A stretch of 45,227 nt of DNA, from positions 1-45,227 of the forward strand of contig CALQIY020000004.1 in assembly GCA_943330755.2 (NCBI GenBank), written 5' to 3'. Within the stretch, counting starts at the first letter, position 1, and every line of letters begins with the position of its first letter. This DNA comes from Opitutus sp. GAS368 (GTDB lineage Bacteria > Verrucomicrobiota > Verrucomicrobiia > Opitutales > UBA953). Under the pieces are notes generated by a model that had not been told where the DNA came from, ran no database searches, and saw only the letters and a list, made by a program, of their open reading frames with translations. Below are positions 1 to 45,227 of this stretch, piece by piece. The position numbers and the translations under genes were made by a program.

Positions 1-1
1 G

Positions 2-817
2 AAGAAGGACACCAAGGCCGAGCATGAGAAGCAGAAGCAGCTCCTCGACAAGCACCGCGTCAGCCACGATCAAGCCACCACGTTGGAAGCTCCGGTGCGC
101 GCGAAGTTGCAGTACTTCACCTTCGCGGAGGTCTTGGAATACCTGAAGACCCGCAAACGCGATGGGGCCAAGCTGAACCTTTGGGTGCCCGAAGAAGAGC
201 GGAAGGCGCGCGAGAAAGCCGCCACGGCGGCCCGGGAAAAGGGCCACAAGTCGCACAACATCGCGGCCGCTTCGATCGCCGACCTGCTCGGTGGCGTGAA
301 CCCGTTCCGCAAGGGCGGCGGCATGGTCGACGAGTCCAAGCAGATCCCGGAAAAGCTGCGCCGCTATTACCACCTCCTGACCGCCATGCGTGAAGCCATC
401 CAAAAGGGTTTGGCCTTCCACTCCGAAGAGGCGCTCAAGAAGAACGGCAAGGACGACGCCGGTGACCTCTCCGGTTACTCCCAGCACCTTGCCGACGCCG
501 GTACGGACACCGCCGACCGCGACTTCGCGCTCTCCCTGATCTCGAACGAGCAGGAAGCCCTGAAGGAAATCGCGGACGCCATCGAGCGTCTCAAGTCGGG
601 CAAGTACGGCATCTGCGAAATCACGAACAAGGCCATTCCGCACGCCCGTCTGATGGCGGTTCCCTTCACCCGCTACTCGCTGGAAGGTCAGAAGGAACTG
701 GAGCGCAATCGCCGGGCCCATCGCCGTCGCGGCAGCAACCCCCTCGGTGAAATCGGCGATGAAGTCGGTTTCGGTACCGGCGGCGGTGGCGGCGAAGACG
801 ATCAGCCCGAGACTTGA
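2..817 (+). CDS. TraR/DksA-family protein with degenerate zinc finger (5' truncated)
   Basis: The frame is open from the window edge, so the true start lies outside; a TTG at 83 is an internal possibility only. The N-terminal part is rich in Lys, Glu and Arg. A helical segment with the ALKEIADAIERLKSGKYG pattern leads into the C-terminal DksA/TraR finger region (nt about 600-690). DksA proteins bind the RNA polymerase secondary channel and act with ppGpp on promoters. The canonical CxxC...CxxC finger is mostly lost: the first Cys is present (codon 614-616), but the other three ligand positions read Thr (623), Ser (677) and Gly (686), while the surrounding IPHARLMAVPFTRYS framework is kept. 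The stop overlaps the lspA start, so the two are probably cotranscribed. The family call is solid; retained DksA activity is uncertain. Confidence 0.8.
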   Translation, partial: KKDTKAEHEKQKQLLDKHRVSHDQATTLEAPVRAKLQYFTFAEVLEYLKTRKRDGAKLNLWVPEEERKAREKAATAAREKGHKSHNIAAASIADLLGGVNPFRKGGGMVDESKQIPEKLRRYYHLLTAMREAIQKGLAFHSEEALKKNGKDDAGDLSGYSQHLADAGTDTADRDFALSLISNEQEALKEIADAIERLKSGKYGICEITNKAIPHARLMAVPFTRYSLEGQKELERNRRAHRRRGSNPLGEIGDEVGFGTGGGGGEDDQPET

Positions 818-1401
818 GCTCCGGAGCCTTCAGTCCTTTGCGGGTGCGCGCGTACACCACATTCTGGGCGGTGGCGGTCATGGCTTTCGTGACCGACGTC
901 TTGACCAAGCTGCACATCGAGCGCGTCTTCCCGCTGCGTTTCGAAAACGATTGGGTCTACCACTTCTCGGGCGATCCCGAGCGCTCCCCCATCGCGGTCT
1001 TTCCGTGGCTTTGGATCGTGCACGTCGGCAACAAGGGCGCAGCCTGGGGTTTGGGGGCGCAGTATGACGTCCGCCCGTTCCTGGTCTTCTTGGCCTTGGT
1101 GGTCATGGCCCTGGTTTGGCGTTGGCGCCACCCGTTGATGCGCGAACTGGCCGGGGGCCAGCTGGCTTTCGGTCTCTTCGTCGGCGGCACGCTCGGCAAT
1201 GTGCGCGACCGCCTCTTCGGGGATCACGTCGTCGACTTCATCGACGTCCATCTGCCCGGCTACCGGTTCCCGGCGTTCAATATCGCCGACTCCTGCATCT
1301 GCGTGGGCGTCGTGATCTACCTCTTCATGTCCTACCGGCAGGATTACCTCCGCCGGGAGGCGATCGCCTCGCACGCCGGCGAGGACCAGCCGCACGTCTA
1401 G
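814..1401 (+). CDS. lspA: Lipoprotein signal peptidase (signal peptidase II)
   Basis: This 195-residue inner-membrane aspartic protease would cleave the signal peptide of prolipoproteins after lipidation of the +1 Cys. It shows several hydrophobic helices, the NKGAAWG segment (residues 73-79), the GNVRDR box (129-133), and the catalytic-dyad positions Asp141 in VVDFID and Asp159 in FNIADS. The chosen start is TTG 814, because it overlaps the TGA of the upstream gene (815-817) and gives an N-terminus of normal length; no ATG is placed well for a complete first helix. The next gene begins 1 nt after the stop. Lipoprotein substrates in this window include the products at 3832 and 13713. Length is slightly above the usual 160-170 residues, partly from a short insertion near residues 41-62. 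Confidence 0.93.
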   Translation: MSSGAFSPLRVRAYTTFWAVAVMAFVTDVLTKLHIERVFPLRFENDWVYHFSGDPERSPIAVFPWLWIVHVGNKGAAWGLGAQYDVRPFLVFLALVVMALVWRWRHPLMRELAGGQLAFGLFVGGTLGNVRDRLFGDHVVDFIDVHLPGYRFPAFNIADSCICVGVVIYLFMSYRQDYLRREAIASHAGEDQPHV

Positions 1402-1402
1402 G

Positions 1403-2017
1403 ATGGCCTCGGTGCGCTTCGATGTGGCGGCGCACCCGGGCGCCCAAGCCTACAAGTTGCTGGCCGGCCTCGTGGTCCCGCGGCCCATCGCGTTGGTCAC
1501 GACGGTCGACGCCCAAGGGGTCGTCAACGCGGCCCCGTTTTCATTCTTCAACGTCATGGGCACGGAGCCCCCGTTGGCCGTGTTGGCGCCGGGCGACCGC
1601 GACGACGGTACGCCGAAGGACACGGCGGCCAATCTCCTGTTGAACGGCGAGTGCGTGATCCACCTTTGCGACGAGCCCATGGCCGACCGCATGGTCGCCT
1701 GCGCGCGCGCCTTGCCGCCCGGCGAGAGCGAGGTCGCCCACGCGCATTTATCCACGCGCGCCGCCGAGCGCGTCCGCCCACCCATCTTGGTCGATTGCCC
1801 GGTCGCCTTGGAGTGCCGGGTCCTCGACATCCGGAAGTACGGCGACAATCGGGTCGTCGTCGTGGAAATCCTCTTGGCGCACGTGCGGGCGGGGATCGCG
1901 GACCCGGTGACTTGGCGCGTGGACTATGCGCACTACGCCCCGGTCGGTCGGATGAACAGCCCGGACGGTTACGTGCGGACGCACGACGTCTTCCGCAAGG
2001 ACTTCCCGCGCGCTTAG
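1403..2017 (+). CDS. Flavin reductase-like domain protein (FMN-binding split barrel)
   Basis: This 204-residue protein matches the flavin reductase-like/DIM6-NTAB family, whose members bind FMN in a split beta-barrel and reduce flavin or act with a partner oxygenase. Visible family features are the N-terminal LVVPRPIALVTTVDAQG strand-turn, the NAAPFSFFNVMG motif (residues about 35-46), and the C-terminal YAPVGRMNSPDGYVRT segment. The ATG lies one base after the lspA stop (TAGGATG), so translation is probably coupled. The TAG stop overlaps the TAA stop of the convergent gene on the other strand. No partner monooxygenase is nearby, so substrate and physiological role are unknown. Family assignment is good; the exact reaction is not determined. 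Confidence 0.85.
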   Translation: MASVRFDVAAHPGAQAYKLLAGLVVPRPIALVTTVDAQGVVNAAPFSFFNVMGTEPPLAVLAPGDRDDGTPKDTAANLLLNGECVIHLCDEPMADRMVACARALPPGESEVAHAHLSTRAAERVRPPILVDCPVALECRVLDIRKYGDNRVVVVEILLAHVRAGIADPVTWRVDYAHYAPVGRMNSPDGYVRTHDVFRKDFPRA

Positions 2018-2814
2018 CCGGCTTTGCCGAGGCGCTTCACGACGGTCGCGAAATCGTCGGGCAGCGGCGCGGTCAGGTCGATCGGCACGCCGGCCACGAG
2101 GCCCTGGATCCGGCCGAGGTGGAGCAGCAGGCAGCGGTGCAAGGGCTTGTCTTCGCCTTTGTTGAGGCGGCCCCGGCGGGTCGTGTCGGTGAGCGTCACG
2201 CGGCCGGAGCGCGCGTACTCCAGTTCGCCGGCGATGCGCAGCCCGCATTCATTCGCATGGGCGCGGATCTGGTCGCGACGGGGGAAGCGCGTGGTCGCCG
2301 TCCAGCGCCGCCAACGGTTGAAGGTCTCGCCGCCGTGGAAGGTCGTTTCCGCTTGTTTGCCGAGGCGGTGCGAGACGAAGGCCCGCCCGCGCGCATCGTC
2401 CATGCCCAGCGGCAGGTCGCAGAGTCCGCCTTCGGCGGGCGCCTCTTCGGTCCGGGCGATGAACTCGTAGGTGAAGCTGAGCTGAAAGGACCCGATGGCG
2501 TCGCGCCATGCGGCGAGCGTGCTGGTGCGGTCGGCGAGGATGAGCAAGCCGGAGACCTGGGGTTCCGGTCCGAAGGCCACGGCGGGCTCCTTGAGCCCCA
2601 GCTTCACCATCTCCGGCTTCTCGAGTTGGAGTTGCACACGGAGTTCGCCGACCAAGTGGGCGGCGTTTTCCTGCCAAGGGTGGTCGTCGCTGGGTAAATT
2701 GACGGGCTTGTTGAGGGCGACCCAGCCTGGCCCGTGCGTGAGCACATCGAGCCGCAAAGGCGCCTCGCCGAAGACACCCGACGGAAAGCCGATGGAGGAA
2801 GGGAACGGACTCAT
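2014..2814 (-). CDS. RluA-like pseudouridine synthase homologue with altered catalytic motif
   Basis: The 266-residue product has an RluA layout: an N-terminal substrate-positioning strand WVALNKPVNLPS (residues 31-42), a central SGLLILAD segment (88-95), and the late DQIRAHANECGLRIAGE motif (about 181-197) typical of the fold. RluA enzymes isomerise uridine in rRNA or tRNA through an Asp in the HRLDxxTSG motif. Here that stretch reads AFGPEPQVSG, placing Glu84 at the position of the catalytic Asp and removing the His-Arg-Leu. It may be inactive, or an atypical enzyme. The start ATG (2812-2814) follows the rpsT terminator. The gene converges on the flavin-reductase-like gene with overlapping stop codons. 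Family confidence is moderate to high; activity is doubtful. Confidence 0.72.
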   Translation of the reverse strand: MSPFPSSIGFPSGVFGEAPLRLDVLTHGPGWVALNKPVNLPSDDHPWQENAAHLVGELRVQLQLEKPEMVKLGLKEPAVAFGPEPQVSGLLILADRTSTLAAWRDAIGSFQLSFTYEFIARTEEAPAEGGLCDLPLGMDDARGRAFVSHRLGKQAETTFHGGETFNRWRRWTATTRFPRRDQIRAHANECGLRIAGELEYARSGRVTLTDTTRRGRLNKGEDKPLHRCLLLHLGRIQGLVAGVPIDLTAPLPDDFATVVKRLGKAG

Positions 2815-2818
2815 CCTA

Positions 2819-2851
2819 AAACAAAAAACCCCGGCGTCTCAGACGGCGGGG
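2819..2851 (-). terminator. Rho-independent terminator of rpsT
   Basis: Arms 2829-2838 and 2842-2851 form a 10-bp GC-rich stem with one mismatch and a 3-nt loop. On the minus strand it is followed by a run of T (A on the given strand, 2823-2828, with more A just beyond). It lies 27 nt after the rpsT stop and before the RluA-like gene, so it should separate the two. Confidence 0.88.
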
Positions 2852-2877
2852 TTGTGGCGAGGCCCGGAAGGCATCGC

Positions 2878-3123
2878 TTACTTCTTGGCCGCGGCCAACT
2901 TCTTCGCGAGGCGAGCCTTGATGCGGTTCGCCTTGTTGCGATGGATGACGCCCGTCTTGGCGGCCTTGTCGGCGGCGGAAGCGACGGCGGCAGGGCTGGC
3001 GGAAGCGGCTCCGGCGACGAAGCCCTTGACGAGGCTCTTGAGGCGGGTGCGGACGATCTTGTTGCGGGCGGCGCGAGCAGCGGTCTGGCGGATGCTCTTC
3101 TGGTTAGCTTTGATGTTGGCCAT
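2878..3123 (-). CDS. rpsT: 30S ribosomal protein S20 (bS20)
   Basis: The 81-residue, strongly basic, Ala/Lys-rich protein begins MANIKANQKSIRQ and carries the S20 pattern of helices with the HRNKANRIKARLAKKL ending. S20 binds 16S rRNA in the body of the small subunit. Length is at the short end of the 80-90 normal for the family. The gene is monocistronic: a clear terminator follows, and tRNA-Tyr lies about 95 nt upstream on the same strand. The ATG start is unambiguous. No unusual residues seen. Confidence 0.96.
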   Translation of the reverse strand: MANIKANQKSIRQTAARAARNKIVRTRLKSLVKGFVAGAASASPAAVASAADKAAKTGVIHRNKANRIKARLAKKLAAAKK

Positions 3124-3180
3124 GTGTGTCAGTAGGGAAGCCGTGGGCAGCCCTCGGAGTCAACGCGGATTTAACGATTT

Positions 3181-3200
3181 CGCCCCCGGAGCCGGGGGCG
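3181..3200 (-). terminator. GC hairpin downstream of tRNA-Tyr, possible weak terminator
   Basis: A perfect 9-bp inverted repeat (CGCCCCCGG / CCGGGGGCG, 2-nt spacer, so in practice a shorter stem with a 4-nt loop) sits 18 nt after the tRNA 3' end. The minus strand continues AAATCGTTAA, which is not a good T-tract. It could be a terminator or a processing structure between the tRNA and rpsT. Confidence 0.4.
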
Positions 3201-3218
3201 TCGTCAAATTTGTCCTGC

Positions 3219-3305
3219 TGGTGGAAGGGGTGGGATTCGAACCCACGAACAGCGAAGCTGAACGGATTTACAGTCCGCGACCTTTAGCCACTTGGATACC
3301 CTTCC
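3219..3305 (-). tRNA. tRNA-Tyr (anticodon GTA)
   Basis: Read on the minus strand, GGAAGGG (3305-3299) pairs with CCCTTCC to form a 7-bp acceptor stem, followed by discriminator A and an encoded CCA (3221-3219). The anticodon arm has loop CTGTAAA with anticodon GTA (3271-3269). A long variable arm marks it as class II, as expected for bacterial tRNA-Tyr. The T-arm contains TTCGAAT. Total length with CCA is 87 nt. A TTGTCA hexamer (3346-3351 on the complement) may be its -35 element. Confidence 0.96.
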
Positions 3306-3435
3306 GGCCAGTAGGAAGGGCTTATTTGGCAGTCGGAGGCTCCCGTGACAAGCGCTTTCCCTCGCTTTTAGCGGTTCGGGCCTGGAAACGCCGAAAGGCC
3401 TTCACTCCCCGCGGTTTTTGGCTCATTCAGAGTGC

Positions 3436-3822
3436 ATGGAGGCCACCCCGATCATCGTCTTGATTGATGGAGACTGTGCCTTGTGCAATCGGACAGCCCA
3501 ATGGTTCGCCGCCCGCGATGCCGGCGGAACGATGGTTTTCGCGCCGAACATCGGAGAGACGGCCCGCATCCTCGGTGAGCCCCCGGGGGGCGATCAGGGC
3601 ACGGTGGTGGTTTGGGTCGGGTCGCAGCGGCTGGTTCGCTCGGCCGCCGTTTTGCGGATGCTGGGAGGCTTGGGGGGTGGTTGGGGCCTCTTGGCCCGCT
3701 TGTCGAGCGGGGTGCCGGTCCTTTGGGCCGACGCGGTCTATGGCTTGGTCGCCCGGCGCCGCCATTGGTTCGGTCGGCCCGCGGCTTGTACGCTCTTGAG
3801 CCCTCACCACCTCGCTGATTAA
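3436..3822 (+). CDS. DCC-family (DUF393) putative thiol-disulfide oxidoreductase
   Basis: The 128-residue product starts MEATPIIVLIDGDCALCN; the DGDCALC motif (residues 11-17) is the hallmark of the DCC family (DUF393), named for conserved Asp-Cys-Cys. These proteins are predicted to have a thioredoxin-like fold, with the CxxC pair possibly acting in thiol exchange; experimental function is largely unknown. A conserved RSAAVLRML helix follows, then a C-terminal VYGLVARRRHWF segment typical of the family. I chose ATG 3436 over an upstream TTG at 3418 because it gives the usual short N-terminus before the motif. The gene lies just upstream of the small lipoprotein gene on the same strand. Confidence 0.85.
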   Translation: MEATPIIVLIDGDCALCNRTAQWFAARDAGGTMVFAPNIGETARILGEPPGGDQGTVVVWVGSQRLVRSAAVLRMLGGLGGGWGLLARLSSGVPVLWADAVYGLVARRRHWFGRPAACTLLSPHHLAD

Positions 3823-3825
3823 TCT
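3796..3825 (+). promoter_or_regulatory. Putative leaderless promoter for the 3832 lipoprotein
   Basis: TTGAGC (3796-3801), an 18-nt spacer and TAATCT (3820-3825) end 6 nt before the ATG at 3832. A transcript initiated at normal distance would begin at or next to the start codon. No Shine-Dalgarno is present. The pattern recurs in this window. Confidence 0.5.
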
Positions 3826-3831
3826 GCACGG

Positions 3832-4107
3832 ATGAAGCCCCTGCTTGCTCTCACCGCCGCGCTGCTGCTTGCGGGCTGTGGCGTCTTCAAGACTTACGTG
3901 CAGAACGATGCCCAAGCGCAGATGGAACGTGATAGCGCCGAGCGGCAGGCCCGCCTGAAGGCGGACGGTAAACTGAACGCCAAGGAGCTGGAGGTCTTGT
4001 CCGCCCGCATGGGTTGGGTGAAGGCGGATGCGAATGGCCTCCCCGACGCCTTGTCGATCGAGGAGATGGAGCGCCGCGCGAAGGCGGCCAAAGCCAAGCA
4101 GCCTTAG
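3832..4107 (+). CDS. Small predicted lipoprotein, function unknown
   Basis: This 91-residue protein has a classic lipoprotein signal: MKPLLALTAALLLAGCGVF, with lipobox LAGC and Cys16 as the expected lipidated residue. The mature part is short, charged and probably helical (repeated Gln, Glu, Arg, Lys and Ala), ending in a Lys/Ala-rich tail. It should be processed by LspA and anchored in a membrane. I do not recognise a family. It precedes the permease genes by 50 nt, so cotranscription is possible, but it is far too small to be the substrate-binding protein of that transporter. Confidence 0.75.
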   Translation: MKPLLALTAALLLAGCGVFKTYVQNDAQAQMERDSAERQARLKADGKLNAKELEVLSARMGWVKADANGLPDALSIEEMERRAKAAKAKQP

Positions 4108-4157
4108 TCCCGCAGGCTTGCAACCCGCCTCGACCCTCCCACGCTGGCCTCGCCCCG

Positions 4158-5081
4158 ATGTTCCTCTACGTCCTCAAGCGACTGGCCGAAATGATCCCCG
4201 TCCTCTTGGTCGTGGTCGTGGCCACGTTCTTTTTGGCGCATGCGGTGCCGGGCGGTCCCTTCGACAAGGAACGGCCCATGCCGGCGGAGGTGAAGAAGCA
4301 GGTCGAAGCGTACTACGGATTGGATCAGCCGCTCCACGTGCAGCTCGGCAACTACATCGGCAACCTTGCGCACGGCTCCTTGGGTCCGTCGATGAAGTAT
4401 CCCGGTTGGACGGTTAACCAGATCATCGGCGCGCGCATTCCGGTCTCCGTGATCCTCGGGTCGCTCTCCTTGCTCATCGCCATCTTGGTCGGCATTCCGA
4501 TCGGCGTGATCGCGGCCTCCCGACCCAATACCTGGATGGACCGCGTGCCCATGGGCTTGGCGCTCATCGGCATCTGCGTCCCGTCTTTCGTGTTCGGGCC
4601 TTTGTTGGCTTTGGTCTTCTCGCTCCAGCTGGGCTGGTTCCCGCCCTGCGGTTGGGGTTCCGTGACGCACCTCGTGCTGCCCTCGTTGGCGCTGGGCCTG
4701 ATCACCGCGGCTCCCTTGGCGCGCCTGACGCGCGGGGAACTCATGGAAGTCTACACCTTGGACTACGTACGGACGGCCCGGGCCAAGGGCGTTTCGCCGA
4801 CGCGGGTGCGTTTCGTGCACGCGCTGCGGAATGGGATTCTGCCCGTGGTGACCTACCTCGGACCCGCCGCCGCCGCCCTGGTCTCCGGCTCTTTTGTCGT
4901 CGAATCCCTCTTCGACGTGCCCGGCGTCGGCCGCCTCTTTGTCACCGCCATCATCAACCGCGACGTCCCCGTCATCCTGGGGACGACATTGCTCTATGCG
5001 GTCGCCTTACTCTGCCTTAACCTGGTGGCCGACCTCACCAAGGCCGCCCTGGACCCGCGCACCGCGCGCGATCGCCGATGA
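4158..5081 (+). CDS. ABC transporter permease, oligopeptide type (OppB/DppB-like)
   Basis: The 307-residue integral membrane protein begins MFLYVLKRLAEMIPVLLVV, the standard N-terminus of the OppB/DppB class. It contains the periplasmic PGGPFD segment, several transmembrane helices, and the cytoplasmic EAA loop DYVRTARAKGVSPTRV (residues about 204-219), which docks on the ATPase subunits. The ending DLTKAALDPRTARDRR is also typical. It would form a heterodimer with the next gene product; the two overlap by 4 nt (ATGA). Neither a substrate-binding protein nor the two ATPases are in the window, so they must be encoded elsewhere or upstream elements are shared. The substrate, probably a peptide or similar small molecule, is inferred from the family only. 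Confidence 0.92.
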   Translation: MFLYVLKRLAEMIPVLLVVVVATFFLAHAVPGGPFDKERPMPAEVKKQVEAYYGLDQPLHVQLGNYIGNLAHGSLGPSMKYPGWTVNQIIGARIPVSVILGSLSLLIAILVGIPIGVIAASRPNTWMDRVPMGLALIGICVPSFVFGPLLALVFSLQLGWFPPCGWGSVTHLVLPSLALGLITAAPLARLTRGELMEVYTLDYVRTARAKGVSPTRVRFVHALRNGILPVVTYLGPAAAALVSGSFVVESLFDVPGVGRLFVTAIINRDVPVILGTTLLYAVALLCLNLVADLTKAALDPRTARDRR

Positions 5082-5956
5082 GCACCGCCGTCACCCAACC
5101 CTCCGCCCCGACCGAAACCGGTTGGCAACGTTTCCAGCGCGATCGCATCCCGGTCATCGCGCTGTGGTTCTTGGTCGGCATCTCCGCGCTCTGCTTCAGC
5201 TCGCCGCTTTTGACGGCCCTGCACCTGCTGCCCGACTATAAGGCGCAAGACCTCGCGTTGGGCCCGGTGGCCCCGTGCGCGGCGCATTGGTTGGGGACGG
5301 ACCTGTTGGGGCGCGACTTGCTGGCGCGCCTGCTGCAAGGCGGCATGATCTCCATCTCCGTCGGCCTGATCGCCACCACCGTCGCGTTGCTCGTGGGCGT
5401 GATCTACGGCGTCGTCGCCGCGGAGATCGGCGGTCGCTTCGAGGACCTCGCCATGCGGGTGGTCGATATCGTGAGCACGCTTCCGCTGACCTTGATCGTC
5501 ATCCTGTGCACCGTGGTTTTCGGTCAGAACATCTGGATGATCTTCTTGGCCGTGGGGGGTGTTTCTTGGCTCACGATGGCCCGCATCGTCTGCACCAAGA
5601 CCCGTTCGCTGAAGAACCGCCAATTCGTCGAGGCGGCGGTTTCCCTTGGCCAGTCCCGCCCGGGCATCGTCCTGCGCCATTACCTTCCGAACCTCTCCGG
5701 CACCATCGCGGTCTATGCGACCCTCACGGTCCCGGGCGTCATGCTGCTCGAGGCCTTCGTCAGCTTCCTCGGCCTCGGCGTGAAGTCGCCGATGACCTCC
5801 TGGGGCATGATGATCAAGGAGGGCTCCGACGTCATGGAGCAGTGCCCTTGGTTGTTGTTCATCCCTTCGGTCGTCTTTGCCGCCACCTTGCTCTCGCTCA
5901 GCTACCTGGGGGACGGCCTGCGCGATGCTTTCGACCCGCGCACGGCCAAGAAATAA
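5078..5956 (+). CDS. ABC transporter permease, oligopeptide type (OppC/DppC-like)
   Basis: The 292-residue partner permease has one N-terminal helix, then the AHWLGTDLLGRDLLARLLQG segment that defines OppC/DppC-type subunits, followed by four or five more helices. The EAA loop is FVEAAVSLGQSRPGIVLRH (about residues 182-200). It ends SYLGDGLRDAFDPRTAKK, as is usual. The start ATG overlaps the OppB-like stop, which supports a 1:1 heterodimer made from one message. Compared with most OppC proteins the N-terminal cytoplasmic part is short but complete. A small gene starts 1 nt after the stop and is probably cotranscribed. Confidence 0.92.
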   Translation: MSTAVTQPSAPTETGWQRFQRDRIPVIALWFLVGISALCFSSPLLTALHLLPDYKAQDLALGPVAPCAAHWLGTDLLGRDLLARLLQGGMISISVGLIATTVALLVGVIYGVVAAEIGGRFEDLAMRVVDIVSTLPLTLIVILCTVVFGQNIWMIFLAVGGVSWLTMARIVCTKTRSLKNRQFVEAAVSLGQSRPGIVLRHYLPNLSGTIAVYATLTVPGVMLLEAFVSFLGLGVKSPMTSWGMMIKEGSDVMEQCPWLLFIPSVVFAATLLSLSYLGDGLRDAFDPRTAKK

Positions 5957-5957
5957 G

Positions 5958-6221
5958 ATGCCGCTGCGCCGTTACATCGTGATCAAGGCCGACGGGGTCG
6001 AGGGGGATGAGTTCGAGGTCGATCTGCCGGCGGATGCCCCGGACTTCACGCACCACCCGGTCACGAAGGAAGCCTGCCGCCGCCTGCTGTCTACACCCAG
6101 CCTCACCATTCGTTACGGTGAAGGCGCCATGAAGCAGGCCGTTTCGGAGAAGCGGCTCGCTCAAGCGGGCTTCCAGAAGTTGGAGAAGAACGGCGAAGGC
6201 GGCTGGACGAAGGTCAACTGA
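5958..6221 (+). CDS. Small protein, possibly FmdB-like with all zinc ligands replaced
   Basis: This 87-residue protein starts one base after the permease stop. By eye it follows the FmdB zinc-ribbon pattern: MPLRRY at the N-terminus, GDEFEV where FmdB proteins have GHxFEV, and HPVTKEACRRLLSTP where they have CPxCGxxxRRxxS. In each place where FmdB has a ligand Cys, this protein has another residue (Val, a loop insertion, His, Thr); the single Cys (in EACRR) lies outside the ligand positions. FmdB proteins are small putative regulators of unclear function. The relationship is my inference from spacing and framework residues and could be wrong. The gene itself is well supported by its coupling to the permease operon and by the convergent terminator after it. 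Confidence 0.65.
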   Translation: MPLRRYIVIKADGVEGDEFEVDLPADAPDFTHHPVTKEACRRLLSTPSLTIRYGEGAMKQAVSEKRLAQAGFQKLEKNGEGGWTKVN

Positions 6222-6240
6222 GCCGGCTCACCGACCTCAC

Positions 6241-6272
6241 CAAACGAAACACCCTGCCGTTGGGCAGGGTGT
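6241..6272 (-). terminator. Rho-independent terminator of rpsP
   Basis: ACACCCTGCC (6249-6258) and GGCAGGGTGT (6263-6272) form a perfect 10-bp stem with a GTTG loop. The minus strand continues TTTCGTTTG, a T-rich tail, so it terminates rpsP transcription. It may also slow the convergent permease operon, but the other side lacks a T-run. Confidence 0.82.
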
Positions 6273-6312
6273 GACGTCGTCAGGGTGGGCGTTTCCGCCG
6301 TGTAGAGGGGAC

Positions 6313-6579
6313 TTAGGCCTTCGGAGCGGCGGCAGCGGCAGCGCGGGCACGCTTCACGAGCGACTTCGCGGTGTCGGACGGCTGGGCACCGAGCTTGACC
6401 CAATGGTCGACGCGCTCGACGTTGATCACGAGGGGGATGGCCTTGCCGCGAGCGGCAGGGTTGTAGTGGCCGAGGACTTCGACGAAGCGGCCGTCACGGC
6501 GGATGCTCTGTTCGGCAACGACGAGGCGATAGGTCGGCTCGTTCTTGGTACCGAAGCGTTGGAGGCGGATGCGTAGCAT
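6313..6579 (-). CDS. rpsP: 30S ribosomal protein S16 (bS16)
   Basis: The 88-residue basic protein begins MLRIRLQRFGTKNEPTYRLV and contains the RRDGRFVEVLGHYNP segment and VDHWVKLGAQPSDTAKSLV, all hallmarks of S16. The C-terminus is an Ala-rich extension. S16 is an early assembly protein of the 30S subunit. In many bacteria rpsP heads the rpsP-rimM-trmD-rplS operon; here it lies downstream of rplS, separated by a strong terminator and an AT-rich 276-nt spacer that must carry its own promoter. rimM is absent from this locus. The start codon is ATG 6577-6579. Confidence 0.96.
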   Translation of the reverse strand: MLRIRLQRFGTKNEPTYRLVVAEQSIRRDGRFVEVLGHYNPAARGKAIPLVINVERVDHWVKLGAQPSDTAKSLVKRARAAAAAAPKA

Positions 6580-6812
6580 AGTGGTGGAGAAGAGGGAGGG
6601 AGATTCCGGATGTCTGGACGAGCCAAACGAGGGATGTGGAAAGACGCAGGCGGGGAGGGGGGAGTCAAGCCTGCAGGCGGCGTTTTTTGAAAAAACTTAA
6701 GACCCCCATGCAGCCTAAAAATGTCTATATGCAGGCTAAGTAACTAATAAGCAGTAGGTTGATTTGCCTGATTGCGGTCGTTTGCGCCGATGGGTCTTTA
6801 TCCTGGGGTATA
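6580..6812 (-). promoter_or_regulatory. AT-rich upstream region of rpsP with phased direct repeat
   Basis: No gene is visible here. The region is much poorer in GC than its surroundings. It holds two copies of an 11-bp sequence, ATGCAGCCTAA (6708-6718) and ATGCAGGCTAA (6729-6739), offset by exactly 21 bp. The second runs into CTAAGTAACTAATAAGCAG (6736-6754). A near-identical 19-mer recurs upstream of the sigma factor gene at 22830-22848. A promoter for rpsP must lie in this interval because a terminator stands upstream, but I cannot fix its -35 and -10. Confidence 0.5.
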
Positions 6813-6838
6813 AAAAAGCCCCGCAAGCGGGGCTTTTT
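6813..6838. terminator. Bidirectional terminator after rplS
   Basis: GCCCCGC (6818-6824) and GCGGGGC (6827-6833) form a GC stem flanked by A5-6 on the left and T5 on the right, so the hairpin can extend and work in both directions. It lies 18 nt after the rplS stop on the minus strand and separates trmD-rplS from rpsP. Confidence 0.88.
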
Positions 6839-6855
6839 GAGGGCTCAAGGAGCGC

Positions 6856-7245
6856 TTACTTGGCTTCGGCGGCAGCCGAAGGGTCGTAGCGCTTTTCCTT
6901 AACCTTGGTGGCCGACTTGCCGTGGCGGTCGCGGAGGTAGAAGAGGCGGGCCTTCATGACCTGGGACACGCGCTCGACTTCGATCTTCTCGATGTTCGGG
7001 GAGTGGACCGGGAAGGTACGCTCGACGCCTTCGCCGAAGGAGACGCGGCGAACGGTGAAGGTTTCCTGGACGTTGCCGCCCTTGCGGGAGATCACGATGC
7101 CCGAGAAGACCTGCGTGCGCTCTTTGTCGCCTTCGCGGACCTTGGTGGAGACGCGGACGCCATCACCGACCTTGAAAGTGTCGTGGCCGCGGCCGGTCTT
7201 CAGCTGCGATTGGGTGGCGTATTGGAGGAGGGGATGGTTGCTCAT
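6856..7245 (-). CDS. rplS: 50S ribosomal protein L19 (bL19)
   Basis: The 129-residue protein contains the L19 signature stretches [33 protein letters not shown], and [19 protein letters not shown], followed by the [14 protein letters not shown] segment. L19 sits at the 30S-50S interface. I place the start at ATG 7243-7245: it gives the normal N-terminus, and its ATG overlaps the trmD stop by 4 nt (ATGA). A longer in-frame extension to 7320 would lie inside trmD and has no L19 character. The C-terminus carries a short Ala/Glu-rich tail. A strong bidirectional terminator follows. Confidence 0.95.
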
Positions 7246-7934
7246 GGCTGGTGTTCTTGGTCTTCCAGTAGGTCGGGCCTGCGGTGCTTTGTCTTCTCGA
7301 TTTGCTTTGCCCGGCGCCACTTTTCGATTTCGGCGTGGTGTCCTCCTAGGAGGACCGGGGGCACCTCGAGACCATCATAAACAGCGGGTCTGGTGTACTG
7401 CGGAAAGGCGAGCAACTTGCCGTTGTAGCTGTCCCCCGTCAAGGAGTTTTCCTCGCCCAGGACCCCAGGAATCTGCCGACCGATACAATCGACGAGGACG
7501 CAGGCGGGGAGGGTGCCGTTGGTTAAAACATAGTCCCCAATCGAGATTTCGCGGGTTACCTTGCGGTCCCGGAAGCGCTGATCGATGCCCTCGTAGTGTC
7601 CGGAAACGAGGATTAAGTGGCTTTTTTGGGCTAATTCACGGGCCAAGGGGTTGGTCAGCTGCTCCCCGTCGGGGCAAAGGTAGATGACTTCACAATCCGG
7701 GGTGGCCAAGGCGTCCACGGCATCAAAAAGGGGTTGGCAGGTCATCAGCATGCCTGGGCCACCCCCATACGGGATGTCGTCAACCTTCCGGTGCTTGTCC
7801 TTCGAGTACTGGCGCAGGTCGTGGGCCTTGAACCCAAGGGTGCCCTTTTCGATGGCGCGACCGATGACGGACTCCTGGAGGAAGCCGTCGGCCATGGCCG
7901 GGAAGAGGGTGAGAAGGTCGATGCGGATGGCCAC
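7242..7934 (-). CDS. trmD: tRNA (guanine-N1-)-methyltransferase
   Basis: The 230-residue enzyme uses S-adenosylmethionine to methylate G37 of tRNAs with G at position 36, preventing +1 frameshifts. It shows the SPOUT-class trefoil-knot motifs: [15 protein letters not shown] (residues about 50-64), GHYEGIDQR (about 112-120), [15 protein letters not shown] (about 129-143), and [19 protein letters not shown] (about 180-198). The start is GTG (7934-7932), giving the standard N-terminus [12 protein letters not shown]. The stop overlaps the rplS start. The usual upstream partner rimM is not here; a secreted hydrolase gene lies 60 nt upstream. Slightly short for the family (usually 230-250) but complete. 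Confidence 0.95.
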
Positions 7935-7967
7935 GGCGATGTCCAGCCATCCAACAGGAGAAAGCCG

Positions 7968-7986
7968 ACCGAGGGCAAGCCTCGGT
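7968..7986 (-). terminator. Small hairpin between hydrolase gene and trmD, possible weak terminator
   Basis: ACCGAGG (7968-7974) and CCTCGGT (7980-7986) form a perfect 7-bp stem with a 5-nt loop, 8 nt after the stop of the hydrolase gene. The minus strand continues CGGCTTTCTCC, so the T-tract is poor. It may reduce read-through into trmD or act as an attenuator. Confidence 0.35.
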
Positions 7987-7994
7987 AAAGGGCC

Positions 7995-9041
7995 TTACTT
8001 CTTCTTCCGCAGATTCATCCGGGTCTCGGGCTCCGCCGGGACGGGCTTACCGACTTCGTCGACCGGGGAGGTGAAGAGGTAGCGCCAGACGTCTTCCTGC
8101 AGCGGCACGCCTTTGGCGTCCTTGGGCGGGTTCTTGCCGACTTGGACGAAGCCGTGGGCCTTGTTGGCGTCGCCTTTGACGTCGTACTTGGTGATCAGGC
8201 GACGGGAGTTGCCGTAAGGATACTTGGCTTCGTCGGTATTCACGATCGGGCCGAACTTGTTCAGGCCGAGGAGCAGCCAGGAGCGCGGGTAATGGTCGGC
8301 GCTCCAGCCGCCGTCGAGCACGTGGCTGTAGCCGAAGTATCGGTTGGCGGGCGTCGCCGAAGGCAACGCTTGCCAATCATCGAGCTGGTCGCGCGGGCCG
8401 CAGAACATCACGATGCGCGCGCACTTCTGCGCGATGCCGAAGCGGGCCGAGGAGGTCGCGCCGTGCGAAGCCCCGGAGACGATGACCCTTTCCCAGTCGA
8501 GGGCTTTGCCGTCCTTCGTGAGGAAGAATTCCCAGCGGCCCGGCGGGTTGGCTTTCGCCAACGCCTTCACGAGTTGGTAAGCGCGTTCCTTCATGCTGTC
8601 CGGCCCGGGGATGTCGATGGCCTTGGACGCATCGATGCCGGTGGTGGCCTCGAGGCGGATGTTGCCGAGGTGCTGCGGGTCGTCGAGCGGCTCGGTGTTG
8701 AGCTTGGCGAACCATTCGCGCGCGTAGGCGACCTGGATGTAGTGCAGGCCGTAGCCATTGACCTTTTCGGCGAGCGGTTGGCTGTGGCCCATCAGCCAAA
8801 TCACCAGCTGTCCCCGCGGCGCCACGCGCGTGTCGACTTGCGCGCGTTCGGTGTCGGCAGGCTTACCCGCGGCCTCGAGGACGAACCCGATTTCCGGATG
8901 CGACTTGCAGCGCGGGTCGATCTCGCTCGCGCGCAGGGTCAGGCTGTAGGCTTGGGGCTTCGGGTCGGTGAACTTGAGCGCAGGTTCGGCCGCGACGGCG
9001 AAGCCGGTGAGGGCCAGAAGGAGGGGCAGGAAGGACTTCAT
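7995..9041 (-). CDS. Secreted alpha/beta hydrolase-like protein
   Basis: The 348-residue product has a Sec signal peptide (MKSFLPLLLALTGFAVAAEP; cleavage expected after about residue 18). A GASHGATSSARFG nucleophile-elbow motif places a probable catalytic Ser at residue 192, and it is preceded by the WERVIVSG strand. WLMGHSQPL (residues 82-90) could form the oxyanion-hole region, and several late Asp and His residues could complete a triad. The overall plan recalls poorly characterised secreted hydrolases of the BPSS1187 type. I cannot name a substrate. I chose ATG 9041 because it starts the signal peptide. It is the last of three minus-strand genes for exported proteins (9964, 9101, 7995). 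Confidence 0.78.
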   Translation of the reverse strand: MKSFLPLLLALTGFAVAAEPALKFTDPKPQAYSLTLRASEIDPRCKSHPEIGFVLEAAGKPADTERAQVDTRVAPRGQLVIWLMGHSQPLAEKVNGYGLHYIQVAYAREWFAKLNTEPLDDPQHLGNIRLEATTGIDASKAIDIPGPDSMKERAYQLVKALAKANPPGRWEFFLTKDGKALDWERVIVSGASHGATSSARFGIAQKCARIVMFCGPRDQLDDWQALPSATPANRYFGYSHVLDGGWSADHYPRSWLLLGLNKFGPIVNTDEAKYPYGNSRRLITKYDVKGDANKAHGFVQVGKNPPKDAKGVPLQEDVWRYLFTSPVDEVGKPVPAEPETRMNLRKKK

Positions 9042-9100
9042 GGGGATACGACACTCAAGCCACCCTCCGCGTTCCCTGCAACCCTTCTGGTCGGCGGCGT

Positions 9101-9949
9101 TTACTTCGGCAGCTTGCCGTCCACCGCGGTCAGGGCCGGCTCGATGATTTCCTTGGGCGCCCATTGGTGCCCGCCTTCGAACTCGAACACCTCGATGCGC
9201 GCGCCGAAGGACTTCTTGAGGCGGGCGGCTTCCTTGTAATTCATGTCTTTCTTGCCGAAGGTGCCGGCGACCGACTTCACCTTGATGTCCTTGGTGACAT
9301 AGGTGCCGTCGGGATTGACGTCGCTGCAGCCGGCGCCTTGGAGGATGAGGCCACCGAAGCCGGGGACCAGCGTGACGAACAGGGAACTGGCGCGGGCGCC
9401 GCCGGAAAAGCCGGTCGCGATTTTCTTGCCTTCGGCGACGCGCATCCGCTTCACGACGTCTTCATGGGCCGCGAGGAAGTTGCCGAGGATCGGCTCCCAT
9501 GGGCCATTCTTGGATTCCTCGAGCATCACGGCGATGTAGCCGTGCGCCTTGATCCAGTCGCTCATGGCGCCGAGCTTGGCCTTGCCGTTGGGGTCGGCGA
9601 TGAAGATCGTCTTCCAGGTCTTTTTCGGGTCAGCCGAGTAGCCTTCGGGGACCCAGAGCTTGTAATGGTAGGTGCCCGACATCGCGGCGTTCTTGCCCGC
9701 GCCTTTGTAGGTGCAGGTGATGCGCGTTTCCGTCCCGTCCTTGAGCGCCTCGGTCAAGGGCGTCGGGGGATCCTCCGCTCCCTTGGTGGGCGCGACCTTC
9801 GCTCCGGTGCTCGCGCTGCCGGCCGTGCCACCGCCAGCGGTCACCGCATTCGCGGTGGCTTTCGCCTTTTCGGCGTTGGTGGAGCCATGGGCGGCCGGCG
9901 GGACGCAGGCGAGGGCGACAAGGGCGAGCAGGGCGGCGGCGGTCTTCAT
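9101..9949 (-). CDS. Secreted alpha/beta hydrolase-like protein with Ala/Thr-rich linker
   Basis: The 282-residue product has a signal peptide (MKTAAALLALVALACVPPAAHG) followed by a low-complexity Ala/Thr/Lys/Gly linker (residues about 23-65) and then a hydrolase-like domain. ATGFSGGARASSLF (residues 179-192) is a GxSxG nucleophile elbow with Ser182. FIADPNGKAKLGAMSDWIK and the C-terminal EFEGGHQWAPKE (His probably in the triad) fit a polymer-esterase or dienelactone-hydrolase-like fold. A longer open frame runs upstream to 10723 but overlaps the membrane-protein gene and has no signal peptide, so ATG 9949 is used. Substrate unknown. The upstream gene ends 14 nt away on the same strand, so cotranscription is likely. 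Confidence 0.78.
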   Translation of the reverse strand: MKTAAALLALVALACVPPAAHGSTNAEKAKATANAVTAGGGTAGSASTGAKVAPTKGAEDPPTPLTEALKDGTETRITCTYKGAGKNAAMSGTYHYKLWVPEGYSADPKKTWKTIFIADPNGKAKLGAMSDWIKAHGYIAVMLEESKNGPWEPILGNFLAAHEDVVKRMRVAEGKKIATGFSGGARASSLFVTLVPGFGGLILQGAGCSDVNPDGTYVTKDIKVKSVAGTFGKKDMNYKEAARLKKSFGARIEVFEFEGGHQWAPKEIIEPALTAVDGKLPK

Positions 9950-9963
9950 GGACGAAAGGGGCG

Positions 9964-10641
9964 TTAGCGACGGCGGGCCTTCTTGTTCTTCATCGCATCG
10001 ATCTTGGCTTTGACCTTGAGGGCGACGATGGCGAGCGAGATGGCGGCAAAGCCCGCGAAGAGGATGTTGCTGAGTTGGAAGCCGCTGAAGCCTTCCTCGG
10101 TTGCGCCATCCGTCGCCCCCAAGACGGGGCGGAGGGCCGTCTCCACCTTCGGCGTTTCCTTGGGCGTCAGGGCGTTGACCACGGGCTCGCTGGTCTTGAG
10201 CAGGGAGTAGTAGGCGCCTTCGAACTTGGCCGCGCCGGTGAACGTGCCGTGGACGCTGAATTTCTGCCCCAAGGTGTGGCCGGTGCCTTGGATGACGACC
10301 GGCGTGGGGACAGGGGCGTCGAGGACCATCACCAGTTCCAAGCCATCGAGCTCGGTGTGGATCAGTTGGACGAGGATGGGCCGTCCCGCGGGGCTCTCCG
10401 TTTGGCGGGCCGTGATCTGGGAGCGGAGGGCGTCGAACTCCGCTTGGTCCTCGCGGCTCATGGCGCCGTTCGCGGGCGCGGCCGCCGGTACGTTGGCGGC
10501 GGGGGCCTTGTCGTCCCGGAGTTTCTGGCGGAGTTGTTCGAGCTCGGCCAAGTCGTCCGGAGACACGGGCGCCTGCGTTGGTTTCTCCGCCGCCCCGAGG
10601 GCGAGGCATAGGCCAAGAAGGAGTGGGGTCGCCCAACGCAT
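9964..10641 (-). CDS. Hypothetical exported, C-terminally membrane-anchored protein
   Basis: The 225-residue product has an N-terminal signal (MRWATPLLLGLCLALGAAEK), a polar Gln/Glu/Arg/Ala-rich stretch (about 25-80), a central beta-rich part with LVQLIHTELDGLELVMVLD, and a C-terminal transmembrane helix (LSNILFAGFAAISLAIVAL) ending in a basic tail KKKARRR. This gives a type I topology with most of the chain outside the cytoplasm. I do not recognise a family. ATG 10641 is preferred to a TTG at 10650 because a putative promoter ends 8 nt before it. It heads a three-gene set with two secreted hydrolases and is divergent from the ABC ATPase gene. Confidence 0.7.
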   Translation of the reverse strand: MRWATPLLLGLCLALGAAEKPTQAPVSPDDLAELEQLRQKLRDDKAPAANVPAAAPANGAMSREDQAEFDALRSQITARQTESPAGRPILVQLIHTELDGLELVMVLDAPVPTPVVIQGTGHTLGQKFSVHGTFTGAAKFEGAYYSLLKTSEPVVNALTPKETPKVETALRPVLGATDGATEEGFSGFQLSNILFAGFAAISLAIVALKVKAKIDAMKNKKARRR

Positions 10642-10649
10642 CGCGAGCA

Positions 10650-10677
10650 ATTAAACCGCCCTCGGGGCGGAGGGCAA
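10650..10677 (-). promoter_or_regulatory. Putative leaderless promoter for the 9964 gene
   Basis: On the minus strand TTGCCC (10677-10672), a 16-nt spacer and TTTAAT (10655-10650) end 8 nt before ATG 10641. No Shine-Dalgarno is visible. It lies back to back with the ABC gene promoter in a 99-nt divergent spacer. Confidence 0.5.
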
Positions 10678-10701
10678 GGATGGGCGTAGGTGCTTTGCGA
10701 C

Positions 10702-10731
10702 TTGGAAGTCGGAGCGGCCCCACCCTAATAA
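10702..10731 (+). promoter_or_regulatory. Putative promoter for the orphan ABC ATPase gene
   Basis: TTGGAA (10702-10707), an 18-nt spacer and TAATAA (10726-10731) end 9 nt before ATG 10741, so the leader would be at most a few nucleotides. Confidence 0.5.
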
Positions 10732-10740
10732 GGTCAGCCC

Positions 10741-11532
10741 ATGAAGCCGTCGCCCCTGCCTGTCCTCGAGGTTGCCCGCCTGCGCATCGCCCGCGAAGGC
10801 AAGGTCATCCTCAAGGGCATCGATTGGACCGTGCACGCCGGCGAGCACTGGGTGCTCCTCGGCCCCAATGGTTCGGGAAAATCTTCCTTGTTGGCCGCGT
10901 TGACGGGCTACTTCGCGCCCACCTCCGGGCGGGTCACCGTCCTCGGCGAAACGTTCGGTCGCAGCGATTGGCGCGAACTGCGTCGCCGCATCGGCTTGGC
11001 GGGCCCGTCCGTCGCCGCGATGGTCCAGCCCTCCGAACAGGCCGTGCACGTCGTCGCCGGTGGCGTCGACGGCGTCATCAACCTTTGGCGGCGGCCGCCG
11101 GCGGCCGTCTTGGCGCGCGCCCGTCGGATGTTGCGGCAACTGAAGGTGGGGGCGCTGGCCACCCGCCCGTACGGGCATCTTTCCCAGGGCGAGCGGCAAC
11201 GCGTGCTCATCGCGCGGGCATTGATCGGCCGGCCGGCCTTGCTGATTCTGGACGAGCCATGCGCGGGCCTCGACCCCGCCGCGCGGGCCGATTTTCTGGC
11301 GTTGCTGCAACGGTTGCCGACGGTGGCCAAGGGGACGTCCGTCGTGCTCGTGACGCACCACGTCGAGGAGATCGTCCCGGTCTTCACGCACGCGTTGCTC
11401 CTCCGGAATGGTTCAAGACTGGCCGCCGGCCCCATCGCGGAGATCCTGCGTCGTCCGCAGTTGGCCGAGTTGTTCGGGCGGCCGGTGGTGCTGTCCAAGA
11501 AGCGGGCCGGCTGGAGCCTCCGCACGGCTTAA
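10741..11532 (+). CDS. Orphan ABC transporter ATP-binding protein (ModF/YlmA-like)
   Basis: The 263-residue ATPase has Walker [10 protein letters not shown] (residues 41-49), signature LSQGE (147-151), Walker B LLILDEP (167-173), a D-loop (AGLDP) and the switch His in VLVTHH. The sequence between Walker A and the signature resembles single-domain ATPases such as YlmA and the ModF halves rather than importer ATPases of sugar or peptide systems. No permease or binding protein adjoins it, so its partner is unknown; it could also act in a non-transport role. Start ATG 10741 follows a putative promoter. A 64-nt gap separates it from the oxidoreductase gene, which may be cotranscribed. Confidence 0.9.
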
Positions 11533-11596
11533 AGGCGGACTTCTAGCGGGTTTCGGCTTTGCCTTCCGCCCGTTTCCTTCTTCCTGTCCCTTTCCG

Positions 11597-13087
11597 ATGC
11601 CTTCGCCTTTCGAGAACCTGCTCCCCCGCTACGACGCCGTCGTCATCGGCGCCGGCCTAGGCGGCATGACGGCCGCGAACAACCTGGCCAAGTTCGGCCG
11701 CAAGGTGCTCCTGCTCGAGCACCATTACCAGCTCGGGGGCCTGGCGACGTTCTTCAAGCGCGCCGGTGGCCATGTGTTCGACATCTCGCTGCATGGTTTC
11801 CCGCATGGGATGATCAAGTCGACCCGCCGCTATTGGACGAAGGAAATCTCCGACCGCATCCACCAGTTGCACGACGTCCGGTTCATCAATCCGGACTTCG
11901 ACGTCCGGACGACGTTCGACCGCGCGGACTTCACGCGGATCATGATCGAGCAGTTCCGCATCCCCGCCGAGACCGTGGAGGCGTTCTTCGCGCACCTCCG
12001 CTCGATGAACTACTACGACAACGACCCGCGCACGACGCGCGAGCTCTTCGAGCAGTTCTTCCCCGGTCGCCCGGACATCCAGCGCTTGCTGCTCGAGCCC
12101 ATCGCCTACGCCAATGGCTCGACCCTCGACGACCCGGCCATCACCTTCGGCATCGTCTTCTCGAACTTCATGTCGAAGGGGGTCTTCATCTTCCAAGGGG
12201 GTACGGATACGATGATCAACCTCATGACGGCCGAGATGAAGGCCAATGGGGTCGATATCCGCCGCAATGTGCTCGTCGAGAAGGTGCTCGTGGAGAAGGA
12301 CGCCGCCGGCCGCCGCCGCGTGGTCGGGGTCAAGCTCCGCGGTACCCGTCTGGGCGAAGAGGCCGAAGTGGCGTGCGCGACCGTCGTGTCGAACGCGAAC
12401 ATCAAGGACACCGTCCTGAAGTTGGCGGATGCCACGGCCTTCGACGGCGCCTTCCTCGAGCAGGCCCGTCAGGTGCGCGTCAACACGTCCTCCTGCCAGG
12501 TCTACATGGGCGTGCGCACGGGCGAGAGCATCCCGCACATCGGCGACCTCGTCTTCACCTCGGAGGCGAAGCCGTTCTCCAGCCGCGAGCTCATCGATTT
12601 CCATACGACCTCGCGCACGTATTCGGTCTACTACCCGGACACCCGTCCGCACACCAAGACCCCGCGCTACGCGATCGTCACCTCCGTCAACCAGCGGTAC
12701 GAGGACTGGGCCAACCTCTCCGAGGCCGACTACCAGACGCATAAGGCCCGGGTCATCGAGGAATCCTTCCGCGGGCTCGAGAAGTTCATCCCCGATATCC
12801 GCTCCAAGGTCGACCACGCCGAGGCGGCCACCCCGCGCACGGTCAACCGTTACGTCCGCCACGTAGGGGGCACTTCCTTCGGCACCAAGTTCGAAGGGCT
12901 CAAGGTTTCCATGGGCTTGCCCGAGCAGGTCGGCGGACTGTACCATGCCGGCAGCGTGGGCATCATCATGTCGGGTTGGTTGGGCACGATCAATTACGGC
13001 GTCATCGTTTCGGCCAAGGCGGATGCCTACCTGCGCGACCCGGAGGCTGGCCCGCTCGGCGAGGCCGCCGCCAGCGCCGGCATCTGA
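11597..13087 (+). CDS. FAD-dependent oxidoreductase of the CrtI/CrtISO (phytoene desaturase/retinol saturase) group
   Basis: The 496-residue protein has a Rossmann dinucleotide-binding motif [20 protein letters not shown] (residues 15-34), then [16 protein letters not shown], the second FAD-contact region of carotenoid desaturases and isomerases. The C-terminal [20 protein letters not shown] stretch fits the FAD-binding closing motif. Members desaturate, isomerise or reduce polyene chains; no other carotenoid genes are nearby, so the substrate cannot be named. ATG 11597 is chosen because the upstream in-frame extension lies partly inside the ABC gene and lacks family character. The YqhA-like membrane gene follows at 46 nt. 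Confidence 0.85.
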
Positions 13088-13133
13088 CGTCGCCGTGGCT
13101 TGACGGTCGGCGGGGAATGCCAATTCTACCGCC

Positions 13134-13703
13134 ATGGCTAACGACCCGAAGTCCGAAGGTATCGCGCAGAAGTTAGAGCATGGTCTCGAGTACTTCATCT
13201 TCGCCAGCCGTTGGGTGCAGGCGCCGATCTACGTCGCCCTGATCTTCGCCGCCATCGCCTATGCGTGGAAGAGCGTCCAGGAATTGATCCACCTGCTCGG
13301 CGGGTTCGCGACCGCCACGGAGAGCTCCATCATGTTGGGGATCCTCTCCTTGGTCGACATCTCCATGGTGGCCAACCTCGTGAACATGGTCGTGGTCGGT
13401 GGCTACGTGACGTTCGTCAGCCGGATCGACTTCGGCGACAACGGCGACCGCCCGGATTGGCTCGACCACATCAACGCCAATACGCTGAAGGTGAAGCTGG
13501 CCGGCAGCTTGGCCAGCATCTCGGCCATCCACCTGCTGAAGAGCTTCATCGACATCACCTCGGCGGCTTCGGCCGACAAGCCCATGACCGCCAGCCACGA
13601 GAAGGTCATCCTCTGGCAGGCCATCATCCACGGGGTCTTCCTGCTATCGATGATCCTCTTCGCGTGGGGCGAGCGGATGCAGCGGCACGGCGACCACGAC
13701 TAA
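13134..13703 (+). CDS. UPF0114/YqhA-family membrane protein
   Basis: The 189-residue integral membrane protein matches the YqhA (UPF0114, TIGR00645) family, with the N-terminal LEYFIFASRWVQAPIYVALI and the central SLVDISMVANLVNMVVVGGY segments, and FVSRIDFGDNGDRPDWLDH as a conserved loop. Three or four transmembrane helices are visible. The function of the family is unknown. A TTGACG hexamer (13100-13105) upstream could be a -35, but the matching -10 (TTCTAC, 13124-13129) is weak. The gene ends 9 nt before the stop codon of the convergent peptidase gene, leaving no room for a separate terminator. Confidence 0.9.
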   Translation: MANDPKSEGIAQKLEHGLEYFIFASRWVQAPIYVALIFAAIAYAWKSVQELIHLLGGFATATESSIMLGILSLVDISMVANLVNMVVVGGYVTFVSRIDFGDNGDRPDWLDHINANTLKVKLAGSLASISAIHLLKSFIDITSAASADKPMTASHEKVILWQAIIHGVFLLSMILFAWGERMQRHGDHD

Positions 13704-13712
13704 GGTCGTCCG

Positions 13713-15647
13713 TCAGTTCAGCAGGTTCTCCTTCAGGAAGAGGACCATCGACCGGAACTGGAAGTCGGCGTTCGACTTCTTCGCGAAGCCGTGACCCTCG
13801 TCGTTGGCCATCACGAACCAGACGCGCCCGCCTTGGGCGCGGATGGCATCGCGCATGCGTTCCGCCTCGGTGAAGGGCACGCGGGGGTCGTTGCGCCCTT
13901 GGATGATCAGCAGCGGCGCGCGGATGCGGTCCGCGTGGTTCGCCGGCGAGATGCGTTCGAGGAACGCGCGGACCTCGGGCTTGCGTTCATCGCCGTACTC
14001 CAGGCGGCGGTTGGCGCGGCGGTAATCCGACGTGTCCCGGAGGAAGGTCACGAAGTTGGCGATGCCGACGTTGTCGATGCCGCAACGGAAGCGTTCGGGG
14101 TAGTTCGTCAGGCAGGCCAAGCTCATGAAGCCGCCGTAACTCCCGCCGTAGACCGCCACGCGCCGGGCGTCGAGGCGGTCGGATTTCGCGACCCAATCCA
14201 ATACGGCGCCGACATCCTTGACCGCGTCCTCGCGCTTGACCGTGTCGTCGAGGCTCAGGTAGGTGCGGCCGTAGCCGGTCGAGCCGCGGATGTTCGGGTA
14301 GACCAGCGCCACGCCGAGTTCGTTCAGGTAATAAAGGGCCGTGCCGCGGTAGCCGGGGCGCGATTGGCCCTCGGGGCCGCCGTGGAAGAACATCAGCACC
14401 GGGCGCTTGCCCGGGAATTTCTTGGCGTCGGGGTAGTAGACCAAGGACGGGATGCTGAGCCCATCGAAGCTCGGCGTCCGCACGACTTCCGGTTGGGTCA
14501 CGGGAATCTCCTTCTGGGGTTTCGTCGTGCGGTTCGTCCAACGGGTGAGCGCGCCCGCGTCGAGGTCCAGCGACCAAGCGTCGCTGGCGGAGTCCTCGCT
14601 GTTCAGCGTGAAGCCGAGTTCATGGCTTCCCGGCCGCCAGGCGAGGTTGCTCAGGACGCCCGGCTTGAGCGCCGGCACCGGCATCTCCTTGCCGGTCTCG
14701 AGATTCCAGCAGCGCAGCTGCGAGAAGCCTTCCACGTTCACGGCAAAGGCCAGGCGCTTGCCGTTGGCCGACACCGCGAGTTCCTCGGCGTCCCATTTGG
14801 GGTCGGGCACCAGGAGGGTGAGTTTGCCGGTCGCGACTTCGAGCCGCATGACGGAAAGGAAGTCAGACCCGTGGTTGGTCAGGGCGTAGATCGCCCGGTC
14901 GCCTTCGGCGAAGACGGCTTGTTGGTAGAGGCAGGCGACGCCCTTGGGGCTGACTTGCGTCCGCTTGCCGGTCGCGACTTCCACGGTCCACAGGCGCGAG
15001 GCGGCGTTGCCGAGGCTTTGGCGCACCAGGAGGAACTTGCCGTCCGCGGTCCAGTCGACCGGCGACCAGCCGCCGGCGTCGAGGCGGACGAGTTCGCGGG
15101 GTTCGCCCGGGCTGCGGACATCGGCGAGGAGGATGTCGCTGTCCTTGCCGTTGCGGCGGTTCGAGCAGTAGGCGATCAGCGTCCCGTCCTTCGACCACGT
15201 CGCGTCGGTGTTGCGCGACTTGCCGTCGGTCAAGCGCGTCGGCGCCTGCGCGGGGCGGGCGGTGTCGGTCAGCCAAAGCTGGAAGTTCTCATCGCCGCCC
15301 TTGTCGACGGAATACAGGAGCAAGGTGCCCTTCGGCTGGAACGTCCCGCTGCGCACCGTATCGGGGCCGCGGGTGAGCGGGGTGCGTTTCGCCAAGGGCG
15401 CGGTCATCTCATGAAGGTGGGAGGCATCCCCGATGCGGGTGGTCACCAAGAGGGCGCGCTTGGTGGTGGCCCAGCCGCGGAAGCCGGCCCCACCGAGGTT
15501 GGCGTAAGGCTCGAGCTCGGCCTTGAGTTCGGTCGTGATGGCGGGGACGCCTTCGACGACGAGGTTGGCGGGATGCTGCGGGGCGGTCTGGCAGGCGGAC
15601 AGCAGGAGCAGCAGGAGCAGCAGGCTGAGCAGGGCGGGGCGGACCAT
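13713..15647 (-). CDS. S9 family (prolyl-oligopeptidase-like) serine peptidase, lipoprotein
   Basis: The 644-residue product starts with a Leu-rich lipoprotein signal ending LLSACQT, so it should be lipidated and exported. An N-terminal beta-propeller (about residues 40-370) shows repeated WD-like strands such as ATWSKDGTLIAYCSNRR. The C-terminal alpha/beta hydrolase domain carries YGGSYGGFMS (nucleophile Ser503), GRNDPRVPF (Asp587) and NDEGHGF (His619), the complete triad of acylaminoacyl-/dipeptidyl-peptidase-type S9 enzymes. It would cleave peptides released outside the cytoplasm. A much longer minus-strand frame reads through upstream sequence but that part has no signal and overlaps the divergent hydrolase gene. 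ATG 15647 is preferred to ATG 15674. Confidence 0.92.
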   Translation of the reverse strand: MVRPALLSLLLLLLLLSACQTAPQHPANLVVEGVPAITTELKAELEPYANLGGAGFRGWATTKRALLVTTRIGDASHLHEMTAPLAKRTPLTRGPDTVRSGTFQPKGTLLLYSVDKGGDENFQLWLTDTARPAQAPTRLTDGKSRNTDATWSKDGTLIAYCSNRRNGKDSDILLADVRSPGEPRELVRLDAGGWSPVDWTADGKFLLVRQSLGNAASRLWTVEVATGKRTQVSPKGVACLYQQAVFAEGDRAIYALTNHGSDFLSVMRLEVATGKLTLLVPDPKWDAEELAVSANGKRLAFAVNVEGFSQLRCWNLETGKEMPVPALKPGVLSNLAWRPGSHELGFTLNSEDSASDAWSLDLDAGALTRWTNRTTKPQKEIPVTQPEVVRTPSFDGLSIPSLVYYPDAKKFPGKRPVLMFFHGGPEGQSRPGYRGTALYYLNELGVALVYPNIRGSTGYGRTYLSLDDTVKREDAVKDVGAVLDWVAKSDRLDARRVAVYGGSYGGFMSLACLTNYPERFRCGIDNVGIANFVTFLRDTSDYRRANRRLEYGDERKPEVRAFLERISPANHADRIRAPLLIIQGRNDPRVPFTEAERMRDAIRAQGGRVWFVMANDEGHGFAKKSNADFQFRSMVLFLKENLLN

Positions 15648-15652
15648 GATGC

Positions 15653-15673
15653 TGTCATATAAATGGTATGACA
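15653..15673. promoter_or_regulatory. 21-bp perfect inverted repeat upstream of the S9 peptidase gene
   Basis: TGTCATA (15653-15659) and TATGACA (15667-15673) are a perfect 7-bp inverted repeat with a 7-bp spacer, in an AT-rich island between two divergent genes (peptidase at 15647, hydrolase at 15735). On the minus strand a TTATAT hexamer inside it could be the peptidase -10. Operator function is an inference from position and symmetry. Confidence 0.45.
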
Positions 15674-15734
15674 TTGGCTGGGTCGATGCCGAAGATGGCT
15701 CGCCTCCGCGGGGCTTCCCCGTCAGGGTGCCGTC

Positions 15735-16862
15735 ATGCGTTGCCTGTCGCCCCACGTGCTCTTGCTTGCCCTCGCCACCGTCATCCTGCCCGCGGCGGAA
15801 GGCCTCACCCGCAACCAAGCGGAAGCGGCCGTGACGGCGCTGGCCGCCGAGCGGACGGGCGAGCTGCGGAAAGAGCGCGCGGCCGAGGTCGCCGCCAAGG
15901 AACTGAAAGTCGGCGACAAGTCCCTCCGCTGGTTGGAGAAGGAATTCAACCTCGCGCCCGAGGGGCAGCGCAGCCTGTGGATTTCGATGCACGGCGGCGG
16001 GGGGGCGCCGGCCGCGGTCAATGACCAGCAGTGGAAGAACCAGATTCGGCTCTACGCGCCGGCGGAAGGCATCGTCGTGGCGCCGCGCGCTCCGACCAAC
16101 ACCTGGAACCTTTGGCATGAAGGGCATATCGATCCCCTGTTCGCCCGTTTGATCGACGACTTCGTGGCGGTGCGCGGCGTGCATCCCGCGAAGGTCTATC
16201 TCTTGGGCTACTCCGCCGGCGGCGACGGGGTTTGGCAGTTGGCCCCGCGCATGCCCGACCGCTTTGCGGCGGCCGCGATGATGGCGGGCCATACGAACGG
16301 CGTGAGCACGCTCGGGGTTCGCAATCTGCCCTTCGCGATGTTCGTCGGCGGGGCCGACACCGCCTACAATCGCCACAAGGTCGTCGCCGAGAAGATCGCG
16401 GAATTTGGTCGTCTGCAGCAGGCGGACCCCGAGGGCTACACGCATCTCGGTCGCGTCTACGAAGGCCTGCCGCACTGGATGGGGCTGAAGGATGCGGAGG
16501 CCTTGCCGTGGATGGCCAAGTTCACCCGCACCGCTTGGCCCAAGAAGGTCGTGTGGGTGCAGACGGGGGTGACCCACGCGCAGTTCTATTGGCTCCAAGT
16601 CCCCGCGGACGCCGCACAGCCGGGGCAGAAGCTCGTCGCGGTCGCGAGCGGGCAAGCCATCACGTTGACCGGCGACGTCCCGAAGGGCACGGCCCTCCGT
16701 CTTCACGATGCGCTGGTCAACCTGGATGAGCCGGTGACCGTGACGGTGAACGGCCAAAAGGTTTTCCAAGGCAAGGTCCCCCGCACGGAGGCCGTCATCC
16801 GGGCGGCCTTGCTGACGCGGCTCGATCCCCAGATTTGCCCCACGGCCCTCCTGACGCTCTAA
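15735..16862 (+). CDS. Secreted alpha/beta hydrolase, poly(3-hydroxybutyrate) depolymerase-like
   Basis: The 375-residue product has a signal peptide (MRCLSPHVLLLALATVILPA). The hydrolase core shows LWISMHGGGGAPAAVND (residues 81-97, oxyanion-hole region), PAKVYLLGYSAGGDGVWQLA (151-170, nucleophile Ser160 in GYSAGG), FVGGADTAYN and GLPHWMGLKD, where an Asp and a His may complete the triad. A C-terminal module after about residue 300 (VASGQAITLTGDVPKGT...) looks beta-rich. This plan fits secreted esterases of the PHB-depolymerase/LpqC group; the true substrate is unknown. The DUF1080 gene begins 1 nt after its stop, so the two are very likely translated from one message. Confidence 0.8.
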   Translation: MRCLSPHVLLLALATVILPAAEGLTRNQAEAAVTALAAERTGELRKERAAEVAAKELKVGDKSLRWLEKEFNLAPEGQRSLWISMHGGGGAPAAVNDQQWKNQIRLYAPAEGIVVAPRAPTNTWNLWHEGHIDPLFARLIDDFVAVRGVHPAKVYLLGYSAGGDGVWQLAPRMPDRFAAAAMMAGHTNGVSTLGVRNLPFAMFVGGADTAYNRHKVVAEKIAEFGRLQQADPEGYTHLGRVYEGLPHWMGLKDAEALPWMAKFTRTAWPKKVVWVQTGVTHAQFYWLQVPADAAQPGQKLVAVASGQAITLTGDVPKGTALRLHDALVNLDEPVTVTVNGQKVFQGKVPRTEAVIRAALLTRLDPQICPTALLTL

Positions 16863-16863
16863 C

Positions 16864-17538
16864 ATGAAAAGCCTCCTCTGCTTCTGCGGCCTCGCCGCCC
16901 TCCTCCGCGCGGCTCCCGCCAAGGATCCTTACCCGGTTTCGGTCCCGGCGGTCGCGGTGACGCATCCCGCGGCCGACGCGCCCGGCTTCACCGCTTTGTT
17001 CAACGGGAAGGACCTGGCGGGTTGGCGGACCAAGGGGAATTGGGTCTATGCGGCCGACGGCTCCGTCACCTTGCAGCCGCGCGCCGGCGAAACCGGCTGG
17101 AAGCGTTTCGACGCCTATCTCTTCACCGAAAAGAAATACCGCGACTTCGTCCTCGACCTCGAGTTCAAGTTCGAGCCCACGGGCAACTCCGGCGTCTTCT
17201 TCGCGGTCGCCGACCCGCTCAATCCGGTCGACAAGGGCATCGAGCTTCAGGTGCTCGATACCTATGGCTTGGCCACGCCGGGCAATCACGACTGCGGTGG
17301 GATCATCAAGGCGATGGGCCCAGCCAAGAACATGGTGAAGCCGGCCGGGGAATGGAATCGCTACACCCTCACGCTCAAGGAGCGTTTGCTCCACGTCGAC
17401 TGCAACGGCCAGCGCATCATCGTCCTCAAGCTCGACGAATCCACGATGAAGGATCGCCCCGCCGAGGGCCATGTCGGTTTCCAGGACGAAGCGAAGCGGG
17501 TCTGGTATCGGGGCGTGCGCCTCCGGGAACTGAAGTAG
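16864..17538 (+). CDS. DUF1080 (3-keto-disaccharide hydrolase-like) secreted protein
   Basis: The 224-residue product has a short signal peptide and then the DUF1080 domain, a concanavalin-like beta-jellyroll. Diagnostic pieces are FTALFNGKDLAGWRTKG (residues about 41-57), NWVYAADGSV, YRDFVLDLEFKFEPTGNSGV (about 95-114) and GEWNRYTLTLKERLLHVDCNG. Some members hydrolyse 3-keto-glycosides after an oxidoreductase has oxidised the sugar; many are uncharacterised. The family is greatly expanded in planctomycetes and verrucomicrobia. It directly follows the depolymerase-like gene. Its stop is 1 nt from the stop of the convergent TVP38 gene. Confidence 0.88.
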   Translation: MKSLLCFCGLAALLRAAPAKDPYPVSVPAVAVTHPAADAPGFTALFNGKDLAGWRTKGNWVYAADGSVTLQPRAGETGWKRFDAYLFTEKKYRDFVLDLEFKFEPTGNSGVFFAVADPLNPVDKGIELQVLDTYGLATPGNHDCGGIIKAMGPAKNMVKPAGEWNRYTLTLKERLLHVDCNGQRIIVLKLDESTMKDRPAEGHVGFQDEAKRVWYRGVRLRELK

Positions 17539-17539
17539 T

Positions 17540-18181
17540 TCAGCGCCGCCAGCGGCGGCTCAGGACCCACGCGCCGACCGGGATGAGCGCGCTTAGGGCG
17601 AGCGCGAGGCCCTCGCGTTCCTCCGTCAACGTGCCGATCCACGCGAAGGTCAGGCCGAGGGGGACGCTGCCGACGGTGAGGGCCCAGAAGAAGGTGCGGA
17701 AGGGCATCCGCGCCAAGCCGGCCAAGCAGGCGACCGCCTCCGGCAGGATCGGCAGCCATCGCGAGGTCAGGACGAGCCAGGCTCCGCCGCGGGCGAAGAG
17801 TTCTTCGGTGCGGGCGAGGCCGTCTTCGCCCGCGATCCAGATCGCCGCCGGTCGACCCGCCCAACGGGCGAGCCCGTAGGCGGTCAGCCCGGCCAGCATC
17901 GAACCCAAGGTCGCGAGGAGGCCGCCGAGCCAAAAGCCATAGGTCGCCCCGAGCGCGGACATGACGATCGTGCTGGGAATCGGCAACGCGATGTCGGCGA
18001 CCAGCAAACCCACGCCGCCCGCCGCCGCCCAGGGCCCGAGCGCGCGCAGCCAAGCGAGCGTGCCCGCGAGGCTGAAGGAGCGGTCAAAGGCCTCCCCCCA
18101 GAGCAGCCACGGGCCGATGATGCCCGCCAGCAACAACGCCACCAAGGCGGCGAGCACGAGGTGGCCGCGGGTGAATTTCAT
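17540..18181 (-). CDS. TVP38/TMEM64-family (DedA-like) membrane protein
   Basis: The 213-residue protein has about five transmembrane helices and the family core: PIPSTIVMSALGATYGFWLG, then the GSMLAGLTAYGLARWAGR segment, and LTSRWLPILPEAVACLAGLARM with the conserved Arg/Pro pattern of VTT-domain proteins. These proteins are proposed lipid scramblases or membrane-homeostasis factors. The start ATG (18181) overlaps the stop of the upstream cupin gene by 4 nt, which indicates translational coupling; a longer frame reaching 18376 would lie within the cupin gene and is rejected. Confidence 0.88.
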   Translation of the reverse strand: MKFTRGHLVLAALVALLLAGIIGPWLLWGEAFDRSFSLAGTLAWLRALGPWAAAGGVGLLVADIALPIPSTIVMSALGATYGFWLGGLLATLGSMLAGLTAYGLARWAGRPAAIWIAGEDGLARTEELFARGGAWLVLTSRWLPILPEAVACLAGLARMPFRTFFWALTVGSVPLGLTFAWIGTLTEEREGLALALSALIPVGAWVLSRRWRR

Positions 18182-18588
18182 CGCGAGCCACGCAGGCTCT
18201 TCCAGGGCTCCTGGTCGCTGACGTCGACCATGAAGGGCCCTTGGCTTTCGCCGGGCGAGAGGATCGCGAGGATGGTGGCGTCCGCCGGCGAGCTGTTGAA
18301 GGTCGCGTGCACGAGCCCGGCGGGGATGTGCGCGCTTTCGCCCGCCTTGAGGATGCGATGCTCCTTTTCGACCCACTGCTCCACCTCTCCCTTGAGGACG
18401 TAGATCATTTCTTCGAGCTCCGGGTGCGTATGGAAGTTATGGCCTTCCCCGGCCGGCAAGGTGGCTTCGCAGACTTGGAGGGCCTTGGCCTCGGTCACGC
18501 CTGGTCGGCAGAGCCAGTAATTGGTCCGTCCTTTGTATTCTTCCTTCAAGGCGTTGGCGGGCGTGACGAAGCGCAGGTTCTGGCTCAT
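18178..18588 (-). CDS. Cupin-domain protein
   Basis: The 136-residue protein has both cupin motifs: motif 1 GEGHNFHTHPELEEMIYVLKG (in part; residues about 48-68), with two His and one Glu as probable metal ligands, and motif 2 AGESAHIPAGLVHATFN (about 83-99), with the fourth ligand His. It is a single small barrel, as in many metal-binding enzymes or sensors. No signal peptide, so cytoplasmic. It is coupled to the TVP38 gene (4-nt overlap). A putative leaderless promoter sits directly upstream. Substrate unknown. Confidence 0.87.
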   Translation of the reverse strand: MSQNLRFVTPANALKEEYKGRTNYWLCRPGVTEAKALQVCEATLPAGEGHNFHTHPELEEMIYVLKGEVEQWVEKEHRILKAGESAHIPAGLVHATFNSSPADATILAILSPGESQGPFMVDVSDQEPWKSLRGSR

Positions 18589-18594
18589 TTCGGC

Positions 18595-18624
18595 AACTTA
18601 GCGGCATTTAGTGCGGCGGGGCAA
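18595..18624 (-). promoter_or_regulatory. Putative leaderless promoter for the cupin-TVP38 pair
   Basis: On the minus strand TTGCCC (18624-18619), an 18-nt spacer and TAAGTT (18600-18595) end 6 nt before ATG 18588. The predicted +1 falls at the start codon. Confidence 0.52.
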
Positions 18625-18693
18625 GAATGCACCTGCGGGACGCCGTTGACTCCCGCGGGCCCTCGTCCCGAAATGAAGGACCTACCCCCTCCC

Positions 18694-19491
18694 ATGAAAT
18701 CCAAACTATCCCTCCTCTTGGGCCTCTCCCTGTTGGCCCAAGTTTCCCTGCATGGCGCCGACGAAGCCAAGAAGCCCGCCGCCGATGCGACCAAGGTCGC
18801 CGTCAAGGCCGCCGCGCCCAAGGCCCCGGTGCAACCCGCCGACGTCGCCGCGCCCAAGCTCGGGCCTGATGGCAAGATCCAGCCTGGCTTCCAGAAGTCC
18901 CACGAGGCCTTCGTGGAAATCGCCAAGAAGGGGGAAGCCCAGGTCGTGTTCCTCGGGGATTCGATCACCGCGGGCTGGAACGGCCAGAAGGCCCTCTTCG
19001 ACAAGGAGTATGCGCAGTATAAGGCCGCCAACTTCGGCATCGGTGGTGACCGCACGCAGCACGTCCTCTGGCGCGTCGAGAACGGCGAATTCGAAGGCCT
19101 CAAGCCGAAGGTCGTCGTCCTCATGATCGGCACCAACAACAGCGGCGTCGCCGCCAACTCGGTCGAGCAGGTCGCCGCCGGCATCAAGAACATCATCGAC
19201 GCCATCCACAAGCGCACGCCCGACACCAAGGTCCTACTCCTCGCGATCTTCCCGCGTGGCGCCGGTGAGACCAACAACCCGGGCCGCACCAAGAACAAGG
19301 CCGTGAACGAACTGATCGCCAAGTTCCATGACGGCAAGAAGGTCCACTACTTCGACATCGGCGCGAAGTTCCTCGCCGCCGACGGCACGCTCTCGAAGGA
19401 CATCATGCCCGACCAGCTGCACCTCAACGCGAAGGGCTACCAGATCGAGGCCGACGCCATCCGCGAGAAGCTCGCCGAGCTCGCCAAGTAA
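18694..19491 (+). CDS. Secreted SGNH/GDSL hydrolase (PAF-acetylhydrolase-like)
   Basis: The 265-residue product has a signal peptide (MKSKLSLLLGLSLLAQVSLHG), an Ala/Lys/Pro-rich linker (about 22-55), and an SGNH hydrolase domain. Block I is VVFLGDSITAGWN (Ser90), block II FGIGGDRTQ (Gly117), block III MIGTNNSG (Asn148), and block V PDQLHLNAKGY (Asp240, His243), so all four named residues are present. The pattern matches the PAF-acetylhydrolase beta-subunit-like group, often carbohydrate or acyl esterases in environmental bacteria. An alternative ATG at 18673 would add seven residues before the signal. A hairpin terminator follows the stop. Confidence 0.9.
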   Translation: MKSKLSLLLGLSLLAQVSLHGADEAKKPAADATKVAVKAAAPKAPVQPADVAAPKLGPDGKIQPGFQKSHEAFVEIAKKGEAQVVFLGDSITAGWNGQKALFDKEYAQYKAANFGIGGDRTQHVLWRVENGEFEGLKPKVVVLMIGTNNSGVAANSVEQVAAGIKNIIDAIHKRTPDTKVLLLAIFPRGAGETNNPGRTKNKAVNELIAKFHDGKKVHYFDIGAKFLAADGTLSKDIMPDQLHLNAKGYQIEADAIREKLAELAK

Positions 19492-19516
19492 TTCTTTCAG
19501 TCAAGCCGGTCACGCG

Positions 19517-19543
19517 GGCCGACCCTCCGGGGTCGGCCTTTCG
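19517..19543 (+). terminator. Probable terminator of the SGNH hydrolase gene
   Basis: GGCCGACCC (19517-19525) and GGGTCGGCC (19530-19538) make a perfect 9-bp stem with a TCCG loop. It is followed only by TTTCG, so the tail is weak. It separates two convergent genes. Confidence 0.6.
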
Positions 19544-19548
19544 CGTGT

Positions 19549-20262
19549 CTATTCCCCGGAGGTCAGGAAGGCGATGAGCTGGCGGCGCGGGGCGAAGGCG
19601 AGGTAGTGCCGCGCGAAGAATTCGCCGCCGAGGATGCCGTCGTAGTCCGCCGGGAGGATGTCCTTGCGGAGGCTCGCCGGCAGGCGGCCGGTGTGGAGGT
19701 TGTCCGCCGCGAATTCCGCGCCGACCTTCATCGGGACGTGGAAGGAATCCGTCTGGAACCAACCCCCGAGGAAATAGACATGGAAATCGCGGCCCTTGCC
19801 GGCGGAGGGGAAGTTCTCGATCACCGGGTGCTCGAGGAAGGTCAGTTGGAAGCCCGTGTCGACGCGGAGGCGATACTCGCGGTCGCGGATCCCCACCTGG
19901 ACGCTGAGCAGGCCATGCTCGGTCTTGAGCGCGAAGCTTCGGTCGCGGATCGGCGTGGCCTCCGTCGTCGCGGTGCACGTGCGCTTGGCGGCGTTGAGGG
20001 TCCAGTCGAACTCGCCGATGATGTCCATGCCCAGGAGGCCGGCGCACGGGGTGCCCAGGAATTGGACGAGTTTCGGGACGCCGATGATGGGCTTGCCCGG
20101 CTTGCCGGTCATGATGGGCTTCAGCGCGAAGGTGCGTTCCGCGATGGTGAGGCTCGGCGTGCTGCCGTAGCTGATCGCCGTCCCCGTATCGAAGAGCCAG
20201 CGTTGGTGGTTGATCTCGACGAACAAGTGTCCGCCTTGGAGATGGAGGGGGTAGGTGGCCAT
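19549..20262 (-). CDS. Two-lobed retropepsin-like aspartic protease homologue
   Basis: The 237-residue protein has two copies of the retropepsin pattern in one chain. Lobe 1 has RWLFDTGTAISYG (Asp25) and CAGLLGMDIIG (residues 73-83); lobe 2 has RLRVDTGFQLTFL (Asp135) and GILGGEFFARHY (209-220). The 110-residue offset equals one retropepsin unit, so the chain could fold as a self-contained pseudodimer with both catalytic Asp residues, unlike the homodimeric single-domain members of the Asp_protease_2 type. No signal peptide is present, so it should be cytoplasmic. Lobe 2 is less canonical after DTG (Phe). Neighbours do not suggest a substrate. Confidence 0.72.
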   Translation of the reverse strand: MATYPLHLQGGHLFVEINHQRWLFDTGTAISYGSTPSLTIAERTFALKPIMTGKPGKPIIGVPKLVQFLGTPCAGLLGMDIIGEFDWTLNAAKRTCTATTEATPIRDRSFALKTEHGLLSVQVGIRDREYRLRVDTGFQLTFLEHPVIENFPSAGKGRDFHVYFLGGWFQTDSFHVPMKVGAEFAADNLHTGRLPASLRKDILPADYDGILGGEFFARHYLAFAPRRQLIAFLTSGE

Positions 20263-20343
20263 ATCCGTAAGGAAATCTTGGCCCCCGCCCGAAGGCCCAC
20301 AAGCGACATCTCGCCGATGCCGTGTAAAAGAAGTATTAAAAAA

Positions 20344-21651
20344 TCACTTCAGGGGCCCGCCGGCGGGGAGGTCGGGCAGGGTCGCCGCGAGGATCTCGGC
20401 GATGGCTCGGCGTTCGGCGGCCGGGAGGTAGGCGTAGTCGGCGGGGGGCTGTTCGGCCCGGAGGATGTTCGCCAAACGGGTGAGCACCAAGCGCCGCAGT
20501 TCCGGGGGGAAGCCGCGGAAGGAGGCGCTGTAGATGAGCGGGCTGCACCGGTAACGGAAGAGCCGCGTCTTGAGGTCTAGGTCGCGGAGCGCGCGGCCCT
20601 GCGCGTCGGCCCGGCGGCCTTGGAGGTAGCTCTTCTCAAACGCGCCATCGCCCTGCAGGCCATCGGGGGGGAGGGCCGGTTCATCCCGGCAGAGGAGCGC
20701 GGCCACGACCTTGTCGGCTTCGCTCGCGAGGGAGACGAGCGTCGAGCCGGCCAACGGCGCGTCGGCGGGGAGCTGCAGGATTTCACGCGTGGCGGGCCAG
20801 CGAGCCAACGATAGGCGGGCCGTTTGGTTGGCGGCCGCGATGACGTTATGGACGTAGACCTGGTGGTCGTGGATGCTGAGCGCGACGATGTCGCTGGTCG
20901 GCTTCGGGTAGCGGCCGACGTCGAAGTAGGCTTGCAGCGACTGCAGCGTCACGCCCCCTTTGCCGTCGCTGGTGCGGAAGTCGGCTTCCGACTTGCCGAC
21001 GGTGTTGCCGCGGTGGCGAAAGGGGCTGGGTGCGCCGGTGACATACCAACCGCCCCAGCGGTCGGCGTAAGGGGTATCGGGCTCGAGGTTGGAGAGGCTG
21101 GAGCCGCTCAGCGCTTCGCCCTCGGCGTCGGGCATGATCGAGCGGGCGCGGAGGCTCGGGGTTCGTTCAAAGCTCTTATGGCAAGAGAGGCATTGGTTGT
21201 CGCGCTGCAGCAAGGGCTTGGCGCCATCTTCTTGCGCGTCGAGCAGGTAGAAGGTCGCGCCGAGGACCGGGTCGAAGAGCGTCACTTCGATGGCGCCGCC
21301 GGGCACCCAGCCGACATACGCTTCATCCGAGAAGTAAAGGACGCGGGGGTTCTTCGGGCCGATGAGGCTGCGTTGATGGCTGGTCTTGCTGAAGACGAGG
21401 AGTTGCGAGTCGACGGGGATCTCGAGTTGTTCGAGCAGCCAGCGCAGCCGGCGCCGGGCCGGCCACCCGCGGATTTCATCGGCTTGCTTTTGGAAAGCCT
21501 CGTTGAGCTTGGTCGCCCGGTCGTTCGGCAGGGTGGCCGAATAGTTGATCGGCGGATCCTCGAATGGCTCCGCTTCTTGGCCGCGCGCCCCGGCGGCGCC
21601 CAGCAGGAGCCCGAGGAAGAGAGGCCAGCTTAAGCGAGTAGGCGTCTGCAT
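20344..21651 (-). CDS. Exported monohaem cytochrome-like protein, family not recognised
   Basis: The 435-residue product has a signal peptide (to about residue 24) and one c-type haem motif, CLSCH (Cys154, Cys157, His158), within QRDNQCLSCHKSFERTPSLR. The remainder has no domain I recognise; RWGGWYVTGAPSPFRHRGN and LEPDTPYADRWGGWY are strikingly aromatic and look conserved in character. It should be a periplasmic haem protein, possibly part of an electron-transfer chain or an enzyme with a single c-haem. It lies downstream of the sigma factor gene on the same strand but has its own putative promoter. It is unrelated in layout to the DUF1549/DUF1553 proteins further on. Confidence 0.75.
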   Translation of the reverse strand: MQTPTRLSWPLFLGLLLGAAGARGQEAEPFEDPPINYSATLPNDRATKLNEAFQKQADEIRGWPARRRLRWLLEQLEIPVDSQLLVFSKTSHQRSLIGPKNPRVLYFSDEAYVGWVPGGAIEVTLFDPVLGATFYLLDAQEDGAKPLLQRDNQCLSCHKSFERTPSLRARSIMPDAEGEALSGSSLSNLEPDTPYADRWGGWYVTGAPSPFRHRGNTVGKSEADFRTSDGKGGVTLQSLQAYFDVGRYPKPTSDIVALSIHDHQVYVHNVIAAANQTARLSLARWPATREILQLPADAPLAGSTLVSLASEADKVVAALLCRDEPALPPDGLQGDGAFEKSYLQGRRADAQGRALRDLDLKTRLFRYRCSPLIYSASFRGFPPELRRLVLTRLANILRAEQPPADYAYLPAAERRAIAEILAATLPDLPAGGPLK

Positions 21652-21657
21652 GCGGAT

Positions 21658-21706
21658 AGCTTACCCCGCCGGGGCAGGCAGGACAAGGTCAGCCTCGCCC
21701 CGGCGG
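21658..21706 (-). promoter_or_regulatory. Putative promoter with inverted repeat straddling the -35, for the 20344 cytochrome-like gene
   Basis: On the minus strand TTGTCC (21686-21681), a 17-nt spacer and TAAGCT (21663-21658) end 6 nt before ATG 21651. A perfect 10-bp inverted repeat, CCGCCGGGGC (21666-21675) and GCCCCGGCGG (21697-21706), has one arm in the spacer and the other upstream of the -35, so its centre lies at the -35 box. This is a plausible operator. Confidence 0.5.
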
Positions 21707-21783
21707 CAAGCGCCCGGGGTTATTAGCCGAAGACACCGGTGGCTTAAGCCGGCCGCTTCGGCGCAGGCCGCGGCCACCTGGGT

Positions 21784-22767
21784 TCAGTTGGCGTTCGTCG
21801 TCGCCGGGGTGAGCAGGGCCCGCAGTTTACGGTAGGCCCGTTCTTCGAGCTGGCGCACGCGCTCGCGGCTGACGTGCAGGCGTCCGCCGACTTCGTCGAG
21901 GGTCCATTCCGCGCCGTCCCGCAGCCCGGTGCGGAGCTCGATGATGAGGGCTTCGCGATCGTTCAGCGTCCGCAAGTGCGCGCGGAGGAGTTCGGCGTCC
22001 AGCCGCAGGGCGGCTTGGTCGGCCGTGCCCGGAGCCTCGTCGTCGCGCAGGGTCTCGCCCAGCGTCAGGTCGCCGTCTTCGCCGACCGGGGCATCGAGCG
22101 AGACGTTGCTTTGCGAGAGTCGCCGCAAGGAGGCCACCTTGTGCTCGGCTTCCTGCATGGCCTCGGCGAGTTCGGCATCCGTGGCCTCGCGTCCCTGGGA
22201 CTGCAGAAGGCTCGCCTCCGCGCGGCGCAGGACCTTGAGGGCTTCGCGGATGTTGCGCGGCAGGTCGACGACGCGGCGGCGGCCGATTTCGGCCATGATC
22301 AAGCTGTAGATGGCCCAGCTCGCGTAGGTGTTGAAGCGCACCTGCTTTTCCGCAAGGAAGCGTTCCGCGGCGATGACGAGGCCGTGGTTGGCCGCGCTGG
22401 TCAGCTCTTCGCGCTCCTCCGGGGAGTGGGCATACTTGTTGGCGCAGTAGACGGCGAACTTGAGGTTGTGACGAATCAGCTCGTCGCGTGCCTGGAGGGC
22501 CGCCGTGGTGAACTGGCCATCGGCGCGGCGGCCGGCCTGAATCCGCTCGGCGAGCTGGAGCTCTTCGGCGGCGGACAGGATCTTGTGCTGACCGGCCTGT
22601 TGCAGGTAGGCTTGGTAGCCCGAGAGCTCGATGGCTTCGCTGGCTTCAAAAGCGTCCGGCGTCTCGACCGGGGAGTCGGCAGGGGCGCGGAGCTGGACCT
22701 GCTCAGCGGTGAAGCGGTCGGAGTTGGTCGGGGCGATGGTCGTGGCGGTGGGGATGAGCGTGATCAT
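21784..22767 (-). CDS. Sigma-70 family RNA polymerase sigma factor with divergent region 2.4
   Basis: The 327-residue protein has sigma regions 1.2 (YLQQAGQHKILSAAEELQLA, about 54-73), 2 (about 92-165), 3 (about 170-225) and 4 (about 258-317). It has a short, acidic/polar N-terminus and no long region 1.1, so it is a group 2 or 3 factor. Region 4.2 keeps the -35 recognition helix VSRERVRQLEERAYRKLR, close to the housekeeping consensus. Region 2.4 is unusual: positions equivalent to E. coli Trp434, Gln437 and Thr440 read Ala152, Ser155 and Met158 in TYASWAIYSLIMAEI. Region 2.2 is also altered (TSAANHG in place of IQEGNIG). It probably reads a different -10 element. Its own upstream region is an AT-rich island. 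Confidence 0.87.
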   Translation of the reverse strand: MITLIPTATTIAPTNSDRFTAEQVQLRAPADSPVETPDAFEASEAIELSGYQAYLQQAGQHKILSAAEELQLAERIQAGRRADGQFTTAALQARDELIRHNLKFAVYCANKYAHSPEEREELTSAANHGLVIAAERFLAEKQVRFNTYASWAIYSLIMAEIGRRRVVDLPRNIREALKVLRRAEASLLQSQGREATDAELAEAMQEAEHKVASLRRLSQSNVSLDAPVGEDGDLTLGETLRDDEAPGTADQAALRLDAELLRAHLRTLNDREALIIELRTGLRDGAEWTLDEVGGRLHVSRERVRQLEERAYRKLRALLTPATTNAN

Positions 22768-23030
22768 AAAAAAAGTGATGGGCCTGTATATAAGGGGCTC
22801 CTAAACGGCCTTTTCGGGGATGCCTTTTCCTAAGTAACTGATAATCAGCGAAATAAATTCGTATTATATTTTCAGGACCCCCGGCGACGGCCCGTCGGTG
22901 ACGGACACCGCTGGTAGGGTCTGAGGCAAGACCGAGAGTATACTCAAGGGGCATGGACCCGCAAGGGGGGTGCCAGCGATTTTCGAAAAAAAGGGTTCCG
23001 CAGGGTCGGCGGGTGGATTGACTGGTCGGC
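22768..23030. promoter_or_regulatory. Divergent spacer between sigma factor and M13 peptidase genes
   Basis: No gene is visible. On the sigma-gene side lies a TATATA-containing stretch (22778-22783) followed by two copies of GCCTTTTC (22808-22815, 22822-22829). Next is the 19-mer CTAAGTAACTGATAATCAG (22830-22848), which matches an element upstream of rpsP at 17 of 19 positions. After it comes an AT-rich tract (about 22850-22875). The part near 23031 is GC-rich with no clear -35/-10 pair for the peptidase. Confidence 0.45.
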
Positions 23031-25031
23031 ATGCTGCGTACCCCCTGCTTGGCCCTGTTGTTGGCCACCTCCTTGGCCCAGGCCGACCTGGTGGAATCCA
23101 ATCGTGATGCCGCCGTTCCGCCGACCCGCGATTTTTGGCTGCATGCCAATGGACGCTGGAATCAAGCGAACCCCATTCCGGCCGATCGGGCGGTCTACAA
23201 TTCCTTCGCTTGGCAGGATGACCTCATCAAGAAGGACCTCCTCGCCATCAACGCCGACTTGCTGGTGAAGAAGGATGCGAACGGCGACCAGCGTCGCCTC
23301 GCCGATTTCTGGCGCTCCGCCCTCGGCTTTGAATCCGGCCCGACCGAACTGCCGAGCGGCCTACGTGCCGTGTTGGCCAAGTTGGACGAGGCGAAGACCC
23401 CGCAGGCCTTGCTGGACGCTTCGGCGGAACTCTATGCCGAAGGCACGGGCTCCTTCCTCGGCGTCTTTGCTTCGCAAGACAAGAAGGACGAGACCAAGGT
23501 CGCCTTGTATCTCTGGCAGTCCGGGCTCTCCTTGCCCGAACGGGCCTTCTATTTCAGCGATGAGCCCGCCACCAAGCGCGTGCGGGACGCTTTCCCGGCC
23601 CACGTCGCCAAGATGTTAGGTTTTCTCGGCTATGATGCCGCGCGTGCCCAGAAGGCCGGCGCGGCCGTCCTCGCTTTCGAGGTCAAGTTGGCGGAGGTCT
23701 CGTTGCCGATGGTGCAGCTGCGCAATCCCGATGCGCACTATCATCCCATGACTTGGGCGGAAATCGACGCCCTCACGCCGGGACTGCGTTGGGAAGCCGC
23801 CACTCGCCGCGCCGGCGCGCCGGCGGTCAATCGCGTCATCGTCGGTCAACCCGACTTCCTCCGGGCGCTCGCCCGCATCCTCGCCGAAACCCCCGCCGAA
23901 GACGTCCGCGACTACCTTCGTTTCCAAGCGATCGCCGGTTGCGCATCCGTGCTCAATGCGACGACGGCCAAGGCCGCCTTCGAATTCGAGGGCGTCGTCC
24001 TCACGGGCGCCAAGCAGCAGCGCAGTTTGCAGGAACGAGCGCTGAAGATGCAGGATGGCGCCTTGGGCGACCTGCTGGGCAAGGAGTACGTCGCTCGGCG
24101 GTTCTCGCCGGCGCAACGCGAACGGTTCCGCCTGGTCTGCGAAAACGTCCGGACCGCCTTCGCCGCCCGCATCCGCAAGCTCGAATGGATGGACGCCGAT
24201 ACGCAGGCTTGGGCGTTGCGCAAGCTCGCCGCGATCAAGCTGCGCGTCGGCTATCCCGATAAGTTCCGCGGTTACGAAGGCGTGGAGATCCGCGCCGACG
24301 GCTTGGCCCAGAACTTGGTCAACGTCAGCAAGTGGTCGCGGGCGCGCACCTTCGCCCGCGTAGGTGGGGCGCCGGAACGCGAGGAGTGGGGCATGCGTCC
24401 TTACACGGTGAACGCCTACTACAGTCCGATGAACAACGAGATCGTCATGCCGGCCGCCATCCTCGCGGTCCCGACCTACGATGGCGAACTCCTCGACGAC
24501 GCGGTCCTGTACGGCTTCATCGCCTGCACCATCGGCCATGAACTCACGCACGGTTTCGATGACTCCGGCCGCCGTTTCGGTCCCACGGGCCGTTTGGAGC
24601 AAGGGTGGTCGCCGCCGACCGAAAAAGGCTTCCGCGACCGTTGCGACCTGATCGTCGCGCAATACGACAAGGAGGAGCCGTTGCCCGGTATCCGCGTCAA
24701 TGGTAAGCTCACCTTGGGGGAGAACATCGCCGACCTCGGCGGCGTCGAGATCGCCCTCGACGCGTTCCGCACGACCGAAGCCTACCGCTCGGGCCGGCTG
24801 ATCGCCGGCCAGACGCCCCTCCAGCGCTTCTTCCTCGCCCACGCGTTCGCCTTCGCCGGCAACATCCGGGATGAAACGCTCCGCAACCGCCTGCTGTCCG
24901 ATACGCATTCGCCCATGCCCCAACGCATCAACGTCGTCCTGCGCAACGTGGACTCCTTCCATGAAGCCTTCGGCACCAAGCCCGGTGACGGCATGTGGCT
25001 GGACCCGAAGGATCGCGTCAAGATCTGGTAA
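23031..25031 (+). CDS. M13-family (neprilysin/PepO-like) zinc metallopeptidase
   Basis: The 666-residue product has a signal peptide (MLRTPCLALLLATSLAQA) and the full M13 plan: the N-terminal DFWLHANGRWNQANPIPAD (residues about 34-52), a long helical PepO_N region, then the catalytic domain with VNAYYSPMNNEIVMPAAIL (about 463-481), the HExxH motif IGHELTHGFDD (His503, Glu504, His507) and GENIADLGGVEIA with the third zinc ligand Glu564. It ends with the usual C-terminal FGTKPGDGMW motif and a VKIW tail. It would degrade exported peptides. The sulfatase gene begins 9 nt after its stop, and the lactonase follows, so these three probably form an operon. Confidence 0.95.
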   Translation: MLRTPCLALLLATSLAQADLVESNRDAAVPPTRDFWLHANGRWNQANPIPADRAVYNSFAWQDDLIKKDLLAINADLLVKKDANGDQRRLADFWRSALGFESGPTELPSGLRAVLAKLDEAKTPQALLDASAELYAEGTGSFLGVFASQDKKDETKVALYLWQSGLSLPERAFYFSDEPATKRVRDAFPAHVAKMLGFLGYDAARAQKAGAAVLAFEVKLAEVSLPMVQLRNPDAHYHPMTWAEIDALTPGLRWEAATRRAGAPAVNRVIVGQPDFLRALARILAETPAEDVRDYLRFQAIAGCASVLNATTAKAAFEFEGVVLTGAKQQRSLQERALKMQDGALGDLLGKEYVARRFSPAQRERFRLVCENVRTAFAARIRKLEWMDADTQAWALRKLAAIKLRVGYPDKFRGYEGVEIRADGLAQNLVNVSKWSRARTFARVGGAPEREEWGMRPYTVNAYYSPMNNEIVMPAAILAVPTYDGELLDDAVLYGFIACTIGHELTHGFDDSGRRFGPTGRLEQGWSPPTEKGFRDRCDLIVAQYDKEEPLPGIRVNGKLTLGENIADLGGVEIALDAFRTTEAYRSGRLIAGQTPLQRFFLAHAFAFAGNIRDETLRNRLLSDTHSPMPQRINVVLRNVDSFHEAFGTKPGDGMWLDPKDRVKIW

Positions 25032-25040
25032 CCCTTTCCC

Positions 25041-26366
25041 ATGAGAACTCTCCTGCTGTGCCTCGTTTCCGTGCTGATGCTGGGGGCCGCCGAGCCCGCC
25101 GCCCCGGCGAAGGCGCCGAATATCCTGATGATCATCTCGGACGACCATGCGTGGTTCGATTACGGCTTCATGGGCTCCAAGGCGGTCCAGACCCCGCACC
25201 TCGATCGGCTGGCGGCCGAGGCCCGCGTCTTCCCGCGAGGTTACGTCACGAATTCCCTGTGCGGGCCGAGCCTCGCCTCCATCTTGACGGGCCGACATGT
25301 GCATCGTCACGGCATCACCGGCAACGACCCGCTCGTGCCCGCCTCCGTGACTCCGGCGGCTCGGCAGAAAAGCCCCGCGTTCCTGGAAGGCCGCGCTCAG
25401 ATGATCAAGTTGTTCCAGGAGTCGCCCTTATTGCCGCGGTTGCTGGGGGAGAAGGGTTACGTCAGCCTGCAGACCGGCAAGTGGTGGATGGGCGACTATT
25501 CCACCGGCGGCTTCACCGAAGGCATGTCGAAGGGCGGCCGCCATGGCGATGTCGGCCTCGACATCGGTCGCAAGACCTTGGCGCCGCTGACGGAGTTCAT
25601 CACCCGCGCGAAGAAAGACGGGAAGCCGTTCTTCGCGTGGTACGCGCCGATGCTGCCGCACGACCCGCACACGCCACCGGAGCGTTTGCTCGCCAAGTAT
25701 CGCGGGCGTTCACCTACCTTGCAGGCCGCGCGCTACCATGCGATGGTCGAATGGTTCGACGAGACCATCGGGGAGGTCCGCGCGCATCTCGAGAAGGAAG
25801 GGCTGACCCGCGACACGGTCATCGTCTACATCGCGGACAACGGCTGGATTCCGCGCACGGACAAGCCCGTGGTGGACTTTGCGCGCTCGAAGCAGTCGCC
25901 CTTTGATGGCGGCATTCGCAGCCCCATCTTGGTGAGCTGGCCAGGTCACATCAAGCCGACCGTCGTCGACGCTCCCGCCAGCGCCGTCGACCTCATGCCA
26001 ACACTGCTCAAGCTCGTCGGGGCGCGCGTGCCGGCGGATGGGGATGGCCTCGACTTGCTCGATGACGCGGCCCTGAAGGCCCGCCCGTTCGTCGCCGGCC
26101 AGAACTCCACGCATGACATCCGCAAACTCGGCAATCCTGCCGCCAGCTTGCGTTATCGCTGGTTGGTCGCGGGCGACCTCAAGCTCATCGTCTCGAGTGG
26201 GCTTAAAACCGGCGAAACAGCCAATGGCTCCACCGATGCCACGGAGCCGCCGCGCCTCTTCGACCTCAAGGCCGACCCCGCCGAACAACGGGACCTCGCC
26301 GCCGACCGTCCCGCCGACGTGAAGCGTCTCACCGCTCTCCTGGACGGTTGGTGGGATGGCCGCTGA
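25041..26366 (+). CDS. Sulfatase family protein with altered formylglycine motif
   Basis: The 441-residue product has a signal peptide and an S1-type sulfatase fold. The metal-binding start APNILMIISDDHAWFD (residues 25-40) is canonical, as are the late IADNGW and FDGGIRSPILVSWPG. The activation site reads LCGPSLASILTG (Cys74, Pro76, Ser77, Leu78) where the consensus is CxPSR: the Arg needed by formylglycine-generating enzyme for efficient Cys-to-formylglycine conversion is Leu (codon 25272-25274). It may be an unusual substrate for maturation, or inactive. The expected reaction would be removal of sulfate from a polysaccharide or small ester. It lies between the M13 peptidase and a lactonase gene. 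Confidence 0.87.
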   Translation: MRTLLLCLVSVLMLGAAEPAAPAKAPNILMIISDDHAWFDYGFMGSKAVQTPHLDRLAAEARVFPRGYVTNSLCGPSLASILTGRHVHRHGITGNDPLVPASVTPAARQKSPAFLEGRAQMIKLFQESPLLPRLLGEKGYVSLQTGKWWMGDYSTGGFTEGMSKGGRHGDVGLDIGRKTLAPLTEFITRAKKDGKPFFAWYAPMLPHDPHTPPERLLAKYRGRSPTLQAARYHAMVEWFDETIGEVRAHLEKEGLTRDTVIVYIADNGWIPRTDKPVVDFARSKQSPFDGGIRSPILVSWPGHIKPTVVDAPASAVDLMPTLLKLVGARVPADGDGLDLLDDAALKARPFVAGQNSTHDIRKLGNPAASLRYRWLVAGDLKLIVSSGLKTGETANGSTDATEPPRLFDLKADPAEQRDLAADRPADVKRLTALLDGWWDGR

Positions 26367-26415
26367 GTTTTTCTTTGGAACCATCCCGCCGCCTTGGCCT
26401 CTTATCCCTATCCCC

Positions 26416-27513
26416 ATGCGCCCGCTCCTCGCCCTACTTGCCCTGATGTCCGCCTCCACGCACGCCGCTGATTTGACCTACTACATCGGTACGTCCGGCC
26501 CCCAGGCCAAGGGCATCCTGCGCGGCACCATCGATGCGGAGACCGGTAAGCTTTCCGCCCCGGTGGTCATCGCCGAGGCGAAGGGGGCCTCCTACTTGGC
26601 CCTTAGCAATGACGGCAAGGTCCTGTATGCGACCGCCGAAGTCGCGGGCGGTGGCGTGGCCGCCTACCGTCTGTCGGCCGATGGCCAGGCGACCTTCATC
26701 AATGGCCAGGACACGAAGGGGAAGGGCGCCACGCACGTTTCCGTCGATCAGACCGGCAAGTTCCTCTTGGCCGCGAACTATGGTTCGGGTTCGGTGGCTT
26801 GCTTGCCGCTCCAAGCGGATGGCTCGATCGGACCGGCCAGCAGTTTCTTCCAGCAGGAGGGTTCGGGGCCGAATAAGGCCCGCCAAGCCGGCCCGCATGC
26901 GCACGGCATCTACCCCGACGCCGCGAACCGTTTTGTCTACGTGCCCGACCTCGGCACGGACGACATCTTCATCTATCGCTTTGACGCCACCAAGGGCACG
27001 TTGACGCCCAGCGAGCCCAAGTCGGGCCGCGTGGCGCCCGGCTCGGGTCCACGACACTTGGCCTTCCATCCGAAGGGTGGCTTCGCCTATGTCTGCAACG
27101 AGATGCTTTTGACGGTGAGCACCTTCACCGTGGATGCCGCGACCGGAGCCCTGAAGGAAGTGCAGGTGCTGCCGACCTTGCCCGAGGGGGCTTCCGCGAA
27201 GGGTGCTTCGACCGCGGAGATCTTCGGCCTCCCCAATGGGAAGGCGCTTTATGTCTCCAACCGCGGCCATAACTCGCTGGCGGTCTATGCCATCGCGGCT
27301 GACGGAAAACTTTCGCTGCTCCAGCACGTCCTTGACGTTCCCGCCGTGCCGCGCGGTTTCGGTCTCAGCAACGACGGTCGCTGGCTCTTGTGCGCCGGCC
27401 AGAAGTCGGGCACGATCAACGCCTACCGCATCGACCCAGCCACGGGCAAACTGACGGACACCCAGCAGTCCGTCGAGGCGGGGTCGGCCTGTTGCATCGT
27501 CTTCGCGCGTTAA
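26416..27513 (+). CDS. Secreted lactonase-family beta-propeller (6-phosphogluconolactonase/YbhE-like)
   Basis: The 365-residue product has a signal peptide (MRPLLALLALMSASTHA) and then a seven-bladed propeller typical of the lactonase (PF10282) family, opening DLTYYIGTSGPQAKGI and carrying the diagnostic GPHAHGIYPDAANRFVYVPDLGTDDI (in part; residues about 162-187), SGPRHLAFHP, and SNRGHNSLAVY. YbhE-type enzymes hydrolyse 6-phosphogluconolactone in the cytoplasm; an exported member is more likely to act on sugar lactones outside, or to be a binding propeller. ATG 26416 begins the signal peptide, 49 nt after the sulfatase stop. A strong bidirectional terminator follows. Confidence 0.87.
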   Translation: MRPLLALLALMSASTHAADLTYYIGTSGPQAKGILRGTIDAETGKLSAPVVIAEAKGASYLALSNDGKVLYATAEVAGGGVAAYRLSADGQATFINGQDTKGKGATHVSVDQTGKFLLAANYGSGSVACLPLQADGSIGPASSFFQQEGSGPNKARQAGPHAHGIYPDAANRFVYVPDLGTDDIFIYRFDATKGTLTPSEPKSGRVAPGSGPRHLAFHPKGGFAYVCNEMLLTVSTFTVDAATGALKEVQVLPTLPEGASAKGASTAEIFGLPNGKALYVSNRGHNSLAVYAIAADGKLSLLQHVLDVPAVPRGFGLSNDGRWLLCAGQKSGTINAYRIDPATGKLTDTQQSVEAGSACCIVFAR

Positions 27514-27531
27514 GCCGAAAGTGCCTGAATG

Positions 27532-27558
27532 AAAAGGGCGCCCAGCGGGCGCCCTTTT
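27532..27558. terminator. Bidirectional terminator between convergent genes
   Basis: AAAAGGGCGCCC (27532-27543) and GGGCGCCCTTTT (27547-27558) form a perfect 12-bp stem with an AGC loop, with A4 and T4 at the base. It serves the lactonase gene and the convergent zinc-ribbon gene. Confidence 0.92.
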
Positions 27559-27579
27559 GCTTGGTGGAGGTTGCCGCGC

Positions 27580-27843
27580 TCAGTCGCGCTTGCGCTTGTC
27601 GGTCGTCTTGCAGGCCTTGCAGACGTAAATCTTGAAGATGCCGCCACCTTCGTCGGGCAGCATCTCGAAACCTTCCAGTTCCATCTCCTTCTTGCACTTC
27701 GGGCAGATGGGGGTGGCCGGCGGCGCGACCTTGGGGGCCGTGGGTTTGATTTCCGGCTTGGTCTCGGGTTTGCTGTCGGCGGCGCCGGCGAAGGCAAAGA
27801 GGCCGCAAAGCAAGCAGACGAGCAGGGTGGGGCGGAGGGGCAT
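27580..27843 (-). CDS. Small exported zinc-ribbon protein
   Basis: The 87-residue product has a hydrophobic signal (MPLRPTLLVCLLCGLFAFAGA), a Pro/Lys linker, and a treble-clef-like ribbon with ICPKC (Cys47, Cys50) and VCKAC (Cys75, Cys78). Four Cys with this spacing are likely to bind zinc or form disulfides in an oxidising compartment. I do not recognise a family. It is divergent from the first DUF1549/DUF1553 gene by 99 nt and shares the bidirectional terminator at its 3' end. Confidence 0.68.
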   Translation of the reverse strand: MPLRPTLLVCLLCGLFAFAGAADSKPETKPEIKPTAPKVAPPATPICPKCKKEMELEGFEMLPDEGGGIFKIYVCKACKTTDKRKRD

Positions 27844-27908
27844 GGAAAGAGCCTGAGGTTTCTTGTCGGGCACGGGAAGGCAAAAACCAAGCCATCGCTT
27901 GCGACGGC

Positions 27909-27936
27909 TTGATAAGCGACGGCGACCCCCTAGTTT
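27909..27936 (+). promoter_or_regulatory. Putative leaderless promoter for the 27943 gene
   Basis: TTGATA (27909-27914), a 16-nt spacer and TAGTTT (27931-27936) end 6 nt before ATG 27943. No Shine-Dalgarno is visible. Confidence 0.5.
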
Positions 27937-27942
27937 GCCCGG

Positions 27943-30339
27943 ATGCGGCGAACCCTGGTCCCTCTCCTTCTCCTCACGGCTCTCCCGCTGGTGGCGGCCG
28001 TGGATTTCGACCACGAAATCGTGCCCTTGCTCCGCAAGCACTGCGGGGAGTGCCACACCGGCGACAAGCGCAAGGGCGGTTTCTCCATGAACACCCGGAG
28101 CGCCTTGCTCGAAGGCAGCGAGAACGGCGTCGTGGTGGTGCCGTCCGACGTCGCCAAGAGCAAGCTGCTGGAACTCGTGGCGAGCGCCGATCCGGATGTG
28201 CGCATGCCGCCGAAAGGGGACGGGTTGACCGCGGCGGAGGTGGCCCGCATGAAGGCGTGGATCGCCGAAGGCGCGGTTTGGACCAACGGATTCGCCTTCA
28301 AGCAACCCGCGTACGAGCCTCCGTTGAAACCGCGGACCCCTGTGCTGCCCGCGGCGCAGGATGGCCGCGCGCACCCCATCGACCGCGTTCTGGATGCGTG
28401 GGTCAAGGAACGGCAATTGCCGCGGCCCGCCCTCGCCGATGATGCGACCTTCTTGCGCCGCGTGCACTTGGATCTCGTCGGCGTCCTGCCGACGGCCGCC
28501 GAAAACGCCGCGTTCCTCGCCGAGCGCGCCCCCGATAAGCGGGCCAAGCTCGTGAAGGCCTTGCTGGCCCGCGATCTCGACTACGCCGATCACTGGATGG
28601 CGTTCTGGAATGACCTGCTGCGCAATGATTACGCCGGAACGGGCTACATCGATGGAGGCCGGAAGCAGGTCACCGGTTGGCTGTACGCCGCCCTCGCGGA
28701 GAACAAGCCGTACGATGACTTCGTGCGCGAGCTCATCGCGCCCACGCCGGCCAGCGAAGGTTTCGCGAAGGGCATCATCTGGCGCGGGAGCGTGAGCGCG
28801 GGCGCCCGCCCCGAACTGCAGTTCTCCCAGAGCATCTCCCAGACTTTCCTGGGGATCAACATGAAGTGCGCCTCCTGCCACGACAGCTTCATCGATCGTT
28901 GGAAGCTCCGCGACGCCTATGGCTTGGCGGCCATCACTTCCAACCAGCCCTTGGAGCTGGTGCGCTGCGATGTCCCCACGGGCAAGACGGCGGTCGCCGC
29001 TTGGCCCTTCCCCGAGCTTGGTCAAGTGGATCCGAGCAAGCCGCGCAGCGAGCGCTTGCAGCAGTTGGCGGCGCTGATGACGCATCCGGAGAACGGCCGG
29101 CTGCAACGGACCATCGTCAACCGACTCTGGCACCGGCTCATGGGCCGGGGCGTCGTCCATCCCGTCGACGCGATGCAGACCGAGCCGTGGAACCAGGACC
29201 TCCTCGATGTCCTCGCCAATCGGCTCGTCGAGTCCAAGTACGACCTGAAGGCGGTCTTGGAATTCATCGCGACGTCCCAGGCCTACCAGGCGCGGACCGA
29301 AACCTTGACGCGCACCACCGACGACAAGGGCTACGTGTATCGCGGCCCGCGCGCCAAGCGGCTGACGGCGGAGCAGTTCGTCGACGCCCTCTGGCGGTTG
29401 ACGGGCACGGCCCCGCTCAAGGTCGATGCCGCGGTGGCCCGGGCGACCGCTGGGCAGGCGTCCTTGGCTTGGCAGGCCCAGCCGCTCTGGTCCAACGACA
29501 AGGCCAAGGGCGCGCTCCCGCCGGTGGGCGAAACCCGCGTCTTCCGTCTGCGCTTCCAGGTGGCCGAGGCGGTGGTCAAGGCGGGCTGCGTCGTTTCGTG
29601 CGACAACAGCTACGAACTTTTCGTCAACGGCAAGACGGCTTCCAAGGGCGACGATTGGCAGACGCCGCAGGCCTTTGACCTGACTTCCTACCTGCGCTCC
29701 GGAGAAAATGAATTCCTCCTCGTGGGGCGGAACGGCGGCAAGGCGCCGAACGCCGCGGCCGTCTGGCTACAGGCCTTCCTCCGCGATGGTCAGGGGAAAG
29801 ATACGACCCTGGCGACCAACCGGGCGTGGGAGTGGACGGCGGCGGTGCCCAACGCCCAAGGCGTGCTCCCGGCGAACGCCACTTGGCGCCCCGTCGCGGT
29901 CCTCGCGGACGGCGGCTGGGCGAAGGGCGAGGCGAAGATGGCCGAGCTGCTCGCGCAGTTGTCCGGCAAGGGCATCCCGCCCGCGCGGGCTTCGCTCGTG
30001 AAATCGGACCTCCTGCAGCGTTCGCTGGGGCGCCCCAACCGCGAACAGATCGTCTCCATGCGCCCCAATGAATTGAGCACGCTGGAAGCCATCGACCTCG
30101 CCAACGGCCAAGCCTTCGCGGACCTGCTTGGCCGGGGCGCCGCCAACCTCTTGCGGCGTCCGTGGAAGTCGCCCGACGATTTCACGCAGTGGCTCTACGT
30201 CTCCGCCTTGTGCCGCTCGCCGTCCGCCGCCGAGCTCAAGGTGGCCCAGGAGATCCTGGGTCCGCGCCTCACCGAACAGGGCGTCGCCGATTTGCTTTGG
30301 GCGGTTTGCATGCTCCCCGAATTCCAGACTATCCGATAA
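27943..30339 (+). CDS. DUF1549/DUF1553 protein with planctomycete cytochrome c domain and inserted jellyroll
   Basis: The 798-residue product has a signal peptide, a planctomycete-type cytochrome c domain with haem motif CGECH (Cys34, Cys37, His38), then DUF1549 (RRVHLDLVGVLPT, about residues 174-186) with a second haem-like motif CASCH (Cys309, Cys312, His313), and DUF1553 (TIVNRLWHRLMGRGVVHPVD). Unlike its relatives in this window, it has an inserted beta-rich module (about 525-630: VFRLRFQVAEA, CDNSYELFVNG, FDLTSYLRSGENEFLLVG) resembling a galactose-binding-like fold. Such proteins are abundant in planctomycetes and verrucomicrobia, and their function is unproven. The DUF1501 gene starts 5 nt after its stop, so the two form an operon and perhaps a complex. 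Confidence 0.88.
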   Translation: MRRTLVPLLLLTALPLVAAVDFDHEIVPLLRKHCGECHTGDKRKGGFSMNTRSALLEGSENGVVVVPSDVAKSKLLELVASADPDVRMPPKGDGLTAAEVARMKAWIAEGAVWTNGFAFKQPAYEPPLKPRTPVLPAAQDGRAHPIDRVLDAWVKERQLPRPALADDATFLRRVHLDLVGVLPTAAENAAFLAERAPDKRAKLVKALLARDLDYADHWMAFWNDLLRNDYAGTGYIDGGRKQVTGWLYAALAENKPYDDFVRELIAPTPASEGFAKGIIWRGSVSAGARPELQFSQSISQTFLGINMKCASCHDSFIDRWKLRDAYGLAAITSNQPLELVRCDVPTGKTAVAAWPFPELGQVDPSKPRSERLQQLAALMTHPENGRLQRTIVNRLWHRLMGRGVVHPVDAMQTEPWNQDLLDVLANRLVESKYDLKAVLEFIATSQAYQARTETLTRTTDDKGYVYRGPRAKRLTAEQFVDALWRLTGTAPLKVDAAVARATAGQASLAWQAQPLWSNDKAKGALPPVGETRVFRLRFQVAEAVVKAGCVVSCDNSYELFVNGKTASKGDDWQTPQAFDLTSYLRSGENEFLLVGRNGGKAPNAAAVWLQAFLRDGQGKDTTLATNRAWEWTAAVPNAQGVLPANATWRPVAVLADGGWAKGEAKMAELLAQLSGKGIPPARASLVKSDLLQRSLGRPNREQIVSMRPNELSTLEAIDLANGQAFADLLGRGAANLLRRPWKSPDDFTQWLYVSALCRSPSAAELKVAQEILGPRLTEQGVADLLWAVCMLPEFQTIR

Positions 30340-30344
30340 ACACC

Positions 30345-31808
30345 ATGTCCCTTCCCCACGGTCTTCCTCTCGATCCGGCCTTGCCTGAGCCCTTGGCGCG
30401 GCGCGAATTCCTGCGTCTCCTGGCGGGCGCGGGTTTGGCCACGCTGTCGCTCGGCGCCCCGAAGCTCCTCGGGGCCGACGACAAGGCCGTCGTCCATCCG
30501 CCCGCTAAGGCGGATGCCTGCATCCTCATCTGGCTCGCGGGCGGCATGGCCGCGCCGGAAACCTTCGATCCGAAGCGCTACGCACCCTATGAGAAGGGCC
30601 TCGAATACAAACGCGTGCTGAGCACTTTCCCCGCGATTCCGACGTCGGTCGACGGCGTGCGGATTTGCCAAGGCCTCGAGTCGATCGCCCAGGTCATGGA
30701 CCGGGCCACGCTCATCCGCTCGGCGGTCCAGCCCGACCTCGGCAGCATCCTGCACTCGCGGCACCAATTCCATTGGCACACCGGTTACGTTCCGCCCCAG
30801 ACCGTGGCGGCTCCGCACATCGGGGCCTGGATGGCGCGCGTGCTCGGCCCGCGCAATCCGGTGATGCCCGCGTTCATCAACATCGGCCAGCGCCTCGAAG
30901 GCGTCGGTGAAAGCGAAGAACTCAAGGCCTTCACGACCGGCGGATTCTTCGGGGGCGAGTACGGCCCGATGAACCTGCCCTTCCCGGAGGACGCCGCCGC
31001 GGCGGTGCGTCCGCCGAAGGGCATGGATACCGGCCGTTTCGTCAACCGCGACAAGGAGTTCCGTCGCTTGGTCGATGCGACGCCCCATCGGGATTTGCTC
31101 AGCGACTATCAGCAGGAGTCGATGCTCCGCTCGATGGACAACGCCTATCGCCTCCTCAGCGCCAAGGAGCGCGCCGCCTTCGACCTCACCCTGGAGCCGA
31201 AGGAGGTCCAGCAGGACTACGACACTTCCCGCTTCGGTCGGGGTTGCTTGCTCGCGCGGCGGCTCGTCGAGAATGGCGCCCGCTTCGTCGAGGTGACGAC
31301 CGAGTACGTGCCCTTCTTCCAGTGGGATACCCACGGCAAGGGCCATGACATGGTGGCGAAGATGCACAAGGAGATCGACCGGCCGATCGCGCGCCTCATC
31401 CGCGACCTCGAGGCTCGCGGGCTCTTGGACCGCACCTTGGTGGTCATCGCCAGCGAGTTCAGCCGCGATGCGATGATCGAAGGCCGCCCGGGTTCCAAGG
31501 CGGGCGATCAATCGTTCCACAAAGGGACGACGATCGAGAATCCCGACCACTACGGTTTGCACCGCCACTTCACGGGCGGCACCAGCGTGGTCATGTTCGG
31601 TGGCGGGGTCGGCAAGGGCAAGGTGTACGGCGCGACCGCCGATGAACGGCCCTTGGTCGCGATCAAGGACCCGGTCTCCGTCGAGGACATGCACGCGACC
31701 ATCTTCACGGCGATGGGCATCAGCCCGAAGACCGCCTTCGATATCGAAGGTCGGCCCTTCTACGCGACCATCGACGGGAAGGGGAAGCCCGCGAACATCT
31801 TCGGCTGA
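30345..31808 (+). CDS. DUF1501 protein, Tat-exported
   Basis: The 487-residue product carries a twin-arginine signal (ARREFLRLLAGAGLATLSLG) and DUF1501, a member of the alkaline-phosphatase/sulfatase superfamily. Visible pieces are ACILIWLAGGMAAPETFDPK (about residues 58-77), WHTGYVPP, the FQWDTHGKGHD segment, and VVIASEFSRDAM. Where the family usually has a PSHxDTFD-like metal site, this one has APETFD, so metal binding may differ from the second DUF1501 protein at 39766. Export by Tat suggests folding in the cytoplasm, often with a cofactor. It is paired with the upstream haem protein, and its stop codon abuts the stop of the convergent glycerate kinase gene. Confidence 0.88.
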   Translation: MSLPHGLPLDPALPEPLARREFLRLLAGAGLATLSLGAPKLLGADDKAVVHPPAKADACILIWLAGGMAAPETFDPKRYAPYEKGLEYKRVLSTFPAIPTSVDGVRICQGLESIAQVMDRATLIRSAVQPDLGSILHSRHQFHWHTGYVPPQTVAAPHIGAWMARVLGPRNPVMPAFINIGQRLEGVGESEELKAFTTGGFFGGEYGPMNLPFPEDAAAAVRPPKGMDTGRFVNRDKEFRRLVDATPHRDLLSDYQQESMLRSMDNAYRLLSAKERAAFDLTLEPKEVQQDYDTSRFGRGCLLARRLVENGARFVEVTTEYVPFFQWDTHGKGHDMVAKMHKEIDRPIARLIRDLEARGLLDRTLVVIASEFSRDAMIEGRPGSKAGDQSFHKGTTIENPDHYGLHRHFTGGTSVVMFGGGVGKGKVYGATADERPLVAIKDPVSVEDMHATIFTAMGISPKTAFDIEGRPFYATIDGKGKPANIFG

Positions 31809-32918
31809 TCAGCGCAGCGCGCGGAGGGCTTGCGCCTGGGCCGCGATGGCCGTGCCGATGAGCTCATCGGTGCGGCGCATCGCTTCCGGCAGCGGCAGGT
31901 CCGCCGGCTTGATGGCGATGAGCAGGTCGAAGCAAGCGCGGAGCCCGGGGGCGTCCGTGACGCTGCCCGCTATCCCGACGACTTTCTTGCCGAGGCCTTT
32001 CGCGAGCTTGGCGACGCCGATCGGCCCTTTGCCTTGCAGGCTTTGTTCGTCGAGTCGGCCTTCGCCGGTGAAGACGAGGTCCGCTTGGTGGATCCGTCCG
32101 GCAAGGCCCACCTGCGCGGCGACGAGCTCGAAGCCGCTGGTCAATTTCCCGTCCGCGAAGGCCAGCAACCCGAAGCCGAGGCCGCCGGCCGCCCCGGCGC
32201 CTGGTTGCTCCTGATGGTCCGCGCCCGTGGCCGTGGCCGCCAACTGCGCCAGATGCGCGAGCCGCGCCTCGAACCACGCGAAGTCTTGCACGCCCTTTTG
32301 CGGTCCGTAGACGCGCGTGGCGCCGCGCGGCCCGAGCAAGGGGTTGTCGACGTCGCAAGCGACCAGGATTTCGGGCAGGGCGTGCGGCGGGCGTTCGATG
32401 CGCACGGCTTCCAGGACCGAGTCGAGCGTGGGTTGGAAGGCGGATCCATCCGCGCGGAAGAAGCGCCAGCCCAACGCCACGGCGACGCCAAGGCCCCCGT
32501 CGTTGGTGGCGCTGCCGCCGATGCCGAGGATGACCTTGCGCGCGCCGCTGGCCATGGCCGCCAGCAACAGCTCGCCGGTGCCGAAGGTCGACGCCTGCTT
32601 GGGCTGAAGGGGAAGGTCCTGCACCAAGGCCAGGCCGCTGGCCGCGCTCATTTCGAGGATGGCGACCTGCGTGTCGGGTACCCAGCCGTACCGGGCGAGC
32701 CGCGGGCGGGCTTGGGCGTCGAGAACCGTCGTTTCCCGCCAGACGCCGGCCAGTGCCGCCACCATCGCCTCCGTGGTTCCTTCGCCCCCATCGGCCATCG
32801 GGCAGGCATCAAAAACCGCCCCCGGGAAGACCTTTTCAAGGGCCTTTTCGCAGCTCCGCGCCACGCCTTGGGCCGATAGGGCGCCCTTGAACTTGTCGCT
32901 GGCCAGAAGGATACGCAT
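31809..32918 (-). CDS. Glycerate kinase (GarK/GlxK type)
   Basis: The 369-residue cytoplasmic enzyme phosphorylates D-glycerate with ATP, giving 2-phosphoglycerate. It shows the type II glycerate kinase pattern: MRILLASDKFKGALSA, CPMADGGEGTTEAMV, ILGIGGSATNDGGLG (about residues 130-144), GAAGGLGFGLLAF, and FTGEGRLDEQSLQGKGPIGV. Length is normal. It interrupts the DUF1549/DUF1501 clusters on the opposite strand, with its stop directly abutting that of the DUF1501 gene and no room for a separate terminator. It may serve sugar-acid catabolism, but no other pathway gene is nearby. Confidence 0.93.
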   Translation of the reverse strand: MRILLASDKFKGALSAQGVARSCEKALEKVFPGAVFDACPMADGGEGTTEAMVAALAGVWRETTVLDAQARPRLARYGWVPDTQVAILEMSAASGLALVQDLPLQPKQASTFGTGELLLAAMASGARKVILGIGGSATNDGGLGVAVALGWRFFRADGSAFQPTLDSVLEAVRIERPPHALPEILVACDVDNPLLGPRGATRVYGPQKGVQDFAWFEARLAHLAQLAATATGADHQEQPGAGAAGGLGFGLLAFADGKLTSGFELVAAQVGLAGRIHQADLVFTGEGRLDEQSLQGKGPIGVAKLAKGLGKKVVGIAGSVTDAPGLRACFDLLIAIKPADLPLPEAMRRTDELIGTAIAAQAQALRALR

Positions 32919-33102
32919 CGGCGGCTTCTTTTAGCATCATTTGTCCGGGCGGGGAAGGGGATTCCGCCTTTTGGGTGACGGCAACCCATCCCTCTTGCAT
33001 CCCTTCCCGGAGCGTTTACCTTTTGAAGCGTTCCCCTTAACGGTCCCCCGCGGAACCTACCTACTCGGGGCGCTGTTTAATCCCTCATCCCTTTTCGCGC
33101 CC
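32919..33102. other. Divergent spacer between glycerate kinase and first tandem haem-protein gene
   Basis: The 184-nt spacer must hold promoters for both sides. CTAAAA (minus strand, near 32933) lies about 10 nt before the glycerate kinase ATG and could be a weak -10. On the other side TTGAAG (33022-33027) is a possible -35, without a convincing -10. Nothing else is recognised. Confidence 0.3.
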
Positions 33103-36100
33103 ATGAACGCCCTCCTTCCCCGCCTGCCCCTGCTTGTCGCCCTCGGGTGCGCCCACCTCGCCTGCGCGGCCGAGACCGCCCCGGAGCCGACCAAGGCCGG
33201 CCTCGAGTTCTTCGAGAAGAACGTCCGGCCGATCCTGGCCGAGCATTGCTACAAGTGCCACTCGATCACCGAGAGCGCTTCGAAGGGCGGATTGATCCTG
33301 GACTCCCGCGACGGCATGCTCAAGGGCGGCGATGAAGGGCCCGCGGTGGTGCCGGGCAACCCCGCGAAGTCCCTGTTGCTGCGCGCGATCACCTACACCG
33401 ACAACGAACTCCAGATGCCGCCCAAGAAGGCGGGCGGCAAGATCCCCGACGCCAAGATCAAGGTGCTGGAAGAATGGGTGAAGATGGGGGCACCGGCTCC
33501 CGTCGGTGCCGGCAACAAGTTGACGGGGCTTTCGCAGAAAGCCCGGGAGCACTGGGCCTACAGGCCGGTCGTGAAGCCGGCGGTGCCGGAGGTGAAGAAC
33601 AAGCTCTGGGTGCACAACCCGATCGACGCGTTCGTCCTCGCCAAGCTCGAATCGGCCGGCCTGCAGCCCAACCCCGCGACCAATCCGGAGTCGCTCCTGC
33701 GCCGCATCCATTATGATTTGGTCGGCCTCCCGCCCGCGGCCGAGAAGGTCTACAGCTTCAGCTCCCAATATGCCGTCGCCGTCACGGCGGATGCCGCCAG
33801 CGTCCAGCGTGGTCAACCGGCCAAGGCCGTCGACGCCCTCATCGCCAAGGAAGTGGATGAGCTGCTCGCTTCGCCGCATTACGGCGAACGCTGGGCCCGC
33901 CATTGGCTCGATACCGCCCGCTACTCCGACACGCGCGGTTTGGCGGTCGACCAAGGCAATTCGCTCTTCGAGGACTACCGCTACGCCTACGCCTGGACGT
34001 TCCGTAATTACGTCATCGACGCCATGAATGCGGATAAGCCTTACGACCAGTTCATCGTCGAACAGCTGGCCGCGGATCGCCTGCCTGACCTGAAGAAGGA
34101 AGACCCCCGCCTCGCGGCGCTCGGCTTCATCACCGTGGGCAAGCGCTTCGACAACAAGGACGACACCATCGACGAGCGCATCGACACCACGACCAAGGCT
34201 TTCCTGGGTCTCACGGTCGCCTGCGCGCGTTGCCATGACCATAAGTTCGACCCGATTCCCGCCGCCGACTACTACTCGCTCCACGGCATCTTCGCCTCGA
34301 CGATCGAGCCGCTGCAGCGCCCCGTCATCACTTCGCCCGACGCCGCCGTCCAGCGCGCCGACTTCGAGAAGCGCCTCAAGGCGCTCCAAGAGGAGAGCGC
34401 CGCCGGCTTCTACGAGTATATCCGCGAAATGCGCGCCCGTTACAACCGCGAGATGGCCGGGCGCCTCGTCGCCACGACCTTCAAGCGGGGCTCCGCCGAA
34501 TGGGGCGACGTCAACGAGCGCTACAAGCTGGAGACCCCCTTGCCCGACTTCGAGCCGATGCGGGTGCAGATCGACTCGCCCATCACCGGTCCCTTCGCCC
34601 GTTGCGCCGCGATCCCCGTGGCCGATTTCGCCGAACGCGCCCCGGCGGTCATCGCGGCCGCCCTCGCCGACAAGAAATATCCGGTGAACCCGCTGATCGC
34701 GGCCGCCCTCCGCGACCTCAAGCCCAAGACGATCGACGACGTCGCGTTGGCTTACCAGAAGGTCTACAACGACGCCAAGGACTCGATCCTCGCGCACGTC
34801 GCGCGCTGCGCCAAGCCCGGCCACAGCAGCAAGGAGACGTCGCCCGCCGTCGCCCAACTGGCCAACTACCCCTGGCCCGTGCCGGACGTCGAGAGCATCT
34901 TGGACAACGAGGAGCTCATCGCGATGTTCAACTCCCGCAAGTTCTGCAACGATTGGCAGAATCGCCCCATCTACGGTGGGCAGAACAACCGCGCGCCCGC
35001 GCGCCATTTCCGTTTCACGCAGATCAACGAGCTGCGCCTGACGCACCCGGGCGTGCCGCGGGAAGCCATGGCGGTGGCCGACGCGGACAATCCGCGCGAC
35101 AGCTACGTCTACCTGCGCGGGGACAGGAACAAGCGCGGCCCCGTCGTTCCCCGGCAGTTCCTCGACATCCTCACGACCGCCCCACGCAAGCCTTTCACCG
35201 AGGGCAGCGGTCGCTTGGAGTTGGCGAAGTCCATCGCGAGCAAGGACAACCCCTTGACCGCCCGGGTCGCCATGAATCGCGTTTGGCTCAAGCACTTCGG
35301 CGAAGGCTTCGTCTCCACGCCCGATGACTTCGGCAACATGTCCGAGAAACCCTCGCATCCCGAACTGCTCGATTGGCTCGCCAGCGAATTCACGGAGAAC
35401 GGCTGGTCGCTCAAGCGGATGCACCGTCTCATCCTCACCAGCGCCACCTACCGCTTGGACTCCAATCCCAACGTGAACCCGCTCGTCGTGCGGAAAGGCC
35501 CCGTCGACCCGTTGAAGCTCGACGCCGGCAATCGGCTCCTGTGGCGCGCCAACCTCCACCGCCTCGATTTCGAAGCCATCCGCGATTCGATGCTGAAGCT
35601 GACCGGCAAGTTGAGCCCCGTCGTCGGCGGCCAGCCGGCCAACATCACCGATGAGCCTTACTCCTACCGGCGCAGCATTTATGGTTACGTGGACCGCTTG
35701 CGCCTGAGCGACACGCTTTCGCAGTTCGACTACGCCGATCCGGACATGACGAATTCCAAGCGTGGTTCGACCATCGTGCCCCAGCAGGCCTTGTTCTTCA
35801 TGAACAACCCGCTCTCGGTGGAAGTGGCCCGCGCGGTCGCCGCCCGGCCGGAAGTGGTCAAGGCGATGTCCGAAGATTCCCGCATCAACGCCATGTTCTT
35901 GGCGCTGTTCCAGCGTCGCGCGACCCCCAGTGAGATCCGCTGGGCCAATGACTTCCTTTCCAAGCAGCGCACGCTGACCAACGAAGCGAAGCGGGCGGTC
36001 GCCTCGGGGAAGGCGGCCCCGACTCCGCCTGGGGCGACCCCAGCCAAGGGGACCAAGACGGCCGCCAAAGATGGTAAGACGACCGACACCAAGGGTAAGT

Positions 36101-36333
36101 CCGCCACGGCGGTTGCCCCGAAGGCGAGCCCGGCGGCCAAGACCGGGGTGGCGATGAAGGAGGGTGCGTCGATGATGGAGGGGGGCGGCATGATGATGGA
36201 GGCCAAGACCAGCGGTGGCGCCGAAGGCGTCCTGCAGAATGTCGGTGAAATGGTTTCGCGTAACCCATTGACCCCGATTGAGTTACTGGCTCACGCCCTG
36301 CTTCTTTCCAACGAGTTTGTTTACGTGAATTAG
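33103..36333 (+). CDS. DUF1549/DUF1553 protein with planctomycete cytochrome c domain, tandem copy 1
   Basis: The 1076-residue product has a signal peptide (MNALLPRLPLLVALGCAHLA), a PSCyt1 domain with CYKCH (Cys49, Cys52, His53), DUF1549 with the haem motif CARCH (Cys374, Cys377, His378) in CARCHDHKFDPI, and DUF1553 with NRVWLKHFGEGFVSTPDDFG and RRSIYGYVDRLRL. Before the final helix it has a low-complexity insertion (about 963-1038) rich in Lys, Ala, Pro and Thr, ending in a Met-rich run (GASMMEGGGMMMEAK). It is homologous along its whole length to the next gene. It should be a periplasmic or surface haem protein of unknown role. A strong terminator follows, so copy 2 has its own promoter. 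Confidence 0.88.
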   Translation: MNALLPRLPLLVALGCAHLACAAETAPEPTKAGLEFFEKNVRPILAEHCYKCHSITESASKGGLILDSRDGMLKGGDEGPAVVPGNPAKSLLLRAITYTDNELQMPPKKAGGKIPDAKIKVLEEWVKMGAPAPVGAGNKLTGLSQKAREHWAYRPVVKPAVPEVKNKLWVHNPIDAFVLAKLESAGLQPNPATNPESLLRRIHYDLVGLPPAAEKVYSFSSQYAVAVTADAASVQRGQPAKAVDALIAKEVDELLASPHYGERWARHWLDTARYSDTRGLAVDQGNSLFEDYRYAYAWTFRNYVIDAMNADKPYDQFIVEQLAADRLPDLKKEDPRLAALGFITVGKRFDNKDDTIDERIDTTTKAFLGLTVACARCHDHKFDPIPAADYYSLHGIFASTIEPLQRPVITSPDAAVQRADFEKRLKALQEESAAGFYEYIREMRARYNREMAGRLVATTFKRGSAEWGDVNERYKLETPLPDFEPMRVQIDSPITGPFARCAAIPVADFAERAPAVIAAALADKKYPVNPLIAAALRDLKPKTIDDVALAYQKVYNDAKDSILAHVARCAKPGHSSKETSPAVAQLANYPWPVPDVESILDNEELIAMFNSRKFCNDWQNRPIYGGQNNRAPARHFRFTQINELRLTHPGVPREAMAVADADNPRDSYVYLRGDRNKRGPVVPRQFLDILTTAPRKPFTEGSGRLELAKSIASKDNPLTARVAMNRVWLKHFGEGFVSTPDDFGNMSEKPSHPELLDWLASEFTENGWSLKRMHRLILTSATYRLDSNPNVNPLVVRKGPVDPLKLDAGNRLLWRANLHRLDFEAIRDSMLKLTGKLSPVVGGQPANITDEPYSYRRSIYGYVDRLRLSDTLSQFDYADPDMTNSKRGSTIVPQQALFFMNNPLSVEVARAVAARPEVVKAMSEDSRINAMFLALFQRRATPSEIRWANDFLSKQRTLTNEAKRAVASGKAAPTPPGATPAKGTKTAAKDGKTTDTKGKSATAVAPKASPAAKTGVAMKEGASMMEGGGMMMEAKTSGGAEGVLQNVGEMVSRNPLTPIELLAHALLLSNEFVYVN

Positions 36334-36357
36334 GCGCTCCAGCCCGATTCGTTTTGG

Positions 36358-36394
36358 CAGGCCAGGGTTCGCTCGGACCCTGGCCTGTTTTTTT
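36358..36394 (+). terminator. Rho-independent terminator between the tandem haem-protein genes
   Basis: CAGGCCAGGGT (36358-36368) and ACCCTGGCCTG (36377-36387) form a perfect 11-bp stem with an 8-nt loop, followed by seven T. Confidence 0.93.
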
Positions 36395-36452
36395 CCGTCC
36401 AATCATTAGGGCAAATCTACCGCTTGCACTCTCTGGCGGGTGGTAGAGAATT

Positions 36453-36464
36453 ATTACTAGTAAT
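36453..36464. promoter_or_regulatory. 12-bp palindrome upstream of tandem copy 2
   Basis: ATTACTAGTAAT is a perfect palindrome in an AT-rich patch about 80 nt before the start at 36542. A TTGCAC hexamer (36424-36429) upstream may be a -35, but no -10 is well spaced. A regulatory role is a guess. Confidence 0.3.
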
Positions 36465-36541
36465 CCCCCTCTGATAGCTCCCTAGGCTTTTCCCCCAAGC
36501 TTATGCGGCCGAGCCCACCTCTGTTGTCACTTCCCTTTTCT

Positions 36542-39500
36542 ATGCGTCGGACCCAACCACATTTCCCTTTGGCCCTCCTGATCGGTCTTCTCGTGGCATC
36601 GAGCGCCTCGGCGCAGGAGATGCAGGAGATGGCGATGAAGGCCGCCGCGCCCACCCCCGCCAAGGTCGAGGAGAAGATGGATCCGGCGGGCCTGGAGTTC
36701 TTCGAGAAGAACGTGCGTCCGATCCTGTCCGAGCGTTGCTACAAGTGCCACTCCGCCGCGGAGAGTTCTTCGAAGGGCGGGCTGGTGCTGGATTCGCGCG
36801 CCGCGATGCTCGAAGGCGGCGACCAAGGTCCCGCGGTCGTCCCGAACAACCTGAAGAAGTCCTTGCTGATCCTCTCGGTCCACCAGACCGACCCGGAACT
36901 TTCGATGCCGCCGCGCAACAAGGGTGGCCCCAAGCTCAGCGACGAACAGATCAAGACCTTGGAGAAGTGGGTGATGATGGGCGCCCCGGCCCCGGTGGGT
37001 TCCGGCGCGGTCAAGCTCACCGGCCTCTCGCAGAAGGCGCGTGACCACTGGGCGTTCAAGCCGGTCGTCGCTCCGGAAATCCCCTCCGTCCGCAACCAAG
37101 CCTGGGCGCAGAACGAGATCGATGTCTTCGTCATGCAGAAGCTGGAGCAGAACGGCCTGAAGCCCAATCCCGCCACGGACGGCGATTCCTTGCTGCGCCG
37201 CCTGACCTACGACCTGCACGGCATGCCGCCCACCCCGGCGGAATCCGATGCCTTCGCCCGCGAGTATGACGCCGCGGTCGCCCGCGATGTCTTCGCCATG
37301 CGCAACGGCCAGCCCGCCCGCGCCGCTTCCGTGGTGGTGGAGCGCGTCGTCGACCGTCTGCTGGCTTCGCCGCGTTACGGCGAGCGCTGGGCCCGCCACT
37401 GGCTCGATACCGCCCGCTATTCCGACACGCGCGGCAACCGCCGGGACATCGAAGGCGAACGCTTCCCCAGCGCCTGGACTTACCGCGACTACGTCATCGA
37501 GGCCCTGAACAGCGACAAGCCGTACGACCAGTTCATCATCGAGCAGCTCGCGGCCGACCGCCTGCCGGACCTCGCCAAGGACGACCCGCGCCTGGCGGCG
37601 CTCGGTTTCATCACCGTCGGCAAGCGCTTCGACAACAACGACGACACCATCGACGAGCGCATCGACACGACCACGAAGGCTTTCTTGGGCCTGACGGTCT
37701 CGTGCGCGCGTTGCCATGACCATAAGTTCGATCCGATCCCCGCGGCCGACTATTACTCCCTGCACGGCATCTTCGCTTCGACGACCGAGCCGATGCAGGA
37801 GCCGGTGATCCGCGGCACGCGCATCGGCAACGCGGCCGAGCGCGCCGACTACGACAAGAAGATGCGCGAGCTCGTGGAGTCGAATACCCGTGGATACTAC
37901 CGTTACATCGCGGCCCAGCTGGCCATCCTGCACAAGGATTTCGCGGGGCGGGCCTTGTTCCAGATGGCCGGGCAGCGTTCGGAAAAGGGCTTCGATATCC
38001 AGAAGCAGTACAAGTTCGAGCCCGTGCGGGAAGTCGATGGCTCCATCAACATCGCGACCAACTCGCCGATCACCGGTCCGTTGGCCCGCCTGCGTCGTCT
38101 GACGGACGCCGAGTTCGCCGCCCGCGCCCCGGAAGTCCTCGCCGCCGCCCTCACGGACAAGAAGAGCCCGGTCAATCCGCTGGTCGTCGAAGCCCTCGCC
38201 AACCTCAAGCCGAAGACCCTCGATGACGTCGCCTTGGCCTATCAGGCCATGTTCCAGAAGCATCACGCCCGCATCATCGCCCATATCGGCCTGCGCGGCG
38301 TGCCGGGCGGCGCCGGCGATCGGGATGACAAGGCCCTCGCCCAGTTGGCCGCTTGGCCGTGGCCCCTGCCGAATTACGAGGAGGTCGCCTCCGTGCCGCT
38401 CGTGACCGTGCTGATCTCGACGCGCAGTTTCTGTGAGCCGTGGCAATCCGCGCCGAGCTTCCGCAACGGCAACATCCCCCCCAAGTACTTCCGCTTCGAC
38501 GCCATCAATCAACTCGAGCTGACGCACCCCGGCGGCCCCGGTACGGCGATGGTCGTCGCCGATAGCGAGCGCCCGAAGAACACCAACGTCTTCCTCCGCG
38601 GCGATCGCAACAAGCAGGGCCCCGTGGCCCCTCGCCAGTTCCTGGAGATCCTCGCCGGCCCCGACCGCCAGCCCTTCTTCGATGGCAGCGGCCGCCGCGA
38701 ACTCGCCGTGGCCATCGCCAGCCGCACCAACCCGCTGACCGCCCGCGTGCTCGTGAACCGCGTCTGGATGCACCACTTCGGCGCGGGGATCGTGTCTTCG
38801 CCGGACGACTTCGGCAACATGGCCGAGAAGCCTTCCCACCCCGAACTCCTGGATTGGCTGTCCGCCAACTTCATCGATGCCGGCTGGTCGCTCAAGAAGC
38901 TCCACCGCAAGATCCTCACCTCGCAGACCTATCGGCAGTCCGCCAACCCGCTGCTCAACCCGCTGGTCGCCCAGAAGGGCGAAATCGACCCCATGAAGGT
39001 CGATGCCGGCAACAAGTTCCTGTGGCGCTCCAACCTCCGTCGCCTCGACTTCGAGTGCATCCGCGACGCCATGATCATGCTCACGGGCAAGATGGACCTC
39101 TCCGTCGGTGGGCGCCCCGTCAACATCACCGAAGAGCCGATCAGCTACCGCCGCAGCATCTACGGTTACATCGACCGCGACCGCCTCAGCGACCTGCAGT
39201 CGCAGTTCGACTTCGCCGACCCGTCGATGGCCAACTCGAAGCGCAATTCCACCATCGTGCCCCAGCAGGCGTTGTTCTTCATGAACAACCCGCTGTCGGT
39301 CGAGGTGGCGCGCGCGGTCGCCTCCCGCCCCGAATTCCTCAGCGCCTCCAGCGATGAAGGGCGCATCGCGGTCCTTTACCGCGTGATGTTCCAGCGCGTG
39401 CCCAAGCCGGAGGAAGTCCGTCTCGCCAAGGATTTCGTCAAGAAGGTCGCCGGCTACATCGATGAGCCGCCGCCCTCCGCGAAGCCGAAGACCCCCGTGG

Positions 39501-39724
39501 CCGCCAAGAAGGTCACCAAGGAAGAGGCGCGGGCCATGATGAACAAGCCCCTCGTGCCCTCCACCCAGGCTCCGGGCCAAGCGGCCACCAACGGGGCGAC
39601 CGCCATCGCCGGCGGCGTCATCGTCAATCTCGGCGAGAAAATCTCCCGTAAGACCCCCAGCTCCCCCTGGGAGATGCTGGCCCAGGCCATGATTTGCTCG
39701 AACGAGTTCGTTTACCTCGACTAA
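36542..39724 (+). CDS. DUF1549/DUF1553 protein with planctomycete cytochrome c domain, tandem copy 2
   Basis: The 1060-residue product has a signal peptide (MRRTQPHFPLALLIGLLVAS), a short Met-rich start to the mature chain (QEMQEMAMKA), PSCyt1 with CYKCH (Cys66, Cys69, His70), DUF1549 with CARCH (Cys388, Cys391, His392), and DUF1553 with NRVWMHHFGAGIVSSPDDFG and RRSIYGYIDRDRL. Between the last two helices it carries a linker different in composition from copy 1 (AKPKTPVAAKKVTKEEAR...). Long stretches match copy 1 nearly word for word, which shows a tandem duplication. A second ATG (36503) would add 13 residues before the signal. The DUF1501 gene begins 41 nt downstream with no terminator, so they are probably cotranscribed. 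Confidence 0.88.
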   Translation: MRRTQPHFPLALLIGLLVASSASAQEMQEMAMKAAAPTPAKVEEKMDPAGLEFFEKNVRPILSERCYKCHSAAESSSKGGLVLDSRAAMLEGGDQGPAVVPNNLKKSLLILSVHQTDPELSMPPRNKGGPKLSDEQIKTLEKWVMMGAPAPVGSGAVKLTGLSQKARDHWAFKPVVAPEIPSVRNQAWAQNEIDVFVMQKLEQNGLKPNPATDGDSLLRRLTYDLHGMPPTPAESDAFAREYDAAVARDVFAMRNGQPARAASVVVERVVDRLLASPRYGERWARHWLDTARYSDTRGNRRDIEGERFPSAWTYRDYVIEALNSDKPYDQFIIEQLAADRLPDLAKDDPRLAALGFITVGKRFDNNDDTIDERIDTTTKAFLGLTVSCARCHDHKFDPIPAADYYSLHGIFASTTEPMQEPVIRGTRIGNAAERADYDKKMRELVESNTRGYYRYIAAQLAILHKDFAGRALFQMAGQRSEKGFDIQKQYKFEPVREVDGSINIATNSPITGPLARLRRLTDAEFAARAPEVLAAALTDKKSPVNPLVVEALANLKPKTLDDVALAYQAMFQKHHARIIAHIGLRGVPGGAGDRDDKALAQLAAWPWPLPNYEEVASVPLVTVLISTRSFCEPWQSAPSFRNGNIPPKYFRFDAINQLELTHPGGPGTAMVVADSERPKNTNVFLRGDRNKQGPVAPRQFLEILAGPDRQPFFDGSGRRELAVAIASRTNPLTARVLVNRVWMHHFGAGIVSSPDDFGNMAEKPSHPELLDWLSANFIDAGWSLKKLHRKILTSQTYRQSANPLLNPLVAQKGEIDPMKVDAGNKFLWRSNLRRLDFECIRDAMIMLTGKMDLSVGGRPVNITEEPISYRRSIYGYIDRDRLSDLQSQFDFADPSMANSKRNSTIVPQQALFFMNNPLSVEVARAVASRPEFLSASSDEGRIAVLYRVMFQRVPKPEEVRLAKDFVKKVAGYIDEPPPSAKPKTPVAAKKVTKEEARAMMNKPLVPSTQAPGQAATNGATAIAGGVIVNLGEKISRKTPSSPWEMLAQAMICSNEFVYLD

Positions 39725-39765
39725 CCCCCGCCACCTTTCATACTAAACATATAACCAAGCCCCCT

Positions 39766-41154
39766 ATGGAAATCCAAAACTGCCATAACAGCCTCCCGAC
39801 GCCCACCTCCCGCCGCGACTTCCTGCGCCAGACCGGCATGAGCATGGGCACCATCGCCTTCGGCACCATGGTCGCCGACTACATGGTGAACCCGGCGAGC
39901 GCCGAGATCACCGCCACCTTGAAGCCGCGCCAGGCCCCGTTGCCGGCCAAGGCCAAGCACGTCATCCACATCTTCGCCGGTGGCGCGCCTTCGCACCTCG
40001 ACACCTTCGACTACAAGCCGGGCATGAAGGCCTACGCGGAGAAGTCGCAGGGTGGCGGCGGTGGCGTCCTCTTCCCCACGCCGTTCGAATTCAAGAAGTG
40101 CGGCAAGTCCGGCCTCGAGATCTCCGAGATCTTCCCGAAGCTCCAGGAGCAGGCGGATGAGATGTGCGTCATCCGCTCGTTGCACTCCGACCTCCCGGCC
40201 CACGGTCCGGCCGCCAAGCTGATGCACACCGGCTCGGCGATCCTCACCAAGCCCTGCTTGGGTTCCTGGGTCCTCTACGGCCTCGGCACCGAGAGCCAGG
40301 ATCTCCCCGGTTTCGTCAGCCTCGGCGGTGGCGCCGAAGGTCGCCAGTCCGCCTTCCTGCCGAGCATCTTCCAAGGCGCGAAGACCTCCTTCCGTCCGGG
40401 CGCTCCGTCCAACAAGGTGATCGCCAACCTCCAGAGCGAGTTCACGACCGAAGAGGCCCAGCGCAAGCAGCTCGACCTCGTGCACCAGCTGAACGATCGC
40501 CACATGCAGACCGTCCAGAAGGACGAGCAGCTGGAGGCGCGCATCGAATCCTTCGAGCTCGCCTTCCGCATGCAGACCGCGGCGACCGACGCCTTCGACA
40601 TCTCCAAGGAGTCGCAGAAGACCCGCGACATGTACGGCAAGAGCGACCTCGGCGCCAAGCTCCTCTGCGCCCGCCGCCTCGTCGAGCGTGGCGTCCGCTT
40701 CGTGCAGGTCGATGCCGGCGGTTGGGATCACCACACCAACATCTTCACCTCGGCCGGCCGCACCGGTGCCGCCATCGACACCCCCGCCGCCGCGCTCATC
40801 GCCGACCTCAAGCAGCGCGGTCTGCTCGACGAGACCCTCATCATCTGGGGCGGAGAATTCGGCCGCACCCCGACCACCGCGGGTCGCGTGAACACCAATT
40901 CCGGCCGCGACCACCATGCCAAGGCGTTCTGCTGCTGGATGGCGGGTGGTGGCGTCAAGGGCGGCATGCACTACGGTGAGACCGACGAAATCGGCAGCCA
41001 AGTGGCCGCCGACGGCGTCGACATCCATGACTTGCACGCGACCATCCTGCGTCTCCTTGGTTTCGACCACACGAAGCTCACCTACCGCTACAACGGCCGT
41101 GACTTCCGCCTGACCGACAACTTCGGCAAGGTCGTCAGCAAGGTCATCGCCTAA
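39766..41154 (+). CDS. DUF1501 protein, Tat-exported, second copy
   Basis: The 462-residue product has a twin-arginine signal (SRRDFLRQTGMSMGTIAFG) and a complete DUF1501 domain. Putative metal-site motifs are IFAGGAPSHLDTFDYKPGM (residues about 67-85), the QVDAGGWDHHTNIF segment (about 321-334), and IIWGGEFGRTP...GRDHHAKAFCCW (about 363-392), all in the expected order for the alkaline-phosphatase-like superfamily. Compared with the protein at 30345, it retains the Asp/His-rich sites and is the better candidate for an active enzyme. Substrate unknown. A strong terminator follows, ending the haem-protein/DUF1501 cluster. Confidence 0.9.
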   Translation: MEIQNCHNSLPTPTSRRDFLRQTGMSMGTIAFGTMVADYMVNPASAEITATLKPRQAPLPAKAKHVIHIFAGGAPSHLDTFDYKPGMKAYAEKSQGGGGGVLFPTPFEFKKCGKSGLEISEIFPKLQEQADEMCVIRSLHSDLPAHGPAAKLMHTGSAILTKPCLGSWVLYGLGTESQDLPGFVSLGGGAEGRQSAFLPSIFQGAKTSFRPGAPSNKVIANLQSEFTTEEAQRKQLDLVHQLNDRHMQTVQKDEQLEARIESFELAFRMQTAATDAFDISKESQKTRDMYGKSDLGAKLLCARRLVERGVRFVQVDAGGWDHHTNIFTSAGRTGAAIDTPAAALIADLKQRGLLDETLIIWGGEFGRTPTTAGRVNTNSGRDHHAKAFCCWMAGGGVKGGMHYGETDEIGSQVAADGVDIHDLHATILRLLGFDHTKLTYRYNGRDFRLTDNFGKVVSKVIA

Positions 41155-41177
41155 GCCGCGCCCCGCGGCTGGCCTCG

Positions 41178-41211
41178 AAAGGGTGGACGTCCCCGATGTC
41201 CGCCCTTTTTT
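41178..41211 (+). terminator. Rho-independent terminator after the second DUF1501 gene
   Basis: AAAGGGTGGAC (41178-41188) and GTCCGCCCTTT (41198-41208) pair over 11 bp with one T-G wobble and a 9-nt loop, followed by a T6 run (41206-41211). Confidence 0.88.
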
Positions 41212-41264
41212 GCGCCTAGGCTTGCAGGTTTTTCTTCTGATTGTATCTTAGAAGGATAAAGCCG

Positions 41265-41957
41265 ATGCCCCTGCGATTCTTCATGGTCTTGGTGGCTTCT
41301 TGTGCGGCGGTGGTCTTCTTGACCTGGCCGACCGAGCGGGCGCCCAGCCGGGCCCGGCCGGCGGCTCCCGTGGCTCCGCCGGCGTTGGTGCGCGCCGCGG
41401 AAGCGGACGAGGTCCCTGCGGCGTCCGCTGCGGGTTCGGTGGTCGGTGGGCCCGCGGCGGATAGTCTGGTGCGGTCACGCCCGCGCCCGGCCGGCGCGCC
41501 CGGCCAGGGTGGAGTCATTGGTGGGCCTGCCGGCGACCTGTCGCCCACCCCGGCTTCCGTTGCCCAGGTGAAGGCGGATGCCGCGGGCCGTCTCCCCACC
41601 GGCGGCCAGGTCCGGCTGGATGCATTGGGCAACCGCGAAGTGCGTTTGGACAACGGCGTCACGGCGACGACCTCCACGGATGCCTTGGGTGGGAGCACGA
41701 CCCGCTTCAGCAATGGCGTGACGGCTTCGACGCGGACCGACGCGTTGGGCGGGACGACCACGCGTTATTCGAACGGGGTGACGGCGAACTCCCGAAAAGA
41801 CGCCCTCGGCAATACCGACACGGTCTACAGCGATGGTACCCGCTCGACGACCCGGGTGGATCCGTTCGGCAATCAGGTGACGACCTACAGCGATGGTCGG
41901 ACCGAAACGATCCGCCCCGACCCCTTTGCCCCGCGGCCGCCCGCCGGCAAAAAATGA
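41265..41957 (+). CDS. Exported protein with five 20-residue tandem repeats (YD/Rhs-like)
   Basis: The 230-residue product begins MPLRFFMVLVASCAAVVFLT, a signal peptide or anchor, followed by a Pro/Ala/Arg-rich spacer (about 22-110) and five consecutive 20-residue repeats (residues 119-218) of the form DALGxxxTRYSNGVTAxTRx. A truncated sixth (DPFAPRPP) ends the chain. Each repeat has Asp-x-x-Gly and an aromatic-Ser-Asn/Asp-Gly turn, recalling the strand-turn units of YD/Rhs repeats, but here the array is short and stands alone. The start is ATG 41265: AGAAGGA (41250-41256) lies 8 nt before it and is one of the few good Shine-Dalgarno sequences in this window. Function unknown; a surface or matrix role is possible. 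Confidence 0.75.
   Translation: MPLRFFMVLVASCAAVVFLTWPTERAPSRARPAAPVAPPALVRAAEADEVPAASAAGSVVGGPAADSLVRSRPRPAGAPGQGGVIGGPAGDLSPTPASVAQVKADAAGRLPTGGQVRLDALGNREVRLDNGVTATTSTDALGGSTTRFSNGVTASTRTDALGGTTTRYSNGVTANSRKDALGNTDTVYSDGTRSTTRVDPFGNQVTTYSDGRTETIRPDPFAPRPPAGKK
41619..41918 (+). repeat. Five tandem 60-bp coding repeats
   Basis: Units start at 41619, 41679, 41739, 41799 and 41859. Units 2 and 3 are the most alike; units 4 and 5 have diverged (DPFGN in place of DALGG; SDG in place of SNG). The period is exact at 60 bp, so copies have been gained or lost in frame. Confidence 0.88.
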
Positions 41958-42034
41958 CCGAAAAAGAAGCCGCCTAGGTCTACAGGTCGCTTGCAACCTG
42001 GGCGGCCGTCGGCAGTCTCACCTTCCATCACCCC

Positions 42035-43126
42035 ATGACGCATACCCTCACCCGCTGGGCCGCTACCGCCGCCCTCATCCTCGCGGCTCCGCTCCTGCTG
42101 GCGGCCGATACGTTTACCTCAGGTTCTGGTTGGCTCGACTTCCCCGGCGGCAAGGGGCCCGGTGCCGGCAAGACCGTCGTCCTGCTGGCCGGCGACGAGG
42201 AGTACCGCTCGGAAGAGTCGATGCCCATGCTCGCGCGCATCTTGGCCGAGCGCCACGGTTTCCATGCCATCGTCCTGTTTTCGCACGATGACGGGGTGAT
42301 CAATCCGAACAACGGGGCGTCGCTCGGCAAGCCCGAAGCCCTCGATGGCGCCGATGCGCTCGTGCTTGGTCTGCGTTTCCGGAAGTGGAACGAGGCGACC
42401 CTCGCGAAGTTCGACGCCGCCGTGAAGCGTGGCGTGCCGATCGTCGGTACGCGCACCAGCACGCACGCCTTCGCGGGCATCCCGAAGGAGAGCGCTTTCG
42501 TGAGCTATAATTGGAACGCCAAGGGCGGCTTCGGGAAGAACGTCCTCGGCGAAACCTGGATCAGCCACTGGGGCAACCACAAGGGTGAAGCCACGCGCAC
42601 CGCCGTCGAGTCGGGTGCGGAAAAGCATCCCGTCCTCAATGGCGTCGACATCGCCTACGGTGACACCGACGTCTATGAAGCCTACCCGCCGGCGGACGCC
42701 AAGGTCCTGCTCCGCGGCGTCGTCCTGAAGGATATGGACCCGAAGAGCCCGCCCAGCGAACGCCGCAAGAAGCGCGCGAGCGACAAGCAGGAACAGGGCG
42801 TCAACGACCCCGCGATGGCCGTGGCTTGGACGCGTGAACTCAAGGGCGACACCGGTAAGGTCAACCGTATCCTGACCACGACGATGGCTTCGGCCAGCGA
42901 CCTGAAGGATGAGTCCCTCCGCCGCCTCCTGGTGAACGGCGTCTTCTGGGGTCTCCAACTCGAGGTTCCGGCCAAGGCCGACGTCACCCCGCTCGTGGAA
43001 TGGAAGCCGAGCAAGTACTCCTTCAACCTTTTCCACAAGGGCTTGAAGGCGGCCGATTTCGCCGGCGTCTTGCCCGATCCGGTGGCCGCGCCGGCCCCCG
43101 CGCCGAAGAAGCCCGCCGCCAAGTAA
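42035..43126 (+). CDS. ThuA-like (trehalose utilisation/class I glutamine amidotransferase-like) secreted protein
   Basis: The 363-residue product has a signal peptide (MTHTLTRWAATAALILAAPLLLAA) and a ThuA-like domain with a flavodoxin/glutamine-amidotransferase-type core: GKTVVLLAGDEEYRSEESMP (about residues 45-64), GADALVLGLRFRKWNEATL, GVPIVGTRTSTHAF, HPVLNGVDIAYGDTDVYEAYP, and AVAWTRELKGDTGKVNRILTT. ThuA proteins were linked to sugar utilisation and are expanded in planctomycetes and verrucomicrobia; the reaction is not settled. The C-terminus ends in a Pro/Ala/Lys tail. The gene follows the repeat protein by 77 nt and ends at a strong hairpin terminator. Confidence 0.85.
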   Translation: MTHTLTRWAATAALILAAPLLLAADTFTSGSGWLDFPGGKGPGAGKTVVLLAGDEEYRSEESMPMLARILAERHGFHAIVLFSHDDGVINPNNGASLGKPEALDGADALVLGLRFRKWNEATLAKFDAAVKRGVPIVGTRTSTHAFAGIPKESAFVSYNWNAKGGFGKNVLGETWISHWGNHKGEATRTAVESGAEKHPVLNGVDIAYGDTDVYEAYPPADAKVLLRGVVLKDMDPKSPPSERRKKRASDKQEQGVNDPAMAVAWTRELKGDTGKVNRILTTTMASASDLKDESLRRLLVNGVFWGLQLEVPAKADVTPLVEWKPSKYSFNLFHKGLKAADFAGVLPDPVAAPAPAPKKPAAK

Positions 43127-43147
43127 GCCGCGCGGTTGGTCCGCCTG

Positions 43148-43179
43148 GAGGCGTCCCGCGCGGGACGCCTCTTCTTTTT
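43148..43179 (+). terminator. Rho-independent terminator of the ThuA-like gene
   Basis: A perfect 24-bp palindrome (arms GAGGCGTCCCGC and GCGGGACGCCTC, 43148-43171) is followed by TTCTTTTT. The T-tract overlaps the TAA stop of the convergent gene, so there is no spare sequence between the two units. Confidence 0.88.
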
Positions 43180-45001
43180 AGCTGCGCAGCCCGCGGCCCG
43201 CGAGCAGGCGCACGAAGGCTTCGTTGCTGAGGATGAACGCTCCTTGCCGCGTGCACGCATCGCGGACTTCCGCGTCATCGGAGACGATGAACCAAGGGCC
43301 TTCCGAGGACTTGTCCTTGCCGACGAGGTCCATGAGGTCGTGGTCCGCCTTGGCGCCCGCCCGGCTGTAGGTCGCCTTGAGCCGCGGATGGTCGAGCCGC
43401 AGGTTCGAGGCCTGCCCGTCGAAGCTCGCCCAGATGAGCAGGCCGGTCCCTTCGTGGGCAAGTTTTTCCAAGAGGTTTAAGACCTTCTGGCGGGCGGGCG
43501 CATCGAGGAGCAAGCGCAGGTCGCCCTGGGCGTTGCGCTTCGCGGCGAGCTTCAAGCCGAGGTAGGCTTGTTGCAGGCAGGCGAAGTTATTGGCGTCGAT
43601 GCCGAGGCGGGCGGGTTCGCCCAGCGCCACGGCGCGTTCGAGCAGCGCGACGGGGCCCGAGGGCTTCTGGTCGTGGAAGCGTTGGTCCGCCATGAACGAC
43701 CGGCGGCGATGGATGTCGCCGCGGTAAAGGTCGGCGTGCCGAGAATCGACGAGGCCCGACTGTTCGGCGGCGGCGAGGGCGGCTTCGATGGCCTTCAGTT
43801 CGGCGGTCTCCGCCACGTTGATCTTCGCGGCGATCCGTTCCAGGAAGGGGTCGGAAGGGAGGTCGCGGCGTTCGAGTTCGTAGCGGACTTTTTCGATATG
43901 TTCGGTGACGCGCTTTTCCAAAGTCACGATCGCAGGCAGCACGTTGCCCGCCGTTCGTTGGTAGCGGCGGAGCAACTTGAGCATATCCTCCATCTGCGGG
44001 ATGGCCTGACGGAGCTCATGTTCTTTGGCCAAGAAGGGGTCGGCGTCGCGTTGCGCCTTCCGGATCGCCTCCACCGTCTCGGCGGTCAGGTGGCGAAGTT
44101 GCGCGACTTCGTCCGACGCTTCGCGGAGCTTGCGCGCATCCGTGAACCAGGGCCGCAGCTCTTCCGAGAGGAGGTGTTCCGCGATCTCGCGCGCTTTCTT
44201 CGCCACGTGCTCCCGGGCTTGCGCGAGTTCGTCCTTGAGCCGCGCGACCTCCGCGTCCGCTTTGGTCGCCCGGGTCAGCAAGGCTTGGAGGGCGGCCTCG
44301 TGGGTCGTCTGCTGTAAGGCGTGGGCTTCGAGCTGGGCTTTCGCAGCGGCTTCCAGTTCCGCGATGCGCGTATCGCGCTCGCCCAGCACATGGGCGTTGT
44401 GGCGGCGTTCGGCCCGCAACTCGTTTTCGCGGGCCGTCGCCATCCGGTCGATTTCCTCCTTCAGTTTGCGGACGGAGGGATCGGTGGTGGAGGGGGTTTC
44501 CGCTTCGGCGGGTGCGTCGACGGTCGGGGCGCCGACCTTCTGGAGCCAGAGGCGTAAGGCTTTGGCGTCCGGCTGGTTGGCGCTGGGTTTGCCCGCGCCG
44601 GCGTGCTTGGTGAAGTGTTCCGACGCGATGGCTGCCTCCTTGTCCTCCGCGCGGGCGGAACGCACCAAGCAGAGGAGAGCCGTGCGTGGCCCGCCGAGGA
44701 TGGTCGCCAGCTCGTCGAGATGCGTCAGCAAGGTCGCCTTCTCCAGCTTCAGCAGGGCGGGCATCCAGGGCAGTTCGTCGGCGATGGCATCGAAATCCGC
44801 CGCGATCAAGTGATGCCGGGCTTGGAAGAGCCGGCGCGCGTTCTTCAGGAAAGGCGTGCGATGGCTCCAGCCTCCGGGGGTTTTCTTGGCTAGCGCAAGC
44901 AGCGGACCGGGCGGGACGAAGGCGAGGTCGTGGACGAGCTGTTCGGAGAGCGTCTTGCGGCAAGGGGTGACGAGGTCGTTCTTGTACGCGTATTGTCCCA
45001 T
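43178..45001 (-). CDS. Coiled-coil protein with C-terminal NYN/PIN-like putative nuclease domain
   Basis: The 607-residue cytoplasmic protein has an N-terminal helical region of unknown family (about 1-150), a long charged coiled coil (about 170-290, with dense Glu/Ala/Arg/Lys heptads such as ERDTRIAELEAAAKAQLEAH), a second helical part (about 290-450), and a C-terminal domain (467-607) with PIN/NYN features. These are LGIDANNF (Asp469), WASFDGQ (Asp528), AKADHDLMDLV (Asp553, Asp555) and FIVSDDAEVRDACTRQGAFI (Asp575, Asp576), in the order of the acidic metal-binding residues of YacP/NYN nucleases. No signal peptide. It probably cleaves RNA, but target and role are unknown. It is monocistronic with its own putative promoter. 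Confidence 0.78.
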   Translation of the reverse strand: MGQYAYKNDLVTPCRKTLSEQLVHDLAFVPPGPLLALAKKTPGGWSHRTPFLKNARRLFQARHHLIAADFDAIADELPWMPALLKLEKATLLTHLDELATILGGPRTALLCLVRSARAEDKEAAIASEHFTKHAGAGKPSANQPDAKALRLWLQKVGAPTVDAPAEAETPSTTDPSVRKLKEEIDRMATARENELRAERRHNAHVLGERDTRIAELEAAAKAQLEAHALQQTTHEAALQALLTRATKADAEVARLKDELAQAREHVAKKAREIAEHLLSEELRPWFTDARKLREASDEVAQLRHLTAETVEAIRKAQRDADPFLAKEHELRQAIPQMEDMLKLLRRYQRTAGNVLPAIVTLEKRVTEHIEKVRYELERRDLPSDPFLERIAAKINVAETAELKAIEAALAAAEQSGLVDSRHADLYRGDIHRRRSFMADQRFHDQKPSGPVALLERAVALGEPARLGIDANNFACLQQAYLGLKLAAKRNAQGDLRLLLDAPARQKVLNLLEKLAHEGTGLLIWASFDGQASNLRLDHPRLKATYSRAGAKADHDLMDLVGKDKSSEGPWFIVSDDAEVRDACTRQGAFILSNEAFVRLLAGRGLRS

Positions 45002-45007
45002 GCCGTC

Positions 45008-45035
45008 AGATTGCCCGAAAGGGGGCCGGGGGCAA
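45008..45035 (-). promoter_or_regulatory. Putative leaderless promoter for the coiled-coil/NYN gene
   Basis: On the minus strand TTGCCC (45035-45030), a 16-nt spacer and CAATCT (45013-45008) end 6 nt before ATG 45001. The same TTGCCC -35 occurs at 10677 and 18624. The -10 departs from TAnnnT at its first base. Confidence 0.45.
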
Positions 45036-45076
45036 GTGCCCGCCCCCGCCGGCCGCGCTTTTTCCGGCGAGCCGGC

Positions 45077-45227
45077 TCAAAGGACCGTATTGTCGATGAG
45101 CCGCGTGTTCCCGAGGTGGCAGGCTATCGCCAAGGCGCAACGCCCCGGGGTCACCTGCGTCACCGGGGCCATGGTCTCTTGATCCACGAGCGCGACATAC
45201 TGGGGCCGGAGGGCGGGCTCCTTCGTC
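45077..45227 (-). CDS. panC: Pantothenate synthetase, C-terminal end only
   Basis: A minus-strand frame open to the window edge encodes 49 residues (TKEPALRPQYVALVDQETMA..., ending LGNTRLIDNTVL) before TGA 45079-45077. The YVALVDQETM strand and the terminal GNTRLIDN motif are characteristic of the C-terminus of PanC, which joins pantoate and beta-alanine in pantothenate synthesis. The 5' part and the catalytic HIGH motif lie outside the window. The next gene on the same strand starts 75 nt downstream and has its own putative promoter. Confidence 0.85.
   Translation of the reverse strand, partial: TKEPALRPQYVALVDQETMAPVTQVTPGRCALAIACHLGNTRLIDNTVL

Follow-up and report, generated by a model that had tools for sequence, protein, structure and literature searches.

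A long-form NYN protein of Opitutus joins a predicted Rae1/YacP-type nuclease domain to a conserved helical arm

The stretch of Opitutus sp. GAS368 DNA analyzed here (45,227 nucleotides of contig CALQIY020000004.1, hereafter the window) encodes a 607-residue protein in which a C-terminal NYN domain of the Rae1/YacP type is preceded by a long helical arm. Judging from its predicted structure, the protein is probably a metal-dependent endoribonuclease that acts on single-stranded RNA in mRNA turnover, with the arm docking most plausibly onto the ribosome or a component of RNA decay. Proteins built in the same way occur in other classes of the phylum, so that sequence comparison marks these long forms as a putative uncharacterized family of bacterial RNases rather than a one-off. 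If the proposed function is true, the family would offer a concrete enzyme to test in studies of how Verrucomicrobiota and related classes control the quality of their mRNA or degrade it.

The gene is intact, with an ATG start and a stop codon at 43178-43180 (Table 1). The original prediction had called this reading frame correctly, omitting only that it lies on the minus strand. The gene and the window have the same GC content. Orthologs, mostly full length and 54-98% identical, were found in 33 of the 37 genomes of the genus, which shows that the gene is genuine rather than a frame that arose by chance in GC-rich DNA. Searches matched no ortholog in one near-complete congener (G156) or in four less complete ones, although absence in such searches is weak evidence. 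Measured against a 90% identical relative, dN/dS was approximately 0.04 over the whole gene: 0.02 in both the middle and the NYN domains, 0.06 in the N-terminal domain, and 0.15 in the long helix. The gene is under strong purifying selection. Named public records of orthologs are mostly freshwater MAGs of Opitutae or Verrucomicrobiota, "freshwater" being a reading of the isolate names.

Most members of the genus carry a single copy, and in the source genome the window protein is the sole YacP-type protein detected, bar a probable contaminant on another contig. This second copy (L047; genome G000, contig C138, 1285-3105) is 60% identical to the window protein. Since its entire 5.2-kb contig matches genomes of the sister clade at 84-90%, a contaminating contig in the MAG is a more likely explanation than a paralog.

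Table 1. Position of the long-form NYN gene, its predicted domains and acidic residues, and the upstream neighbor in the window.
Feature	Position in window	Strand	Basis
Long-form NYN protein, whole CDS including stop, 607 aa	43178..45001	-	ORF and orthologs
N-terminal all-helical domain, residues 1-158	44528..45001	-	AF2 pLDDT 92.9; homology to long-form N-terminus; no PDB match
Long helix, probable coiled coil, residues 177-275	44177..44473	-	Predicted helix (continues to 320); 3.58-residue periodicity
Middle helical domain, residues 276-445	43667..44176	-	hhalign 60.4 vs shuffled mean 11.4; dN/dS ~0.02
YacP-type NYN nuclease domain, residues 455-607	43181..43639	-	PF05991; Rae1/YacP Z 14.4
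Asp469, DxxN motif, aligns with Rae1 Asp7	43595..43597	-	Alignments
Asp528, FDG motif	43418..43420	-	Alignments
Asp553, AD motif, aligns with Rae1 Asp81	43343..43345	-	Alignments
Asp576, second Asp of SDD, aligns with family-invariant Asp and Rae1 Asp104	43274..43276	-	Alignments
panC 3' end (pantoate-beta-alanine ligase), neighbor only	45077..45227	-	Ends 75 bp upstream, same strand

The sole credible Pfam match in the window protein was NYN_YacP (PF05991), which covers residues 503-599 at 23.2 bits against a curated cut-off of 24.6 (E 7.7e-5). The match is found in all 29 aligned members of the genus at E<=0.1 (best E 3.7e-7), and a copy from the sister clade scores 37.3 bits, over the cut-off. 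In the AF2 model, the domain has a PIN-like alpha/beta fold, for which Rae1 is the nearest structure: comparison with 5mq8 by VIA-align gave a Z score of 14.4 and an rmsd of 2.7 over 128 residues spanning 464-605, and in Foldseek Rae1 alone reached a probability of 1.0. Identity to Rae1 in the structural alignment is approximately 16%. Sequence searches of the PDB depended on the query used. The whole protein yielded only histone H2A, which was rejected for its weak E-values, and an alignment of the NYN domain from the genus alone gave no real match, while the profile of the long-form family found Rae1 at 3e-8. The profile match, the predicted fold, and a conserved acidic set support the C-terminal NYN/PIN nuclease that had been proposed from the sequence alone.

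The original prediction had named six acidic residues as the NYN/PIN set, all of which are present. Their order follows the motifs DxxN (D469/N472), FDG (D528), AD (D553), and xD (D576). D469, D528, D553, D555, D575, and D576 are invariant across the 29 members, as are N472 and R504; D555 and D575, however, are invariant within the genus only and fall in variable columns of the wider family, so that four of the six residues stand as the family set. These four align with invariant aspartates of the long-form profile, and so do D7, D81, and D104 of Rae1. Taken together, the alignment and the match in fold predict that the aspartates cluster. In a characterized bacterial NYN domain, the acidic residues are required for RNase activity (PMC11346440).

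Upstream of the alpha/beta domain, which begins at residue 464, the AF2 model consists of a helical N-terminal domain, a single helix from 177 to 320, and further helices up to 445. When residues 1-158 were modeled alone, the model was a confident one (pLDDT 92.9, pTM 0.88), and no solved relative was found: neither the PDB nor a set of viral models gave a match above chance, which does not prove a new fold. None of the parts outside the NYN domain matched a Pfam or NCBIfam family. Matches to SMC/Rad50 (NCBIfam) and to JetC/LmuB (PADLOC) covered the helical part only and were rejected as compositional coiled-coil noise. As for the long coiled coil that had been proposed, a single long helix is indeed predicted, but its amphipathic repeat of approximately 3.58 residues differs from a clean 3.5 heptad, which makes a coiled coil likely rather than proven.

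Actinobacterial NYN proteins of approximately 440 residues, with a coiled coil and a C-terminal YacP-type domain, may be a further parallel to this layout. When 387 genomes of the phylum were surveyed with PF05991, short YacP proteins were found along with frames of approximately 580-720 residues with a C-terminal NYN domain. The latter run from an N-terminal helical domain through a long helix and a middle helical domain to the NYN domain. Two profiles were built, one from the family of the window's genus (A1) and one from the long-form proteins of other classes (A2; L120-L135 and L153-L169). By hand count, searches with A2 gave long-form matches extending into the arm in approximately 42 genomes, all outside the window's class, the proteins being 550-720 residues long. 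The arrangement, which had gone unrecognized in the original prediction, is therefore characteristic of a family rather than a fusion seen once.

The long-form profile recovers every protein of the window clade in hmmsearch at 1e-25 to 1e-32 (approximately 1e-27 for the window's own genome), with one of the alignments spanning residues 70-602. Because coiled-coil composition inflates whole-profile scores, homology was assessed by segment, using hhalign with column-shuffled controls. The NYN segment scored 72.6 (shuffled 12.7 +/- 2.6), the middle segment 60.4 (shuffled 11.4 +/- 2.0, maximum 18.2), and the N-terminal segment, the weakest of the three, 32.6 (shuffled 11.6 +/- 2.2, maximum 18.3); in each case, none of 150 controls reached the real score. 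By this measure, each of the three segments is independently homologous to the long-form family. The coiled-coil segment was discarded as evidence of homology, since reversing the family hardly lowered its score (21.9 versus 24.3). Comparison of A1 with A2 gave a probability of 99.5% (E 2.6e-22) over 312 columns, covering residues 277-601 and thus reaching well beyond the NYN domain.

In a tree of 72 NYN domains, the window clade falls within a long-form group (support 98/97) and apart from the short YacP proteins, all of which a single branch separates from the rest (93/85). In other families of the order, YacP-like proteins are short (approximately 150-190 residues); they have the NYN_YacP domain in common with the window protein, but lack the arm, and none was found in the window's genome. 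The long forms of other classes, in contrast, share its four-part order, similar length, and homologous N-terminal, middle, and NYN domains, although the window clade is strongly diverged from them. Its NYN branch is very long (2.75 changes per site), and a program warning flags that long branches join there; given this length, substrate or activity may have shifted in the window clade.

Among the genomes sampled from its own class, the window clade is confined to one genus. Among the 387 genomes, profile A1 picked up members in the genus alone, and A2, run as the same survey, missed the window's own genome despite its strong hmmsearch score; with few candidates scored per genome, absence in these surveys is weak evidence. 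For the long forms of other classes, the libraries searched gave no name: Pfam and NCBIfam found NYN_YacP in 14 of 15, and their other hits were sporadic ones to coiled coils. Only one of the approximately 42 long-form genomes (G086) also shows a separate, clear short form, a complementarity that is confounded by kinship. Two long-form NYN genes lie in tandem in genome G071 (contig C18, 9560-12812), and genome G133 has a second long-form copy on another contig.

The nearest known counterpart is Rae1/YacP of Bacillus subtilis (PDB 5MQ8/5MQ9), with which the window protein shares the C-terminal NYN fold and the order and identity of the acidic residues. A ribosome-associated enzyme, Rae1 belongs to the small number of bacterial endonucleases for which cleavage of mRNA within the ribosomal A site is known. 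It is a short protein of approximately 170 residues that consists of the NYN domain only, whereas the window protein adds a conserved helical arm of 450 residues. In the mechanism we propose, the NYN domain at the C-terminal end of the arm would cleave mRNA delivered to it, while the N-terminal and middle helical domains would dock a partner, either the translating ribosome or another component of RNA decay, and the long helix would provide oligomerization or reach. Catalysis, RNA as the substrate, and oligomerization are what we infer; association with ribosomes we infer only weakly, by analogy with Rae1. Since Rae1 acts in the A site, where it cleaves mRNA (PMC12320835; PMC8266666), docking to the ribosome serves as a first, tentative hypothesis for the arm. 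The middle domain is as constrained as the nuclease, which suggests that it offers a fixed partner surface. The "scaffolded RNase" of the original prediction holds up as a reading, in that the arm and middle domain are conserved and have homologs in other classes. The long forms could even be an undescribed class of bacterial enzymes that cleave mRNA and stand in for the short Rae1/YacP, their Rae1-like nuclease being carried to ribosomes by a new helical fold together with the conserved middle domain; this is a more doubtful proposition.

Alternatively, the protein may be an RNase of another decay or processing pathway, such as rRNA or tRNA maturation or a membrane- or degradosome-type assembly, with the arm as a scaffold and the ribosome not its docking site. 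NYN/PIN proteins do serve in rRNA maturation, decay, and other roles (PMC11346440), protein-only RNase P is the next-best structural match, and no translation gene is adjacent; no conserved neighbor links the gene to the ribosome or RNA decay at the loci of the genus or of the other long forms. We nevertheless consider this unlikely, as Rae1 is the closest fold by a wide margin (Z 14.4, versus 8.7 and 8.0 for the RNase P structures in VIA-align) and no known RNA-binding or membrane domain was recognized. A fast-evolving NYN branch and a low Pfam score would also be expected of a pseudo-nuclease, a structural protein that kept the NYN fold and lost the ability to cut. Retention of the family-conserved acidic residues along with N472 and R504 in all 29 sequences, and a dN/dS of 0.02 in the NYN domain, make this very improbable.

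The genomic context bears on a further alternative. In the window clade, panC lies upstream on the same strand; it was identified by Pfam (PF02569, E 1.5e-105) on the complete ortholog next to the homologous gene in L035. The sister clade instead has a divergent EamA-type transporter. Downstream, a convergent ThuA-like/DUF1501/PSCyt set is kept in 31-33 of 35 loci, and the gene sits among housekeeping genes. At the other long-form loci, no neighbor was common except AsnA (aspartate-ammonia ligase). Three related loci (L177, L178, and L180) have it on the same strand as the long-form gene, at 41-127 bp upstream (Pfam-confirmed in L178 and L180). No conserved small partner gene of the toxin-antitoxin kind was found across the genus or other families, and the queries tried gave no copies in plasmids, phages, or viral contigs. 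PIN/NYN domains do occur in toxins and CRISPR systems (PMC11346440), but the suggestion of a toxin or anti-phage sensor-effector, whose arm would sense a trigger and release a toxic RNase, is the least probable of all and finds no footing in a gene that is single copy in most of the genus, vertically stable in its neighborhood, and without an antitoxin-like partner, defense neighbors, a recognized ligand-binding domain, copies in mobile elements with the queries tried, or PADLOC matches other than coiled-coil noise.

Several other frames were observed in the window. The gene at 42035-43123 is read as ThuA-like, with no match in Pfam, and 41241-41957 encodes a 238-residue protein with repeated "YSNGVT..DALGG"-like units, also without a Pfam match. 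Two adjacent, similar proteins of the PSCyt1/DUF1549/DUF1553 type (32941-36333 and 36503-39724) are followed by a DUF1501 protein (39694-41154); of these, the second of the pair and the DUF1501 protein were run through Pfam. A frame of 1017 codons on the minus strand (36527-39580), antisense to the DUF1549/DUF1553 gene, probably reflects nothing more than the GC-rich coding DNA opposite, as a shadow ORF.
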